Source of the DNA: an uncultured Granulosicoccaceae bacterium
GTDB taxonomy: Bacteria > Pseudomonadota > Gammaproteobacteria > Granulosicoccales > Granulosicoccaceae
DNA: 64,000 bases
Direction: 5' to 3'
NCBI GenBank assembly: GCA_937927895.1
Contig: CALGKA010000012.1
Coordinates: 62,001-126,000 of the forward strand
Translations under genes and position numbers: made by a program
Notes under the pieces: generated by a model
Database searches by the model: none
Seen by the model: the letters and a program-made list of their open reading frames with translations, nothing else
Told to the model about the DNA's origin: nothing
Shown here: one piece after another, positions 1-64,000 of the stretch
Position numbering within the stretch: position 1 is the first letter of the stretch
Layout of the letters: each line of letters starts with the position of its first letter

Positions 1-369
1 AGCGATCTTCTTAAAATGCTGGTACAGACCTTCTTGAGTCGGCTTATTGTAATAGGGAGTGACTAATAAGCAGGCGTCAGCGCCAGCCTTTTTAGCGTTC
101 TCGGTAAGCTCCAGGGCTTCTGCTGTGGAGTTTGCACCGGTACCCGCAATAATGGGAATCGCACCGGCTGCAAACTCTATTGTTTTGCTAATTACTGCTG
201 AATGCTCTTGCATACTTAGCGTAGCAGATTCACCGGTGGTGCCAACTGAGACTATCGCGTCTGTGCCAGCATCAATGTGGAATTTGACTAATTTTTTAAG
301 TGAATCGTAGTCCACCTGCCCGTCATTCAGCATTGGGGTCACAATCGCTACGATACTGCCTTGAAACAT
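1..369 (-). CDS. dapA: 4-hydroxy-tetrahydrodipicolinate synthase, N-terminal part
   Basis: DapA condenses pyruvate with aspartate semialdehyde in the cytoplasm, the first committed step of lysine and diaminopimelate synthesis. The gene runs off the left edge, so only about the first 123 residues are visible. They start [13 protein letters not shown], carry GTTGE with the two catalytic threonines at 44-45 (the same positions as in E. coli), and include VTPYYNKP with the proton-relay tyrosine near 107. The Schiff-base lysine lies outside the window. The ATG at 367-369 fits the family start exactly. The gene is transcribed leftward, away from the permease upstream, with about 170 bp between them. 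Identification is very sure; completeness cannot be judged. Confidence 0.95.
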
Positions 370-539
370 TTGGCTTGCCTTGGTTTTCACGCTTTCTAAT
401 CAGACAGCTTACTGCCCGATCAAAGGCGTGACAAGCACCGCTTTCGACTCAGTTCGCAATCAACGAATGAGCGATCAGAATTAGACATTCTTAGACCAGG
501 TTAGCGCAGCAAATTTGCGCATCTGCGACAGTGTAGGGA

Positions 540-1655
540 TCAGCTATCGACTAGTTCAGTCTCATTAGGGTTTTGATTACCACGTTCGCCATCGCCCGCG
601 TTGGCGCCCCTGTGCCTTGGCCAGGCATCAAGTACCGCTTGCATTAGAGCGGCCAGTGGAATGGCAAAGAAAACACCCAATATGCCCCACAAGCCACCAA
701 AGAAAAGCACCGAGATGATAATCGCCAACGGGTGCAGATCAACCACCTCCGAAAATAGCAACGGCACAATAACGTTGCCATCGATGATTTGAATCACTTG
801 ATAGGCCGCCAGCAAGTAGCCAAATTTGGCGGTAAAGCCCCATTGAAAGTAGGCAATGATCGCAATTGGTACGGTCACAACAACCGCTCCCACAAAAGGA
901 ATGATGACCGAAATGCCGACCAAAAAGCTCAACAACACGGCGTAGTTCAAACCCATCAATGCAAACGTGACATAACTCGCCAACCAGACAATCATGATTT
1001 CTATGAATTTGCCGCGAATATAGTTGGCTATTTTGGTATCAGCCTCAATCCAGACTTTTTCAGCAAGCTCACTTCTTGCTGGCATAAAGCCACGCGCCCA
1101 TTCAAGCAATAACGGCTTATCTTTAAGGGTAAAAAATACAATCAGTGGCACTAAAACCACATATACCGAAATAACAAACAAGTTGAGTGCACTGGCAATA
1201 GAGAAAGATAAAAAGTTTTGCCCCCATCGCCCTACCTGGCTGCGCACGCTGCCTATCAGCTCATTAATTTGATCGGCGGTAAAAATTGCTGGATACAATT
1301 CTGGCAGGCGCTGTAACTGCTGCTGACCGGCCGCAATCATGTTCGGCAACTCTCTAATCAACGATGTGACCTGCTGCGACAACAACGGCATCACACCAAA
1401 AAGAAGCAACAGACAAAAGAATACAAAGACCAGCATTACCGTGGCAGCCGCCAGCGGCCTGGGAATATGGTAGCGTTGCATGGCGGTTACGACACCATCA
1501 AGTAAATAGGCAAACACCAACGCCACCAACACAGGCGCTAGCACTCCACCGAGCAACCAGATCAGTAGAAAAGCAGATATTAATAGAAGGGCAAGGATTA
1601 CAGCCTGCGGATCAGAAAAATTCCGCTGATACCATTCTCTTATCGGATCTAGCAT
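540..1655 (-). CDS. AI-2E family transporter (PerM/YhhT type permease)
   Basis: A polytopic inner-membrane protein of the AI-2E/PerM family (UPF0118). Members have about eight membrane segments, and some export small molecules or act as Na+/H+ antiporters; the substrate here is unknown. Hydrophobic stretches occur near residues 18-75, in the middle and in the C-terminal third. The C-terminal segment contains VIQIIDGNVIVPLLFSE and HPLAIIISVLFFGGLWG, typical of the family. I place the start at 1655 (MLDPIREWYQRNFSDPQAV), because relatives begin with a similar WYQRRFSDPQ block. An in-frame ATG at 1694 would add 13 residues, and neither start has a clear ribosome site. The gene sits between dapA and proS on the minus strand. 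The family call is sure; the function is open. Confidence 0.85.
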   Translation of the reverse strand: MLDPIREWYQRNFSDPQAVILALLLISAFLLIWLLGGVLAPVLVALVFAYLLDGVVTAMQRYHIPRPLAAATVMLVFVFFCLLLLFGVMPLLSQQVTSLIRELPNMIAAGQQQLQRLPELYPAIFTADQINELIGSVRSQVGRWGQNFLSFSIASALNLFVISVYVVLVPLIVFFTLKDKPLLLEWARGFMPARSELAEKVWIEADTKIANYIRGKFIEIMIVWLASYVTFALMGLNYAVLLSFLVGISVIIPFVGAVVVTVPIAIIAYFQWGFTAKFGYLLAAYQVIQIIDGNVIVPLLFSEVVDLHPLAIIISVLFFGGLWGILGVFFAIPLAALMQAVLDAWPRHRGANAGDGERGNQNPNETELVDS

Positions 1656-1993
1656 TTTAATGAGGTCTAACCATATGTTTTGGCAAGCGCCCATCTAGCG
1701 ATGGGGCCTGAAGCCCTTAGTTCTTGTTAGTTATGATTCAGGGTCTGAGATTAGGATAGTTCAAGAGTCCAGCGATGTGGGAAAAGAGTCAATATATTGG
1801 CTTAAGATTGCAAATAAACCATTACAATTACATTTTAGGCTAGCTGAACACGGCTAAAAGCGCTTTTTATCAGCATATCGATGAACCTATCCCTGAGCAA
1901 ACTCTTCATGCCCATGATTTATGTTGGCTGGGACGCTATCCTACATCAAGCACCGCCCAACTGACATTAACAAGAAGATTATAAAGAATAGCC
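1656..1993. other. Intergenic region, divergent promoter space of permease and proS
   Basis: About 340 bp without a convincing gene. It must hold the promoters of the leftward permease gene and the rightward proS. The part at 1790-1850 is AT-rich and a likely promoter area, but I see no clear -35/-10 pair, riboswitch or repeat. A short plus-strand reading frame beginning at 1921 overlaps the start of proS and resembles nothing. Confidence 0.5.
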
Positions 1994-3709
1994 ATGCGCA
2001 CCAGTCAATTACAAATAACCACCACCAAAGAATCACCTGCCGATGCAGAAGTGATCAGCCACCAGCTAATGCTGCGTGCCGGAATGATTCGCCGACTGGC
2101 TGCCGGCCTGTACACCTGGATGCCGCTGGGTTTACGCGTCTTGCGCAAGATTGAAAACATTATCCGCGAAGAAATGAACAACGCCGGTGCTGCCGAATTA
2201 CTGATGCCAGCAGTGCAGCCAAGCGAGCTATGGGAAGAATCTGGCCGCTGGGGGCAATTTGGCCCTGAGCTCCTGCGCTTCACAGACCGCCACCAACGAG
2301 ACTACTGTATGGGTCCAACCCATGAAGAAGTTATAACCGATATCGCGCGCCGTGATCTGCGTAGCTATAAACAATTACCGGTTAACTACTACCAAATACA
2401 AACTAAGTTTCGCGATGAAGTCCGGCCGCGTTTTGGCGTCATGCGAAGCCGCGAATTCATAATGAAAGACGCCTACTCTTTTCATGCATCAGATGAATCT
2501 TTACAGCAAACGTTTGACGATATGCATCAGGCTTACACCAATGTATTTAGTCGTATGCATCTACAATTTCGACCAGTGGAAGCAGACAGTGGAGCGATTG
2601 GTGGTTCAGGGTCGAAAGAATTTCACGTTTTAGCAGATAGCGGTGAAGATGCTATCGCCTATTCAACCGAAGGCGACTACGCCGCTAACCTTGAAAAAGC
2701 AGAAGCTATTTGCAACGACGTTAGAGCGGACGCTACACAAGAAATGACAATAGTAGACACGCCTGATACAAAAACCATTCAAGCCTTAGTTGATAATTTT
2801 AATTTACCCATCGAAAAGACTATAAAAACCTTAATTTGTCACGCATCAGAAGAATCTGATGCTGACTTAGTCGCGTTACTCGTACGCGGAGACCATCAGC
2901 TTAATGAAGTCAAAGCGACTAATCATCCGATGGTCAAAACCCCACTAGAGTTTGCAACTGATGCAGAGATTCGTGCAGCCGTAGGCGCGGGCCCGGGTTC
3001 ACTTGGCCCGGTTAATCTTGCAATGCCAGTAATAGCGGATCGAACTGTTGCGGTTATGTCAGATTTTGGCGCAGGCGCTAACATTGAAGACAAACACTAT
3101 TTTGGGATCAACTGGGATCGCGATGTTGAATCACCTGTGGTGGCGGACTTACGTAACATAGAAGCAGGTGACCCTTCACCGGATGGAAAAGGCCAACTGC
3201 AAATCATGCGTGGTATTGAAGTCGGGCATATTTTTCAGCTAGGCACAAAATACAGCGAGGCGATGAAAGCCACGGTGCTAGATGAAAACGGTAAAGATCG
3301 CTTAATGTCTATGGGTTGCTATGGCATCGGGGTAACCCGCGTGGCCGCCGCAGCAATTGAACAGAACCATGATGAAAAAGGCATTATTTGGCCAATGCCA
3401 ATCGCACCTTTTCAAGTGGCAATTGTACCTATCAACATGAAAAAATCAGACTCACTGCGAGCTGCAGCGGACACACTTTATCAAGAGTTAAAGCAAGCAG
3501 GCATTGATGTATTACTAGATGATAGAGACTCTAGAGCGGGTGTTATGTTTGCAGACATGGAACTTATCGGTATACCTTTGCGCGTTGTGCTGAGCGATAA
3601 AGGCCTCGATAAGGGCATCGTTGAATTCAAAGGCCGAACTGACAGTGAATCTACAGACGTAGCACGAGACGAAATTGTCAGTCTGATTAATGCAAAGATC
3701 TCAGGATAA
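1994..3709 (+). CDS. proS: Prolyl-tRNA synthetase, bacterial type
   Basis: ProS charges tRNA-Pro with proline (class IIa synthetase) in the cytoplasm. The 571-residue length fits the bacterial form. It starts [25 protein letters not shown]. It has the class II motif 2 region ([20 protein letters not shown]), an inserted cis-editing domain at about residues 220-400 that clears mischarged alanine, motif 3 near GCYGIGVTR, and a C-terminal anticodon-binding domain ([11 protein letters not shown] onward). The start has family-typical sequence directly after it. A strong hairpin follows the stop codon and lies just before the downstream hydrolase gene. Confidence 0.97.
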
Positions 3710-3728
3710 AAGTACATCGATGGCATAC

Positions 3729-3759
3729 TGCAGAGGTGTAGGTTCACTACACTTCTGCA
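3729..3759 (+). terminator. Thirteen-bp hairpin between proS and the hydrolase gene
   Basis: TGCAGAGGTGTAG (3729-3741) and CTACACTTCTGCA (3747-3759) pair over 13 bp with one G-U pair and a 5-nt loop. No U-run follows, and the next start codon is only 9 bp downstream. It may be a weak or attenuating terminator, or an RNA structure acting on translation of the next gene. Confidence 0.55.
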
Positions 3760-3768
3760 ACTATAAAT

Positions 3769-4488
3769 ATGCCTGAAAAATTATCCGTCGTATTGCTGCC
3801 TGGACTCAATGGCACAGAAGGGCTATTTAAACCTCTGATAGATTCTGCACCAACAGAATATAACGTTGTTGCAATTTCATACCCCACACAGCAAAAACTA
3901 TCTTATTCAGAACTTAAAAATATTGTTCTTGAAAAAGTCAGTCAAATGGAGCCGCCTTTTATACTGGTGGGCGAATCCTTCTCAGGCCCACTCTCACTAA
4001 TGGTGAGCCAGGAAAAACCCAAAGGGCTTATAGGTATTGTAATGGTTGCCACATTTATAACAGCGCCGAACCTGGCAATAGGCCGCTTTCTACCCTGGAG
4101 GTTTGGTTTTCAATTAACCAAGCCACTTTATAAAATCAGGCTTTTCATTAGCAATCGCGACAGTGCTAACTTTATCAATGCAATTTCGACAGAATTGCAA
4201 AAAGTATCAACGGATGTTTTAGCTGATCGCATTCAATCTATCTTTGCAGTCAATGCAAAACAGGCGCTAATTGACTGCGATATACCGCTTGTTTATTTCC
4301 GTGGCACAAAAGATTTTGTTGTGCCGCAACGAAATGTAAATCAAATAAAAGCACTAAAGCCTGACATTGCAGTTGTAAATTTTAAAACCCAGCACTTTTT
4401 ATTGCAATCAAAACCAGAGCTTGCCTGGAAGGCCATTTCTACATTTATAGAGAATAGCACTAGCTTAAAAGACCAGCTTAATAGATAA
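3769..4488 (+). CDS. Alpha/beta hydrolase, small
   Basis: A 239-residue alpha/beta-hydrolase fold protein of unknown substrate, probably cytoplasmic because no signal peptide is visible. It has an early VVLLPGLNGT segment (oxyanion region), the nucleophile elbow VGESFSGP (Gly-x-Ser-x-Gly type) near residue 68, a later FRGTKDFVVP that supplies the acid, and TQHFLLQ with the likely catalytic histidine near 205. It follows proS by 59 bp, separated by a strong hairpin, so co-transcription may be partial. No Shine-Dalgarno sequence is visible before the ATG; the hairpin occupies that space. The stop lies 2 bp from the stop of the convergent chorismate-mutase gene. The fold is sure; the reaction is unknown. 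Confidence 0.8.
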   Translation: MPEKLSVVLLPGLNGTEGLFKPLIDSAPTEYNVVAISYPTQQKLSYSELKNIVLEKVSQMEPPFILVGESFSGPLSLMVSQEKPKGLIGIVMVATFITAPNLAIGRFLPWRFGFQLTKPLYKIRLFISNRDSANFINAISTELQKVSTDVLADRIQSIFAVNAKQALIDCDIPLVYFRGTKDFVVPQRNVNQIKALKPDIAVVNFKTQHFLLQSKPELAWKAISTFIENSTSLKDQLNR

Positions 4489-4490
4489 GC

Positions 4491-5267
4491 CTAACTTTCA
4501 GAAATTCTCATACGCAAATAGTCAACCTCTATATCAACCGTTACTGCAATCATAAATTCAAATACTGAAACGGCGGTCGCTTCTGGTAGTTCATAGTGGC
4601 GTGCCAAACTTTTGGATAACTCAATTACTTTTTGTTCGCGGTCACGGCGAACAATTAGCTTTAGCATTTCTTCGCGGTCGCCGCCGGTGGCTATAAATTC
4701 ATCGGTAAGCTCACTAAATTTTGACTCAGCCACCTGTTTACCCAGGTTAACGCGCTCCATAATCCCAAGCAATACGACTACATCTGCGGTTACTGTTTCA
4801 CCATATGTTTTCGAGTCATCAGCATGCTCACAATGGGTTTGGATCCATGAGTTGTAAAACTCAACTATTCGTGGACCAACACCACTTGCCATTACTTTCA
4901 CAGGGCTTTCTGGCGCGGTTCTTTTTAGCACACTTTGTACACCTGAAACATCTGAAAAAGCATCTTGAGTGGTGAACGCATAACGCCCAAGCTCTGCATG
5001 GCATTGCTCAATGCGAGCGAGCTCATATTGCAATAAAGATTGCTCAGACTCTGAGATCACCAAGCCTGGTTGATAGATCGCATCGTTAGAGACAAATCGA
5101 ATGCGTTTTTTCAAGCCTATGATAATTTCATTTGCAAGAATATCTAAGCCAGGTCGAATAGTGCCCTGCAGATCTAGATCGGGGTGTGTGGTCATAGACT
5201 GGTATCTTTTGTTGATCTCATGAATCGAATTTCTATCAGAAACGCCGCGTAGGCCTGAATCACTCAT
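4491..5267 (-). CDS. Chorismate mutase, eukaryotic type (AroQ beta class)
   Basis: Probable monofunctional chorismate mutase converting chorismate to prephenate for Phe and Tyr synthesis. The 258-residue length and motif order match the all-helical enzyme of yeast (Aro7) and plants rather than the roughly 90-residue bacterial AroQ. Visible landmarks are IRPGLD (Arg38), a helix with GLKKRIRFVSN, an ELGRYAF block (Gly-Arg-Tyr), HADDSKTYGET, then ERVNLGKQVAESKF with Arg172 and Lys183 spaced 11 apart as in yeast Arg157 and Lys168, a DREEMLKLI segment, Glu211, and TVDIEVDYLR with Thr243 and Glu247 spaced as yeast Thr242 and Glu246. The yeast Asn194 position seems to be Arg here. The assignment rests on my alignment from memory. 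The gene converges on the hydrolase and is divergent from the sugar-acid operon; the function in this cell is inferred. Confidence 0.72.
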   Translation of the reverse strand: MSDSGLRGVSDRNSIHEINKRYQSMTTHPDLDLQGTIRPGLDILANEIIIGLKKRIRFVSNDAIYQPGLVISESEQSLLQYELARIEQCHAELGRYAFTTQDAFSDVSGVQSVLKRTAPESPVKVMASGVGPRIVEFYNSWIQTHCEHADDSKTYGETVTADVVVLLGIMERVNLGKQVAESKFSELTDEFIATGGDREEMLKLIVRRDREQKVIELSKSLARHYELPEATAVSVFEFMIAVTVDIEVDYLRMRISES

Positions 5268-5344
5268 GAAAAATTAGCTTATAAGTGTATTATTAACTAA
5301 AGAAAATCGCATCTAGAATTTAGCTATTTGTGGCTAAATATTGT

Positions 5345-5350
5345 CGGAGG
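5345..5350 (+). promoter_or_regulatory. Ribosome binding site fixing the GTG start at 5357
   Basis: CGGAGG lies 6 bp before a GTG at 5357, a near-ideal Shine-Dalgarno spacing. An in-frame ATG at 5330 would put this site inside the coding region and add nine residues with no family resemblance. The GTG is therefore preferred. Confidence 0.8.
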
Positions 5351-5356
5351 GAAGTC

Positions 5357-7120
5357 GTGAGCAAAGAACCAACAAAGTTTAAGCGCCGAAGCGAAGCGTG
5401 GTTCAACAACCCAGCCAACCCGTCCATGACTGCATTGTACGTTGAGCGTTATCTGAACTACGGATTAACACGCTCCGAGCTACAGTCTGGCAAACCCATT
5501 ATTGGCATTGCACAAACGGGCAGTGATCTCTCACCCTGTAATCGAGCCCACATTGAAAATGCTAAAAGAGTACGCGAAGGCATACGTGAAGCAGGCGGCA
5601 TCGCAATAGAGTTTCCGGTTCATCCCATCCAGGAAACCAGTCGCCGGCCAACAGCAGCCATTGATCGCAACCTTGCCTACCTTGGGCTTGTCGAGGTGCT
5701 ACATGGCTACCCAATCGATGGCGTAGTGTTAACCACCGGTTGCGACAAAACTACACCAGCCTGCTTAATGGCGGCAGCCACTGCCAACCTACCGGCTATT
5801 GTTCTATCAGGTGGACCAATGCTTGATGGTTGGTACGATGGCAAACTCTCAGGCTCTGGCACCATTGTGTGGGCATCAAGGCTTAAACTTGCCGCCGGTG
5901 AAATTGACTACGACGAGTTCATGGAAATAACAGCATCATCTGCTACTTCACCAGGGCACTGCAATACAATGGGCACTGCATCAACCATGAATGCACTGGC
6001 AGAAGGCCTTGGAATGTCATTACCAAACTGTGCGGCCATTCCAGCACCTTACCGGGAGCGTTTGCAAATAGCGTATGAAACCGGCAAACGGATTGTTGCA
6101 ATGGTAGATGAAGATCTAACACCTGCGAAAGTTATGACGCGTAAGGCATTTGAAAACACCATCGCTCTAAACTCCGCCATTGGCGGCTCAACCAACGCAC
6201 CCATACATGTAAACGCCATAGCCAAGTGCATGGATATAAATTTAAGCATACAAGATTGGGAAACACACGGCTTTGACACACCACTACTCGTAAACATGCA
6301 ACCGGCTGGTGAATATCTGGGCGAGTCATTCCATAGAGCCGGAGGTGTGCAAGCAGTACTGGGTGAGTTACACAGAAACGGACAACTACACGGTGACGCG
6401 TACACGGTTAATGGCAACACCATGGCAGACAATTGCGCCAACACTCAAAGTTCCGATGAAAGAGTTATCAAATCATTTAGCAATCCTATTCGTAAGCAAG
6501 CGGGCTTTTTGGTAATGTCAGGCAACTTGTTTGATTCTGCGGTACTCAAAACCAGTGTTATCAGTGATGAATTTAGAAGTCGCTTTTTAACCAACGGTGT
6601 TTTTGAAGGGCGTGCGATAGTATTTGAAGGCTCAGAGGACTACCACGATAGACTCAATGATCCATCACTCAATATTGATGAGCACTGCGTACTGGTCATG
6701 CGGGGTACAGGCCCCATCGGCTGGCCAGGCTCCGCTGAGGTGGTTAATATGCAGCCACCAGATGCACTCATTAAACGTGGAATTACAGAACTACCGTGCA
6801 TTGGCGATGGCAGGCAATCAGGCACCAGCGCCAGTCCATCGATCCTAAATGCATCCCCCGAGTCTGTAGCAGGCGGTGGTTTATCGCTACTTGAAACTAA
6901 CGATATTATTCGAATTGATATGAATGAACGCTCGGTCAATATGCTGGTCGATGACGCAATACTTGCAAAACGCATAGCCAATACTGAACACCCAGCCAGT
7001 CAGACACCGTGGCAAACAATATACAGACAAACCGTTGGGCAATTAGCGCATGGCGCCTGCATAGAACTCTCTGAAGCGTATCATCGAGTAACTGAAGTAC
7101 TCCCACGTCATAATCACTAG
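5357..7120 (+). CDS. IlvD/Edd family sugar-acid (aldonate) dehydratase
   Basis: An Fe-S dehydratase of the IlvD/Edd family that removes water from a sugar acid to give a 2-keto-3-deoxy acid. The sequence resembles the D-xylonate/L-arabinonate dehydratase branch rather than IlvD itself: RRSEAWFNNPANPSMTALY near the start, QTGSDLSPCNR, TTGCDKTTPACLMAA with cluster cysteines, and SPGHCNTMGTASTMNALAE. Later come NSAIGGSTNAPIH and the C-terminal GRQSGTSASPSILNASPE. The length of 587 residues fits that branch. It opens a compact operon with a DenD-like dehydrogenase 9 bp downstream and a UxaA-like enzyme, which supports a sugar-acid pathway. The exact substrate cannot be read from sequence. Confidence 0.9.
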   Translation: MSKEPTKFKRRSEAWFNNPANPSMTALYVERYLNYGLTRSELQSGKPIIGIAQTGSDLSPCNRAHIENAKRVREGIREAGGIAIEFPVHPIQETSRRPTAAIDRNLAYLGLVEVLHGYPIDGVVLTTGCDKTTPACLMAAATANLPAIVLSGGPMLDGWYDGKLSGSGTIVWASRLKLAAGEIDYDEFMEITASSATSPGHCNTMGTASTMNALAEGLGMSLPNCAAIPAPYRERLQIAYETGKRIVAMVDEDLTPAKVMTRKAFENTIALNSAIGGSTNAPIHVNAIAKCMDINLSIQDWETHGFDTPLLVNMQPAGEYLGESFHRAGGVQAVLGELHRNGQLHGDAYTVNGNTMADNCANTQSSDERVIKSFSNPIRKQAGFLVMSGNLFDSAVLKTSVISDEFRSRFLTNGVFEGRAIVFEGSEDYHDRLNDPSLNIDEHCVLVMRGTGPIGWPGSAEVVNMQPPDALIKRGITELPCIGDGRQSGTSASPSILNASPESVAGGGLSLLETNDIIRIDMNERSVNMLVDDAILAKRIANTEHPASQTPWQTIYRQTVGQLAHGACIELSEAYHRVTEVLPRHNH

Positions 7121-7129
7121 GCTTAAACA

Positions 7130-8125
7130 ATGAAACTATTGATCACAGGTGGCGCAGGCTTTCTGGGCCAACGACTCGCGATGGAGTGCTTGCAGCGCAA
7201 TTGCTTAAATCTTGCACGGCAACCAACGCCCGCCATTGAAAAGATAGTGCTGGCAGATGTTGCAGAACCACCCTTTTGGCATGCGGGTTTACGAGAAAAC
7301 AATAAAATTGAAACCCGCTTTGGAGATATCGCAGATCAGAACTGGGTAAACTCACTGTTTGATCAAAACTATGATGCGGTGTTTCATCTTGCCTCAATAG
7401 TCAGCGGGCATGGCGAACAAGATTTTGACCTGGCCTTAAAAGTCAATCTAGATGGCACACGCTATCTGTTTGAATGTATAAGAGCACAAAGCAATCTACC
7501 CACAGTTGTATTCACCAGTTCAGTTGCAGCATTCGGCGGTGACAACATGCCAGATGTTGTAGCAGACAATTCAAAGCTTACACCCATGACCACTTACGGG
7601 GTGACCAAGGCGATAGGTGAATTACTTATTAATGACTACAGTCGTAAAGGATTCTTTGATGGCCGCAGCGCACGCTTGCCGACTGTAATCGTAAGACCCG
7701 GTAAACCAAACCTTGCTGCATCAAGTTTTGTTAGTGGTTTATTTCGTGAACCATTAGCAGGAGTTGACTGCGTGATACCAGTGGACCCAAAACAAATGAT
7801 GCCAGTGCTTGGCTACAGAAGTATTGTTAACGGCCTCATACACTTAGCTGAATTGCCAGCGGCCGAGTTAGGCATAGATCGCGCAATCGGCCTACCGGCA
7901 ATTAATGCCAGCATACAGCAAATGATGGATGCATTAAAAAGCGTTGCTGGCAATCGGCATTTAGGGCAGCACATACTTAAACATGACCCTGTCATTGACA
8001 GCATTGTTAAAGGCTGGCCAACACAAGTTAACAATGAGCGCGCACTATCTCTTAGCCTACCATTAGACAATTCATTAGAAGAAATTGTTCAACACTATAT
8101 TGATGATTACATTAACTGCGTATAA
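7130..8125 (+). CDS. NAD-dependent epimerase/dehydratase, D-erythronate dehydrogenase (DenD)-like
   Basis: A 331-residue extended short-chain dehydrogenase. The Rossmann motif GGAGFLG is at residues 7-13, a catalytic Ser lies in FTSSVAAFGG near 131, and the YxxxK pair is Tyr156/Lys160 in TTYGVTKAIGE. The N-terminal block MKLLITGGAGFLGQRLA, with a following segment that leads into VLADVAEPP, resembles D-erythronate dehydrogenases (DenD), which oxidise a tetronate at C2. It is the second gene of the sugar-acid operon, 9 bp after the dehydratase and 17 bp before uxaA, so a role on a sugar acid or lactone is likely. Other epimerase-family reactions remain possible. Confidence 0.8.
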   Translation: MKLLITGGAGFLGQRLAMECLQRNCLNLARQPTPAIEKIVLADVAEPPFWHAGLRENNKIETRFGDIADQNWVNSLFDQNYDAVFHLASIVSGHGEQDFDLALKVNLDGTRYLFECIRAQSNLPTVVFTSSVAAFGGDNMPDVVADNSKLTPMTTYGVTKAIGELLINDYSRKGFFDGRSARLPTVIVRPGKPNLAASSFVSGLFREPLAGVDCVIPVDPKQMMPVLGYRSIVNGLIHLAELPAAELGIDRAIGLPAINASIQQMMDALKSVAGNRHLGQHILKHDPVIDSIVKGWPTQVNNERALSLSLPLDNSLEEIVQHYIDDYINCV

Positions 8126-8142
8126 AAATTCAAGGAAAAAAC

Positions 8143-9702
8143 ATGAGCAATAGCGACACACCCATAAGCTGGGTCAAGCCCGGCTCATCTGAGTTTGATC
8201 TGGTAACACTGAGCGATGAAGACAACGTAGCCGTTGCCATACGCAACCTTGCAAAAGCGGAATCATTGCAAGAAGTCACCACTCTAGATGAAATACCCAA
8301 AGGTCATAAAGTCGCATTACAGAACATCACTTCAGGCTCGGCCATTATAAAGTACGCTCAAATTATAGGTTATGCGAAATCAGACATTAGCGCCGGACAA
8401 CACATTCACACACACAATATAGAATTCAGAAACACAGAACATCAGTATGTATTCAGTATTGATAACGCCGAACCTGAATTGCTTGCATTAAGTGACCAGG
8501 CAACCTTTAAGGGCTATAAGCGTGACAACGGCAAAGTCGGCACACGAAACTATATAGCAGTGTTAGCAAGCGTTAACTGCTCAGCCACTGCGGTGCAACA
8601 TATTGCCAATGCTTTTGATCAGAACATACTCGCAGATTATCCGAACATTGATGGCGTTGTAGGTTTTTCACACAGCACTGGCTGTGGCCTTGCTGACAGC
8701 GGCGACGGTTACGACAACCTGCAACGCGTTATTTGGGGTTTTGCACAACACCCAAATGTGGCCGGTGTTTTAATTGTTGGCCTTGGCTGTGAAGTCAATC
8801 AAATCAGCTCACTGATCAGTCAATCCGAACTTACACGTGGTCCTCTACTACGCACTATGAATATTCAATCGGTCGGTGGGCATACGAAAACAGTGGCGGC
8901 CGGGGTCGCACGAATAAAAGAAATGCTGCCGGAGGTTAATAACGTACAACGTGAAACGTGCCCGGCATCTGCCTTAATGCTGGCACTGCAATGCGGCGGC
9001 TCTGATGCGTGGTCTGGGATCACAGCCAATCCGGCACTTGGCTATGCATCAGATCTATTAGTTAAAAATGGCGGCACCGCGGTACTCGCAGAGACCCCCG
9101 AAGTATATGGTGCTGAACATCTACTCACACGTCGCGCTACCAATGAGGCCATAGGAAAGAAACTAATCGACCGCATAGAGTGGTGGGAAAACTATGTTGA
9201 GATTAACGGTGGCTCTATGGATAACAATCCTTCACCCGGTAACAAGCTAGGCGGCTTAACCACTATTTTAGAAAAATCACTAGGCGCTGTTGCCAAGGGT
9301 GGCACCACCAGACTCAATGGTGTTTTTAGATACGCTGAACCAGTTGATCGCAATGGGTTTGTGTTTATGGATACTCCGGGCTATGACCCAGCATCCATCA
9401 CAGGTGAAGTGGCCGGGGGATGCAACTTGGTCGCATTCACTACAGGGCGGGGATCCACTTATGGTTGCAAACCATCTCCCAGTATAAAAATTGCCACTAA
9501 CACAGAAATGTATGAACGTATGAAGGACGATATGGATATCAATGCAGGAACAATTGTCACGCAAGGTGCGAGCATCGCACAAGTTGGGCAAGAGATATTC
9601 GAACTACTTTTAGAAATCGCCTCTGGAAAGCAATCTTTAAGTGAACAACACGGACTGGGCGATCACGAGTTTATTCCATGGCAAATAGGGGCCACCATGT
9701 GA
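8143..9702 (+). CDS. UxaA family dehydratase (altronate/galactarate dehydratase-like)
   Basis: A 519-residue member of the altronate/galactarate dehydratase family, which dehydrates a hexaric or aldonic acid with help from a divalent metal. Residues about 20-105 form the N-terminal SAF-like domain. The main domain begins near GYKRDNGKVGTRNYIAVL and contains HSTGCGLADSGDGY, LIVGLGCEVNQ, MLALQCGGSDAWSGITANP, ETPEVYGAEHLL and TTGRGSTYGCKPSPSIKIATN, all typical. A good AAGGAA site precedes the ATG. The stop overlaps the start of the DUF3303 gene (GTGA), so the two are translationally coupled. The partner enzymes suggest a substrate related to that of the IlvD/Edd protein, but which acid is unknown. 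Confidence 0.9.
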   Translation: MSNSDTPISWVKPGSSEFDLVTLSDEDNVAVAIRNLAKAESLQEVTTLDEIPKGHKVALQNITSGSAIIKYAQIIGYAKSDISAGQHIHTHNIEFRNTEHQYVFSIDNAEPELLALSDQATFKGYKRDNGKVGTRNYIAVLASVNCSATAVQHIANAFDQNILADYPNIDGVVGFSHSTGCGLADSGDGYDNLQRVIWGFAQHPNVAGVLIVGLGCEVNQISSLISQSELTRGPLLRTMNIQSVGGHTKTVAAGVARIKEMLPEVNNVQRETCPASALMLALQCGGSDAWSGITANPALGYASDLLVKNGGTAVLAETPEVYGAEHLLTRRATNEAIGKKLIDRIEWWENYVEINGGSMDNNPSPGNKLGGLTTILEKSLGAVAKGGTTRLNGVFRYAEPVDRNGFVFMDTPGYDPASITGEVAGGCNLVAFTTGRGSTYGCKPSPSIKIATNTEMYERMKDDMDINAGTIVTQGASIAQVGQEIFELLLEIASGKQSLSEQHGLGDHEFIPWQIGATM

Positions 9703-9962
9703 ATACTGATACTTTAGAAAAGTATATGGTGGTAGAAAAATTCCATACTGGTGCACAGGAAAAAATATACCAACGATTCAAACAGCATGGTCGCAAGCTA
9801 CCCGAAGGTTTGTACTATATTGATTCCTGGCTCAGTGCCGATGCCAACATTTGCTTTCAGTTAATGGCAACGGAAAACAAGGCGCTGTTTGACGAGTGGA
9901 TTACTCACTGGAGCGATCTAACCGATTTTGATATATTCCCAATAGATAAAAAACCAGATTAA
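9699..9962 (+). CDS. DUF3303 family small protein
   Basis: An 87-residue protein with the DUF3303 pattern: KYMVVEKFHTGAQEKIYQRF, LPEGLYYIDSWL, CFQLMATENKALFDEWITHW and TDFDIFPI. The family is uncharacterised and looks like a small ferredoxin-like or dimeric alpha/beta barrel fold. I choose GTG at 9699 because its GTGA overlaps the uxaA stop and an AGGGG sequence lies about 9 bp upstream. An ATG at 9678 would add seven residues that do not match the family. Its place inside the sugar-acid operon suggests an accessory role, for example mutarotase- or lactone-related, but this is a guess. Confidence 0.75.
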   Translation: MNTDTLEKYMVVEKFHTGAQEKIYQRFKQHGRKLPEGLYYIDSWLSADANICFQLMATENKALFDEWITHWSDLTDFDIFPIDKKPD

Positions 9963-9965
9963 GCC

Positions 9966-10511
9966 ATGACACAAACACCTGATTACATTATCGACTTTTG
10001 GTTTAACGCAATAGACAGCAAAGCCTGGTTTAAAAAAGACGATGAATTCGATCTACTTTTAACAATGCAATTCAGTCAACTGCATTCCTCTGCCGCAAAA
10101 GGGGAACTCTATGAGTGGCGCTCCACGGCCGAAGGAAGACTAGCAGAAATTATCGTGCTTGATCAGTTCTCACGCAATATTCATCGCAACACTCCACTCG
10201 CGTTTGCCAGTGACCCAATGGCACTGGCACTTGCCCAAGAGGCTGTCTCGCGCGCCTGCCTGGACGATCTAGATGTCATTAAACAAACTTTTGTACTGAT
10301 GCCTTATATGCACAGCGAATCAGAGGCGATCCACGAAGTAGCGCTAGAGCTGTTTAACAACACCGGGCTTGAAAAGACCATAGATTACGAACTAAAGCAT
10401 CGAGCCATTATTAAGCAGTTTGGAAGATACCCACACAGAAATGAAATACTGAATAGAGAATCCAGTAAAGAAGAGCTGGAATTTCTAAGTACTCCAGGCT
10501 CTTCTTTTTAG
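9966..10511 (+). CDS. DUF924 family protein
   Basis: A 181-residue DUF924 protein, a helical fold distantly like tetratricopeptide repeats and of unknown function. Diagnostic blocks are DYIIDFWFN with KAWFKKDDEFD at the start, LAEIIVLDQFSRNIHRNTPLAF in the middle, FVLMPYMHSES, and the C-terminal GRYPHRNEILNRESSKEELEF. It begins 3 bp after the DUF3303 stop and ends the operon. DUF924 genes are found in many contexts, so the link to sugar-acid metabolism may be only positional. Confidence 0.88.
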   Translation: MTQTPDYIIDFWFNAIDSKAWFKKDDEFDLLLTMQFSQLHSSAAKGELYEWRSTAEGRLAEIIVLDQFSRNIHRNTPLAFASDPMALALAQEAVSRACLDDLDVIKQTFVLMPYMHSESEAIHEVALELFNNTGLEKTIDYELKHRAIIKQFGRYPHRNEILNRESSKEELEFLSTPGSSF

Positions 10512-10558
10512 AGACTGTTTTTTTTGCAAAAACTATATTCGGCTACTGATAACAAAAA

Positions 10559-11107
10559 TCAGTCTTCACAAATAGTTAAGTCCAAAGGATCTACACCCAC
10601 TAAACGTGGTATCTCGGTCGGAGCAACGTATTCGTTTCTTGGTTGTGTGTAAGTCAGACCATCTGCACTGAAGTGCTTTCGGGACTGATCAATCTCCCAG
10701 AACATTAAGGAGTTCTGATCCTCACTTAGCGATAGCACCTTATCTAATACGCTTGTATAACCATCCAGCTGCAAATCCTGGATCATATCAAAGTCGTTTC
10801 CATTCGGCACTACTTTGGATGATTTAATATTTTCATTCGAAAGATCTGAAAGGATATAGCAGTTTTCACCACTGCCAGCTGCATCTGCCTGATAATCATA
10901 AAAGAGCATAGCGCCAGTATCGTCTATGTAGAGATAGCCTATATCATCATCAGCTTCATCACCCCACAGCCCTTTGATTTGTTCCAATTCAGCCGGCGTT
11001 CCAGACCCTAAAAAAGAATATGGCGGATCACTGGAATCGGAGCCACAACCCACAAGCACCAAAGCAGCTGCCAATGCTACACAAGCTAAGTCATTACTCT
11101 TGAACAT
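10559..11107 (-). CDS. Putative lipoprotein, unknown function
   Basis: A 182-residue protein with a lipoprotein signal: MFKSNDLACVALAAALVLVGC, lipobox LVGC with the modified cysteine at 21, followed by GSDSSD, a flexible acidic linker. The Asp residues are not at +2, so outer-membrane sorting is expected. The mature part is acidic and beta-rich (GYLYIDDTGAMLFYDYQ). I recognise no family. It converges on the DUF924 gene and is divergent from the Nudix gene, so it is probably a single-gene unit. Confidence 0.7.
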   Translation of the reverse strand: MFKSNDLACVALAAALVLVGCGSDSSDPPYSFLGSGTPAELEQIKGLWGDEADDDIGYLYIDDTGAMLFYDYQADAAGSGENCYILSDLSNENIKSSKVVPNGNDFDMIQDLQLDGYTSVLDKVLSLSEDQNSLMFWEIDQSRKHFSADGLTYTQPRNEYVAPTEIPRLVGVDPLDLTICED

Positions 11108-11262
11108 ATTTACTTCTCCCTTACAGCCACATCCGGCCCCGAGGTTATCGACAGATTAAAAAGATTCTTGAATAACTTCGTTTGATTCCGGGCTGATATA
11201 AAATAATCGACAGTCAAGCTGTTAAACTAATTCAATAAAATCGGCCATATCGGAAGCCATCA

Positions 11263-11883
11263 GTGTCAGAGTTCAAACACAGCATCACGCTTCGCGAATC
11301 AATTACACACCGCATAGATCAATTTGATCGAATTGAACAACCATACGAAAACCTTACCCGCGCCGCTGTAGTGCTGGCAGTATCTAAGCAAGGTAACAAC
11401 GCATGCCTGCTACTTACCAAACGCAGTAGTGCATTGCGAAAACACGCTGGCCAATATGCACTGCCCGGTGGAAAACTAGACGCGGGCGAAACCATTACAG
11501 AGGCAGCTCTGCGTGAATTATCGGAAGAGCTAAACTTGCAACCAGACTCGCGCAATATAATCGGCACACTTGACGATATCACTACTCATTCAGGCTTCTG
11601 TATCACGCCTGTTGTGGTATGGGTTGACGATCACACCAATATAAAACCCAATCCAGATGAAGTCGCTAAAGTATTTGAGATTCCCTTGGACGAACTAGCG
11701 GCCGCAGACTTAGGATCAGAAAACGAAGACAACCAAACAGTGATGTCTATTTACCTACCGACTGTAGGCACGTCAGTTTATAGTCCTACGGCGGCTCTTA
11801 TTTATCAGTTTAAAGAAGTCGTATTGTGCGGGAGATCTACTCGAGTCGCCCACTTTGGGCAACCGAAATTTGCATGGAAATAA
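11263..11883 (+). CDS. Nudix hydrolase, CoA-pyrophosphatase-like (NudL type)
   Basis: A 206-residue Nudix hydrolase that cleaves a nucleoside diphosphate linked to another group. The Nudix box is GGKLDAGETITEAALRELSE followed by ELNL, with the metal-binding RE..EE residues intact. The preceding block LLTKRSSALRKHAGQYALPGG matches the UPF0035 signature of coenzyme A pyrophosphatases, which favours CoA or acyl-CoA as substrate. The start is GTG at 11263, with only a weak ribosome site (CGGAAG). The gene converges on rimBK. The family is sure; the substrate is inferred. Confidence 0.85.
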   Translation: MSEFKHSITLRESITHRIDQFDRIEQPYENLTRAAVVLAVSKQGNNACLLLTKRSSALRKHAGQYALPGGKLDAGETITEAALRELSEELNLQPDSRNIIGTLDDITTHSGFCITPVVVWVDDHTNIKPNPDEVAKVFEIPLDELAAADLGSENEDNQTVMSIYLPTVGTSVYSPTAALIYQFKEVVLCGRSTRVAHFGQPKFAWK

Positions 11884-11916
11884 ACACGCATACTGCTTAA
11901 ACATTTGCTATTGAAT

Positions 11917-13335
11917 TTATGCAGATGATTCTTCAGCAGCAGGCGGCGCACTTAGCTCACGCTTCCAGCCACACATTCTCTCAACCGCAGAAATCATCGT
12001 TCCTGCAATGTCTTTACCGGTCGCGTCTTCTATACCCTGAAGACCGGGTGATGAATTAATCTCCAACAACAACGGGCCATTTTTAGAGCGTATTAAATCA
12101 ACGCCCGCCACATGCAACCCCATGGCTTTGGCCGCACGCAATGCTAGCTTTCGCTCTCCCGGGGTCGGCTTAACACTTGTGGCTGTCGCACCACGGTGCA
12201 TGTTGGCACGAAATTCACCCGGTGCTGCTTCACGTTGCATACAAGCGACGACTTTGCCATCTACAACAAACAAGCGCAGATCTTTACCTTCAGCTTCAGC
12301 TATAAACTGTTGCACTAAAAGGTTCGCATTAAGTGACTTAAAAGCGTTGATTACACTTTCGGCAGCCTTCGACGTTTCAGCCAACACCACGCCACGGCCC
12401 TGAGTACCTTCAAGCAATTTTACAATCAATGGCGCACCGCCAACCATCTCGATTAGTTCGTCGGTATCCATAGGCGATGAGGCAAAACCACTGATCGGTA
12501 TTTCTAAGCCCTCTTTCAACAATAGCTGCAGTGAATACAACTTGTCACGCGAACGGCTAACTGCTTGCGAAACATTCAGCGCGGGAATGCCAATACTTTC
12601 AAAATGTCGTGTTAACGCACAGCCATAAAAAGTGACTGATGGCTTAATCCGGGGTATGACTGCATCAAGATTATTCAACATAATGCCACCACGGGTATGA
12701 ACCTCTGGCGCTTCTGCATCAAGCTTCATATAGCACTGACGAATATCAAAAAATCGAATATCATGACCACGCTCCCTACCCGCCTCTAGAATTCTTTGAT
12801 TACTGTAAAGCTTCGGATTACTGGCCAATAAACCTATACGCAAGCCATCGTTGTTCTTTTTAACTTTAGAATAGATCTCTGAGATTTCTTCATCGCTTCG
12901 ATCCCCCAAAAGGAAACTTGCCGCCGGATCAACCAAGAGGCGATTGCCCATGGCCTCACGACCCAATAACATTCGATACCCCATGCTGTCTCGGTTGGCG
13001 AGAGTCAATTCAATATCCCATTGTTTATCACCAATACCAAAGCAGGTTTTAATTACGTAGCGTTTTTCAGAAAAACCACCGCTGTTTTTAATGGTACGTC
13101 GATCAAGCACTTCCGCTTCACAACGCAATACTGTGGCTCGTTCATTTTGTAATGGATGAACCTCAAAAGATACCCAACGGGCATTGTCTCGAGTAAAAGG
13201 TCGAATATTTAACGCATGCAACGATGAAGTACGAGCACCTGAGTCTACTCGTGCCTTAACGGCGTGTATTCCTAGATCCGGAAATGCGCACCATTCTTCA
13301 GACCCTGCGATCACTCGCGAAGCATTGTCTTTCAT
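11917..13335 (-). CDS. RimB-RimK fusion: retropepsin-like protease plus ATP-grasp glutamate ligase
   Basis: A 472-residue two-domain protein. Residues about 8-155 match the ATP-dependent zinc protease/RimB family (retropepsin-like), with the aspartate motif ARVDSGARTSSLHA (Asp31-Ser-Gly-Ala) and LLGREAMGNRLLVDP. Residues about 165-460 form a RimK-type ATP-grasp ligase: LRIGLLASNPKLYSN, GTQGRGVVL as glycine loop, QQFIAEAEGKDLRLFVVDG, and LLLEINSSPGLQGIE with the metal-binding Glu and Asn. RimK adds glutamates to the C-terminus of ribosomal protein S6. RimB is a protease encoded beside it in pseudomonads. The fusion joins modification and removal in one chain. The ATP-grasp partner and target are inferred. 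Confidence 0.88.
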   Translation of the reverse strand: MKDNASRVIAGSEEWCAFPDLGIHAVKARVDSGARTSSLHALNIRPFTRDNARWVSFEVHPLQNERATVLRCEAEVLDRRTIKNSGGFSEKRYVIKTCFGIGDKQWDIELTLANRDSMGYRMLLGREAMGNRLLVDPAASFLLGDRSDEEISEIYSKVKKNNDGLRIGLLASNPKLYSNQRILEAGRERGHDIRFFDIRQCYMKLDAEAPEVHTRGGIMLNNLDAVIPRIKPSVTFYGCALTRHFESIGIPALNVSQAVSRSRDKLYSLQLLLKEGLEIPISGFASSPMDTDELIEMVGGAPLIVKLLEGTQGRGVVLAETSKAAESVINAFKSLNANLLVQQFIAEAEGKDLRLFVVDGKVVACMQREAAPGEFRANMHRGATATSVKPTPGERKLALRAAKAMGLHVAGVDLIRSKNGPLLLEINSSPGLQGIEDATGKDIAGTMISAVERMCGWKRELSAPPAAEESSA

Positions 13336-13501
13336 TGAAATTCCATCCGACCTGAGATTAAGCGTATCGCGCTAGCTTTCATTGCGCGGCCGTGGATTTT
13401 TCCAGTTTAGTTACACGGTTGCAAGTTTTTTTAAATGCCGAAGCAACAACACAACCCCAATGTTATTACTGCACACATGCGGGCGCCCCGGAAAAGGAAT
13501 C

Positions 13502-13523
13502 GTGGCATACACTTGCATGCCAC
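13502..13523 (-). terminator. Hairpin downstream of the SNF2 helicase gene
   Basis: GTGGCAT (13502-13508) and ATGCCAC (13517-13523) form a perfect 7-bp stem with an 8-nt loop. It is about 45 bp beyond the SNF2 stop in the direction of transcription. On the minus strand it is followed by GATTCCTTTTCC, a poor U-run, so termination is plausible but not certain. Confidence 0.5.
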
Positions 13524-13535
13524 AAAAGTGCTAGT

Positions 13536-13564
13536 TTGAAAGCCCTGTTAGCTTGAAAGCCCTG
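13536..13564. repeat. Two tandem copies of TTGAAAGCCCTG with 17-bp period
   Basis: The 12-mer TTGAAAGCCCTG occurs at 13536-13547 and again at 13553-13564, each preceded by TAG plus one base. The second copy ends just before the SNF2 stop codon. It is a short local duplication of no known function. Confidence 0.7.
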
Positions 13565-13567
13565 GAT

Positions 13568-16500
13568 TCAGGTAAAGAGGTCCAAAATATCGTCTGCACC
13601 TAGCTTGCCGAGCCCTTGCTCTTGATTCTCAACAACAATGTTAGCAAGCTGTCTTTTACGCTCTTGCATCTCGACGATTTTTTCTTCGACGGTCTGCTCT
13701 GTGATCATCCGATATACAAACACGGGTTTGTCTTGACCAATACGGTGCGCTCTATCAATGGCCTGATTTTCCACAGCCGGGTTCCACCATGGGTCATAAA
13801 GAATAACCGTATCAGCTTCGGTTAGGTTTAACCCGGTACCACCTGCCTTCAACGAAATTAGAAATACTGAGACATTCCCCGATTGAAATTCATCTACCAC
13901 TTCATCGCGCTTTTTGGTTTTACCCGTAAGTTTGGTGTAGGTAATTCCAGCCTCAATTATTTTGTCTTCAATCAGTGAAAGCATTTCAGTAAATTGCGAG
14001 AACAATAAAACCCTGCGACCTTCTTCAACAAAGTTTGGCAGCATTTCCATTAGTGCATCTAATTTTGCGGATGCATGAACATTTTGTGCATGTGGCAATT
14101 TAACTAATCGCGGATCGAGACAGGTTTGGCGCAAACGCAGAAGCGCATCAAGCACAGTAATATGACTTTGCGCTAATCCACTTTCGGTCAGTGCCCGGCG
14201 CACTCTGGTTTCCATCGCGGCTCGTATACCTTCGTACAACACCGCCTGTTCCGGGTGCAACGCTACGCGATGAATGATTTCGGTTTTGGCCGGTAGCTCT
14301 GATGCTACTGCATCTTTGCTACGACGCAGCACAAACGGTTTAAGCCGGTTGGTTAACGCTTTAGACGCCAAAGTATCTGAGGTTTTCTCAATCGGATTTC
14401 TGAAGGTACGATTGAAATTTTTCTGATCACCAAAAAAGCCCGGCATCAGAAATCTAAACTGTGACCATACTTCACCTAGATGATTCTCAACTGGCGTACC
14501 TGTCAAACATAACTTATGTTCAGCCTTTACCGCACACACCGCACGGGCCTGCTTAGTGGCCGGGTTTTTAATCGCCTGTGCTTCATCTAGAATTAAATAA
14601 TGGTATTCGGCGTTATGGTGAACTTCCTGGTCACGGGATAACAATGCATACGTGGTAAGCAACAGATCGTATTCATGCAGAGAATCAAAATGCTCTGATC
14701 TCTCAGTGCCATGCAAAACAGCAACCTTGAGTTCTGGCGCAAACTTTTCTGCCTCACGACGCCAGTTACCCATAAGACTGGTTGGTGCTACCACTAGCGA
14801 TGGCTTAGTGGCACGCCCGCTTTGCTTTTCTACCAATACGGTCGCCAAGGCTTGTACGGTTTTACCCAGGCCCATGTCATCAGCGAGAATACCACCAAAA
14901 CCAAACTCACGTAGAAACTGCAACCAATTGAGACCATCGCGCTGGTAGTCACGCAGATCTGCGGTGAGAGTATTGGGTACTGGTATATCTTCAATGCCTT
15001 TAAAGTTTTTGATTCGCTGTAGCAGCTCACCCAACCTACCCGACACTTCCCAATCAAGCTCTACTTCACCTACCGCCTCTATACCTTCAGCGATATCACT
15101 GATGACAGAAGCTTGAAGGTCTGAGAAACGCAGTTTGCCATCATCGTGATCGTGCATTTCAATCAGTACTTCTAATACTGGACGAATATGATGGATAGGG
15201 AATTCAATCAGGGTTTCTTCATCAAGCCACACAGTGGCGCATGCTTCCGGGTCTTCGAGGTAACGCGGAAGCTCAGGCCCTACCCGCTCAACGAAACTCG
15301 CTAATACTGGAATAAGCGATATAGCCTGACCATCAATAATAAAATTAAGATCCAGATCAAACCAATTGTTAGCCGGGGAATGGTCCACATTCATTTGCCA
15401 TTCTTTGGAGGTAACAATGCGGAACTCAAATTCTGGCGTGCGCTCAATAATCCAACCGTTTTGACGCAACTCAGACAACTTGCCGTCTATTAGATCTTGC
15501 CAGAGGACCATATCGCGAGATGTTTTGGCTTCTACATTTAAAATAATGCTACCCGACTGATGCCTTGTTGAAACCCACTCGGGTAAGTTACTACCAGTTA
15601 GCTCATTAATTAATGCCAGTTCATCTTCGGCCATTCTAATAACCCGAACAAACTCACCATCAGCTTGACGATGCAAAAATTCTTTTTCGCCATCAATGGC
15701 AATCATGTGCGGCAAACGCGCACCATCATAATCAACCATTATTTCGGCGTAACGATTAGTGCTGCCACTTTCTTTACGCGCCGTTAAAACAACCACACCA
15801 CGTGGCTTAACACCTGCGATCTGGCGGATATCTATCTGTGCAGGTAACGGTAGATCGACTGATTCAAGTGACTCAACCATAAGCTCTGAAATACGCATAG
15901 CATCAGCTTCCGCCACTGGCGGAAGGTATGGCACACAGGCAAGAAAGCGTGGTGGTACATCGGTGTCTATCACCCCACAGCGAGCCGAGTCTGGCGTGAC
16001 ATACCAGGGTGGCTGAGTGGGCAGACAAACAAACTCTTCTTCGCTACCGGTTAGCGACATCTTTAAGCTGCGTAGATCGTCTTTGGCGGTTTTCCATTCG
16101 GCACCAATGCTTCTGTTTACATCTATTCGCAGTGGTTTGCTATCAAACGCTTCGTAGTAACAAGAGCCACTTTCTACCATCCAACGGAATACCATGTAGC
16201 CGTGCTCGCCACTAAGATGCAAGCCCGAAGGGCTATCTTTTAGACCAATTAATGCATTGCAAATACGTGCATCACGACTCGTGAGGTCTGATGCATCAAA
16301 GTGCCGTCGATCAAGCGGCAATGGCGAAGATTTACTAAGCCCACCGCTTCTAAGCTTACGTGCTGAAAACGCCGCTACTGAATAGCGTACATCTTGCTTC
16401 ATACGCAACTGACGGATGCGATACAAAACAACTACCGCATCAATAGCAAGCGATTGATCTTCTTGCTCTGATTGATTGTTTAGCGCCGTGTGCCAGATCG

Positions 16501-17149
16501 ACACTGAATCAGCGCTACCCTTGGGGTTATCTTCACTATCGAGCCATGCATAAAGTGAAGCGCCCACATGCTTACAGTTGATTCGCACAGGGCAACCACA
16601 AATACCTCGTAAGCTGAGATTTTCCCGGCCACGAGTAATATCAATTTTTAATTCATAGGTGTTTTCTTCTGAATCGACTACTTTCGCCGTTAGCGTCTTT
16701 ACACCGTTGAATTCTAAATGCTCGACAGCCCCGGACTCTGCATATTCGAGTGCACGTGTGCGCGTTGCATCATCAAATTCAATCTCACAGGCGCGCAGCA
16801 TGTCTGCCTTGCCAAATGGATTTGGCAGCACTTCAACCACTGGTGCCACAGGCTCGGGCGCAGGCACCGCGGGAGAAGACACTGCTGACACAAGACCTGG
16901 AACAGGGCCCGTCACACCGGACTCCGAACCTACAGGCAGAGATACCATTGACTCAGACGCCACAGGCTCTGTGCTGCTTGACTCCGGCGCACTTGACTCA
17001 GAAGACAACGTTTCAGATGACACAGGCGCAGACTCAGAAGGCGCTTGCTCAGAAGGCGTTTGCTCAGAATTATCCAATGGCCTTGAATCTGTTGGCTCAG
17101 GATCTGCTGACTCAGAGGCCGCTGGATTATGTGGATTAACCGAATTCAT
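13568..17149 (-). CDS. SNF2-family ATPase with SWIM zinc finger
   Basis: A 1193-residue DNA-translocase-like ATPase. Residues 1-110 are Ser/Glu/Pro-rich and probably disordered. A SWIM zinc finger (CGCPVRINCKHVGASLYAW) lies near 190, then a long middle region, then the SNF2 core from about 735: ILADDMGLGKT (Walker A, about 755), LLTTYALLSRD, LILDEAQAIKNP (motif II, DEAQ, about 855), LTGTPVENHLGE, LLFSQFTEML, and the C-terminal motifs SLKAGGTGLNLTEAD and AIDRAHRIGQ. Bacterial SWIM-SNF2 proteins are common but poorly understood; roles in DNA repair or transcription are suggested. The metallopeptidase gene ends 19 bp upstream, so the two are likely one operon. The start has no clear ribosome site. 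Confidence 0.92.
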   Translation of the reverse strand: MNSVNPHNPAASESADPEPTDSRPLDNSEQTPSEQAPSESAPVSSETLSSESSAPESSSTEPVASESMVSLPVGSESGVTGPVPGLVSAVSSPAVPAPEPVAPVVEVLPNPFGKADMLRACEIEFDDATRTRALEYAESGAVEHLEFNGVKTLTAKVVDSEENTYELKIDITRGRENLSLRGICGCPVRINCKHVGASLYAWLDSEDNPKGSADSVSIWHTALNNQSEQEDQSLAIDAVVVLYRIRQLRMKQDVRYSVAAFSARKLRSGGLSKSSPLPLDRRHFDASDLTSRDARICNALIGLKDSPSGLHLSGEHGYMVFRWMVESGSCYYEAFDSKPLRIDVNRSIGAEWKTAKDDLRSLKMSLTGSEEEFVCLPTQPPWYVTPDSARCGVIDTDVPPRFLACVPYLPPVAEADAMRISELMVESLESVDLPLPAQIDIRQIAGVKPRGVVVLTARKESGSTNRYAEIMVDYDGARLPHMIAIDGEKEFLHRQADGEFVRVIRMAEDELALINELTGSNLPEWVSTRHQSGSIILNVEAKTSRDMVLWQDLIDGKLSELRQNGWIIERTPEFEFRIVTSKEWQMNVDHSPANNWFDLDLNFIIDGQAISLIPVLASFVERVGPELPRYLEDPEACATVWLDEETLIEFPIHHIRPVLEVLIEMHDHDDGKLRFSDLQASVISDIAEGIEAVGEVELDWEVSGRLGELLQRIKNFKGIEDIPVPNTLTADLRDYQRDGLNWLQFLREFGFGGILADDMGLGKTVQALATVLVEKQSGRATKPSLVVAPTSLMGNWRREAEKFAPELKVAVLHGTERSEHFDSLHEYDLLLTTYALLSRDQEVHHNAEYHYLILDEAQAIKNPATKQARAVCAVKAEHKLCLTGTPVENHLGEVWSQFRFLMPGFFGDQKNFNRTFRNPIEKTSDTLASKALTNRLKPFVLRRSKDAVASELPAKTEIIHRVALHPEQAVLYEGIRAAMETRVRRALTESGLAQSHITVLDALLRLRQTCLDPRLVKLPHAQNVHASAKLDALMEMLPNFVEEGRRVLLFSQFTEMLSLIEDKIIEAGITYTKLTGKTKKRDEVVDEFQSGNVSVFLISLKAGGTGLNLTEADTVILYDPWWNPAVENQAIDRAHRIGQDKPVFVYRMITEQTVEEKIVEMQERKRQLANIVVENQEQGLGKLGADDILDLFT

Positions 17150-17168
17150 TTATTTAACAAAAAAATAA

Positions 17169-18440
17169 TTAACTACTCATTTCAACAAGAGGAGCGTTAC
17201 GAAGCAACTTTTCATAATGCGAGCTGACCGCTTGAAGATCAATGGTGTTCAAAAAAGCGGAGTAAGCCAGGTAACTTAACAGAAAACGCATGTCACTGGC
17301 CCAGTTCGGCAAATACTTTGGTTGTTGACACAATCCCATCTGGGAAAGCTCACATAACACGGGAATATCTTCTAGATCTAGCTTGCCGCAAAATAGCAGC
17401 AATAGGCAGTCGGCACGCCCATTGGCGACCAACGTCCGAAGGAAGTTATGTACACGAATCAGTCCATCTAAGTACACTATGTCTTTGGTAAACGGTGCAC
17501 CACCGCTCAATACGCCACCACGGAACACCCTGCGGGTATTTTCAAACGCCTGAAGCTCGTCATCTGTGCGGTCAAGAAAATAGCCATACACCTGAATAAA
17601 ATCGGCACCATCAGCCGCCATTTTTATCGCGATCGTTCGATCAGATAAGCGCCGCAGCCTTTCAAGATCCATAGAACCTGTAATAAATTCAGCAAATACA
17701 GCCAGCCCCTCCTGGGTGCGAGTCGTCCCTGCGTGACTTGCGGCCATAATGGGTAGATGCGACTGACTTTTGCCGTTAAGCGAGGTGGCAACATGAATGC
17801 CCGCTTCGTGATGGATAAGCTGGCTGATATCTTTATCGTTAAATTGTGCATTGCGTCGAATCCGAATACGCTCAGAACCTGCCAGCGCATTGGCCGATAG
17901 CTCATCTACCACAGTAACCGTGGGTGCATCTGCACCAAATAACTCGGCTACAGCGGTGGTAATACTGGCTGCCATTCGCTCACTGCTGACATCTTGTTCT
18001 GGCAGAAAGTTATGATCAAAGCCGTTTAAGCTGCTGAGTGATTTTTCAAATTCAACTGCGAGTGTCAGGGAAGTACTCTTGCCGTCAATCAAGGGATCAT
18101 CGGGCGCGCCATACAACTGGCGTGAATAATCAAAAAATGCAGGCTTGCCGCAGTTTACTAACATTTGCGCACTGTCGAATACCGCAGCTGCTTGACGCTC
18201 CAACCAAAGGTCTACCTCAGAGGATTGCATCAAGCGCCGTGCCTCAGTGATTTTTTCAACCATCGGCTCTGCATTAAAAGCCGGATATGCAACCACTGGC
18301 AATTCACGCGCGTTTGACTTAAAAAATTGTTCGCGCACGATACTGTGCCAGCCAAGATGGCTTAGCACTCTTGTCTGCTTGGCAGCGCTATGCAGAATTT
18401 CGCATATTCTAGTAATTCGCTGTGCGCTTTGAACACTCAT
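17169..18440 (-). CDS. DUF1704 metallopeptidase, MATCAP-like (QEGLA-motif protein)
   Basis: A 423-residue member of the DUF1704 family, annotated in bacteria as flavohemoglobin expression-modulating QEGLA motif protein. The zinc motif HHEAGIH gives HExxxH at His211, Glu212 and His216, and TQEGLAVFAEF at 242-252 carries the name-giving QEGLA, whose Glu is the likely third ligand. The same HExxxH arrangement is used by the animal tubulin tyrosine carboxypeptidase MATCAP. The natural target in bacteria is unknown. There is no signal peptide, so it is cytoplasmic. The SNF2 gene follows by 19 bp. The family call is sure; peptidase activity is inferred. Confidence 0.85.
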   Translation of the reverse strand: MSVQSAQRITRICEILHSAAKQTRVLSHLGWHSIVREQFFKSNARELPVVAYPAFNAEPMVEKITEARRLMQSSEVDLWLERQAAAVFDSAQMLVNCGKPAFFDYSRQLYGAPDDPLIDGKSTSLTLAVEFEKSLSSLNGFDHNFLPEQDVSSERMAASITTAVAELFGADAPTVTVVDELSANALAGSERIRIRRNAQFNDKDISQLIHHEAGIHVATSLNGKSQSHLPIMAASHAGTTRTQEGLAVFAEFITGSMDLERLRRLSDRTIAIKMAADGADFIQVYGYFLDRTDDELQAFENTRRVFRGGVLSGGAPFTKDIVYLDGLIRVHNFLRTLVANGRADCLLLLFCGKLDLEDIPVLCELSQMGLCQQPKYLPNWASDMRFLLSYLAYSAFLNTIDLQAVSSHYEKLLRNAPLVEMSS

Positions 18441-18607
18441 GGGAAAACCCTGAGCGCAAAGCGAAATACTACTAACAAGGAATGTAGGATTAAAACAATG
18501 ATGTTGTGATGTCTCCCATTCAATGTATTGGCCAATGTATTGGGGTCAGCAGTAGCGGCGATGCGCAACTGTGTTGTTGGCGCAATTAGCGCTCGCAACA
18601 GACTAGT

Positions 18608-19135
18608 TTACATTGAACCGGCAAATATTCTCAAGACTAAATGTCGCACCAATTCATCACTCATTTCGGCGCGCAATATTTGCTCTTCATCGTCCTTAGC
18701 CAGCACGCCTGTTTCGTTGTAGGTGTAATCGCGTATGACCGAGACCGTTTGCGGCAGTTTATCGACCTCACTAACAGTACCAGCCTTAATGCCATCAATT
18801 GAGCGTAGTGTTAATAGATCAATGGAATGCAGCAATTCGTATTCGCTGACCCGCCCCGAAGCGCTGACAGAGGCCACACGCCGAGACAATACTTCATTGC
18901 TAACAATGACTAGCGTATCGGCATCTGCACGTTTGGTGGCAAACTGAACTTGTTGTGCGGTCAGTGCATTTCGCAGCGGCCGCAAAATACTACCTTCGCC
19001 CTCAACATAAATAAGCCCGACTATCTGACTGCCAGTTTGCCTTCCGGCTCCACGAAGGTTAAAACCACAAGCACTGATTGCCAGCACGGTAGTTAGCGCC
19101 AACAGCAGACCGGTTGCAGAACGTCGGTTCATCAT
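18608..19135 (-). CDS. lptE: LPS-assembly lipoprotein LptE
   Basis: LptE plugs the LptD barrel in the outer membrane and helps place lipopolysaccharide on the cell surface. The 175-residue protein has a signal peptide with lipobox ([19 protein letters not shown], then ISAC) and the family-typical CGFNLRGAG just after the modified cysteine. A later [20 protein letters not shown] with [17 protein letters not shown] fits the RlpB/LptE C-terminus. Its ATG overlaps the leuS stop (ATGA), the usual leuS-lptE coupling. In many relatives holA comes next; here it does not. Confidence 0.92.
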
Positions 19136-21729
19136 GAGACTACAATATTGACAAGTTTTTCAGGCACTACAATCACCTTTCTTACAGTCTTACCTTCAGT
19201 GTGGCGCTGAACGCTTTCATCTGCAAGTGCCATAGATTCACAGCTGGCTTTATCTGCACCGCTTGGGACAGTCATTTTACTACGTAACTTGCCGTTCACC
19301 TGAATAACCATCTCAATTTCATCTTGCACTAGCGCTGTTTCATCAACTTGTGGCCACTGTGCATCAACCACAGGTGTCGGATCAGCGGCATTAAGAGCAT
19401 TCCAGATTTCATGACAGACATGTGGCGTGACAGGTGCCAACATTAGAGTTGCTGATTCTACCGCTTCGCACAGCACGACTTTGTCTAAATCGGTGTCTGC
19501 TTTAAAACGATTCACGTCATTTAACAATTCCATGATCGCCGCGATTGCCGTGTTAAATGTATAACGGCGATGCATATCGTCGGTTACTTTCTTGATAGTC
19601 TGATGCGTCTTTAAACGTAACGCACGCTGCTTGTCTGATAGGTCACTGACAAGTGCTGTTGACATTTTTTTCTCAGGCAGGCCGCTTTCAATAAGCTCAC
19701 GGCTAACATTATAAAAACGCTTAATAAACCGACTAGCACCCTCAACACCAGCGTCGTTCCACTCTAGTGACTGATCCGGTGGAGCTGCAAACATAGAAAA
19801 CAACCTAACGGTATCTGCGCCGTAGCGTTCGATCATCTCTTGCGGATCAACACCATTAGCGAGAGACTTTGACATTTTCTGCATACCACCAACAGTTACT
19901 GTGCTGCCATCGGTTTTGCGCTTTGCGGCAACAACCTTACCTTTATCGTCTTTTTCTACATCTACCTCAGCCGGCGTTACGTATTCACGCCTGCCTGAGT
20001 CATCAGTGAAATACGTTTCAGCAACCACCATGCCTTGCGTTAACAAACGGTTAAACGGTTCATCTGAAGTAACTAATCCGACATCGCGCATTAGCTTATG
20101 AAAAAAACGTGCATACAACAAATGCATCACTGCGTGTTCAATACCACCGATGTATTGATCAACCGGCAACCAATAGTTAGCGCGTTCATCAAGCATGCTG
20201 TTAGCATCGGTACAACAATAACGTGCGTAATACCAAGATGATTCAAAAAAGGTATCAAAGGTATCGGTTTCTCGAGTTCCAGGCTCAGTAGTACCAGGAA
20301 CCGTTGTTTCATAAAACGCCGGATCAGTTTTTATCGGTGAATTAACACCTGCAAACTCAACATCCTCTGGCAACACTACCGGTAAATTTTCAGCGTCTTC
20401 TGGATATACTTGATCATCTTTGCCATACACCATCGGGATTGGACAACCCCAGTAGCGTTGTCGCGATACACCCCAGTCACGTAGGCGATAATTAGTTTTA
20501 CGCTGCCCATCAGCTTTGGCCTCTAAGGCTGAGCTAATTTTATCAAAAGCGGCATCGAATTCGAGACCATCAAACTCTTGCGAGTTACACAACGCTCCAT
20601 GTGCGACATAAGCGCTCTCAGTGATGTCAGAGGGATTGCCGTCCGGGTCGCAAATAACCACCTGTTTATCTATGCTGTACTTATCTGCAAACTCCCAATC
20701 ACGCTGATCGTGCGCGGGCACTGCCATTACTGCACCGGTGCCGTAACCCATCAATACAAAGTTTGCGACCCACAATGGAATTTTTTCACCAGACAATGGA
20801 TGAATCAAAGAGATCCCTAACGGCATGCCTTTCTTTTCCATTGTTTCTATATTCGCTTCAGAGGTATCGGTACGTTTGCACTCTTCAAGAAACTCTAAAA
20901 GCTCAGGATTATTGGCAGCAGCTTCTTTAGCCAGCGGATGCTCTGCCGCTACCGCTGCATAAGTCACACCCATTAAGGTATCGGGTCGGGTGGTATAGAC
21001 CGCAAGCTTACTACCGTTGTCTACTGCAAAAGAAAATTCAATTCCCTCTGAACGACCAATCCAATGTCGCTGCATGGTGCGCACTGAATCAGGCCATCCG
21101 TCTAACTTGTCTATATCGTCTAAGAGCTCTTCGGCATAGGCGGTAATTCGAATAAACCATTGCGGGATCTCACGCCGCTCAACCAACGCACCAGAACGCC
21201 AGCCACGACCATCAACTACCTGCTCATTGGCAAGCACGGTCTGCTCTTCAGGGTCCCAATTGACTACCGCCATTTTCTTATAAGCCAAATCACGCTTAAC
21301 AAGCTCAGTAAAAAACCACTGCTCCCAACGATAATACTCTGGTGTACAAGTGGCGAGCTCACGCGACCAGTCATAGGCAAAACCAAGACTTTGCAATTGC
21401 TGCTTCATGTAGGCAATGTTTTCGTATGTCCAGGCGGCGGCCGGTACTTTATTTTTGATTGCAGCGTTCTCAGCCGGCAGGCCAAAGGCGTCCCAACCCA
21501 TCGGTTGCAGTACGTTTTTACCCAACATACGCTGGTATCGGGAGATCACATCACCGATGCTGTAATTGCGCACATGCCCCATGTGCAGCTTGCCACTCGG
21601 GTAGGGAAACATTGAAAGACAGTAGTACTTTTCCCGGCTGGGGTCTTCTGTCACCTCGAAACACTGGTTTTTATTCCAGTACTCTTGCGCGGACTTTTCG
21701 ACCACCTGGAAGTTGTAGGTTTCTTGCAT
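19132..21729 (-). CDS. leuS: Leucyl-tRNA synthetase
   Basis: LeuS charges tRNA-Leu with leucine (class Ia). The protein is 865 residues, starting [18 protein letters not shown] as in E. coli (MQEQYRPEEIE). Motifs are [16 protein letters not shown] (HIGH), [16 protein letters not shown], an inserted CP1 editing domain in the middle ([12 protein letters not shown]), [12 protein letters not shown] (KMSKS), and the C-terminal anticodon-binding part with [10 protein letters not shown]-type sequence. The open frame extends 62 codons upstream, but that part has no family resemblance, so the ATG at 21729 is chosen. It is followed by lptE with a 4-bp overlap. Confidence 0.97.
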
Positions 21730-21948
21730 GAGACTGTGCTTGTACGATTCAAAGGGAACTGCGGAATCATACAGCAATCGCGCCGCTTTGTGCTGAACCG
21801 TGGTGCTAAAGCCCGATGACTTTACCGTTAAGAGAATCGACGAGGCTAAATTGGCCACCATTACCGCGACTAAATCCGGACACTGATCGGCTAGCGGCCA
21901 AATCGTGCACTCCAAGCCAGAGCATTTTGATGGCTTTTTACGGCGGCG

Positions 21949-24063
21949 TCAGGCAGCCTTACGTAAATCGTATAGGCTGACCACTTCGGCAAGCCCAGCA
22001 CGAGAGTCAGTCTTCACGATCGGGTCTAGCGCCAAGCGCTTAGCGATTTTAGCGCGCTCTAGCGCGGCGGCTCGGTATTTGATGAAGGTATCAGCATCGG
22101 GCTTTGGATGAGCACTAGCAGACTTAGTGTACAAGGCCACATAACATTCTGCCGGCACTACGCCCTCATGAATTTTGTTTTTTAGTCTCTGCTCTAAAAG
22201 CAAGGTATCTACTATCTCTGATTTAAATTGCGAATGATCAATACTCGCATTAAAAAATGCATCAATCATTTGTTCACGTTCATCACCGCTTAAACCATAT
22301 TCATCAGAAATAATAGCGAGATTCTGAACCGCGTAATTATCAGAAGATGTCAGTGAAAAACTAATAAGAGAACGCAACCCCTCTATAAGTTCCTCACTCA
22401 ATATTGAAGTCGCCGATTCTTTGTCGGCGTTATAGCGTTCTATCTCTTGCGTAAGCTTGACCAATAAGGGCCTTATAACCTTGCCTTTAACATGATAAGA
22501 CCAATAGATTCGTATGCCACTATGACGCCACCAGCTAGTCATGACATCAGGGTCGCGAATACCTTCCTCTTCACTGATTGCAGTATCAATAATTTTAGTA
22601 ATAATACCGCCTAAGGTATAGGGCTCATGAATGGAGGTAGGTTCAATTTCCATCTCGGTAAAGCGATCAAAATTATATTGTTGCTCTGGCAAAATTAAAG
22701 AGTCACAAAGTAGCGTTGCCTCAGCTTTCTTTTGCGCTGCAAGAGAAGACTCAGCATCAGTGAGCTCAGCTACCATGGCAGCTACAGGCCCGCCAAAACG
22801 ACGCTTAATATTATTTAGCGATTGATCATAGCCTGCTATAGGCCTTGAACCATCTTCTACTACATCGTGCAATATTGCTGTAACTGCAAACGAGGGTTCT
22901 AATGCCTCACCGAATAACTTCTCAGCAACGGCCGCTATTCGCAGTGAATGACCAAGCATTGTGCACGCAGACTTACGCCGACCTCTCTCAAGATATTGCA
23001 TCATTTCAAGCGCTGCTACATGCAATGTCGCTATTGAGTTAAGATTCTCTGAAGCATTAAACGACTCAATCAGTGGCAAACTATTATGCGTTGCATACAC
23101 GGCCTTGCCCCGTCGACCTACCAATCGGCGGCGCTTTCCGGGTTGTTCCAGTGCATCGGCCACGGACATCATCAGAGTTTGTTCGAGGGGTTCTGCAAGT
23201 GCTCCATAATCGACACCTTCAAGCGCCAGAGCCGCTTTTGTGAGGCTATAGTGAAGGTCTAACCATATTCTTTCCGGAAAATCAGCGTCACAATTAAAAC
23301 CTTTGCGTTGCACTTCTGCTTTTTTCAGACCATCAAGGTTCGCAAAAACTTCATCACCAGCGGCACGCGCCACAATCCGTAACTGCGATGCATGAATTGC
23401 AGCGATAACATTGGCGTATGGCCTTGGCAAAGTAAGCTTGTGAGTCGTACTGTTTTCAAACGCATCAATGAAATCATTGTGATGATGATTAATCTCAATT
23501 ACATGCGCACTTATACCCTCACCAAACAACTCTACAATGGTATCCATGTCTATCGTTTTACAATTACGCGGCAATACTGCTGAGTATTTGTCAGTTAAAC
23601 CGATGGTATCGCGAATCATTGCCGCAGCAACCACATCATTAGTAAGACCTTTACATCCACAGCGACGGTTACCGTAACGCTGCACCCCGACTAACATCAC
23701 TCCAAGCAAAATTTCTGCAGCAATAGAAGGCTCGAGTTTAGCGAGGCTATTACTGTTGATAAGCTTCTCAGAGTTCGGCAACTGACTTAGCAACGGCGCA
23801 AGGTCTACCAACTCCGGGTTGGCATCGAGATCAGGCAGTAACGCATCGCAGATAATTTCCCGACCACGTACTGTTGAAAAAACAGAGGGATTAATGGCTG
23901 AGAGTTGTAGCCAGTCTTCTCTTTCGCTTTGCAACCAATCGCGAGACACGCGACCCACAATCGCACGCTCATCATCTCTGGTGGCTACAAGCAAGTTGTA
24001 AGCACGCAGTAGATTGCGAATATCTCTTGTGCAATGGGGCGAATCTGACATGCCACTCATCAT
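21949..24063 (-). CDS. Large protein with SpoT-like HD domain, unknown function
   Basis: A 704-residue soluble protein. Only the centre is recognisable: near residues 368-436 an HD domain of the RelA/SpoT hydrolase kind, with His372 (MLGHSLRIA), AILHDVVEDGS giving His399-Asp400 and Glu403-Asp404, then FGGPVAAMVAELTD. ITKIIDTAIS near 489-498 may supply the final Asp (493). In SpoT and MESH1 this pattern binds Mn and removes the 3'-pyrophosphate of ppGpp. The N-terminal 360 residues include RRCGCKGL and HVIEINHHHNDF, and the C-terminal 200 residues are helical; neither is familiar. No synthetase, TGS or ACT domain is visible. It lies upstream of leuS with a 219-bp gap. The HD call is fairly sure; the substrate is inferred. 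Confidence 0.6.
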   Translation of the reverse strand: MMSGMSDSPHCTRDIRNLLRAYNLLVATRDDERAIVGRVSRDWLQSEREDWLQLSAINPSVFSTVRGREIICDALLPDLDANPELVDLAPLLSQLPNSEKLINSNSLAKLEPSIAAEILLGVMLVGVQRYGNRRCGCKGLTNDVVAAAMIRDTIGLTDKYSAVLPRNCKTIDMDTIVELFGEGISAHVIEINHHHNDFIDAFENSTTHKLTLPRPYANVIAAIHASQLRIVARAAGDEVFANLDGLKKAEVQRKGFNCDADFPERIWLDLHYSLTKAALALEGVDYGALAEPLEQTLMMSVADALEQPGKRRRLVGRRGKAVYATHNSLPLIESFNASENLNSIATLHVAALEMMQYLERGRRKSACTMLGHSLRIAAVAEKLFGEALEPSFAVTAILHDVVEDGSRPIAGYDQSLNNIKRRFGGPVAAMVAELTDAESSLAAQKKAEATLLCDSLILPEQQYNFDRFTEMEIEPTSIHEPYTLGGIITKIIDTAISEEEGIRDPDVMTSWWRHSGIRIYWSYHVKGKVIRPLLVKLTQEIERYNADKESATSILSEELIEGLRSLISFSLTSSDNYAVQNLAIISDEYGLSGDEREQMIDAFFNASIDHSQFKSEIVDTLLLEQRLKNKIHEGVVPAECYVALYTKSASAHPKPDADTFIKYRAAALERAKIAKRLALDPIVKTDSRAGLAEVVSLYDLRKAA

Positions 24064-24503
24064 TGAAAATTAAATTAAGAACAAAGATGCCAGGAAGATC
24101 CTGTGCAACCGCTTAACGATGCTTTTAACAGCACCACAACATGTGAACGGCGTCACTTGGGGAATGTTTTGGAATGGTTTGACGAACCATGAACTGGGTC
24201 GCTTTTTTTTGCCATTGCGGGGTGGCTTATGTTTTCAATTGCCTTGCTGGCGGGTTAGCTTGCTTGGCTTGCGGGTGGTTGTCGTTTTGACTTGTTCTGC
24301 GGACAGCTGACGGGCGGGCTTGCTCTGCCGGCGGCTGTGGATTCGACTTGCCCGGCGGGCGGCTTACGTGCGTGGCATGCCTGCCGCGGCCCTCATTTGG
24401 ACTGGCCCAAACAGAAGCAAAGGACTTCTTGCTACTTTGTTGCCCCTTTTTTAACTGGGTAGGGGTGGCTTCGCCATTTTTTGAAATCATGCGCCAAAGG
24501 GTC

Positions 24504-24533
24504 GCGCGGTATGCACATCCATGTGCACCGCGC
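24504..24533. repeat. Strong imperfect palindrome in the non-coding block
   Basis: GCGCGGT (24504-24510) pairs with ACCGCGC (24527-24533), and inside it GCACA pairs with TGTGC around a TCCA loop with a 2-nt bulge. The result is about 12 bp of stem. It is not followed by a U-run on either strand, so a repeat-element or structured-RNA role is more likely than termination. Confidence 0.65.
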
Positions 24534-24880
24534 CGTCCATAGCGCTTTGACCACACTACGCAGGATTTCAAAAAACAACAAAAAGCGCGGTTGGGCATTC
24601 GCGACGCTCAGTTGGTTTAGGGATAACTGAAAGCTTTCGCGCTCGTGTCTTTGGTTATTCGTAATGCTTTGTCCGATTTTAGACTCGGGGGCTTGAGGAT
24701 ATGGCGCTTGTCGATCTTTTATGAAGCCTGCCAGCGTAAGTTAGGGACTAAAAAAAACCGTGAAGCGTAATTTATTTTGCTTCGGAAAAACTACAGTTCA
24801 AACGACTCAGGCTCGTCATCTTTTCAGGAAACCCACAAGCGTTAGCGTGGGATTCTAAAACTGTGCAGCCAAATCAGTTA

Positions 24881-24902
24881 CGGTGTTCGTAGAAGAACAC
24901 CG
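24881..24902 (-). terminator. Perfect 8-bp hairpin after the PPTase gene
   Basis: CGGTGTTC (24881-24888) and GAACACCG (24895-24902) form a perfect stem with a 6-nt loop. It starts 25 bp past the PPTase stop on the minus strand. No U-run follows, so it may act as a transcript end or 3' stabiliser rather than a classical terminator. Confidence 0.5.
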
Positions 24903-24926
24903 CCAACTAAAAATGCTTCAAGTTGA

Positions 24927-25763
24927 CTACTTACAACCATCACCACGCAACTCAGCACTGGCAAATATATGCCCTGATTCAATCATCCACTTACCGGTGA
25001 TTTCCAGATGCACTTCCTGGTCGTTGATGTCTTTGCATCTAATCACTGACTGATGGGTCCTTGATGCTAGATCGAGTTTGACTTCGCACTGTTTGAAGTC
25101 GATGAAGGTCTGTACTTTGGAGTAGCAGCATTTGAAAATGGCTTCTTTGATTGAAAAAATCAATTTATGCGCCTTGCTACTTACCGGCTTTTTTATGAAT
25201 CGAACATTGCCAGGGTCACTGGCTATAGCTTTCTCATCAACTAACGGTGCCGTTCCTGACAATTCAAACACTTTGTCAAACTCTGCTGTGGCGGCACGTT
25301 CAGCATCTGTGATTACTATGTCTGCAACTTCCGGGTCTAGATCTTCGAATGGCTCTACATCTATACCAAGGCCTTCTAAGGTTACAGTTGATCCGTTGGT
25401 GGCAACAACTGCCACTGCACAGTAATGATCTGAGTGCGAAATACTGCCAATCACGTTCTCTGGCCATAATGGTTGTCGGTAGTCACCGATTAATAAAGGC
25501 TCAGCCGTGCTTGTTAGTGCTGCGATTAATTGCCGTGCTTGACTGCGGCCCGCGGCGAATTCGGCGTATCGTTTTTCACAAACATCACCAATTTGAATTT
25601 TTTCCTGTGGGGCTAGTTCATCTTGCCAGCAGTCTCGATGATCGCAACACGTTAATACTCCTGCTGAAAAGAGTGCCGAGATATCAACAGACGAATTGAG
25701 CTTTTGCCTGTCGGGTAGAAACAGCGCTTCGCCAGAAGTACTAAGCTGTGAAGATGTTGCCAT
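24927..25763 (-). CDS. 4'-Phosphopantetheinyl transferase (EntD/Sfp type)
   Basis: Transfers the phosphopantetheine arm of CoA to carrier proteins of fatty-acid, polyketide or nonribosomal-peptide synthases. The 278-residue protein has the three family motifs: GSISHS at 106-111, GLGIDVE with the metal Asp135 at 131-137, and FSIKEAIFK at 203-211 with Glu207 and Lys211. The N-terminal part (LPDRQKLNSSVDIS...CDHRDCWQ) resembles EntD, which serves siderophore synthases. About 25 residues with low similarity (165-195) separate motifs 2 and 3. No synthase lies within the window. The long palindrome-rich leader suggests regulated expression. The start has a moderate ribosome site (GGAGAATTAG). Confidence 0.9.
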   Translation of the reverse strand: MATSSQLSTSGEALFLPDRQKLNSSVDISALFSAGVLTCCDHRDCWQDELAPQEKIQIGDVCEKRYAEFAAGRSQARQLIAALTSTAEPLLIGDYRQPLWPENVIGSISHSDHYCAVAVVATNGSTVTLEGLGIDVEPFEDLDPEVADIVITDAERAATAEFDKVFELSGTAPLVDEKAIASDPGNVRFIKKPVSSKAHKLIFSIKEAIFKCCYSKVQTFIDFKQCEVKLDLASRTHQSVIRCKDINDQEVHLEITGKWMIESGHIFASAELRGDGCK

Positions 25764-25820
25764 AACTCTAATTCTCCATTTAATGGCTGAACAACCTGCC
25801 AGAGCCGAATGAATCCGTAC

Positions 25821-26015
25821 TCAGCTGGCACTACTCGGAATTCCCGAGCAATATCCTGTTACCGGATAAACCCCAAATAAAACGAAAGGCGTACATCTGC
25901 CTGTACAGACAATATCGAAAACGCATTTGGGTGAACTGTTAAGAGTGGGGATTAAATGAGTTAATCCAAGCTTCTGCTTGTTGATAGATCTATTACTTAA
26001 GTTTAGATCCACCAC
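25821..26015 (-). CDS. Possible small cysteine-containing peptide, uncertain
   Basis: A 64-codon frame with tandem GTG starts lies 57 bp upstream of the PPTase gene on the same strand. The peptide begins VDLNLSNRSINKQKLGL, includes a hydrophobic leader-like stretch, and ends in a part with four cysteines (KCVF, VCTG, RCTP, YCSG). The layout recalls a leader plus core of a modified peptide, but no maturation enzyme is nearby and the ribosome site is weak (AGAG or AGG too close). Parts of the frame overlap palindromes, so it could equally be a chance reading. It may be a small peptide or simply leader RNA; confidence is low. Confidence 0.2.
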   Translation of the reverse strand: MVDLNLSNRSINKQKLGLTHLIPTLNSSPKCVFDIVCTGRCTPFVLFGVYPVTGYCSGIPSSAS

Positions 26016-26117
26016 CTATCTCTAATTCAACTGGCGATTGTAAGCCTTTGTGAATCTCGGATCGTGGCTAGTTGTCACAAGCTGCATATATTATATGGCG
26101 TCAGGGCAATAAAAAGT

Positions 26118-26166
26118 AGTGTACAAATTGTAAAACTGTACGTACATACAGTAATAATTGTACACT
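26118..26166. promoter_or_regulatory. Nested palindrome with lux-box-like core
   Basis: The outer arms AGTGTACAA (26118-26126) and TTGTACACT (26158-26166) are perfect complements. Inside, ACTGTA (26135-26140) and TACAGT (26147-26152) flank 6 bp, giving CTGTA-N6-TACAG, the spacing and half-sites of LuxR-type boxes. The centres of the two palindromes differ by under 2 bp. It is about 370 bp before the PPTase start; no LuxI/LuxR genes lie in the window. Confidence 0.55.
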
Positions 26167-26253
26167 TTATGAAAAGCTCACGGTTATGTAGCATCGGTTG
26201 AATTTGATGAATCAACGGCTATTCACCGCCAATTCACGTTTGATCCGTAGCTT

Positions 26254-26559
26254 TTAATTATCGATCTTGTGCTCCGCCAGCAGCACACTCATTTGGGCAC
26301 CGTGCATATCCCTGTCCAACCTTGCACCCTGTACTGTATTTCTCGGAAAGCTAAATTTAATTACGTTGAGCGACGGAATTTCAAATCGCTTCAGCGTATC
26401 GAGTGGTACTTGATAAATGCTTGCTATCAATTCCTTACTTAGCTCTTGCATCATTTGCTGATACACATGGGTATCCCCACAAAATATATCAATGGTTAAC
26501 CAGTAAGGCCCGGCGTTTTTAGAACGGATGTTGGCTACTCGATCACTGACTGTAGCCAT
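26254..26559 (-). CDS. DUF4387 family protein
   Basis: A 101-residue protein with the DUF4387 pattern: VANIRSKNAGPYWLTIDIFC near the start, and SLNVIKFSFPRNTVQGA with DRDMHGAQ near the end. DUF4387 proteins are nearly always coded next to AtuA/DUF1446 proteins, as here. The start codon shares one base with the AtuA stop (TAATG), showing translational coupling. Its role is unknown; it may be the small subunit of a two-part enzyme acting on acyl-CoA or terpenoid-type acids. Confidence 0.88.
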   Translation of the reverse strand: MATVSDRVANIRSKNAGPYWLTIDIFCGDTHVYQQMMQELSKELIASIYQVPLDTLKRFEIPSLNVIKFSFPRNTVQGARLDRDMHGAQMSVLLAEHKIDN

Positions 26560-27920
26560 TAGTTATTCAACTCATGTGTGGTTAACCTAAACGCTTGCAT
26601 AGGTTCATCAAGCACCATGATATGGTTAAGACAAAACTCATACAAGGCGCCACGATTCGTTCGAGCCGGTGAGTACGGAAACGCAAAGGTTGGCAACGCC
26701 TCATTGTCGGTCAATGGATAGTGCAGCAAAAAAGGATCTATCATTTTTGCGATTTCCTCACTTAGCTCTTGCGTCATTGCTGTCACGAGAACCAACACTC
26801 CTACCTCTGTAGGAATTGATTGCTTGGTTTCAAGTTCACCAAGGGTTGCATCAACACCTATTAAACGTATTTCAATTTTATAGTCATCAGCCTCAAGCTG
26901 CATTCGACTAGCAACTTCTTTAACTAAAAAATTTGAAATTCGCGCAACCCATGCTTTGGCATTTTTTACATAGTGAGCGTCACGCAGTATTGCCATTAGT
27001 GTTGATTGAAATCCCACAACGCGCGCACCTTCAAGCTTAACCGTGTACTGATCACTCTCAAGCCACTCAGAGCCTGTCACTCTTACTTTGACAGCATCTA
27101 CCGATTCATAGTGAGACTGCTCAACCTGTAAAGCACCACCTGGCTCATAAAGAGTATGGGGGTCTGCGTTCTCATACAGCATATGTGCTGAAACTGAGTG
27201 CGGTGTACATCGCGCGCCTTCTGCCAGCGGCCAGACAGAAAAACCAGTAGCATCTATATCGACTGCCACTACACCACTGGTAGGATGAGTTGAACACAAC
27301 GCACCACACTCGGTAATTTTTGCTGCATGCCATGCAGCACCGGCGTGCTCACCACGTGCCAATGCCATGGCCGATATACCCGCAGTATCAGTCGCCCGAC
27401 CTGCCAACACAACATCAGCACCTGTCTGGATTGCTGCATTTATCTGTTCCGCACCAGCAAGCGCTACAACATGATCGATGGAATCAATCGATTCTGCATC
27501 AATATTAATGATGGGTTGTAGCGGATTGATCTTACCCGCCAATAATTGATTTTTTATCACATCAATTTTTTGCTCAGAGTAAAGCGTTGCTACTTTAAGC
27601 TTTAAGCCAAGCTCTATTGCGAGTTCACGCGTAATCTCAAGCATCCAGTCAACCATGGCATCGGTGCCACAAGTACCACACGAGGTAATCACCAGAGGCA
27701 CTTTTGCAACTTCCCGAGCCTTTAGCAGCGCTTTCCATTCGGCTTTACAAGAAGCTCGTGAGTACTTAGAACTCGAGGTACCCAGGTAGAAAGGGCCACT
27801 ATCGGTAGAGCCACCATCAATAGCAATGATATCGGGTTTTGCTTCGATCCCTGCCGCTAGCGCGTTGTGATCAAAGCCTAAGCCAAGCACTCCAGAGGGC
27901 ACAAGAACACGGGTGCTCAT
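26559..27920 (-). CDS. AtuA/DUF1446 family protein (acyclic terpene utilisation-like)
   Basis: A 453-residue DUF1446 protein. AtuA was named from the acyclic-terpene (citronellol, geraniol) degradation cluster of Pseudomonas, but its own reaction is not settled. The N-terminus has VLVPSGVLGLGFDHNALAAG, then IAIDGGSTDSGPFYLG, VITSCGTCGTDAMVDW and ADVVLAGRATDTAG. The later EVGVLVLVTAMTQELSEEIA and SPARTNRGALYEFCLNHIM match the family end. It is the first gene of a two-gene operon with DUF4387. The other atu genes (biotin carboxylase, hydratase) are absent, so a terpene pathway is not shown. Confidence 0.88.
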   Translation of the reverse strand: MSTRVLVPSGVLGLGFDHNALAAGIEAKPDIIAIDGGSTDSGPFYLGTSSSKYSRASCKAEWKALLKAREVAKVPLVITSCGTCGTDAMVDWMLEITRELAIELGLKLKVATLYSEQKIDVIKNQLLAGKINPLQPIINIDAESIDSIDHVVALAGAEQINAAIQTGADVVLAGRATDTAGISAMALARGEHAGAAWHAAKITECGALCSTHPTSGVVAVDIDATGFSVWPLAEGARCTPHSVSAHMLYENADPHTLYEPGGALQVEQSHYESVDAVKVRVTGSEWLESDQYTVKLEGARVVGFQSTLMAILRDAHYVKNAKAWVARISNFLVKEVASRMQLEADDYKIEIRLIGVDATLGELETKQSIPTEVGVLVLVTAMTQELSEEIAKMIDPFLLHYPLTDNEALPTFAFPYSPARTNRGALYEFCLNHIMVLDEPMQAFRLTTHELNN

Positions 27921-28021
27921 GGCTCACCAACAAGGGACAAAATGCAGATTAACGCGACATAGAATAGCTTCATTGCTTAAACCCCTAAAAGAGCAGACGC
28001 TTTCGAGTTATTCTCTCACCC

Positions 28022-28040
28022 ATTGATCGATTGTCAATGA
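28022..28040. promoter_or_regulatory. Inverted repeat upstream of the AtuA/DUF4387 operon
   Basis: CATTGA (28022-28027) and TCAATG (28035-28040) form a perfect 6-bp inverted repeat with a 7-bp spacer, about 100 bp upstream of the AtuA start. It may be an operator, or the end hairpin of the flippase transcript, which stops at 28082. Confidence 0.35.
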
Positions 28041-28081
28041 ATGGTTTTTCCAATCAAGTAAGTGAAGACCGCCAGAACAGC

Positions 28082-29056
28082 CTATTCAGTTACAGATCGC
28101 ACCTGACTGAATGACACCTTGTTGTACCTTAACAATAACAACCCGGATATTGTTATCACCACCCAAGTCGGTAGATGGTAATAAATAGCTGCACTCAACG
28201 CTTTGCTAGCATCGACGCCAACCGCCGTTAACGCCAGGACATAACAGTATTCAATGGTGCCGAAAAAACCCGGGCTTGTGGGCAGCGTAAGACCAACCAC
28301 TATAAAGCCGAGTATCACAATTGCAATCATTGGAGATACATCAATACTAAAAGCCAGCAATGAGAAATAAAAACAGCCCGCAATTAACAACCATTGCAAG
28401 AAAGAGTTTATACATACACGCCAGTACACGCGGCGCTCACGCAAAGCTTGTAGACCAGAGCTTAAATTAACTATTTGCTCTGAAATCTTGCGACGAGTAT
28501 CAACAGAGAAAAATGTAAACCTTCGTTCAACAAAATTGACAAAATAATTTGTGTAATTACTCAGGAGTGCACTGACAATAGATATTGCTACCGCCGCTGC
28601 CAATAGAAATATCGCGCCAACATAGAATTTTGTTGAATAATCACCGACCAGCAGCGCTACAGAAAACAAGATCAGCACTGCAATAAGATCAAACAAGCGC
28701 TCAACAATCAATGTGGCTAGCACTGTCGATTTCGGTATGCCAAATTTTTTGCCAACGAAATAGATACTTATAAGCTCACCCAGATGTGCTGGCAATAAAT
28801 TATTTCCAGAGACACCTGCCATCATCGGCGGAAACAGTTGCGCACCAGTAGCGTTATACGAGGGTGGCAATAAAACACTCCAACGCGACGCTTTCATGCA
28901 ATAGAATCCGAATAGACATAAAAACATCGGCAGCATTGGCCAATACGTGGCAGTGTCAAACGCATGCCTGATCTCTTCAATATTGGTGTCTTTAATCGCA
29001 AGATATAAAAAAATTGCGCTCAATATAAAGCCGAAAATGACCAGAAATTTTTTCAA
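28082..29056 (-). CDS. Flippase-like membrane protein, lysylphosphatidylglycerol synthase TM family
   Basis: A 324-residue protein with about eight membrane segments and the UPF0104/LPG-synthase membrane domain (AglD/MprF-N like). Helpful blocks are YCMKASRWSVLLPP, MAGVSGNNLLPAHLGELISIYF, LATLIVERLFDLIAVLILF and FIVVGLTLPTSPGFFGTIEY. Such proteins often sit in glycan or glycolipid clusters, where they may move lipid-linked sugars across the membrane. It is divergent from the GT-C gene and lies beside the surface-glycan genes, which supports a role in lipid-linked sugar handling. Confidence 0.8.
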   Translation of the reverse strand: MKKFLVIFGFILSAIFLYLAIKDTNIEEIRHAFDTATYWPMLPMFLCLFGFYCMKASRWSVLLPPSYNATGAQLFPPMMAGVSGNNLLPAHLGELISIYFVGKKFGIPKSTVLATLIVERLFDLIAVLILFSVALLVGDYSTKFYVGAIFLLAAAVAISIVSALLSNYTNYFVNFVERRFTFFSVDTRRKISEQIVNLSSGLQALRERRVYWRVCINSFLQWLLIAGCFYFSLLAFSIDVSPMIAIVILGFIVVGLTLPTSPGFFGTIEYCYVLALTAVGVDASKALSAAIYYHLPTWVVITISGLLLLRYNKVSFSQVRSVTE

Positions 29057-29385
29057 GTGAAAACACGCCCAGCGTGATGGAGATGGGAAACTACAACATT
29101 GAATATCACGGTGAAAAATATATCCGCCGGAATCGAGTTATTGAAAATTAGTTATCAGTCTTAGCCGCATTATTACCTATTCCCTTTAGGCACAATTTAA
29201 AAAACTTACAAAGTTATGTAACAAAGGCAATCAATATTGCTTATATTCAGTGTGCGTTTCACATAAATTGGTAGGCAAACTTTTCTTTCCGAAAGTAGTA
29301 TCAGCTGTTGTTTCACGCTCAAACAACCCACTCGACGACCGATAACCTTCCTCTAGTCTTTCTATCTCGCGTCAATTAAGAGACC
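29057..29385. other. Divergent promoter region of flippase and GT-C genes
   Basis: A 329-bp AT-rich spacer between two outward-facing genes. It includes the repeat ACAAAG at 29207-29230 (ACAAAG, 7 bp, then ACAAAG again) and other AT-rich stretches. No gene, riboswitch or strong palindrome is visible. Confidence 0.45.
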
Positions 29386-31068
29386 ATGCCCGAACGCTCT
29401 AAACTACTGATTTATCTGCTTTTGTTGATAGGTTGCGCTGCAAATGTGCTGGCAATCATCACATGGGATAACTCCTATATCGGCAACGATGGTATCCAGT
29501 ATTTGTCTACGGCCAAAAATATGCTGATGGGCAATGGATTTAAAACTGACGCTTTGATATACGGGCCACACTTTCAAGGTGTTATGCCTGCGCCACAGAC
29601 AGTTTGGCCCCCAGGGTACGCAATTATTCTTGCCCTGCTTAGCCACACCGGACTTGAACTCACTACAGCAGGCTTTATTCTGAACTTAGTCACACACGCG
29701 TTAGCGGGTGTCATGATGCTGTTTATACTCTTGCGCATGGGCATCACGCGCAATTTCGCCGCAATATGCGCGCTATGCTTCTACCTGATGGCCAACCCCT
29801 GGCTATTTGCTGTAGCACTTCTAACCGAACCTGTCTTTACCACACTGTTGCTGGCAGCTATGTTGGCACTACCTAACCCACTTCAAGACCGCATTTGGAA
29901 ATGGCTTTTGTGCGGAGTGCTTATCGCAATGGCGATTTACTTGCGCTACTCGGCGGTGTTTTTTGCCATCGGCATGGGTTCAGGGATGTTTAGCTTCCTA
30001 CTACTAACCTACTCACAAGAGCACTTTAAAGCACTTGTAGGCAATATGCTCAAGCTTGCAGCGCTACTATTTATTCCAATCATTGCTTTTCTATACCTGA
30101 TGTATGACACATGGGTGCAAATCGGATCTCTGGATAGATACTCGGGCTCCCGAGTGCCACTTACCGTCTTTGAGACACTATACAACTGGGCTATAAAAGC
30201 TTCTCAATTGATGGGCTTTGACGCTGGCCGCCTAATGAGTGAAACTTCAGTGCTCGCGTTATTTATCGCGCTATGTAGCCTCGCAATGGCCCTCGGAGCG
30301 CTATTCTTTTTACGCAAACTCCATAAGACAAACAACATAGTTGATTATTTTTCGGTTTCATACTTTCGCTTGTGCTTTCTGGTAGTCACCATACATGGGC
30401 TAGTCTTCGCCATTTACCTTACTGTAAATTCTATAAACGGGTCTCCTTTAGAAATCATTTTTAGATACCTTTATCAAGTTTACCCGGGAGTTTACGCGAT
30501 TTTTTGTTTCATGCTTTATTCACTGCTACAACATAGTGCCGCAAGAAACTCAGGAAAGCCAAGTTACAAAATCACCACTGCAATTGTAGCGCTAGCTGCA
30601 ATCTACACGCTAGGCCAAATAAACCAAATTGTCGCAACACGTTCTTTATATTTTCATGAAGCAAAAACCGCCAGCGCCGTAATGCAAACCAAGCTACCTA
30701 ACGATAGTAATTTCGCATCGTATATAAAAGATTGCTTTAAAAAGCAAAATAGCGACCAGGATACAAGCTCAATCTGGAGTACTCACGGACAACATATTTA
30801 TATACATACCGGAGTACCAACGATTACGCATGCCGACATTTATACGCATCAGCCATTTGACGAAAAGCTAATCGTTGAGCGAATCAATGACTACAATATA
30901 AAAATGTTCGTGTTCGTAAACTACCTTAACAATGACAATGAAACCTACAACGCTTACATGAATGGCATGAAAGCGTGGTTATCCAAGCAGAATTACACCA
31001 AAGTGCCGTTCTTAGATCCGAACATTGGTAAAACAAATTCAGTGGTAGCTTATAGCGATTGTATTTAA
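29386..31068 (+). CDS. GT-C type membrane glycosyltransferase-like protein (family GT39-like)
   Basis: A 560-residue protein with roughly ten to twelve membrane segments and the layout of lipid-linked-sugar glycosyltransferases (ArnT/PMT-like). The first loop carries DNSYIGNDGIQYLSTAKNM; such an acidic loop after the first helix is typical of the active site. A WPPGYAIILALL motif follows. The last 130 residues form a soluble periplasmic domain (HGQHIYIHTGVPTIT). The donor would be a polyprenyl-phosphate sugar, and the acceptor is unknown. The gene stands alone on the plus strand and converges on the deacetylase gene. Confidence 0.72.
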   Translation: MPERSKLLIYLLLLIGCAANVLAIITWDNSYIGNDGIQYLSTAKNMLMGNGFKTDALIYGPHFQGVMPAPQTVWPPGYAIILALLSHTGLELTTAGFILNLVTHALAGVMMLFILLRMGITRNFAAICALCFYLMANPWLFAVALLTEPVFTTLLLAAMLALPNPLQDRIWKWLLCGVLIAMAIYLRYSAVFFAIGMGSGMFSFLLLTYSQEHFKALVGNMLKLAALLFIPIIAFLYLMYDTWVQIGSLDRYSGSRVPLTVFETLYNWAIKASQLMGFDAGRLMSETSVLALFIALCSLAMALGALFFLRKLHKTNNIVDYFSVSYFRLCFLVVTIHGLVFAIYLTVNSINGSPLEIIFRYLYQVYPGVYAIFCFMLYSLLQHSAARNSGKPSYKITTAIVALAAIYTLGQINQIVATRSLYFHEAKTASAVMQTKLPNDSNFASYIKDCFKKQNSDQDTSSIWSTHGQHIYIHTGVPTITHADIYTHQPFDEKLIVERINDYNIKMFVFVNYLNNDNETYNAYMNGMKAWLSKQNYTKVPFLDPNIGKTNSVVAYSDCI

Positions 31069-31077
31069 CCACGAAGG

Positions 31078-32073
31078 TTAAACAACGCCCACCGACTCTT
31101 CGTGCGCAAACTTAGCCGGGTAGTGCTTCAGAGTCTGACGAGCATTTATCAAGTCAATATGCTCACCCATTGGCACCGGCCGAAAGGTTTTTCCAAGTCG
31201 CGTAAAAAAGCCATCCATTAGCTCAAGCTTCTTATTCACAGGCATACTCATAGCCGGAAAAAACTCTAACCCTGTTTTATCTTCCACACCAAGAAAATCA
31301 AGTGGGTGCAGCAACAGTGAAGGCTCTGTTGATGTAAGTTTGCACATAGTGGCCGCCATACTTGTGTACAAGTTTGCAGCTGTTGAACTGTAGCTTGCTA
31401 AATATACCAAGTAGCTAAAATGCACCGGTACTTTGAATAGGGGCATAGTAGTGACCGGTAATTCTAGTAGTTCACCCTGCTCCAATGACCAACGATAAGG
31501 CTTAACCGGGCGCTTTGCATCAGAAAAGGTCCCAAACAATGCTTTGCGTTGTTGTTTTTCTTCATCACTTAATTGGCTCTTGGAAAAAAAGTACGCTCGT
31601 GCCAATGGATTTAGAAGGTTGGGGAATGAAGTGGCATCATAGTCATAACCACGCTGCTGCAATACATTTAGCGTTTGCGTGGAAAGACTAAATCCCGGAC
31701 CCCTAAATCCTTTGACCCTAACACCAGTGGCGCTCTCAATCGCATCTTCCGCGCGGGATAATTCTTCTTCTAATTTTTCACGCGTATACAGATGTAACCA
31801 TGGCTCATGATGAAAGCTATGATTTGCAATTTCATGCCCGGCTGAATGCAACTGCCCAAGCGCATCTTTGTTCTTATCTAAAACTGCATCTTGTCCTACA
31901 ACAAAGAATGTAATTTTTATATCGCGTTGCTTTAGGAACTCTAAAATTCGTGGCACTGCAATGTCAAGGTAACTAGGTAAAGACTCCCAATTTGGATCCC
32001 CATGGGTTTTCATGTAGGTCCATTGGTTATCCAGGTCGAGTGAAAGGCTCATCACAGGCTTAGTCTTATTCAT
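31078..32073 (-). CDS. Polysaccharide deacetylase family protein
   Basis: A 331-residue carbohydrate esterase of the NodB/CE4 fold that removes N- or O-acetyl groups from a glycan. Motifs are SLSLDLDNQW (catalytic and metal Asp), HEIANHSFHHEP (the metal-binding HxxxH), and GFRGPGFSLS (RxPG). There is no signal peptide, so it may act in the cytoplasm on a precursor. It is the last gene of the five-gene glycan operon, starting 9 bp after the WecB-like gene. The substrate could be an acetylated lipid-linked sugar; this is an inference. Confidence 0.85.
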   Translation of the reverse strand: MNKTKPVMSLSLDLDNQWTYMKTHGDPNWESLPSYLDIAVPRILEFLKQRDIKITFFVVGQDAVLDKNKDALGQLHSAGHEIANHSFHHEPWLHLYTREKLEEELSRAEDAIESATGVRVKGFRGPGFSLSTQTLNVLQQRGYDYDATSFPNLLNPLARAYFFSKSQLSDEEKQQRKALFGTFSDAKRPVKPYRWSLEQGELLELPVTTMPLFKVPVHFSYLVYLASYSSTAANLYTSMAATMCKLTSTEPSLLLHPLDFLGVEDKTGLEFFPAMSMPVNKKLELMDGFFTRLGKTFRPVPMGEHIDLINARQTLKHYPAKFAHEESVGVV

Positions 32074-32082
32074 TTTTTTCTC

Positions 32083-33201
32083 TCAACCGAAAAATGCAAT
32101 TAGATCATTAGTGATTTCTGTTGCCGCATCACCCGATCCAAAGACGTCATCAATCTTTGATGCTGTCTGTGCTTGTATACTGTAATTATCAGAAGATAAT
32201 GCCACCATAGCTGACGCGATCTTTGATTGATCGTTACCTACAAGCCGATTGACGCCAATATCAATAGTTTCAGTCCACTCTGTTTCATTGCGCAAGGTTA
32301 TGCACTGTGTCCCAAGGAACGCGGCCTCTTTTTGCAGACCACCGGAATCGGTTAGCACAACAGATGCTCCCTTTACCATTTGCAACATATCTAAATAGCT
32401 TAGTGGCGATATAAACTTGATAGAAGCTAACTTATTAGCACTTAACAGAGAGGCATCAGCAGCCTCTAGAATATTACGCGTTCGCGGGTGCAGCGGAAAA
32501 ACCATAGGCAACTGTTGTTGCGCCAGATCATTTAGCCCTTCAAGCAATGGCACCAACACAGAAGCTTCAGTGTTAGATGGTCGGTGCAGGGTCAACATTG
32601 CGTAATCAGTTTCCGGGCATTCCATTGCCAGCGTTCGCGCCTCAGCCAACTTGATGCTGTGTTCTACAGCATCACGCATTACATCACCGCTTAACAGGGC
32701 ACGTGATGAAAGGTTTTCAGCACTAAGATTCACCATGCCAGCAGGTGTTGGAGCGTACAAACGATCACTACAATGATCTGTTGCCACTCGATTTATCTCT
32801 TCGGGCATGGCTCTATTAAAACTACGCAATCCCGCCTCTATGTGTGCAACTGGAATATGTATTTTGGCAGCTGCAAGACTTGCAGCAAGGGTTGAATTAG
32901 TATCACCGTAGACAACAACAACATCAGGGTTATTGGCTTCAAACCAACTTTCAAGCTGCTCCATCATTCGACCAGTTTGCACAGCATGACTGGTTGAACC
33001 GATATCAAGGTTTACATCAGGCCGTGGAATTTCCAACTCATCAAAAAACACCGATGACATGTTATCATCATAGTGTTGACCGGTATGAACAATGGTATGG
33101 CGGACAGAATCATTAGTAGCAAGCGCACGAGAAATCGGCGCCAGTTTTACGAACTGCGGGCGAGCACCTACTACTGACACTATATGCAACGGCTTATCCA
33201 T
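32083..33201 (-). CDS. wecB: UDP-N-acetylglucosamine 2-epimerase (non-hydrolysing)
   Basis: Interconverts UDP-GlcNAc and UDP-ManNAc in the cytoplasm. The 372-residue protein has VVGARPQFVKLAPI (start), HTGQHYDDNMSSVFFDEL, VYGDTNSTLAASLAA, HIEAGLRSFNRAMPEEINR, LTLHRPSNTE, and TDSGGLQKEAAFLGTQCITLRN with WTETIDIG, all canonical. It overlaps the FAD oxidoreductase gene by 8 bp and lies in a surface-glycan operon. The name wecB is used for the activity, not to claim enterobacterial common antigen. Confidence 0.93.
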   Translation of the reverse strand: MDKPLHIVSVVGARPQFVKLAPISRALATNDSVRHTIVHTGQHYDDNMSSVFFDELEIPRPDVNLDIGSTSHAVQTGRMMEQLESWFEANNPDVVVVYGDTNSTLAASLAAAKIHIPVAHIEAGLRSFNRAMPEEINRVATDHCSDRLYAPTPAGMVNLSAENLSSRALLSGDVMRDAVEHSIKLAEARTLAMECPETDYAMLTLHRPSNTEASVLVPLLEGLNDLAQQQLPMVFPLHPRTRNILEAADASLLSANKLASIKFISPLSYLDMLQMVKGASVVLTDSGGLQKEAAFLGTQCITLRNETEWTETIDIGVNRLVGNDQSKIASAMVALSSDNYSIQAQTASKIDDVFGSGDAATEITNDLIAFFG

Positions 33202-34573
33202 TCGCTACTTTATCCGGAACTTTATCAATACCGTTTGTCACATCGTTACTAGTAGATGTAACACTCGCAAGCTCCACAAACGAGGAACCGACATTTTCAT
33301 AAAAACGGTTCACTGCACCAATCACTTCATTATTATTCAACGTAGCATTTACAAACTGACTGGTATTTAGAACGTGCAGTCGATCATCGTTGGTAGACAC
33401 GGATGGCACCATGGATGAATAATTCAACACCTGCAGTGGCTGCACCTTAATAGCGCGGTTAACATGCACACTGACAATTTCAGAAGCATCGAAATCTGGA
33501 AACATTTTTGTTAAACCTTGAAGAAATGTCTCTCTAAAGTAGCCATCTGACTTTTCTAATTCTGTGTCTGTAGAAAGCATGTATCTAGGCAAATAAGTTA
33601 AGTAGTAACCACCAGTATTCTTAGTATCTATCACTGAACTCATACCAATCACCCCAGTAAACGGGATTGTCTCGTCGGCTATATTAACCACGTAAAAATC
33701 AGTAATAGGTTTCTTCGTCACAACCACAAGGCAAACCACCCCGAGGTATTCAACACTTCCAGCACTCTTACCAACAGCAAGCAAATGTCTATCTACAATA
33801 TTTTCAAGCACATTGGTTGGACTGGTACAGACGACATGATCAAATACGTGGGTTTCCTTAGGCGTATGAACCAATACACCTTCATCTGAGCTTGACACAC
33901 GCATGACAGACTCATTTAGCCTGATTGTGCCACCCGCATTTTTTATATCTGCTTCGATTTTGTTAAAAATACTTTTATAACCACCACGAACATGCCCTAA
34001 ATGTTCAGCGCTAGCAGATTTATCTCGCGCCGAAAACATGCGCTTAATGTATGACCAAATAAATACTGCTGACACTCGCGAATAGCTGGGTCCAAGCTTG
34101 GCTAGCAACAACGGCTTCCAAAGCTTATCAACATTTTCATTTCCAGAGATCTTTCTCAGCCATTGCTCACAGGTTATTGCTTCAAGCCGCTTCCAACTGT
34201 TGATGCGAGACGCATACAACATGGTAAAGCCCAGTCTTATTTTTGAAGTAAAAGACAGTAATGGAAACTTGAGAAACTCAGCATTGCTACTTATAGAATG
34301 CAGTTTTTGATCAACGTAGAATCCGGTGTAGGTTCTGTTCCATTCAAGTTCATCTGATATGCCAAGCTCATTAAGAAACCCGATTGTTTGTTGATCTGAG
34401 GGCAAAATCACGTGATAGAAACGATCCCAATCAAAACCACCAAAATCTGACCAGGTAGCAAGCCCACCTGGCTGATTCGCATGCTCTATAACAGTGACAG
34501 TATGGCCATCGGCTGCATACTTACGCGCCAATGCCATACCCATCAATCCCGCGCCAATGATCCCTACTCGCAT
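33194..34573 (-). CDS. NAD(P)/FAD-dependent oxidoreductase of the amine-oxidase/UGM-like group
   Basis: A 459-residue flavoprotein. The FAD-binding motif GIIGAGLMGMALARKY is at residues 4-19, followed by HTVTVIEHANQPGGLATW. The rest (DWDRFYHVILPS, HVRGGYKSIF, VVCTSPTNVLENIV) resembles the protoporphyrinogen-oxidase-like proteins often found beside glycosyltransferases and SDR epimerases in polysaccharide clusters. It may act on a sugar or a lipid carrier. It starts 45 bp after the epimerase gene and overlaps the WecB-like gene. The reaction is unknown. Confidence 0.75.
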   Translation of the reverse strand: MRVGIIGAGLMGMALARKYAADGHTVTVIEHANQPGGLATWSDFGGFDWDRFYHVILPSDQQTIGFLNELGISDELEWNRTYTGFYVDQKLHSISSNAEFLKFPLLSFTSKIRLGFTMLYASRINSWKRLEAITCEQWLRKISGNENVDKLWKPLLLAKLGPSYSRVSAVFIWSYIKRMFSARDKSASAEHLGHVRGGYKSIFNKIEADIKNAGGTIRLNESVMRVSSSDEGVLVHTPKETHVFDHVVCTSPTNVLENIVDRHLLAVGKSAGSVEYLGVVCLVVVTKKPITDFYVVNIADETIPFTGVIGMSSVIDTKNTGGYYLTYLPRYMLSTDTELEKSDGYFRETFLQGLTKMFPDFDASEIVSVHVNRAIKVQPLQVLNYSSMVPSVSTNDDRLHVLNTSQFVNATLNNNEVIGAVNRFYENVGSSFVELASVTSTSNDVTNGIDKVPDKVANG

Positions 34574-34618
34574 CTAATACGCTCCTATATGGTTATTGCT
34601 TACAACGAAACTTAAGCT

Positions 34619-35662
34619 TTAACCAAAACCATTTTCGGATACGGCAACTTTTTGCCACTCAATAGTACGGCGTAGACCCTCATCTAAGGTCACTTTAGCT
34701 GTCACACCGAGTATTTTTTCGCACAACGTGGTATCGGGAACTCGACGCATAACATCTTCATATTTGCTTTTACTAAACGACGCATAGGGAACTAACTCAT
34801 ACTTAAGCTCACCCGGCGTGCCACTAACAGCCTTAATGCGCCGCGCTAACTCTAATATAGTGACTTCCTCTTTACTGCCAATGTTCAGAATTTCACCATT
34901 CGCTTCGTCGCGGAAAATAGCTTGATACATTCCTTCGACAGTGTCTGACACGTAAGTAAAGCTACGCGTTTGCATTCCATCTCCATGTATTGGGATTGTC
35001 TTATCATTCAATACCGCATCAATAAATACAGGCGGTGGCCCACCCCACCAAGAGAGCGCTTGATGTGGACCGTAAGAGCCAAAAAATCGAAGTAGCGTGA
35101 CAGGAAATCCGTAGGCATCTTGATAAGCGAGTGCCAGGTGCTCATCAAACAACTTTGACACCGCATAGCTCCACCGCGGTACTTTTGAGCTACCAATGAC
35201 ACTGTCTGAATGCTCTTCTGAAAAAGGCACTGCTGGATTTTTGCCATAAACATCAGAGGTAGAAGCCAACACACATTTGATATTTCGCTCTTTACCAAAA
35301 TCAAGCGCGTTCTCAGTGCCATGCAGATTTATTTTTAGTGTATCAATGGCTTTTCCATATCGAGGAATTTTAAATGCAGCTAAATGCACTAACACTTCTA
35401 TATCATCAGACAAGGAATGCAATACATTTGCATCAGTTACATCGCCATTAACAAACTGGAAATCAGGATTGTTGAGAGCAACTGTCAGATTAGACATACT
35501 GCCCATAGACAGGTTATCAACGCCTATCACCTTGTGGCCTTCCTCCAGCAGTTTGATCGCCAGATTAGAGCCAAGAAAGCCGGCCACGCCTGTTATTAAA
35601 ATTGTTTTATTTACCACTTTATTATTTACCACTAGTTTATCTATTACGGATTTAACTACCAC
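34619..35662 (-). CDS. NAD-dependent sugar-nucleotide epimerase/dehydratase
   Basis: A 347-residue extended SDR. The Rossmann motif GVAGFLGSNLA follows a roughly 17-residue tail rich in Val, Asn and Lys. The catalytic Tyr/Lys pair is in WSYAVSKLFDEHLA, and FGSYGPHQ and GDGMQTRSFTYVSDTVEG match UDP-sugar 4-epimerases and UDP-glucuronate decarboxylases. The sugar acted on is unknown. The start overlaps the end of the GT2 gene by 11 bp. The first ATG is used, since no internal start precedes the Rossmann motif. Confidence 0.85.
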   Translation of the reverse strand: MVVKSVIDKLVVNNKVVNKTILITGVAGFLGSNLAIKLLEEGHKVIGVDNLSMGSMSNLTVALNNPDFQFVNGDVTDANVLHSLSDDIEVLVHLAAFKIPRYGKAIDTLKINLHGTENALDFGKERNIKCVLASTSDVYGKNPAVPFSEEHSDSVIGSSKVPRWSYAVSKLFDEHLALAYQDAYGFPVTLLRFFGSYGPHQALSWWGGPPPVFIDAVLNDKTIPIHGDGMQTRSFTYVSDTVEGMYQAIFRDEANGEILNIGSKEEVTILELARRIKAVSGTPGELKYELVPYASFSKSKYEDVMRRVPDTTLCEKILGVTAKVTLDEGLRRTIEWQKVAVSENGFG

Positions 35663-36710
35663 AAGAATCTCTTCCCTTTTTTAAAGCATGAAATTTTGTT
35701 GAGCTCAAGTGATAGAGATCTTCGAAATTTCTTTTGTTTTGTAATGATGAAACACCAAGGCTTAAAAGCTGCACTGACAATATGATATTGGTTAAACCCA
35801 CAATATAAGTATGCGGGTTAGCGTTAAACGCTATGGCTAATGCAGCCTTACCGCTTGCAGCAGCGCCCAAACTACGGGTCGTGTATATGGCTTCAAAGTA
35901 GTGAGAGAACATCCAATACGTTGAGTACATTGCAAACAGACCCAACACAGTCCCAGGCAGAATAAAGAAGTGCATCGGTCTAAATACAAATCCCGAGAGC
36001 ACTGTTGATAAAATATGACTGAGAATTCGCATGCTTGATGTTCGATTCTTACCAAATTCAAGCTGCTTCGCCCAATCGAGGCGCCCGGGAATCTCTTCTA
36101 TCTTGGCGCGAAGAATCATAGACTTGTATAAAGTCTCTGGCATTAGATCCATTCCAACTGAACGCAAATCAAGCGATCTAATAAACGGCCCATCAAAAGC
36201 ACGAACCATACAGGTCACTGTAGAGCATTCTGCTTGACTAAAAAATGCTAAAAATTTATTACCTAATACACTCAGTACTTTCCGAGTAAACGGTACGTTA
36301 CGGATAGTCCCACCCTGCATATAAGGGGATGCTAAAACGAGTTTGGCATGTCTGTCTCGCAGACTGTCAACAAGCTCTTCAATGTGAAAAACATCGTAAC
36401 TAAGATCAACGTCCATCGTAACGACGTAATCACCACTGGTGTTGGCAATTCCAAATCTAAGAGCCTGTCCAACGCCAAAATTCGTGGGGTGGTGAATCGC
36501 GATCAATTTTGAATATTCACTCGCAAGCTGATCCGCAATCTCTGGCGTATCATCAGCACTACCATCATTAACAACGATCACCTCCCACTCATAGCGATCT
36601 TCAAGCGTTTGCAGATGTGCGCATATTTCTTCTACGTGCTTGCGCAGCAAAGCCGCCTCATTGTATACAGGCAGCACCACGGAAATCATTGACTGGCTAG
36701 CTATAGTCAT
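35652..36710 (-). CDS. Glycosyltransferase family 2
   Basis: A family-2 glycosyltransferase of about 352 residues, similar to dolichol-phosphate mannosyltransferase-like enzymes that make polyprenyl-phosphate sugars. The GT-A domain has ISVVLPVYNEAALL, VIVVNDGSADDTPE, and TMDVDLSYD (DxD-like). The C-terminus has two or three membrane helices (LIPGTVLGLFAMY-type sequence and YIVGLTNIILSVQLLSLG). I start at ATG 36710 (MTIASQSMISVV); an ATG at 36761 would add 17 unsupported residues. It is the first gene of the five-gene operon, about 240 bp from the CRP-like palindrome. It could make the donor sugar for the GT-C enzyme. Confidence 0.85.
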   Translation of the reverse strand: MTIASQSMISVVLPVYNEAALLRKHVEEICAHLQTLEDRYEWEVIVVNDGSADDTPEIADQLASEYSKLIAIHHPTNFGVGQALRFGIANTSGDYVVTMDVDLSYDVFHIEELVDSLRDRHAKLVLASPYMQGGTIRNVPFTRKVLSVLGNKFLAFFSQAECSTVTCMVRAFDGPFIRSLDLRSVGMDLMPETLYKSMILRAKIEEIPGRLDWAKQLEFGKNRTSSMRILSHILSTVLSGFVFRPMHFFILPGTVLGLFAMYSTYWMFSHYFEAIYTTRSLGAAASGKAALAIAFNANPHTYIVGLTNIILSVQLLSLGVSSLQNKRNFEDLYHLSSTKFHALKKGRDSCGS

Positions 36711-36953
36711 ATAGTTGGGATTCAAATGGAGTTCCGAATGGAATGCAGTGGGATACTGCACGCGAGTTTATTTTCTGCTAAGCACGGAAATTCTACAGCA
36801 ACCAAAGAAAATATAAATAGAAGCGGTATGTAAAAACACCGGCTACAGGCTCACACAATCCCTACCAGTGGTGACAGAGTCACACTTCAGCTGTGTTTTT
36901 TTGAGAGATAAGAAATGTGAAATCTCATACGAAAGTACAGCGACGTTATTGTC

Positions 36954-36971
36954 ATGTGAGCTAGCTCACAT
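36954..36971. promoter_or_regulatory. CRP-type binding site before the glycan operon
   Basis: ATGTGAGCTAGCTCACAT is a perfect 18-bp palindrome with the CRP/Vfr consensus TGTGA-N6-TCACA. It lies about 244 bp upstream of the GT2 start and 24 bp past the ubiH stop. It may regulate the glycan operon; the distance is long, so the promoter itself must lie close to the site. A second, weaker GTGAC-N3-GTCAC is near 36871-36883. Confidence 0.55.
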
Positions 36972-36994
36972 ACCATAACACCACGAAAGGTAGC

Positions 36995-38215
36995 TTATCG
37001 AGGCAAGGCCACGTGATGCCCCATGCTCACTTGAGCAAACTTTTTTCGCAACGGATCTATAAAGTCGAGCAGAAAAAAGGACGAACTACTCGCCATTGAT
37101 ATCGGTACTCGTAGTGGCCACGGCTTATGAGTAAATGCTCGTGCCAACAGATTAGTTTGCCGGGTTATCAAAGACTGATCGCGGTGACGGTTATCTGTAA
37201 ATGTTTGTAGCGCAGCATTAGTATTCTCATTGGCGCTGAGTACAGCACACAACTCAAAAACATCACGCATGGCAAGATTTAAGCCCTGCCCTGCTACCGG
37301 GTGCAACGTTCGGGCGGCATTACCAATAAGTACACAGTTTTTCTCAACCTGCTTAGCGCTTACTGTTTGCATAAGGGGCATTACGTAACGTGGCCCAATT
37401 GCATTAAAGCGACCTAACTTACCACCAAACTTTTCCTGCAATCGTACAAGAAACTGTTGATCCGACAAACCCTTCAACTTTTCTAACTCATTATCCAATG
37501 CGGTGTAAATCATTGAATAGTAATTATTACCTTTATTAACTGCACCAGATGAGAGTGGTAACAACGCCAACGGACCAGATGGTGTAAAACGCTCATATGC
37601 AGTTGATTCATGCGGCTTTGCTGTTGCAACATTGGCAATAACCGCACACTGCTGGTAGTCATACTGTTCTACTTCAACGCCAATCATACTGCGAGCAAGG
37701 GAGCTTGTTCCATCAGCGGCGATAAGCACATTGGCAGAGACTACTTGCACATGCTCTTGCACTGTGAGCGTTACTTCTACACCGTTACTTGTATGATCTA
37801 TTGATACTAGTTGTGCATCTTCTACTAATTTTATATTGGTCTCAGCAGTGACTAATTTGTGTAAATAGCTTTCAAACTCAGAATTAGAAAGTACAAATCC
37901 TAGTGCCTCAACATCTATTTCCTGAGCATGCATCTTTACCGATCCGAACTTGCCTTGCTCAGTCACATGTATGGCTTGAATAGGGCAATAATCAATCGCA
38001 GGCCATAGCTCAGCCTCACTCAGCAATTGCCAGGTACGATGAGACAACGCAACCGTTCTGCTACTTAAAGGATCACTGGCACTATTATGGCAACCGAGCA
38101 CTCTGCGCTCAACAAGCGTTACTCTATTTCCAGCTCGGGCTAATAGAAGTGCTTGTATGGCACCAACCAAACCAGCCCCAATAACGCAAAACTCTTTAGG
38201 GTACGATGTTTTCAC
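36995..38215 (-). CDS. ubiH: UbiH/VisC-family FAD hydroxylase of ubiquinone synthesis
   Basis: Probable 2-octaprenyl-6-methoxyphenol hydroxylase, a flavin monooxygenase of ubiquinone synthesis. The 406-residue protein has FCVIGAGLVGAIQALLLA (FAD), VTLVERR, SSRTVALSHRTWQLL, an internal IAADGTSSLAR (DG motif), and the FAD/ribityl block LIGNAARTLHPVAGQGLN. The usual Asp of this last block (GDAA) is Asn here. The start codon shares a base with the pepP stop. The ygfB-pepP-ubiH order is standard. Other UbiH-type genes (ubiF, visC/ubiI) could be paralogues, so the exact carbon hydroxylated is inferred. Confidence 0.85.
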   Translation of the reverse strand: MKTSYPKEFCVIGAGLVGAIQALLLARAGNRVTLVERRVLGCHNSASDPLSSRTVALSHRTWQLLSEAELWPAIDYCPIQAIHVTEQGKFGSVKMHAQEIDVEALGFVLSNSEFESYLHKLVTAETNIKLVEDAQLVSIDHTSNGVEVTLTVQEHVQVVSANVLIAADGTSSLARSMIGVEVEQYDYQQCAVIANVATAKPHESTAYERFTPSGPLALLPLSSGAVNKGNNYYSMIYTALDNELEKLKGLSDQQFLVRLQEKFGGKLGRFNAIGPRYVMPLMQTVSAKQVEKNCVLIGNAARTLHPVAGQGLNLAMRDVFELCAVLSANENTNAALQTFTDNRHRDQSLITRQTNLLARAFTHKPWPLRVPISMASSSSFFLLDFIDPLRKKFAQVSMGHHVALPR

Positions 38216-39537
38216 TAAGCGCTTCGCATAAGCGCCTCTATTTCCTCAACCGACTTCGGCACCGAGTGGGTTAGCACTTCTGGCTCATCGGCCGTCACAA
38301 CAACATCGTCCTCCACTCTGATACCAATATCTCTGTATGCCTTGGGCACAGAGCGCTGAGCAGGTAAATAAAGGCCAGGCTCTATAGTCAAGACCATACC
38401 AGGCTCAAGTAAGCGTGGCTTGCCGTCAACTTTATATTCGCCGACATCGTGCACATCTATGCCTAGCCAATGCCCGGTGCGATGCATGTAGTAAGGTCGA
38501 TACGCGGCATCCTTTATTAACTTTTTAACATCGCCCTTTAAAATACCAAGCTTGACCAGCCCACGCGTGATCACTTTTACTGCCGCGTCATGGGGATCAT
38601 TCCAATGATTGCCAACGACAACTTTTGCAATTGCCGCAAGGTTAGCCTCGAGCACAATCTCATAAACTTCACGCTGCGCATCTGTGAACATACCATTAAC
38701 AGGATAAGTTCGCGTTATATCGCCTGCGTAACACTGCCATTCAGCCCCAGAGTCAACTAACACCATTTGGCCATCGTGGAGTTCATCGCAGTTTTCCGTG
38801 TAGTGCAAAATGCATCCATTGGCACCACCACCAACAATTGGCAGGAATGAATGATCAGCACCATTACGACGATACTCTGCAATTAACTCTGCTTCTAATT
38901 CATATTCCATTTTGCCAGGCGCGCATATTTTCATAGCAGCCACGTGCCCCTCGGCACTAATCTTTGCTGCTTTACGTAATAACGATAACTCTGATCGACT
39001 TTTTATAAGCCGCATATCGTGGAGGTGAAAATCGAGTGAAATAAATTCACTCGGTACACTCGCACCAGATCCGGACTTTGCTTTTAACTGGTTGATCCAA
39101 CCTATAATACGATTATCAAATAATGTTTCACGACCCATTGAATAATAGACACGTTCACGGCCTTCCAGTAAGCCCGGCAGGATGTCGTCGATATCATCGA
39201 TTGGAAACGCATCGTCTGCGTCTAACACTTCAGGTGCCTGATCGACGCCGAGTCGACGGCCATTCCATGTTTCCATCAGTTTGTCGCTCTCACGGCAAAA
39301 TATTATGTACTCAGCTGCACGACGCCCTGCGATTAATACCACTACGGATTCAGGCTCATCAAAGCCTGTCAGATAGTAAAAATCGCTATCTTGACGATAC
39401 TTGTAATCGGTATCTTTACTACGCATTTTGACAGGCGCTGATGGAATAATTGCAATTGATCCTTTACCAATTGCATTCATCAAATTTTTTCGCCGCCGGG
39501 CACGCTCGCGGCGTAGTGTGATGGTGTCCTGCATCAA
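38215..39537 (-). CDS. pepP: Xaa-Pro aminopeptidase
   Basis: Removes N-terminal residues followed by proline. The 440-residue length fits PepP. The N-terminal domain has RRERARRRKNLM and RYRQDSDFYYLTGFDEPE-like sequence. The pita-bread metal centre shows MVLVDSGAEW, YAGDITRTYPV (two Asp), HRTGHWLGIDVHDVGEY (His), LTIEPGLYLP (Glu) and GIRVEDDVVV (Glu). It lies between ygfB and ubiH in the usual order. Confidence 0.95.
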   Translation of the reverse strand: MMQDTITLRRERARRRKNLMNAIGKGSIAIIPSAPVKMRSKDTDYKYRQDSDFYYLTGFDEPESVVVLIAGRRAAEYIIFCRESDKLMETWNGRRLGVDQAPEVLDADDAFPIDDIDDILPGLLEGRERVYYSMGRETLFDNRIIGWINQLKAKSGSGASVPSEFISLDFHLHDMRLIKSRSELSLLRKAAKISAEGHVAAMKICAPGKMEYELEAELIAEYRRNGADHSFLPIVGGGANGCILHYTENCDELHDGQMVLVDSGAEWQCYAGDITRTYPVNGMFTDAQREVYEIVLEANLAAIAKVVVGNHWNDPHDAAVKVITRGLVKLGILKGDVKKLIKDAAYRPYYMHRTGHWLGIDVHDVGEYKVDGKPRLLEPGMVLTIEPGLYLPAQRSVPKAYRDIGIRVEDDVVVTADEPEVLTHSVPKSVEEIEALMRSA

Positions 39538-39703
39538 ATTGGTTCTACATGTTGGGTTGTATACTAAACAGCTAGCACAGTCGATCTAGCTTTCACATTC
39601 TAGACTAACCACTTGAAGTCTTATATTCAAAGTTTAAAACCATGCACTCAGCTCACCATTTTGCCAATCACGATATTTGCCGGTAAACATTCGACAAACG
39701 GCA

Positions 39704-40270
39704 CTAGTGAATGGTCGGTTTTTGCTCCAGTGTAATCGGTTGTAGTTCTTCGTTGACTAACAACACCCCCATTCGCACGTACTCTTCAATTTCAGTGAAT
39801 GATTTCTCTGCTTGATTGGGGTCATTTTCATCTTCAGAAAAGCTGGCGTCTGAAATGTATTGGATATCTTCGACAAATTCACGGACATCGTCACTGAGTA
39901 ACATTTGCTCATTTAGTCCACCCATTATTAAGCCCAGGCTGAAGCCACTACACCAATCTGCCAAACCACTAATTCTGACATCCATCGACTCTGATGGATC
40001 TGGCATCAGCATCTTGAACTCTAACGTTTCGTGATTAATTTCGGTCAAAGTGCACTGGTGAACATCGTGTAACAGTTTGAGAGAGTCCTCCGAAATTTCT
40101 CGATCAGTGGTGCGTGTTTCAAACAGGTGGCGAACCCAGGTTTGAATATCGGAAGCTCCAGAGGCGCATAGAATCCCGCACAGCACTCCATGGCATTCTG
40201 CAGCACACACTGCCGAGCCACCCGAGAACAGCGCTTCATCGACCTGTGTATAAGCCGGCATTTCTGTCAT
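39704..40270 (-). CDS. ygfB: UPF0149/YgfB family protein
   Basis: A 188-residue YgfB-family protein. Visible signs are ECHGVLCGILCASG near residues 24-37, DWCSGFSLGLIMGG with an acidic C-terminal half (DDVREFVEDIQYIS and SEDENDPNQAE), and a final EEYVRMGVLLVNEEL. In pseudomonads YgfB affects beta-lactam resistance by a regulatory route; here no such role is shown. It starts the conserved ygfB-pepP-ubiH operon. Confidence 0.9.
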   Translation of the reverse strand: MTEMPAYTQVDEALFSGGSAVCAAECHGVLCGILCASGASDIQTWVRHLFETRTTDREISEDSLKLLHDVHQCTLTEINHETLEFKMLMPDPSESMDVRISGLADWCSGFSLGLIMGGLNEQMLLSDDVREFVEDIQYISDASFSEDENDPNQAEKSFTEIEEYVRMGVLLVNEELQPITLEQKPTIH

Positions 40271-40379
40271 TCTACGTCTCTTGTCTTGGTTTCTTGTCCG
40301 GGGGATCCTAACTAAGGCTGTTGGCGTCAGCTAAACACCCCATATTAGTAATATTTCTCATATATAAGCGGCACTTACC

Positions 40380-40403
40380 GATACACTTGCCGATACACTT
40401 GCC
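40380..40403. repeat. Two tandem 12-bp repeats upstream of the zapA operon
   Basis: The 12-mer CGATACACTTGC occurs at 40380-40391 and again at 40392-40403, in the spacer between the leftward ygfB and the rightward TIGR02449 gene. It is a short direct duplication that could vary in copy number; no known function. Confidence 0.65.
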
Positions 40404-40522
40404 GCCATAGTAGTGAGTTTACGTTAACTTTTGTTCATGTTATTGCGACGACCGTGAATTACCATGTAGTTCTTGTAGTCTCAGTCGTGACCCACAAGCC
40501 ACACACAAAGTGCTATTTTGCC

Positions 40523-40747
40523 ATGGATAACAACAAAAATATAACCAAGGAACAGATTGTCGAGCTTGAAAAAAAGCTGTCAGAACTTATTGATTTGGCA
40601 GATCAACTTAAGGTTGAGAATGAATCCCTAAGGGCTCAGCAAAACAACCTGGTTGCGGAAAAGTCGCGTCTTGTCGAGAAAAACGAGCTAGCCCGAACCA
40701 AAGTAGAGGCTATCATAACCCGCTTGAAATCGTTGGAATCTGCATAA
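40523..40747 (+). CDS. TIGR02449-type coiled-coil protein
   Basis: A 74-residue coiled-coil protein (KKLSELIDLADQLKVENESL, then AEKSRLVEKNELARTK) of the TIGR02449 family, found just before zapA in gammaproteobacteria. It resembles ZapB in size and helical form and may join the division ring. An in-frame ATG 69 bp earlier would add an unlikely N-terminus; ATG 40523 is followed by hydrophilic, coil-type sequence. The stop overlaps the zapA start (TAATG). Confidence 0.8.
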   Translation: MDNNKNITKEQIVELEKKLSELIDLADQLKVENESLRAQQNNLVAEKSRLVEKNELARTKVEAIITRLKSLESA

Positions 40748-41094
40748 TGACCACCACTAAAATTTCACCCAACAAAGTATCCGTTAATGTTCATATTATG
40801 GACAAGGAATATCAGATACAGTGTGGACCAAGTGAGAAGCAGCACTTAATACAAGCTGCGGTAGATGTCGACACGCGAATGCGAGCTGCTAAAAGCATTG
40901 GCGCTGGTATATCGTCAGAAAAAGCCGCTGTATTAACAGCGCTTAACCTTGCTAATGAACTACAAGGTGCCGCCGATAACACTGACATACTAGAAACCGT
41001 TTCGCATAGCATTATTGATATGCAAGCGCGAATTGATAAAGTACTAGATGAAAAGCAATCGCATCCAACACAAGACGCGATAGCTACACTATAA
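40747..41094 (+). CDS. zapA: Cell division protein ZapA
   Basis: ZapA binds FtsZ and bundles filaments at the Z ring. The 115-residue protein starts with MTTTKISPNKVSVNVHIMDKEY, then QIQCGPSEKQHLIQAAVDVD and TALNLANELQG, and ends with a helical coiled coil (ETVSHSIIDMQARIDKVL). Length and layout are typical. Its start overlaps the TIGR02449 gene, so the two are coupled. The 6S RNA gene follows as in E. coli. Confidence 0.93.
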   Translation: MTTTKISPNKVSVNVHIMDKEYQIQCGPSEKQHLIQAAVDVDTRMRAAKSIGAGISSEKAAVLTALNLANELQGAADNTDILETVSHSIIDMQARIDKVLDEKQSHPTQDAIATL

Positions 41095-41223
41095 TTTTAA
41101 TTTAGCGTTATGCTTAGCACTACAAACACTTGTGAGTTTTGCTAAAAAAATCGCGATATAACGTCGCGCCTAGTCTTCACAAGAATAACAATTGTTGAGC
41201 TAGAAACCCCAGTTGTAATGCAT

Positions 41224-41262
41224 CCTTAGACGTAGTGCAAAGCACTAATAATTAGTCTAAGG
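41224..41262. repeat. Nested palindrome upstream of 6S RNA
   Basis: CCTTAGAC (41224-41231) and GTCTAAGG (41255-41262) are perfect complements. Between them AGTGC (41234-41238) and GCACT (41242-41246) form an inner 5-bp stem. The structure ends about 15 bp before the 6S RNA and overlaps its likely promoter. Its role (a regulator site or the zapA transcript end) is unknown. Confidence 0.6.
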
Positions 41263-41276
41263 TCACAGAGTAAATT

Positions 41277-41466
41277 TGGATGTCCTCTGCGGTGTTCGTT
41301 AGTTGGCCCGTTATTCCCTTGAGCCTATTTCGATACCCGGGAGTCGGTTTTAGTTGATGTTGTGCATGTCCGCCACGGCGGGAAGCCTGATTCGGCTGCA
41401 GCCATTCCCACCTGAGCCGATGGCTCAAGGTCCACGGCCTACGACGGCACATGTGGAGGCATCCGC
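41277..41466 (+). ncRNA. ssrS: 6S RNA
   Basis: 6S RNA mimics an open promoter and binds sigma-70 RNA polymerase in stationary phase. The position directly after zapA is the standard one. Sequence landmarks in order are GGATGTCCTC at the 5' end, TTCCCTTGAGCC, GGGAAGCCTGAT, CACCTGAGCCGATGGCTCAAGG, and GCCTACGACGGCA near the 3' end, matching E. coli TCCCCTGAGCC, GAGAAGCC, CACCTTGAACCAAGGGTTCAAGG and GCCTGCGGCGGCA. The 5' GGATG and CCTC pair with 3' GAGGCATCC. Ends are estimated to a few bases. In E. coli ygfA comes next; here it is a leftward DUF2852 gene. Confidence 0.88.
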
Positions 41467-41589
41467 CTACTTTTCAGCTATCGAAATACAATATAGTTTT
41501 TATTCTCACTCAATAGCAGTCAGCTGCGCTAACAAGGCGCAGCTTCCTTAATATTAACTGGCTATCAAAGCCCGTTTATTAGAGCCTTT

Positions 41590-42021
41590 TTAATCAGAGC
41601 CTTGCCCTGGAGAGCTCGCCATAAACCGGTTGAACTCTTCCTCATCAGCACGACGCCTTACATCGGCACGAAACTCAGCAAAGCGCTTGGCCCGAGCATT
41701 CATTTCGTCTTTGATCTCTTGAATCCGATCGTATTGTGTTTGCTGATATTTATTAAACACCACATTATCTGAGTGCATTGTGCGCCCGCCTCTAAGCTGC
41801 GTCCATTTCTCACGCATGGCGGCAGGCAAATCACGCACGTCGCGATCTGTCAGGATCCAATACAGAATGACCAAACCAAGCGGCCAGAAAAATACAAAAC
41901 CCACTACCATCGCCGCAATATTCAGCCCAGTCCAGCGACCTCGCTTCTCAGTAGAGTACTGCCCTGAAAGGTCCCACTGGCCCGCACTCTGGCCAACTGT
42001 TGATTTACTTGAAAATGACAT
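41590..42021 (-). CDS. DUF2852 membrane protein
   Basis: A 143-residue protein with one or two membrane helices near residues 31-55 (GLNIAAMVVGFVFFWPLGLV) and a charged C-terminal coiled part (QTQYDRIQEIKDEMNARAKR). This is the DUF2852 layout; the function is unknown. It is divergent from a TetR regulator, and two operator-like repeats lie between the genes, so it is the probable target of that regulator. Confidence 0.8.
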   Translation of the reverse strand: MSFSSKSTVGQSAGQWDLSGQYSTEKRGRWTGLNIAAMVVGFVFFWPLGLVILYWILTDRDVRDLPAAMREKWTQLRGGRTMHSDNVVFNKYQQTQYDRIQEIKDEMNARAKRFAEFRADVRRRADEEEFNRFMASSPGQGSD

Positions 42022-42074
42022 ATCGCCTCCTGTTTTTAAATGAAAGTACCGCTACATCACGTTTTACTCACACC

Positions 42075-42159
42075 ATGTGAACGCTGTTAACATTTAATAT
42101 ACAATCGAAAACGGCTTTTTACAAGAGTTTAGAGAAAAAAAGTGAACAGTGTAAACATT
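42075..42159. promoter_or_regulatory. Two operator-like repeats for the TetR regulator
   Basis: The first copy, ATGTGAACGCTGTTAACAT (42075-42093), is a near-perfect inverted repeat of 8+3+8 bp. The second, GTGAACAGTGTAAACATT (42142-42159), is a close direct copy of the same motif. They lie in the divergent spacer of DUF2852 and tetR; the second ends 31 bp before the tetR start. A TetR-family dimer is the likely ligand. Confidence 0.6.
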
Positions 42160-42190
42160 GGGGCCTAATCTGGGTCATAATCCAGAGACC

Positions 42191-42790
42191 ATGAAAAAGA
42201 AAAAGAATCACTACCACCACGGCAACCTGGCCGAGTCACTGCTCACCGCGGTGGACGAGATCGCCAGCCAATTCGGGCTTGAAGCGGTATCACTGAGAGC
42301 CTGCGCCAAGTTGGTTGGCGTGTCACCTTCTTCAGCTTTCAGGCACTACGTTGATAAACGCGCGTTATTTACGGCGTTTGCAACCAGAGCACTGCAACAA
42401 TTGTGTAATGACATGTTGGCTGCGAAAAACAATGCTGAAAAGAACAATCAGGTGACCTTCAAAGCCGTGGCCATGGCCTACATAACATTCGCAATAGACA
42501 AACCCGCTTTTTTTCGTGCCATGTGGCGTGAGGAGTCAATCTATTCGAATGATGAGTCCTACCAACAAGCCGCCAGTAAACTTAGCAACTATTTAACCAG
42601 TGGCTTTGCCAATACAATCGACGACAAAGACCCCGAGAATTTCAGCCCAACAGAATTACTGGCTTGGTCTGCCATACACGGGCTTGCCAATCTATTGGTC
42701 GACGGCCCTGTGGGTAACGACGACTCTAGAAAACAACAATTAGAAAAAGCATCCGAGATGATTGACGCACTAACACCCTCGCTTCGATAA
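42191..42790 (+). CDS. TetR family transcriptional regulator
   Basis: A 199-residue TetR regulator. The DNA-binding domain lies at residues about 10-55: LAESLLTAVDEIASQFGLEA, SLRACAKLVGVSPSSAFRHY (helix-turn-helix) and VDKRALFTAFATRALQ. The C-terminal part (TFAIDKPAFFRAMWREESIY and LAWSAIHGLANLLVDGPV) is the ligand domain of the WHG/TetR_C type. ATG 42191 is preferred over an in-frame TTG at 42158, since the added part lies on the repeat. It is divergent from DUF2852, with the two operator-like repeats between them. The ligand is unknown. Confidence 0.88.
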   Translation: MKKKKNHYHHGNLAESLLTAVDEIASQFGLEAVSLRACAKLVGVSPSSAFRHYVDKRALFTAFATRALQQLCNDMLAAKNNAEKNNQVTFKAVAMAYITFAIDKPAFFRAMWREESIYSNDESYQQAASKLSNYLTSGFANTIDDKDPENFSPTELLAWSAIHGLANLLVDGPVGNDDSRKQQLEKASEMIDALTPSLR

Positions 42791-42858
42791 CACTGGTCAG
42801 CTATTCCAGAATGCTGGCAACAGAACGAACGCAGTCAGATCAACATTTTTTTCGCAGC

Positions 42859-44373
42859 CTAGCTCAAAAACATTCGGTAAGCGACGTTGTTATCTTCACA
42901 CCAATATCGATAACCTAACTTGTCTAAGAACTGTTGTAATTTTTCGGCGCTATCGCCTGGCACTTGCAAACCTACCAACACACGGGCATAAGCCGAACCG
43001 TGGTTGCGGTAGTGGAATAGCGTGATATTCCAATCCTTATCCATATTGTTTAGAAATGCAGCTAGCGCACCTGGTCGCTCTGGAAATTCAAAGCGATAAA
43101 GAATCTCATTGTCGATGGCTTGCGAACTGCCCCCTACCATGTGCCTGACATGCAGCTTTGCCATCTCATTGTCGGTTAGATCTTCAACGGTAAAATCAGA
43201 GACTTTCAGGTCTTTAATAATTTGCTGGCGCTCAGCGTACCCTTCCGATAGTTGCACGCCTACAAATACATTAGCAGTTCTATCATCCGCGTAACGGTAG
43301 TTAAACTCAGTGACGCTGCGCTTGCCTAACATTTCACAAAAGTGACGGAAGCTACCGGGTTGCTCTGGGATAGTCACAGCCAACAACGCTTCGCGCTGCT
43401 CACCAATTTCCGCACGCTCGGCTATATGGCGCAGACGGTCGAAATTTACATTGGCCCCAGTGGTTACAGCAATTAAATGCTGGTCACTAATATTGTTTTC
43501 TGCCACATACTTTTTTAAGCCTGCGACGCTTAATGCACCAGCAGGTTCCATCAAGGTTCGGGTATCTTCAAATACATCTCGTATGGCGGCGCACATTTCA
43601 TCAACGCTTATCGTGATAATGTCATCTAGTAGTTCACTACAGATTTTATACGTTTCATCACCGGGGCTTTTAACCGCTACACCATCAGCAAAAATACCCA
43701 CTTGATCCAGCACCACCGGATGGCCTGCAGCAATCGATGCCTTCATGCTGGCAGCATCAATAGGCTCAACACCTATGATTTTCACTGTAGGCTTCAAATA
43801 CTTCATAAATAAAGCCACACCAGAAGCTAATCCGCCACCGCCAATCGGTACAAACACCACATCAATAGAGCCCGAATGTTGGCGGCACAACTCTACTCCT
43901 ATCGTGCCTTGACCGGCAATGGTATCGACATCATTAAAAGGGTGAATAAAGGTATAACCGTTGCTTTTCTCTAACTCACACGCATGCCCATAGGCCTCAT
44001 CGTAGTTGTCACCGTGAAGCACTGCCTCACCGCCCAGCTGGCGTACGGCATTGACCTTAATTGTGGGCGTAGTTTTAGGCATCACAATCAGCGACTTTAT
44101 ACCGAGGCGACTGGCCGAAAGCGCCACTCCCTGACCATGATTACCCGCAGACGCACAAACAACCCCTGCTGTGTCTGGTTGCTGTTGCTGCAATTTGAAA
44201 ATACGATTGTATGCACCACGGCACTTGAACGAGAATATCGGCTGCAGATCTTCGCGCTTCAGGTACACTTTGTTAGCCGTTTTTGAGCTCAGGCCAGGGG
44301 CAATATCGAGTGGAGTTTCTTTTGAAACATCGTAAACCTTAGCGGTGAGTATTTTTTTTATGTAGTGATCCAT
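42859..44373 (-). CDS. ilvA: Threonine ammonia-lyase, biosynthetic
   Basis: Deaminates threonine to 2-oxobutanoate for isoleucine synthesis. The 504-residue protein has PLP lysine 50 in IFSFKCRGAYNR, CASAGNHGQGVALSASRLG, PIGGGGLASGVALFMKYL (phosphate loop) and TTGANVNFDRLRHIAER. Two ACT-like regulatory domains follow from about residue 325 (EQPGSFRHFCEMLGKRSVTE; ERPGALAAFLNNM), the feature of the isoleucine-inhibited enzyme. A hairpin (CTGCCTG...CAGGCAG) lies 38 bp before the start. It is divergent from rpiA, a common order. Confidence 0.96.
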   Translation of the reverse strand: MDHYIKKILTAKVYDVSKETPLDIAPGLSSKTANKVYLKREDLQPIFSFKCRGAYNRIFKLQQQQPDTAGVVCASAGNHGQGVALSASRLGIKSLIVMPKTTPTIKVNAVRQLGGEAVLHGDNYDEAYGHACELEKSNGYTFIHPFNDVDTIAGQGTIGVELCRQHSGSIDVVFVPIGGGGLASGVALFMKYLKPTVKIIGVEPIDAASMKASIAAGHPVVLDQVGIFADGVAVKSPGDETYKICSELLDDIITISVDEMCAAIRDVFEDTRTLMEPAGALSVAGLKKYVAENNISDQHLIAVTTGANVNFDRLRHIAERAEIGEQREALLAVTIPEQPGSFRHFCEMLGKRSVTEFNYRYADDRTANVFVGVQLSEGYAERQQIIKDLKVSDFTVEDLTDNEMAKLHVRHMVGGSSQAIDNEILYRFEFPERPGALAAFLNNMDKDWNITLFHYRNHGSAYARVLVGLQVPGDSAEKLQQFLDKLGYRYWCEDNNVAYRMFLS

Positions 44374-44410
44374 GGAACCTCGCGTAATATGGCAACACTC
44401 TAACCAATGC

Positions 44411-44437
44411 CTGCCTGCGGTGGAAGTGCCCAGGCAG
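44411..44437 (-). promoter_or_regulatory. Leader hairpin upstream of ilvA
   Basis: CTGCCTG (44411-44417) and CAGGCAG (44431-44437) form a perfect 7-bp stem with a 13-nt loop, 38 bp before the ilvA start. It could be a leader structure of ilvA; no leader peptide with isoleucine codons is visible. Confidence 0.35.
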
Positions 44438-44461
44438 ATTCAATTACTAAATAATTAACTT

Positions 44462-44530
44462 GGCTAATTACTGCAGCTAATTATCGTGGCTAATTATCAC
44501 GGCAAATAATCGCGGCAAATAATCGCGGCA
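44462..44530. repeat. Tandem array of about five 13-bp repeats before rpiA
   Basis: The units are GGCTAATTACTGCA, GCTAATTATCGT, GGCTAATTATCAC, GGCAAATAATCGC and GGCAAATAATCGC, then a partial GGCA. The two last full units are identical and the first are diverged. The array ends about 30 bp before the rpiA start and overlaps its promoter space, so copy-number change could alter expression. Confidence 0.85.
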
Positions 44531-44558
44531 CAACGGGCCCGCAGGACAAACAACTTCT

Positions 44559-45221
44559 ATGACCACAGACAACATGAAAAAGGCAGCTGCTGTTGCGGCA
44601 CTGGAATGGGTTGAAAAAGACAGCATCATTGGTGTCGGCACAGGCAGCACAGCCAACCATTTTATTGATGCTTTAGCAGACTGGCACAGCCCCGTAAAAG
44701 GTGCCGTGGCAAGCTCAGACGCTACTGCCGCACGCTTAAAGGCAGCAGACATAGAAATTTATGATTTAAACTCAAGCGGCACACTGTCACTGTACGTAGA
44801 TGGCGCTGATGAAGCCAACCCTGCCCTGCATCTAATCAAAGGCGGGGGCGGAGCCCTGACGCGTGAAAAAATCGTAGCGGCAGCCAGTATCAACTTTATT
44901 TGTATTGCGGACGCGTCAAAAAAAGTTGATGTATTAGGCGGCTTCCCACTACCGGTTGAGGTTATTCCAATGGCCCGCAGCTACGTGGCACGTGAAATCG
45001 TAAAGCTTGGTGGTGACCCCGAACTAAGAGATCAATTCACCACCGACAACGGCAACGTGATTCTTGATATTCACAATATGAAAATCACTGACCCCATCCA
45101 GCTAGAGTCACAAATCAATCAACTTGCAGGGGTAGTCACATGTGGTTTGTTTGCTGGTCGACCTGCTGATGTATTGTTGCTAGGCAAGGAAGATGGCACG
45201 GTTGAACGCATAACTGCTTAG
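44559..45221 (+). CDS. rpiA: Ribose-5-phosphate isomerase A
   Basis: Interconverts ribose-5-phosphate and ribulose-5-phosphate (pentose phosphate pathway). The 220-residue protein has [36 protein letters not shown], and [19 protein letters not shown], with the catalytic Asp and Glu in their usual places. Divergent ilvA is upstream, and a good terminator follows. Confidence 0.97.
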
Positions 45222-45241
45222 TCACCAGACTTTAATTATCA

Positions 45242-45287
45242 ACACCTACCGAGGCCAAATTCACAACCTTAGGTAGGTGTTTCTTTA
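45242..45287 (+). terminator. Terminator after rpiA
   Basis: ACACCTACC (45242-45250) and GGTAGGTGT (45272-45280) form a perfect 9-bp stem, followed by TTCTTT. The loop is 21 nt. The site ends rpiA transcription, and the opposite side covers the end of the pentapeptide gene. Confidence 0.75.
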
Positions 45288-45533
45288 CCATTTGTTTTGT
45301 GCCTGGTAAGCCGCAAACAAAGCTTGCACAGGCACACCATCAATAGTCATTCCATCGAGCTTGGCATTCGAGATCTCAACATTTGAAAAATCAATATCAT
45401 CGAACACTGAATCTTTAAGTGACACATCACTAAAAACCGCACGCTTTAAGTTAACGTCTTCAAATTTGGTATCAGACAAATTGACATCCGTAAAATGAGA
45501 CTCTTTTATGTTCGCATTAGTGAGCTTAATCAT
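45285..45533 (-). CDS. Pentapeptide-repeat protein, small
   Basis: An 82-residue protein made almost wholly of A(D/N)LxX-type pentapeptides: ANIKESHFTDVNLSDTKFED, then VNLKRAVFSDVSLKDSVFDD, then IDFSNVEISNAKLDG. These form a right-handed beta helix. Long versions such as Qnr and MfpA bind gyrase; this one has about two turns only. The ATG at 45533 is chosen since AAGG lies 7 bp before it; a GTG at 45539 is possible. It is 24 bp downstream of the PhyH gene and likely in one transcript. The function is unknown. Confidence 0.8.
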   Translation of the reverse strand: MIKLTNANIKESHFTDVNLSDTKFEDVNLKRAVFSDVSLKDSVFDDIDFSNVEISNAKLDGMTIDGVPVQALFAAYQAQNKW

Positions 45534-45557
45534 TGACACCCTTAATCATTAATACCG

Positions 45558-46334
45558 TTAGGTTTCCCTGCCAACAATTATATCGGTATGCACAGCAGAA
45601 CGCGTTTCAGGAATAGAGCGATTCTGTTCACAATGGTAAGTATATACAAGCGATTTCTTAACATTACCTGCTTTGTTTTGCCCGGCAGCGTGCAGTGTTC
45701 GACAGTGAAAGAAAAGTGTATCTCCGGGCTCTAGCTCTGCAGGAATAGCGGCTTTAACCAGCTCTTGATTTTCAACTATATCCGTACGCAGAAACAAAGC
45801 CGCATCAAGCCGACCACGCCCAAGATCAAGCATATGCGAACCCGGTATTACCATCAAACCGCCATTGTCTGGTCGCTCTGGTCCAAGTGCTAACCAAACA
45901 CTGATGAGCTCTGGATGATCAAAAGACCAATAGCGGATATCTTGATGCCATGAAGTCACGCTACTAAAACCCGGGTGTTTAGTCATCACACAGTTATGAT
46001 GGTTTTGCGACACCATAACGTTTTTACAATCAAGCATTTGCCGCAAATGATTGACTACTTCGGCACTATTAGCCCACTCTCGGTATACCGTCGATCGAGT
46101 ATACGCATTTAGCAGCCGCCTAGGTGTTTGACCACCGGGTGCAATTTTACTTTCAGGCGCACCCGGATAATGCACATCAGCCTCGTATTCAACCGGCGCA
46201 AGCGGTGGGTTTATAGAATCATCTGTGACGCGATTCATGTCCGCTACTACATCATCACTCGCAAGCTTACGAGCAATGAAATAGCCATCGTCGTTAAACT
46301 GCTGTAGTTGCTGTGCACTCAAAGGATTGGACAC
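45558..46334 (-). CDS. Phytanoyl-CoA dioxygenase (PhyH) family protein
   Basis: A 258-residue non-haem Fe(II)/2-oxoglutarate dioxygenase. The iron-binding HxD is His130-Asp132 (SWHQDIRYW), and the distal His is His215 in the LFFHCRTLHAAGQN block (GDTLFFH). FNDDGYFIARKLAS at 13-26 is the usual start. The family hydroxylates diverse acyl or osmolyte substrates (ectoine, phytanoyl-CoA and others), so the substrate cannot be named. The start is GTG with GGAGCGAC upstream. It lies between a LysR regulator (upstream) and the pentapeptide gene. Confidence 0.85.
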   Translation of the reverse strand: MSNPLSAQQLQQFNDDGYFIARKLASDDVVADMNRVTDDSINPPLAPVEYEADVHYPGAPESKIAPGGQTPRRLLNAYTRSTVYREWANSAEVVNHLRQMLDCKNVMVSQNHHNCVMTKHPGFSSVTSWHQDIRYWSFDHPELISVWLALGPERPDNGGLMVIPGSHMLDLGRGRLDAALFLRTDIVENQELVKAAIPAELEPGDTLFFHCRTLHAAGQNKAGNVKKSLVYTYHCEQNRSIPETRSAVHTDIIVGRET

Positions 46335-46374
46335 TGATGTCGCTCCAAAATTATCTGACTAGTTTTAAAAACAC

Positions 46375-47298
46375 TTAAGCAATTTTTTCATTATTTGTTA
46401 CGTATTGAAACTCTAACGCTTTCACAATCGCATTTGCAAACAGCGCCGCCGCAACTGGTAATACTCGACCTTTCAACTGCCCTACATATAGGTCGCCGGA
46501 AGGCACTGCTCTTTCATCTATATCTCGATAAACAATTTCAGATGTATTGTTTTCTTGCGGTAGACCAATCCCTAACTGAAACGAGATACAGTGTTCATGG
46601 CGTAAATAATTTCTTATAAAATCGTAGCTATCGGATTCTATAATTTTTTCAAGATCATTACCTTTGCGCAACATCGCCTCTTCTAACAAGTAACGCATAC
46701 CATTGCTTGCCGTTGGCAATGCCACAGGCGTTGATAATAAATCACTCCAACCCAGTAGTGACTTTTCCGCCAATGGATGAGAACGCGACATCACCGCTTT
46801 AAGCGATTGTTCTACCTTACCCATCGGTTGAAATTCAGATGTTCTCATTGGTTCAAACACCACCGCTAGATCGGCATCAAACGACGTTAGTTGGTCTATT
46901 GCTGTATTTCTATCACACACTTTCACGCTAAAAGTTACCGCTGGATGCAACCGGCGGTAGCTCGCTACCTGTTCGGCCATAAAGTGCGGCAACAACGCCT
47001 GACCACAAACAATAGAAACATGCCCTCGACGCACCCCACTGAGATCTGCAATCTGGGATTTCACACGCTCCATATCAGCCATTTGAGTGCGGATATGCTG
47101 AATCAGCAATTCCCCGGCCGTACTGAGTCGAACTCCTCGCGGCAAGCGTTCGAAGATCGGCACACCCAGCTCTTCTTCCATAGCAAGAATGCGACGGTTC
47201 AGCGCTGTAGAGGTAATAGCAAGCGTATTTGCCGCCCCTCGGATTGAGCCACTCCGGGCCACTGTATCGATGTAATGAAGCGGAAGCAGATGCTTCAT
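46375..47298 (-). CDS. LysR family transcriptional regulator
   Basis: A 307-residue LysR-type regulator. The winged helix-turn-helix occupies residues about 3-62 (LHYIDTVARSGSIRGAANTL, RRILAMEEELGVPIFERLPR). The effector-binding domain follows (VSIVCGQALLPHFMAEQVASY). It faces the same way as the PhyH gene, 41 bp upstream, so it may lie in the same operon and control it; the effector is unknown. It is divergent from glnK. Confidence 0.9.
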   Translation of the reverse strand: MKHLLPLHYIDTVARSGSIRGAANTLAITSTALNRRILAMEEELGVPIFERLPRGVRLSTAGELLIQHIRTQMADMERVKSQIADLSGVRRGHVSIVCGQALLPHFMAEQVASYRRLHPAVTFSVKVCDRNTAIDQLTSFDADLAVVFEPMRTSEFQPMGKVEQSLKAVMSRSHPLAEKSLLGWSDLLSTPVALPTASNGMRYLLEEAMLRKGNDLEKIIESDSYDFIRNYLRHEHCISFQLGIGLPQENNTSEIVYRDIDERAVPSGDLYVGQLKGRVLPVAAALFANAIVKALEFQYVTNNEKIA

Positions 47299-47317
47299 AA
47301 ATATAAACCTTTTCTAG

Positions 47318-47845
<528 letters not shown>

Positions 47846-47870
47846 TCAATAGATAAATCGGAGAACAAAA

Positions 47871-49154
47871 TTGGAAGAACAAATTTTCCACCTGCAGTAC
47901 GCCATTGATACTTTTTACTTCTTGGTGTGCGGTGCACTCGTGATGTGGATGGCCGCCGGATTCGCAATGCTCGAAGCGGGCTTAGTGCGCACAAAAAGCA
48001 CCACTGAAATATTAACTAAGAACGTAGCGTTGTATGCTATTTCCTGCGTGATGTACATGCTAGTCGGTTACCACCTTATGTACGATGGCGGCTATTTGCT
48101 TAGCTCTGTAGCAGGTGACACCGCTATGGACTCAGCAGAATTTGTGGCCAATGCATTAGCGGCTTCAGCCGAGGAAGGCTTTGAAGGTGGAGCAGTCTAT
48201 TCACAAGCTTCTGACTTTTTCTTCCAAGTTGTATTTGTCGCCACTGCAATGTCTATTGTGTCAGGTGCTGTCGCTGAGCGCATGAAGCTATGGGCCTTCC
48301 TGCTGTTTACAGTCGTTATGACAGGCTTCATCTACCCTATGGAAGGTAGCTGGACCTGGGGTGGTCAGTCTGTTTTCGGTCTATTCGAATTATCAGTAGG
48401 CGATGCAAGCTTCTCTGATTTTGCAGGCTCAGGTATTGTTCACTTAGCGGGTGCTTCAGCAGCTCTTGCAGGTGTATTGTTACTTGGTTCTCGTAAAGGC
48501 AAGTTCGGTCCAGATGGTCAGATCTTCGCAATCCCAGGTGCGAACCTACCACTAGCAACCCTTGGTACCTTTATCTTATGGATGGGTTGGTTCGGCTTCA
48601 ACGGCGGATCAGTGCTTAAGCTAGGTGACATTGCAAACGCCAATGCAGTTGCTGCAGTATTCCTCAACACCAATGCGGCCGCCGCTGGTGGTGCAGTTGC
48701 AGCACTTGTTTTTGCACGCTTCATGTTCGGCAAGGCAGATTTAACAGTGACACTCAACGGTGCGCTGGCAGGCTTGGTAGCAATCACCGCAGAACCATCA
48801 ACCCCTTCACCCGCTATGGCAACGTTGTTCGGCGCAATCGCAGGTATTTTAGTGGTCTATTCAATTGTAGCGTTGGAAAAAATGCGTATTGATGATCCAG
48901 TCGGTGCGATCTCAGTACACGGTACCGTTGGTCTATTTGGCTTAATGATTGTTCCAATCACTAACCCGGGTGCTTCGTTTGCAGCTCAGGCATTGGGTGC
49001 TGCGGTAATTTTTGGCTGGGTGTTCGGTGCATCATTGATCGTGTGGCTGGTACTTAAGCTCACCATGGGCATTAGAATTTCAGCAGAGGAAGAGTACGAA
49101 GGTGCTGATGTAAGTGAATGTGGCATGGAAGCTTACCCTGAATTCACTAAGTAG
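47871..49154 (+). CDS. amtB: Ammonium transporter
   Basis: An Amt-family ammonium channel in the inner membrane. The 427-residue protein has about eleven helices, FDYAIDTFYFLVCGALVMWM-like N-terminus, MEGSWTWGGQS, the first pore His in GIVHLAGASAALAGVLLLGS, FILWMGWFGFNGGS, and the second in ISVHGTVGLFG. The start is TTG at 47871, supported by CGGAG about 8 bp upstream; no ATG fits. There is no N-terminal signal peptide like that of E. coli AmtB. It is coupled to glnK and followed by a strong terminator. Confidence 0.95.
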   Translation: MEEQIFHLQYAIDTFYFLVCGALVMWMAAGFAMLEAGLVRTKSTTEILTKNVALYAISCVMYMLVGYHLMYDGGYLLSSVAGDTAMDSAEFVANALAASAEEGFEGGAVYSQASDFFFQVVFVATAMSIVSGAVAERMKLWAFLLFTVVMTGFIYPMEGSWTWGGQSVFGLFELSVGDASFSDFAGSGIVHLAGASAALAGVLLLGSRKGKFGPDGQIFAIPGANLPLATLGTFILWMGWFGFNGGSVLKLGDIANANAVAAVFLNTNAAAAGGAVAALVFARFMFGKADLTVTLNGALAGLVAITAEPSTPSPAMATLFGAIAGILVVYSIVALEKMRIDDPVGAISVHGTVGLFGLMIVPITNPGASFAAQALGAAVIFGWVFGASLIVWLVLKLTMGIRISAEEEYEGADVSECGMEAYPEFTK

Positions 49155-49179
49155 TAATAAGTAGTTTGTTGCTGTAAGA

Positions 49180-49222
49180 CTGAGGGGCTGCATTAATAGC
49201 TCAGTAGCCCCTCAGGTTTTTA
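49180..49222 (+). terminator. Rho-independent terminator after amtB
   Basis: CTGAGGGGCT (49180-49189) and AGCCCCTCAG (49206-49215) pair perfectly over 10 bp and are followed by GTTTTT. This is the clearest intrinsic terminator in the window and ends the glnK-amtB operon. Confidence 0.9.
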
Positions 49223-49334
49223 CACATTAGCGCAGCCTAAGGAGTATTAGAAATGTCACTCTGTTTACTAGTCGCTTTTATATTCTACGTTCTTCGATCC
49301 CCTGCCTACGATCTAATGTTATAAATGCCCGCAT

Positions 49335-49967
49335 CTACTTACGACGCGCACTCTCTATTACAATTGTCTCGACTGGCACATCTGTTGGGAAAGGACCGGC
49401 ACCACCGGTTTGCACGGATGCTATTTGATCAACAATATCAGTACCTGCTACCACTGTTCCAAATACTGCGTAACCAAAGCCTGCAGTAGAGGTATCGCGA
49501 TGATCAAGAAACGCATTATCAGCAACATTAATAAAGAACTGCGATGTACCTGAATTGATCACAGCGGTGCGCGCCATAGCCACACTGTACTTCACATTCT
49601 TCAAGCCGTTAGTGGCTTCATTTTCGATCGGGTTAAGCGTTGGTTTTTTCTGATAGTCTTGATCAAAACCACCACCTTGCACCATAAAGCCTGCAATTAC
49701 CCGATGAAAGATCGTGCCTTCGAAGTGGCCGTTATCTACATAGGCTAGAAAATTCGCTACAGAGATTGGTGCTAGTTCAGCATTGAGCGCCAATTCTATT
49801 TCACCCAGATTAGTTGCAAGCACCACATGAGTCCTTGAGCTATCTTGCTGAGCCTGATCAGAGGCCAGTTGAGGTTTGCGATCTGGTGTCTCACCGCCAC
49901 AAGCCGCGAGCAATCCCAAAACACCCGAAAGAAACAGTCCAAGGCCAAGTTTTTTCGCTAGTTGCAT
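49335..49967 (-). CDS. Cyclophilin-type peptidyl-prolyl isomerase, lipoprotein
   Basis: A 210-residue cyclophilin anchored in the periplasm. The signal peptide MQLAKKLGLGLFLSGVLG with LLAAC gives a lipobox whose modified cysteine is followed by GGETPD. The domain has FHRVIAGFMVQGGGFDQ, the family heart with Arg and Phe of the active site, and SQFFINVADNAFLDHRD and GYAVFGTVVAGTDIVDQI. I choose ATG 49967; ATGs at 49976 and 50036 are in frame but spoil the signal peptide. It is divergent from the EamA gene. Confidence 0.92.
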   Translation of the reverse strand: MQLAKKLGLGLFLSGVLGLLAACGGETPDRKPQLASDQAQQDSSRTHVVLATNLGEIELALNAELAPISVANFLAYVDNGHFEGTIFHRVIAGFMVQGGGFDQDYQKKPTLNPIENEATNGLKNVKYSVAMARTAVINSGTSQFFINVADNAFLDHRDTSTAGFGYAVFGTVVAGTDIVDQIASVQTGGAGPFPTDVPVETIVIESARRK

Positions 49968-50097
49968 TGCTATCATCCGTTTGAAAAGTCTGCGGCAATT
50001 GCAATATCCAGTCCAATCTTTAGGGATTTCTGGCAAACCAACGCAATGAGCGGTATGGTCAGTCGCGATCTCTTACGCATTAGCCGCAGGCACAATT

Positions 50098-50970
50098 TTG
50101 AACAAAGCGCTGTTGGTGCGACTAGCACCAGTCATATTCTTACTGCTTTGGTCAGCCGGCTTCACAGTAGCCAAGATCGGCATTCACGATGCAGATCCTA
50201 TTACGCTGTTATCACTACGATACTTCTGCGTGGTGGTCCTATTGTTACCCTTCGTTGTATATGTCAAACCAAAGATCCCTGCCACGCGATCTGAATGGGG
50301 GCACCTGATGGTGGTAGGGTTTTTAATACAAGTGGTCTACTTCGGTACCGCCTGGGTGGCGTTTTCATTGGGTGGCTCTGCAGGTTCGGTAGCACTAATT
50401 ACATCACTGCAGCCAATCTTAGTCGCGCTGGTTATTCCCAAACTGTCCAACGAAACAGTATCCAAAACCAAGTGGATTGGATTGTTCCTTGGCTTGCTGG
50501 GTGCCGCCTTAGTTATTTTTGGCAACAGCGGGGTTCAGGCAATGAGCCTGCAAGTGCTGTTGTTTTCAATTGCAGCATTGCTATCTATCAGCATGGCCAC
50601 CGTGTGGGAAAAAAGATACGGCATTAGTCACCATCCGCTTACCAGTAATAGTGTGCAATACACAGTCGGATTTTTATGCACCCTACCTTTGGCATGGTAT
50701 TTTGAACCTATGAATATCAATGTCACTGCACCGTTTATATTGGCATTGACCTACCTTGTCGTTTGCAATTCAATTCTGGCGATAAGCTTGTTACTAATGA
50801 TGATACGAAATGGTGAGGCCACCCGTGTTTCTGCGCTGTTTTTTTTAGTACCACCGGTATCTGCGGTGATTGCCTGGCAAGTATTGGGCGAAAAAATGAC
50901 CCTGCTCGCTTGGCTGGGTATGGCACTAGCCGCGACCGGTGTTTGGATGGTCACCAGACAAAAATCGTAA
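50098..50970 (+). CDS. EamA family (drug/metabolite) transporter
   Basis: A 290-residue protein with ten membrane helices in two EamA halves (VIFLLLWSAGFTVAKIGI...; QYTVGFLCTLPLAWYF...). The final PPVSAVIAWQVLGEKMTLLA is typical of RhaT/YdcZ-type DMT exporters. The start is TTG at 50098 (LNKALLVRLAPVI) after an AGG, since no ATG is suitable. The substrate is unknown. It is divergent from the cyclophilin and 97 bp before the UvrA-like gene. Confidence 0.88.
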   Translation: MNKALLVRLAPVIFLLLWSAGFTVAKIGIHDADPITLLSLRYFCVVVLLLPFVVYVKPKIPATRSEWGHLMVVGFLIQVVYFGTAWVAFSLGGSAGSVALITSLQPILVALVIPKLSNETVSKTKWIGLFLGLLGAALVIFGNSGVQAMSLQVLLFSIAALLSISMATVWEKRYGISHHPLTSNSVQYTVGFLCTLPLAWYFEPMNINVTAPFILALTYLVVCNSILAISLLLMMIRNGEATRVSALFFLVPPVSAVIAWQVLGEKMTLLAWLGMALAATGVWMVTRQKS

Positions 50971-51067
50971 GCTAAAACATCAGCGCCGCCAAACAATAAA
51001 TCACGACATGGGCACGGCCTGCCAATATATACTGGCGATCCGCTGTCAGTAACAAACTATAACCACA

Positions 51068-54000
51068 ATGCCCTTAAAAAGTATCGTCGTTGAAAACGCG
51101 ACCCAGAACAATCTTAAAAACCTCGATATTAAAATTCCGCATGGCGAACTCGTGGTTATTACCGGTGTCAGTGGGTCAGGTAAATCATCCCTGGCGTTCG
51201 ATACCATCTATGCAGAAGGCCAACGTCGCTACGTTGAAACGTTCTCTCCCTATGCGCGTCAGTTTCTCGACCGTATGGACAAACCCAAGGTTGATCGCAT
51301 AGATGGCATTCCACCCGCTATAGCTATTGATCAAACTAATCCAGTCAGAACATCACGGTCAACCGTTGGCACAATGACCGAACTCAACGACCATCTAAAA
51401 CTATTGTTTGCACGAGCCGCGCACCTGCACTGCCCTGACTGTGGTAGACACATTGAACGCGAAACTCCCGATCAGATCGCAAACGCTCAAATAGCAAAAG
51501 TCAAAAAAGGCACTGAACGGGGAATGGTTACTTTTACAGTCTCTATACCCATCAATTTTAGCACGGAAGAAATTGAAGTATGGCTGCAGCGACAAGGCTA
51601 CACCCGAATCCATAAACAGCGCAAAGATTCAATTGAAGTTATACAAGATCGCTTCCGAATAAACCAAGACAACAAAAGCCGCATCACAGAAGCGCTAGAA
51701 GCTGCGTTTAAACATGGTCGCGGCAAAGCCACTTGGCACCCGCTAAATGAAGAACGCAAACCTTTAAAGCCACAACACTTTTCCGCTGACTTTAAGTGCG
51801 CAAGCTGCGATAAAAATTTCAGGCAACCCACGCCAAGCTTGTTCTCTTTTAATTCACCACTCGGTGCCTGCGATGACTGCCGAGGTTTCGGTCGCACAAT
51901 GGGTATTGACTACAATTTGGTGGTGCCTAATGAAGCATTAACCCTTACAGGTGGCGCAATAAAACCATGGCAAACCAAAACCAACGAGATCTGCCAGCGA
52001 GATCTAATAAAGTTTGCCAAGCAACATAAAATACCCACCGACGTACCTTGGAAAAAACTCACCGCGAAACAAAAGAAATGGGTATTAGAAGGCGAAGGGG
52101 ATTGGGACGGTACACACTGGTATGGAGTCGCGCGATTTTTCGAATGGCTTGAAACACGTAGCTACAAAATGCATGTACGAGTGCTGCTATCCAAATATCG
52201 CTCCTACACACCGTGCCTCACGTGCAATGGCGCCAGACTCAAACCTGAAGCCTTGTGGTGGAGAGTGGGAACCGCAAAAGGTGCAACAAAAGTACTTGCC
52301 GCAGAAGACCGCTTCATCCCTACAGGCAATAAGCTTAGCCCCGCTAAACTAAAAAAAATACCGGGCCTTTTATTGCACGATATCATGCAACTACCACTCA
52401 GCGACTGCATAGAATTCTTTAAGCACCTTGAGCTTCCCGCGCCACTTGATGAAGCCACTGATATGCTTATGGATGAGATAAACTCAAGGCTCCGATATTT
52501 AAACGACGTTGGCCTTGGCTACCTTACCCTTGATCGGCAATCAAGAACCCTAAGCGGTGGTGAAGTACAGCGAATTAACTTAACCACAGCACTTGGTACG
52601 TCATTGGTTAATACACTCTTTGTATTAGACGAACCCAGTATCGGATTGCACCCAAGAGACATAGACCGTGTAATAGGTGTTTTAAAAAGACTACGCGATT
52701 CAGGCAACTCACTGCTTGTCGTAGAGCATGATCCACAAATCATTCTTAGCGCAGATAAAGTAATCGATATGGGCCCAGGCCCGGGCAGCCACGGTGGTCA
52801 GATCTCGTTTTTTGGCAATACCGAGAAACTGGCTAAATCAAAAAGTTCTTTAACTGCTGCCTATCTTAGCCGCGAGAAAAATCTCAACCGTGGTATCCGC
52901 AGTAGCAATAAAGCCACAAAACAAAGTATTACTGTCAAAGGCGCAAGCGAGCACAATCTTAAAAACATTGATGTTGAATTTCCGCTCAAGCAATTGGTTT
53001 GCGTAACCGGTGTCAGTGGCTCTGGTAAATCAACGCTTATTCAAGACACACTCTATCGTGCTCTGTGCCGACTGAAAGGCAAACCAACAGAGCTTGCAGG
53101 CCTGCACAAAAAAATCACTGGCCACCAACACATAGATGAAGTGGTAATGGTTGATCAGTCCCCAATTGGTAAATCGGCACGCTCCAACCCTGTCAGTTAT
53201 ACCGGTGCATTTGAAGGCATACGAAAACTATTTGCAACCGACCCTGAAGCCAAACGCCGAGGCTATACCGCGGGTAGCTTTAGCTTTAATTCCGGCATGC
53301 GCTGCCCGGCCTGTTCTGGCAATGGCTTTGAACACGTGGAAATGCAATTTCTGAGTGATGTCTACCTACGCTGCCATGCATGTAACGGTAGTCGCTACCG
53401 CGATGAAGTTCTGGATATAAAACTTGTTCATGCTGAAACCGGTCAGGCCATTAGTATCTCAGACACACTTGAAATGACGGTCGACGATGCGCTCGAATTT
53501 TTTAAAGATCACAAAGACGTCCGCATCGCACTTGCACCATTGATTGATGTTGGTCTGGGCTATCTTACTCTTGGTCAACCTGTACCGACGTTAAGCGGCG
53601 GCGAAGCCCAAAGACTAAAACTCGCCGCACACCTGGCTAAAACTAAAAAGTCTTCTAAATCAACTGATGAGAAAAAACTTTTTCTTTTCGATGAGCCCAC
53701 AACAGGCTTACACTTTGACGATATCAAAAAGCTGCTCTTTGCTTTTGACCAATTATTGGAAGAGGGCCACTCGCTAATTGTCGTAGAGCACAACCTGGAT
53801 GTTATTAGCAACGCTGACTGGATTATAGACCTAGGCCCTGAAGGTGGTGACGCAGGCGGTAGCGTGATTGGCGCAGGCAACACCAAAAAAATCAAATCAA
53901 TAAAGAAAAGCCATACCGGGCGAGCATTAATAGAATATGAAAACGCCATAGATGAGTTTAGCCGCGTTCAATCAAGTACCGATAAGGTCGCAGAATCGCA

Positions 54001-56593
54001 TGCTATCTATTCTGCCAATGAAATTAGCGTGATTAATGCACGTGAGAATAATCTTAAGAACATTGATATTCAGATACCCCGCGATAAATACACTGTAATC
54101 ACTGGCCTTAGCGGCAGCGGTAAAAGCACACTGGCGTTTGATATTGTTTTTAATGAAGGGCAACGCCGATACTTAGAATCGCTCAATGCCTACGCGCGAC
54201 AATTCGTACAACCCGCCTCTAGACCGGACGTCGACGCTGTTCTAGGCATTCCACCAACAGTCGCTATAGAGCAACGCACTAGCCGTGGTGGTCGAAAAAG
54301 TACTGTCGCCACCATGACCGAGCTTTATCATTTTATGCGCTTGTTGTTTGTAAAGCTTGGCACTCAACACTGCCCTGGCTGCGACAAGCCGATTGATGCA
54401 CAAACACTTGAAGGTATTCAAGATCAAATCAGTAAAAAACATAAAGGCAAAACCATTGCTGTGTTTGCACCCTTAATAGTATCTCGCAAGGGCTACTATA
54501 CCGATCTGGCTAAGTGGGCAGAAAACAGAGGTTTTGAATCACTACGAGTAGACGGTGAACTAATACCGGTTAACCCATGGCCAAGGCTTGATCGCTTTAA
54601 AGAACACGATATAGATTTGCCGATTGGTGAAATTGCTATAAACGCACGCAATCAATCGAAAACTGCTGAAGTTCTGCAGCGGGCACTTGATTACGGCAAA
54701 GGCGTGCTTAAGATCACAAGCACCGGATCAAAGCCAAATAAAGACACTCTATTTTCAATCAAGCGTGCATGCACATCTTGCGGCACTAGCTTTCCAGAGC
54801 TAGACCCCAGGCTATTTTCATACAATTCAAAACACGGCTGGTGTGAAGGCTGCTTTGGTACCGGAATTTACAACGCAGAATTTGATGAAGAACAAACCGG
54901 TGAAGAAAAAACCTGGCTACAAAAAGACGAACAAGAGGTAACCTGTGGTGCATGCGGCGGGCATAGACTTAACCCAGTTGCGCTAGCAGTCAAATACCAA
55001 AAACGTAATATTGCCACACTTAATGAAATGTCTATCCTTGAATCAGAGCAATGGTTTACAAGGTTAAAAATCAGTGGTCGCGAAGCAGACATTGCACGCG
55101 ACATATTAGTCGAAATTAAATCGCGTTTAAATTTTCTAAACAAAGTAGGTTTGTCTTACCTAACGCTTGATCGCGCCGCACCAACACTGAGCGGCGGTGA
55201 AGCGCAGCGTATTCGCCTGGCGTCACAACTTGGCTCTAACTTGCAAGGCGTGTGCTACGTACTGGACGAACCCACAATCGGCTTGCATTCTCGCGACAAT
55301 CATATGCTACTAGATACGTTGCAGGAACTGGGTGCCAAAGGCAATACCATTATTGTAGTCGAGCATGATGAAGATACCATCCGTCGCGCAGACCATGTGA
55401 TTGATCTTGGCCCAGGTGCCGGCATTGAAGGCGGAGAAATAGTCGCCAAAGGTACACTTAAACAACTCATTAAAAATAAGAACTCCGTAACAGGCCAAGC
55501 GCTCGCCAAGCCCAAAAATCACCCATTATTCCCCATACGCAAAAAAGACACCGGCAATATTGTTATAAAAGATGCGCATTTGCACAACCTTAAAAACGTC
55601 GACGTCAAAATACCACTAGGGAAACTAGTCTCGGTTACAGGCGTGTCTGGCAGTGGTAAAAGTACACTAGTACGCTCAGTACTCGGCGACAACCTGAAAA
55701 CTTTGTTAACCCGTGAAGCCAAGAAGAATAAAACCAGAACCAAACTGCATGGTGTAAAAACAATCAATAGCTGGCAAATCATTTCAAGGGTGCTTGAAGT
55801 AGATCAAACCCCGATCGGCAAAACACCTCGCTCATGCCCTGCTACCTACATTGGTTTTTGGGACAACATTCGACGAATCTTTGCAGATGCTACCGAATCA
55901 AGAGTGCGTGGCTATACTGCTAGTCGATTCTCTTTTAACGTAGCAGCAGGAAGATGCGACAATTGCGAAGGCCAAGGAATGACAAAAGTAGAAATGAGTT
56001 TTCTACCCGATGTAAAAGTCCCCTGTGATGTATGCAGAGGTGCGCGCTTTAATTCTGAAACCCAGAGCGTTCTTTATAAAGACAAATCTATTGGCGATGT
56101 ACTAGCCATGAGCATTGACGAAGCAGTTCTGTTTTTCTCAGCGCACAAGAATATCGCACACCCTCTACAGCTCTTACAAGATGTAGGCCTTGGTTATCTA
56201 ACCCTTGGCCAACAAAGCCCAACGCTTTCAGGCGGTGAGGCGCAACGTATAAAACTGGTATCGGAATTAGCAAAAGCCGGCACAGGTAGCGAAGAACGGC
56301 GCGGTAGAAAACTAAATCATACCTTGTATGTTTTAGATGAGCCAACTGTCGGGCTACATATGGCAGATGTTGATAAGCTCATAGGTGTGCTGCACAAACT
56401 GGTTGAGTCTGGCAATAGTGTGGTCGTTATAGAACACAATCTTGAACTAATGGCAAACTCAGATTGGGTGATAGATCTTGGCCCTGAAGGTGGTAACGGC
56501 GGTGGCCGCGTCATAGCAGAAGGTACGCCAGACAAAATTGCCAAATCGAAAAAATCACACACTGCACCATTTTTATCTAAGTTGCTGAACTAG
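51068..56593 (+). CDS. uvrA: Double-length UvrA-like excinuclease ATPase
   Basis: An 1841-residue protein made of two UvrA units in a row. UvrA finds DNA damage and loads UvrB in nucleotide excision repair. There are four ABC sites: Walker A GVSGSGKS near 33, 648, GLSGSGKS near 1012 and GVSGSGKS near 1525, with LSGGE signatures near 494, 842, 1375 and 1721. Each half has zinc-binding CxxC pairs (CPDC, CASC...CDDC and CPAC...CHAC in half one; CPGC, CTSC...CEGC and CDNC...CDVC in half two). The halves join around residues 955-980. The normal UvrA is about 940 residues. A second, normal-length uvrA is probable elsewhere in the genome. A TauE-type permease follows by 3 bp. Confidence 0.9.
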   Translation: MPLKSIVVENATQNNLKNLDIKIPHGELVVITGVSGSGKSSLAFDTIYAEGQRRYVETFSPYARQFLDRMDKPKVDRIDGIPPAIAIDQTNPVRTSRSTVGTMTELNDHLKLLFARAAHLHCPDCGRHIERETPDQIANAQIAKVKKGTERGMVTFTVSIPINFSTEEIEVWLQRQGYTRIHKQRKDSIEVIQDRFRINQDNKSRITEALEAAFKHGRGKATWHPLNEERKPLKPQHFSADFKCASCDKNFRQPTPSLFSFNSPLGACDDCRGFGRTMGIDYNLVVPNEALTLTGGAIKPWQTKTNEICQRDLIKFAKQHKIPTDVPWKKLTAKQKKWVLEGEGDWDGTHWYGVARFFEWLETRSYKMHVRVLLSKYRSYTPCLTCNGARLKPEALWWRVGTAKGATKVLAAEDRFIPTGNKLSPAKLKKIPGLLLHDIMQLPLSDCIEFFKHLELPAPLDEATDMLMDEINSRLRYLNDVGLGYLTLDRQSRTLSGGEVQRINLTTALGTSLVNTLFVLDEPSIGLHPRDIDRVIGVLKRLRDSGNSLLVVEHDPQIILSADKVIDMGPGPGSHGGQISFFGNTEKLAKSKSSLTAAYLSREKNLNRGIRSSNKATKQSITVKGASEHNLKNIDVEFPLKQLVCVTGVSGSGKSTLIQDTLYRALCRLKGKPTELAGLHKKITGHQHIDEVVMVDQSPIGKSARSNPVSYTGAFEGIRKLFATDPEAKRRGYTAGSFSFNSGMRCPACSGNGFEHVEMQFLSDVYLRCHACNGSRYRDEVLDIKLVHAETGQAISISDTLEMTVDDALEFFKDHKDVRIALAPLIDVGLGYLTLGQPVPTLSGGEAQRLKLAAHLAKTKKSSKSTDEKKLFLFDEPTTGLHFDDIKKLLFAFDQLLEEGHSLIVVEHNLDVISNADWIIDLGPEGGDAGGSVIGAGNTKKIKSIKKSHTGRALIEYENAIDEFSRVQSSTDKVAESHAIYSANEISVINARENNLKNIDIQIPRDKYTVITGLSGSGKSTLAFDIVFNEGQRRYLESLNAYARQFVQPASRPDVDAVLGIPPTVAIEQRTSRGGRKSTVATMTELYHFMRLLFVKLGTQHCPGCDKPIDAQTLEGIQDQISKKHKGKTIAVFAPLIVSRKGYYTDLAKWAENRGFESLRVDGELIPVNPWPRLDRFKEHDIDLPIGEIAINARNQSKTAEVLQRALDYGKGVLKITSTGSKPNKDTLFSIKRACTSCGTSFPELDPRLFSYNSKHGWCEGCFGTGIYNAEFDEEQTGEEKTWLQKDEQEVTCGACGGHRLNPVALAVKYQKRNIATLNEMSILESEQWFTRLKISGREADIARDILVEIKSRLNFLNKVGLSYLTLDRAAPTLSGGEAQRIRLASQLGSNLQGVCYVLDEPTIGLHSRDNHMLLDTLQELGAKGNTIIVVEHDEDTIRRADHVIDLGPGAGIEGGEIVAKGTLKQLIKNKNSVTGQALAKPKNHPLFPIRKKDTGNIVIKDAHLHNLKNVDVKIPLGKLVSVTGVSGSGKSTLVRSVLGDNLKTLLTREAKKNKTRTKLHGVKTINSWQIISRVLEVDQTPIGKTPRSCPATYIGFWDNIRRIFADATESRVRGYTASRFSFNVAAGRCDNCEGQGMTKVEMSFLPDVKVPCDVCRGARFNSETQSVLYKDKSIGDVLAMSIDEAVLFFSAHKNIAHPLQLLQDVGLGYLTLGQQSPTLSGGEAQRIKLVSELAKAGTGSEERRGRKLNHTLYVLDEPTVGLHMADVDKLIGVLHKLVESGNSVVVIEHNLELMANSDWVIDLGPEGGNGGGRVIAEGTPDKIAKSKKSHTAPFLSKLLN

Positions 56594-56596
56594 CCT

Positions 56597-57331
56597 GTGC
56601 ATATCACTTTGTTATTATCAGCACTGATATTCTTCTCCGCAGTAGTTAGGGGTTATACGGGTTTCGCTTTATCAGCCATTGTAATTACCACGATGACTTT
56701 CTGGATACCGGCCAAAGAACTGGTACCCATGCTAATGATTCTAGAGTGCAGCGCCAGCCTGCTTTTTATACGCAATGTTTTTAACGATATTAACTGGCAT
56801 ACGGTAGGCTTTGTGGTGGCAGGTGCTTCAATCAGTATTCCATTAGCATTGCAAGTACTTATGCGGCTGCCGGCAGAAATAACTCATATTATTATAGCCG
56901 CGCTATTAATGATTGCCTGTATTACTCTAATTACACACAAACGCTTTATTGTCAGCGCTGGCAAGTTCACCTGGATAGCGACAGGCATAACAATGGGAAT
57001 CTTCGGTGGTCTTGGCAGCATTGGGGGAATGGCAGGTATGGTTATACTGTTATCGACAAGTCACGATGCCACCAGAACACGAGCGACAATGATCGCGCTC
57101 TTACTTTTCACCTCACTCTATGGTTTATCCTTTTCGTTTATCAACGGCCTTATGACAAGTGTTGTATTAAATCGATTGTCTATAGTCTTCATTCCCATGC
57201 TTGTAGGCTTGTATATAGGCCATCTATGCTTCAAGCAATACGGAAAATCGTTACGCACTGCCACATTATTACTTCTGTCTATTCTCTCTGCTACCATGAT
57301 GATGCAATCAGTTTGGCATTTACTACAATGA
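56597..57331 (+). CDS. TauE/SafE family sulfite exporter-like permease
   Basis: A 244-residue membrane protein with about seven or eight helices of the TauE/SafE (DUF81) family, which carries organic or inorganic anions such as sulfite and sulfoacetate. Blocks are VVRGYTGFALSAIVITTMTF, IPLALQVLMRLPAE and GIFGGLGSIGGMAGMVILLS, with the GGxGGMGG-like repeat. The start is GTG at 56597, 3 bp after the UvrA stop. Its stop overlaps the XdhC start (ATGA). The pairing suggests that its cargo concerns the enzyme that XdhC matures, but this is an inference. Confidence 0.82.
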   Translation: MHITLLLSALIFFSAVVRGYTGFALSAIVITTMTFWIPAKELVPMLMILECSASLLFIRNVFNDINWHTVGFVVAGASISIPLALQVLMRLPAEITHIIIAALLMIACITLITHKRFIVSAGKFTWIATGITMGIFGGLGSIGGMAGMVILLSTSHDATRTRATMIALLLFTSLYGLSFSFINGLMTSVVLNRLSIVFIPMLVGLYIGHLCFKQYGKSLRTATLLLLSILSATMMMQSVWHLLQ

Positions 57332-58293
57332 CGCAAATCAATAACAGCGATACCGAAGTTTTAGTTCAAGCGATCGAATGGCTCGAGAGCGGTCATTCAA
57401 TAGAACTGGTAACAGTAGCACGCACCTGGGGCTCTTCACCCAGACCACCGGGCTCTATTGCTGCGGTGCGCAATGACGGCCATATTGTAGGTTCAGTCTC
57501 TGGTGGCTGTATTGAAAAGCAACTGGCTATCCGAATAGACGACGCTACCCGCGCTCAGGCATTTTCACACGAAATCAGTAATGATGAAGCGCGGCGTTTT
57601 GGTTTGCCCTGCGGAGGTCACCTTGAATTAGTTTTCGAAAAAATGCACGACGCCGGGGACTTAAAAAAAATACTGCTGTCTATGCAACAGCGCAAACGTC
57701 TAGCGCGCACAGTGAATCTATCTGAAAACACCACCACCAATCAAATCCAATACAAAGAGGTAGATCGCTCCGTAGAATTCAGCTACAACGGAAGTCAATT
57801 AACAAAAGTGTTTGGCCCGGGTTGGCGCATGTTATTGATCGGTGCGGGTCAGCTATCACGCTATGTGGCACAGTTCTCAGTCGCTCTCGACTATGAAGTT
57901 ATTGTCTGTGAACCTCGAGAAGAGTTTGCCAGCAGCTTTGATTTTCCAGGGGTTACAGTCACTAGCGTCTTACCCGATGAGGCTGTTCTTAAATATGCCA
58001 CTGATCACCATAGTGTAGTGTTAGCACTCACACATGATTCAAACCTTGATGATTCAGCTCTAATTGAAGCTCTCCCTTCTAATGCATACTACGTTGGCGC
58101 CCTGGGTTCGCGGGCCAACAACGACCGTCGTAGAAAACGATTAACAGGCATAGGGGTAGAAAAAGTCGACAGGTTACACGGACCAGTGGGCCTTGCTATC
58201 GGTAGTCGAAGCGCTGCGGAAATCGCAATTTCAATAATGGCCGAACTAGTGCAAATGAGAAGTGCATCCGATAACACCAATAGAACCGCATAA
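57328..58293 (+). CDS. XdhC/CoxF family molybdenum-cofactor insertion protein
   Basis: A 321-residue XdhC-type chaperone that binds molybdenum cofactor and hands it, after sulfuration, to xanthine-dehydrogenase-type enzymes. The N-terminal part has RTWGSSPRPPGS, GSVSGGCIEKQLAI and FGLPCGGHLELVFE, and the C-terminal half has a Rossmann domain (LLIGAGQLSRYVAQFSVALD, LTHDSNLDDSALIEALPS, YVGALGSRANNDRRRKRL). The ATG at 57328 overlaps the permease stop by 4 bp and suits the family; a longer frame from 57226 does not. No Mo enzyme is in the window, but CoxD- and CoxE-like genes lie 4 kb downstream. Confidence 0.9.
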   Translation: MTQINNSDTEVLVQAIEWLESGHSIELVTVARTWGSSPRPPGSIAAVRNDGHIVGSVSGGCIEKQLAIRIDDATRAQAFSHEISNDEARRFGLPCGGHLELVFEKMHDAGDLKKILLSMQQRKRLARTVNLSENTTTNQIQYKEVDRSVEFSYNGSQLTKVFGPGWRMLLIGAGQLSRYVAQFSVALDYEVIVCEPREEFASSFDFPGVTVTSVLPDEAVLKYATDHHSVVLALTHDSNLDDSALIEALPSNAYYVGALGSRANNDRRRKRLTGIGVEKVDRLHGPVGLAIGSRSAAEIAISIMAELVQMRSASDNTNRTA

Positions 58294-58380
58294 ATATGTA
58301 ATCTTATGTACCCACTACTACCAATCTAATACCCACAGGTCGCTTTATCGAATTGCGCCTGCCTGATTCCTGCTAGATAA

Positions 58381-58396
58381 TCGAACTCATGTTCGA
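58381..58396. promoter_or_regulatory. Inverted repeat upstream of the Rieske oxygenase gene
   Basis: TCGAAC (58381-58386) and GTTCGA (58391-58396) form a perfect 6-bp inverted repeat with a 4-bp spacer, about 45 bp before the oxygenase start. It fits an operator position, but no regulator is identified. Confidence 0.4.
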
Positions 58397-58440
58397 GCAA
58401 TCCGAGCCTGCCATACACTGGGCTGGCAAAACATCAAGGC

Positions 58441-59604
58441 ATGGCTATGAATCAGGAATCGAAAATACACTTACACCTTGAGCGCGTTATGCGCCCAATA
58501 GAATCTGCCAGCGGGCTACCAAACGAATGTTATACCGATGCAAGCACTTTTAAGCTTGATCGTGATCGAGTAATAGCACAAGGCTGGGCTTGTGTTGGTT
58601 TTGGCACTGACGTACCGAACAACTGGGCAGTACCGATTACATTCATGGGCTATCCGATTTTACTCACCAGAAATTCTGCGGGTGTTCTTAAAGTATTTCA
58701 TAACGTGTGTAGTCACCGCGGCATGCAGTTGGTACTCGAAGCGGGCAAGCTTGGCACAGGCTTAATACGCTGCAAATATCACAGCTGGACTTACGACTTC
58801 GATGGAAATCTTAAGGGTACGCCAATGATTGGCGGTACAGACAGCAATAAACACAACGATTTTGACCCAACAGTAAACGGCTTACGACCCATTGCAAATA
58901 CCGTATGGATGGATAACATCTTTATTAATTTGTCTGGCGACGCTGAACCATTCGAAAAATTCATCGCCCCTCTGATGCATCGCTGGAGTAAATGGGTAAG
59001 CCCTGAATCGCTAAAAGAACTTACTCCAGGCATAGACGCTAAAATGGAATTAGTTGTTAAAAGCAACTGGAAACTTGCGGTCGAAAATTTTCTTGAGTCA
59101 TACCATCTACCATGGGTGCATCCGAATCTTAATTCCTACTCACCACTGGAAAAACACTACGATATTGACCGTGGCGAGAACTTTGCAGGTCAGGGCTCAA
59201 GTAGCTACACAGCACCTGCCGGGGCAAATGGCAATATCAGTAGCTGGCCAGGCAAAGAGTTAAACTTTGCCGAGTATCCGGTGCTTTACCCAAACACATT
59301 ACTGGGTCTGCAATCAGATCACTTCTTTACCATGTGCATAATACCCATTGATGAAACAACCTCATTAGAAAGAGTACAGTTAATGTTTCTAGGTGAAGTT
59401 GCCACAGATGACAAATATGCAGAACATAGAAAATCACTGATCAAGACATGGAATGAAGTGTTCAGCGAAGATATTTTCGCTGTAGAGGGAATGCAAGCTG
59501 GCAGACAATCCCCTGCCTATCGTGGCGGCGTATTTTCACCGGTGATGGATCAGCACACGCTGCACTTTCATCAGTGGGTAGCCAAACGGTTAGCCAAAGA
59601 GTAG
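58441..59604 (+). CDS. Rieske [2Fe-2S] ring-hydroxylating oxygenase alpha subunit
   Basis: A 387-residue Rieske oxygenase. The cluster is bound by Cys90, His92, Cys111 and His114 (NVCSHRGMQ and RCKYHSWTYDF). The catalytic iron is in KSNWKLAVENFLESYHLPWV with HP after, giving Glu, two His and an Asp-like ligand around residues 207-227. The group resembles carnitine/choline monooxygenases and other aromatic- or amine-hydroxylating enzymes, and the substrate is unknown. It needs a reductase, which is not beside it. The start is ATG 58441, with ATG 58447 possible. An inverted repeat lies 45 bp upstream. Confidence 0.9.
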   Translation: MAMNQESKIHLHLERVMRPIESASGLPNECYTDASTFKLDRDRVIAQGWACVGFGTDVPNNWAVPITFMGYPILLTRNSAGVLKVFHNVCSHRGMQLVLEAGKLGTGLIRCKYHSWTYDFDGNLKGTPMIGGTDSNKHNDFDPTVNGLRPIANTVWMDNIFINLSGDAEPFEKFIAPLMHRWSKWVSPESLKELTPGIDAKMELVVKSNWKLAVENFLESYHLPWVHPNLNSYSPLEKHYDIDRGENFAGQGSSSYTAPAGANGNISSWPGKELNFAEYPVLYPNTLLGLQSDHFFTMCIIPIDETTSLERVQLMFLGEVATDDKYAEHRKSLIKTWNEVFSEDIFAVEGMQAGRQSPAYRGGVFSPVMDQHTLHFHQWVAKRLAKE

Positions 59605-59625
59605 AACAGGCGAACAAGCTGTCGA

Positions 59626-62373
59626 TTAGGCAGCCTGTTGCTTCTGGCCAGAATCAGGCTCAAGCATAAAATCATCAAACGATACCGGTTCGGATACAGC
59701 CAATCCTTGCACATAATCTAACGGAACAGATTTAAGTACTGCAAGGCAAGCAACATCTTCCACCTGCTCTACTATCGTAGACAAACCCATACTCGACGCA
59801 AAGCTAACTATTGATTTGACCAAAGCATAGTCTGCATTTCCATCGCCACTTGCATCTGCCATACTCGCGCTATTCAAGTTAGCCACCAGGCTTCCGTCTA
59901 TTTTTAGGGCATTAAGGGGTAACATTTTGAGTGTGCTGAATGAGGTCATAGCAGCACCAAAATCATCTAGCACGACCTCACAACCCATAGCCTGAAGATC
60001 ACGACAAAATTCAGCCACCACCACAGGATTCTTTAAAACATCATTCTCACTTACATCAAAACACAAACGTGAAGCATCAATGCCCGACAATGCAATATGC
60101 TCAGCAGCGAATGCCAGAAACTCTTTCGAACCAACTGATTGAGTCGACAAATTGATTGTGAATTTATCACTAGCGTATCTATCAGGAAGCTCTTTGATTT
60201 TTACCAATGCTCGACTAAAAACCCAGCGATCAATATTCAGTGCAAGACCATAGCGAACAGCTGTTTTCATAAACGACGTAGGATAAATCAGAGAGTTGTC
60301 TTCGTCTATTATTCTCAACAATATCTCATGTGTCGCAATCGAACCATCAAGCATTGATGCAATAGACTGAACATGCAGGGTGAATTTCTCGTTGGCAAGA
60401 GCATCTTTTATACGCGGCAACCACAGCACGCTACTTTCAGCTTTAAGATCTTGTGCATCAACACCGATTGCACCTTCACGAATCACATTACGACCCGCAT
60501 TTTTTGCGTTATAGCATGCCGCATCCGCCAGTTTAAGCACTTTATCGCGGGTCGCTTTTACAGGATCAAAATGCACCACACCTATGCTGCAACGTACCGG
60601 AAAAACATGCTCATCATATTCAAAATAAAATGACTGGAAAAACTCTTTTATTCGCTCGGCAACTCTTAGTGCATCCGGTTGTGCACAATCACGTAAAATT
60701 ATTGCGAACTCATCACCACCCAACCGGGCCACTAGATCGATATCACGAACATTATCTTTGAACGCTTTGCCAATAAGAACTAGTAGCTCATCGCCGGCAC
60801 CATGACCACAGGTATCGTTAACCTCTTTAAAGCGGTCTAGATCAATAAAACAGACAGCATATCCATTGCCCCCAGGCCGAGGGTTTTCAAACAGAATATC
60901 TAACTGCGCTTCGAAATTAAAACGATTAGCTAAGCCCGTTAGAGAATCATGATTCACTTTATATTGCAAAGCCATCGTAAGGGATCGCTCTATACTGATA
61001 TCACGAAGCACAATAACATGACCGAGAAATTCGCCGTCACTATCGCGAAGATCTGAAACTTTTTTGTTCACATAAACAACAGTGCCATCTGCTGACAACA
61101 GCGCCAACTCACCGTCACCTGAAATAGTGTCAGCAGCACGATTTTTATTAAACACAATAACTTTATCAGCACTTCTGCCCTGCATAGCCTCGGAGGATGC
61201 CCCTAGCAGAGTCTCCGCTGCATCATTAGCGTATATAATATTATCCTGGGCATCAGTGGTAATAACACCATCACCTATCGATGCGAGAGTGACTGCAGCC
61301 CTGTGCCGCGCGCGATAAAGTTTTTCGCTTTCTATTTTTTGCAACTTTTGCGCTGTTCGTCGCTTACCAACCAGATGAACTATCGACAAAAACATAAATA
61401 GCAAAATAGCCGCTACTAACAACAACCCACTGGCGAGCTTTGACGATATTCCGGTAACCCGACTTAACTCCAACACCATTGTTAGATCACCGACTTCAAA
61501 ACTACTGACCCAATGATTTTTTTGAAAATTACTGAGAAGTGCGCTGTTATCTTCAGATCGGCTAACGCTACGATAGATAGGTGTACTAGTAGCAGAAGAT
61601 TCAAACTCACCTTGCGCGGTGAAACTGCTTAAGGACAACGCTAAATCACTTAGCTGAACGCCACCGGATGAGGCTATTTCTTCAATATCGAGCTCAAGTA
61701 GGTAGCCGCCATTCAGAGCATCACCCTGGGCGCTGGTCCGAAGCGCTATCAAGTGACCAGGACGCTTCCAAGCTGCAGGCAGAGTCATCACTATGGTACG
61801 ACCAATGCTGCTCGGGTTATTAATAATCTCACGGATCGGATTGAAGGATCCTAAATCAAAACCCGTTAAATCCGTGTGTTTGCCGCTGCCTGGTCTCGAT
61901 TTAACCAACGCTAAGGGATAGTATTCTCCTTTGTTAGTGCTCCCTGCACTAACCAACGCAGCAGAGCCCTCTCCCTTAAATTGCCAAATACCACTTGAGC
62001 CATCTGTTGAAAATGCTTCAAACGCTTCAAAGTCGCTTTCAGGTATTCTTTCGAAGCGACCAATACCACTAACAAAATTATAGTTAGAGAGTACTTTGCC
62101 CAAGTGAAGGTTGAGTTGCTGATAACCTGTGGCAGAATTGTGAGCAGCTTCAAGCGACGTGGCAACGCCATCCACAACACTCATACCACTGCGCAAGACA
62201 GCAACTACATTTTGGGCATCTGCTTCGAACTGGCGCTTAGATACTTGCAGGCTGGCCCATACACCAGACAGCACAACCAATGTAAGCAACGCGCCTGCAG
62301 CAACGCAGATTAAGAGCTTTTGAAATTTGTTGAAAGTGGGAAACATTACAACCGGTTCCGATGAACTACCCAT
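59626..62373 (-). CDS. CHASE-PAS-GGDEF-EAL cyclic-di-GMP protein
   Basis: A 915-residue inner-membrane c-di-GMP enzyme. The N-terminal helix (residues 17-37) and a second one near 310-330 flank a periplasmic CHASE-like sensor domain. A PAS domain lies near 355-470. The GGDEF domain (about 480-640) carries RLGGDEF near 550 with a RDID inhibitory-site motif five residues upstream, so it can be product-inhibited. The EAL domain (about 660-900) has THEILLRI in place of EAL and DDFGAAMTSFSTLKML, so phosphodiesterase activity is possible. The start is ATG 62373, with ATG 62346 an alternative. It converges on the Rieske gene and is divergent from moxR. Confidence 0.92.
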   Translation of the reverse strand: MGSSSEPVVMFPTFNKFQKLLICVAAGALLTLVVLSGVWASLQVSKRQFEADAQNVVAVLRSGMSVVDGVATSLEAAHNSATGYQQLNLHLGKVLSNYNFVSGIGRFERIPESDFEAFEAFSTDGSSGIWQFKGEGSAALVSAGSTNKGEYYPLALVKSRPGSGKHTDLTGFDLGSFNPIREIINNPSSIGRTIVMTLPAAWKRPGHLIALRTSAQGDALNGGYLLELDIEEIASSGGVQLSDLALSLSSFTAQGEFESSATSTPIYRSVSRSEDNSALLSNFQKNHWVSSFEVGDLTMVLELSRVTGISSKLASGLLLVAAILLFMFLSIVHLVGKRRTAQKLQKIESEKLYRARHRAAVTLASIGDGVITTDAQDNIIYANDAAETLLGASSEAMQGRSADKVIVFNKNRAADTISGDGELALLSADGTVVYVNKKVSDLRDSDGEFLGHVIVLRDISIERSLTMALQYKVNHDSLTGLANRFNFEAQLDILFENPRPGGNGYAVCFIDLDRFKEVNDTCGHGAGDELLVLIGKAFKDNVRDIDLVARLGGDEFAIILRDCAQPDALRVAERIKEFFQSFYFEYDEHVFPVRCSIGVVHFDPVKATRDKVLKLADAACYNAKNAGRNVIREGAIGVDAQDLKAESSVLWLPRIKDALANEKFTLHVQSIASMLDGSIATHEILLRIIDEDNSLIYPTSFMKTAVRYGLALNIDRWVFSRALVKIKELPDRYASDKFTINLSTQSVGSKEFLAFAAEHIALSGIDASRLCFDVSENDVLKNPVVVAEFCRDLQAMGCEVVLDDFGAAMTSFSTLKMLPLNALKIDGSLVANLNSASMADASGDGNADYALVKSIVSFASSMGLSTIVEQVEDVACLAVLKSVPLDYVQGLAVSEPVSFDDFMLEPDSGQKQQAA

Positions 62374-62667
62374 CGGCAGTTGCTAATTTAGCGATGCATA
62401 AAAGCATTTATTCTTTCGGCGCATCGAACAAAGCCATTCCGTGGCTGTACAGACTAATTTTTCGTCACACTAGCGGATATCTTCAGCAAATATAACCAAA
62501 CCCTGCTTGACTCCACATTTATATGCGAAAACGTTATGCTTGTAGCTGTATCAAAGGAACTAGAGCGTCCAATCTTAGGAAGTAGATTCGCTGAGTGCTA
62601 TATATAAAATGCCTTTATCAGCGAGGTAATCTACACTCGTCCGAACTAGGAAGTGCCTGGATTACTT

Positions 62668-63570
62668 ATGAATGAAATAGAGCAGCTCAGCCAAAGCCTC
62701 GCGGATTGCGGCTATATCGCGGGATCAGATCTAGCGACCACTATCCATCTAGCCGAGGTGTTAGATCGCCCCATACTGCTTGAAGGTGATGCAGGTGTCG
62801 GTAAAACCGCAGTAGCACTTGCCCTCGCGAAACTTCGCCAATGTGAACTGATTAGGCTCCAGTGCTATGAGGGGCTCGACAGCAATACCGCACTGTACGA
62901 GTGGAACTACCAACGACAACTCATGACAGTACGTCTGCGTGAACAAGCCGACACCGACAGCGCAGCAATAGAAAGTGAAATTTTTAGCGAAGAGTACCTG
63001 CTGCAGCGCCCATTACTTCAGGCGATTCGATCACCGCAAAAATCAGTTTTATTAATAGATGAAATTGACCGTGCTGATGATGAGTTCGAAGCCTTCTTAT
63101 TAGAGGTTCTAGCCGAGTTCCAAATCACTATCCCGGAAATTGGCACTATTAAAGCCGTGCATAAACCAATAGTCGTACTAACGTCAAATGCCACCAGGGA
63201 GCTGTGTGATGCACTAAGAAGAAGATGCCTTTATCATTTTGTTGATTATCCAAGTTTTGATAAAGAACTACAGATCTTAACCACCCATCTCCCCAATATA
63301 AAAAACGACCTTGCACAATCAATAGTCTCATTCATTCAAACTGCAAGAAAACAAAATTTAAAGAAAACCCCAGGCATAGCGGAAACACTCGACTGGGCTA
63401 GCGCCTTGTTGCACTTGAATGCCACCACGCTGTCTACATCACTACCGGAGATTGAAGCAACGCTTGGCTGCTTATTAAAAACCCGCGCTGATAACGAACA
63501 GGCTAACCAACAGTGGATCGCCACTGTACTTAATGAGTCCGCACAAAGATCCAATCTTTCAAATATTTAG
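62668..63570 (+). CDS. MoxR family AAA ATPase (CoxD-like)
   Basis: A 300-residue AAA+ ATPase of the MoxR group. Walker A is GDAGVGKT at 40-47, Walker B is LLIDEIDRADDEFEAFLLEV, and a sensor-1 block is VVLTSNATRELCDALRRRC. CoxD of the carbon-monoxide dehydrogenase system, which matures the Mo-Cu site, is of this kind, and here a CoxE-like VWA gene follows by 18 bp. I use ATG 62668; GTG 62653 would add five residues. The gene is divergent from the GGDEF/EAL gene. ATPase identity is sure; the target enzyme is inferred. Confidence 0.87.
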   Translation: MNEIEQLSQSLADCGYIAGSDLATTIHLAEVLDRPILLEGDAGVGKTAVALALAKLRQCELIRLQCYEGLDSNTALYEWNYQRQLMTVRLREQADTDSAAIESEIFSEEYLLQRPLLQAIRSPQKSVLLIDEIDRADDEFEAFLLEVLAEFQITIPEIGTIKAVHKPIVVLTSNATRELCDALRRRCLYHFVDYPSFDKELQILTTHLPNIKNDLAQSIVSFIQTARKQNLKKTPGIAETLDWASALLHLNATTLSTSLPEIEATLGCLLKTRADNEQANQQWIATVLNESAQRSNLSNI

Positions 63571-63588
63571 CACTGACCATTGGCTACC

Positions 63589-64000
63589 ATGCAAAATCAA
63601 ACCACTGGTGCAACTGCTGACGCTATGCTCAGCCGACGCTTGTTCGGCTTTATTTATCTATTACGTGACCATGGATTTCAGCTAAGCGCCGATGAAATAA
63701 ACTCAGCACACCTAGTATTGACCAAGCCTTTAATGCAGTCTCAGTCTTTACTACATCACTCACTGCGAAGCATATTCTGCCAATCTAAAACCCAGTGGCA
63801 GGAATTCTCTACTCTCTTTATAGAGTACTGGCAACCTAACAACCTACCTGATGGATCATCGTCAGAACGCGTACGGGACACAAGACGACTAAACGCCCAA
63901 GCCACAGGCCTTGCTTATTTTTCGGAATCGCAATCAGAACTACACACACAAGACAATGAGCCTGCCAGTATTGAAGTGCACTCAGGTGGCGCGAGTGACG
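63589..64000 (+). CDS. CoxE-like VWA-domain protein, N-terminal part
   Basis: The gene runs off the right edge after about 137 codons, so the VWA domain itself is not seen. The visible part, MQNQTTGATADAMLSRRLFG, FIYLLRDHGFQLSADEINSA, then SLLHHSLRSIFCQSKTQWQEF and IEYWQPNNLP, fits the N-terminal region of CoxE/VWA containing proteins coded after MoxR-type ATPases. It starts 18 bp after moxR. The likely role is work with the CoxD-like ATPase on a metal enzyme. Confidence 0.72.
   Translation, partial: MQNQTTGATADAMLSRRLFGFIYLLRDHGFQLSADEINSAHLVLTKPLMQSQSLLHHSLRSIFCQSKTQWQEFSTLFIEYWQPNNLPDGSSSERVRDTRRLNAQATGLAYFSESQSELHTQDNEPASIEVHSGGASD

Follow-up and report, generated by a model that had tools for sequence, protein, structure and literature searches.

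Among the chorismate mutases of the AroQ type, the closest described relatives of the gene treated here are the AroQbeta enzymes, as represented by yeast and Candida Aro7, Arabidopsis AtCM1 and the enzymes of maize and Physcomitrella. For the yeast enzyme, we take the catalytic set to be Arg16, Arg157, Lys168, Glu198, Thr242 and Glu246, while the effector site is presumably formed by Arg75, Arg76, Gly141, Ser142 and Thr145. AroQbeta is termed the eukaryotic form in an excerpt of one publication (PMC7762937), and the yeast enzyme is cited as the AroQbeta example in an excerpt of another (PMC10520331). As for regulation, PMC11171525 reports that AtCM1 requires Gly213 for its allosteric control and Gly149 for effector choice, and loop 11-12 of the yeast enzyme appears as an allosteric element in PMC12459221. 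Among the open-licence PMC papers listed in literature searches, no title or abstract beginning described a bacterial AroQbeta.

The gene under study lies in a window of 64,000 nucleotides, i.e. the whole stretch of DNA analysed, from an uncultured bacterium of the Granulosicoccaceae. The preliminary description had reported a 258-residue open reading frame, which proved real: the frame re-derived from the window sequence runs from 5267 to 4491 on the minus strand, in agreement with the coordinates given before, and comprises 258 codons plus a stop. Residues 1-24 of this full frame (4491..5267, minus strand) lack conservation among relatives. Because the relatives align from Met25 and residues 1-39 of the structural model have pLDDT values below 50, translation likely starts at Met25 (window position 5195), so that the probable true extent of the gene, from Met25 to the stop, is 4491..5195 (minus strand) with a predicted product of about 234 residues. 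Against three near relatives, pS values of 0.68-0.82 versus pN values of 0.09-0.15 indicate purifying selection. Alignment and model place the first core helix region at residues 37-63 (5079..5159, minus strand), with an IRPGLDILANE block that includes Arg38 (yeast Arg16) and part of which, GLDILANE, served as the pattern in searching for relatives.

The protein had been described as a eukaryotic-type AroQbeta chorismate mutase in a gammaproteobacterium, and architecture, fold and catalytic set all bear this out, on the grounds of homology to TIGR01802 and Aro7, Foldseek matches and aligned residues. TIGR01802, the profile named for this type, matches residues 36-251 significantly (E 1.4e-20), although the score of 74.1 bits lies far under the curated cut-off of 170.9 bits; against the same cut-off, the relatives L063 and L062 score 90.2 and 65.7 bits. 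The sole Pfam match is PF01817 with 31.9 bits, above its 27-bit cut-off. Candida and yeast Aro7 are found by phmmer with E 5.4e-10 and E 5.3e-9, and a profile of 12 relatives improves these matches to 1.2e-17 and about 1.3e-14, respectively. An AlphaFold2 monomer model built from 26 sequences (mean pLDDT 85.0, pTM 0.81) predicts the full-length two-domain AroQbeta fold. In a Foldseek comparison of this model with the PDB, all 14 matches with E <=0.001 are AroQbeta chains, namely from Candida, yeast, maize, Arabidopsis and Physcomitrella (TM 0.66-0.78), followed by six chains of secreted Ustilago Cmu1 (E 0.013-0.036, TM 0.42-0.50), while E. coli chorismate mutase (E 3.5) and the lyase PchB (E 4.2) match over about 100 columns each. 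By length, model and Foldseek result, the protein does not fit the AroQalpha class with its single, often fused domain of about 90 residues. Exported AroQgamma enzymes are not indicated either (NF006741 24 bits versus a cut-off of 158; TIGR01806 absent among the four families listed), and the protein has no AroH-type match to PF07736. A higher PF01817 score was considered as a sign of nearness to AroQalpha and rejected, as yeast and Candida Aro7 score 47.9 and 49.9 bits, five bacterial proteins 28.6-35.3 bits, and the protein of genome G061 gives no match. Judged from sequence and model, the protein is thus best described as a bacterial variant of AroQbeta which stands outside TIGR01802 by its cut-off.

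All residues named in the preliminary description are present, as are the GRY, DD-xx-TYGET and DRE blocks. Arg38, Arg172/Lys183, Glu211 and Thr243/Glu247 align with yeast Arg16, Arg157/Lys168, Glu198 and Thr242/Glu246, with yeast and Candida being the two of the six eukaryotic chains that reach the columns of Thr243 and Glu247. The catalytic half spans residues 165-258 (4494..4775, minus strand; alignment and model) and further holds Arg207, Arg210 and a short turn where yeast has loop 11-12. Invariant in 24/24 family members are Arg38, Arg172, Lys183, Arg210, Thr243 and Glu247, while residue 211 is Glu in 22, Met in one and Gln in one. The suspected replacement of yeast Asn194 by Arg was confirmed, the aligned residue being Arg207 (Arg in 21 family members, Lys in three); in the Latescibacterota protein and the three from Sumerlaeota, N, H, D and D occur at 207 and E, Q, E and Q at 247. 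The same position is Phe or Tyr in the four plant chains of the alignment and hence does not define the AroQbeta subclass. An excerpt of PMC7762937 ties Asp or Asn at the place of Asn194/Asp48 to efficiency without a partner; given this link, Arg or Lys at 207 could point to a weak or partner-dependent enzyme. At Arg210, all six eukaryotic chains have Val, and Arg is common to AroQalpha-type domains in the alignment. As read from these residues, the active site is a hybrid, with an AroQbeta body and an AroQalpha-like Arg210.

The effector-site region (residues 94-160; 4788..4988, minus strand; alignment) extends from Gly94-Arg95 to Gly156, Glu157 and Thr160. Gly94, Arg95 and Gly156 occur without exception in the 28 bacterial proteins, i.e. 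24 from the family and four from Latescibacterota and Sumerlaeota, and they align with AtCM1 Gly149, yeast Arg76 and AtCM1 Gly213/yeast Gly141, respectively, where the AtCM1 numbers assume that chain 4ppu covers residues 63-340. Thr160 (yeast Thr145) is likewise kept, Gly94 is as in AtCM1 (yeast Arg75), and yeast Ser142 is changed to Glu157. Yeast loop 11-12 is missing: the alignment has a gap of about 14 columns there, and the model shows a turn of four residues (225-228). With part of the effector site kept and this loop absent, control by aromatic amino acids such as Trp and Tyr may exist.

Compared with the described AroQbeta enzymes, the window protein shares the predicted full-length two-domain helical fold, the catalytic Arg/Arg/Lys/Glu/Thr/Glu set and the effector-site Arg95 and Gly156, but differs in having Arg207, Arg210 and Glu157 at the places of Asn194, Val and Ser142, respectively, and in the absence of loop 11-12, the TIGR01802 score well below cut-off and the bacterial host. 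With the AroQalpha domain of E. coli-type PheA, it has in common the presumed reaction, an Arg-Glu pair aligned with EcCM Arg51-Glu52 and a short connection ahead of the last helix; in contrast to that domain of about 90 residues, it consists of about 234 residues in two halves and is not fused to a prephenate dehydratase.

Within the family of the window genome, the beta-type gene was found in 24 of the 48 genomes searched, distributed over the window's genus g1 (10/14), g2 (3/3), g4 (10/27) and g5 (1/1), with g3 (0/1) and g6 (0/2) negative. When a divergent copy was sought by profile search with E up to 10 in 11 family genomes without the gene, one match with E 0.22 was returned. The other 47 genomes of the search that covered the family gave one positive, G061, with a different and more eukaryote-like protein. 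GTDB contigs yielded 26 loci of relatives, 24 of them gammaproteobacterial (21 titled Granulosicoccaceae or Granulosicoccus) and one each assigned by record title to Latescibacterota and Sumerlaeota; by these named relatives, the window genome itself is Granulosicoccaceae-like. A class-level draw of 369 genomes gave three matches (G000, which is the window genome, G016 and G061), and TIGR01802 found one genome, again that of the window, in a phylum-level draw of 398, with 0/14 control genomes. In 1/64 Latescibacterota and 3/40 Sumerlaeota genomes, the gene is also present. Since the Sumerlaeota loci L063 and L074 have, by eye, a common upstream gene, it looks native there. The Latescibacterota locus contains a long RNA methyltransferase frame (L062 1-2181, minus strand) that by eye resembles fused RlmKL, a fusion usual in Gammaproteobacteria; misbinning of this contig is possible. 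The G061 protein (G061:C6:72211-72792, plus strand; L026/L067) comes from another gammaproteobacterial family and, like the window protein, is an AroQbeta of a gammaproteobacterium. It differs by a score above the TIGR01802 cut-off (177.5 bits), by grouping with the eukaryotic chains on a long branch, by Ala at yeast Arg16 and by a genome with an intact alpha-type PheA, and it may be related to the mutases but serve another role.

Divergent from the mutase gene in the window, at 5330-9962, lie genes for an IlvD/Edd-type dehydratase, an NAD-dependent epimerase, an altronate/galactarate-type dehydratase (SAF-UxaA) and a DUF3303 protein. Further along on the minus strand, the frame at 10559-11107 codes for 182 residues that lack a Pfam match and, by eye, begin like a lipoprotein, and that at 11917-13335 for a single protein of 472 residues in which a zinc-protease-like domain (PF05618) is combined with a RimK ATP-grasp ligase. 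The window's neighbouring dehydratase, of sugar-acid type, adjoins the mutase gene in 9/29 loci examined. With this neighbour kept and the gene present in half of the family genomes, contamination by eukaryotic DNA was rejected. A mobile origin was rejected as well: 72,556 plasmid records gave no match, and 83 pattern matches in viral contigs included none confirmed as a relative.

The genome of the window (4.55 Mb) has a single PF01817 match, the window gene itself; at 92.6% completeness, a second mutase could be unseen. Prephenate dehydratase (PheA/PDT) loci were found in 39/48 family genomes and in G061, with 32 of the 39 located by PF00800 in a search covering 36/48 genomes and seven (G036, G037, G038, G040, G041, G042 and G045) by their PF01817 match. 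The nine genomes without such a locus are G001, G006, G020, G021, G039, G043, G044, G046 and G047, where G043, G044, G046 and G047, matched by neither gene, were left out of the dehydratase search; with these four omitted and seven loci located through PF01817, sampling was partly biased. Standalone dehydratases make up 13/39 (12/14 g1 genomes and G017; loci L093-L105) and share 29-34% identity with the P-protein of G018, whereas the other 26 are of the P-protein type. That of the window genome (L104, at G000:C12:176351-176878, outside the window, by PF00800 and NF008866) is a standalone protein of 285 residues with 400.1 bits against NF008866 (cut-off 359). An alpha site was counted as intact when all of R11, R28, K39, R51 and E52, which we take to be the EcCM catalytic residue numbers, were present as placed by motif. 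Among family P-proteins without the beta gene, the site is intact in 13/14, the exception being G023 (R11C, K39R). Of the 12 P-protein genomes with the beta gene, by contrast, one is intact (G026), ten are broken or lost (G014, G016, G019, G022, G025, G027, G029, G032, G035 and G038) and one is unreadable (G024), i.e. 1/11 readable sites is intact. Decay is partial in G035, where R11 and K39 are lost and R51 and E52 kept, and R28, retained in every readable domain, does not discriminate. Against TIGR01807 (cut-off 69.55 bits), the G016 domain scores 32.5 bits versus 98.8 bits for that of G018. Eight P-protein loci (L077, L078, L079, L080, L086, L089, L091 and L113) show a vestigial mutase-like stretch at the N-terminus that has lost several catalytic residues and kept R28.

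The contrast of 13/14 to 1/11 gives a Fisher p of 3.5e-5, or 5.2e-6 with the standalone genomes added, before any correction for kinship. As finding a locus by its PF01817 match, the way taken for seven, biases towards intact domains, the count was repeated on PF00800-located loci, resulting in 7/8 intact without and 1/10 with the beta gene (p 0.003, likewise not kinship-corrected). On the dehydratase tree, beta presence changes six times and alpha breakage five times; a kinship-corrected test is not significant because well-supported branches hold only three independent pairs. The sister genome of G023, where the alpha site is broken and no beta gene was found, is G026 with both beta gene and alpha site. 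Groups that have support in the beta tree are seen again in the dehydratase tree, in line with a gene inherited within the family and reciprocally lost. An AroH substitute was sought via PF07736, with matches in 0/57 genomes searched. Three genomes with a standalone dehydratase (G002, G003 and G005) yet gave neither beta gene nor PF01817 match. In G002, the stretch ends about 230 bases past the neighbouring dehydratase, where the beta gene should begin, and this end is taken as the contig end. G003 (92% complete) and G005 (91%), of the same genus, carry a standalone dehydratase with no PF01817, PF07736 or beta-type mutase found. In G001, neither standalone dehydratase nor mutase was found, and G001, G003 and G005 have no match above 37% identity to the mutase-adjacent dehydratase. 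G006 has the beta gene and no prephenate dehydratase match. As G020, at 98% completeness, also lacks prephenate dehydratase and PF01817 matches, absence in such drafts is weak evidence. Outside the family, the beta gene is the only PF01817 match in Latescibacterota G413, and it stands alongside a second PF01817 frame of 399 residues (55.8 bits) in Sumerlaeota G414.

Taken together, we consider it probable, at roughly 80%, that the beta-type enzyme is a bacterial AroQbeta chorismate mutase which replaced the AroQalpha domain of PheA at the mutase step in the Granulosicoccaceae. It would convert chorismate into prephenate for phenylalanine and tyrosine synthesis by means of Arg38, Arg172, Lys183, Arg210, Glu211, Thr243 and Glu247. 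Ancestrally, the beta gene and the AroQalpha domain would have coexisted, as they still do in G026, before lineages dropped one or the other; in g1 and G017, the P-protein would have been replaced by the standalone prephenate dehydratase, requiring a separate mutase. We infer mutase function from the conserved catalytic residues and from the fact that genomes carrying the beta gene tend to have lost the alpha site; the order of events and a cytosolic site of action are likewise inferred. As far as can be told from sequence, these bacteria most likely rely on the window protein as their functional chorismate mutase, in place of the usual domain. Counted against this takeover are the non-significant association once independent events are counted, the biased sampling, the lack of a mutase match in G002, G003 and G005 despite their standalone dehydratase, the beta gene next to an alpha-type frame in G414, the intact PheA of G061, Arg or Lys at the place of Asn194/Asp48 in all 24 family members, the loss of Glu211 in 2/24 and the incompleteness of the window genome.

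Alpha decay and the beta gene might also be unrelated, in which case the pattern would stem from common ancestry within a small number of clades, from gaps in metagenome assemblies and from how the loci had been located. The few independent pairs, the many draft genomes and the seven loci located via PF01817 itself speak for this, yet it is unlikely: decay takes different forms in different clades (g2; G016/G029; G025/G032; G027/G038/G035), all of which have the beta gene, a different dehydratase in g1 and g5 also goes with it, clades without it keep the alpha site although they are spread over the same tree, and the contrast persists once those seven loci are set aside. It is very unlikely, in turn, that the protein resembles Aro7 but now catalyses something else, e.g. 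a pericyclic or lyase reaction of a related kind, with chorismate mutase activity coming from an unseen source. Arg or Lys for Asn194/Asp48, a Glu211 that is not universal, the alpha-type frame present in the same genome in G026, G414 and G061, and a neighbouring dehydratase of the sugar-acid type, with no aromatic-pathway gene adjoining in the window, would suit such a role. It is opposed by the coupling of alpha-site loss to beta presence, by the invariance of Arg38, Arg172, Lys183, Thr243 and Glu247, and by the window genome having this protein as the sole mutase homologue found.

On the question of origin, transfer from, or shared ancestry with, a eukaryotic enzyme had been proposed. A tree of 35 rows was calculated from the 28 bacterial proteins, six eukaryotic chains (yeast, Candida and four plant chains, four of the six without their C-terminal part) and the G061 protein. 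In this tree, the proteins of Granulosicoccaceae, Sumerlaeota and Latescibacterota form one side with 100/100 support, joined by a very long branch to the six eukaryotic chains plus G061, and are not nested among those six. Shared ancestry is supported, while transfer from a eukaryote is not, considering the separate side and an identity of 22-25% to the eukaryotic chains; a recent transfer from a sampled eukaryotic group is accordingly not supported at the sequence level. Acquisition of the gene from a fungus, plant or alga, with the enzyme working like Aro7, regulation included, would agree with the eukaryotic nature of the best solved-structure matches and with the correspondence of Gly94, Arg95 and Gly156 to plant and yeast effector-site residues, but is quite unlikely in view of the separate bacterial clade, whose record titles span three phyla, the low identity, the missing loop 11-12 and an Arg210 that recurs in AroQalpha-type domains, where the six eukaryotic chains have Val. 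When rooted with AroQalpha, a tree of the C-terminal half places the eukaryotes inside the bacterial set, but monophyly of the bacterial proteins is not rejected (p-AU 0.21, 0.24); this tree does not settle the root because it has too few columns and overlong branches. A minor, speculative chance is left for the bacterial family being an early AroQbeta branch, one that split off at the eukaryotic enzymes' root or ahead of it, with the doubled body already combined with an AroQalpha-like active site. This is suggested by an AroQbeta body and effector residues joined to the invariant Arg210, by residues 207 (Asp, Asn or His) and 247 (Gln or Glu) of the Sumerlaeota and Latescibacterota proteins, and by the lack of loop 11-12.

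The new element here is the loss of the alpha site in family genomes which carry a beta-type gene. A bacterial AroQbeta is apparently the sole chorismate mutase in many genomes, and among their close relatives the alpha domain is intact, decayed or gone. The family may thus offer a natural experiment on enzyme displacement as well as on the rise of allosteric chorismate mutases. If the bacterial proteins indeed branched early, the fungal and plant enzymes would descend from a bacterial invention, and the allosteric loop 11-12 would have been added later.
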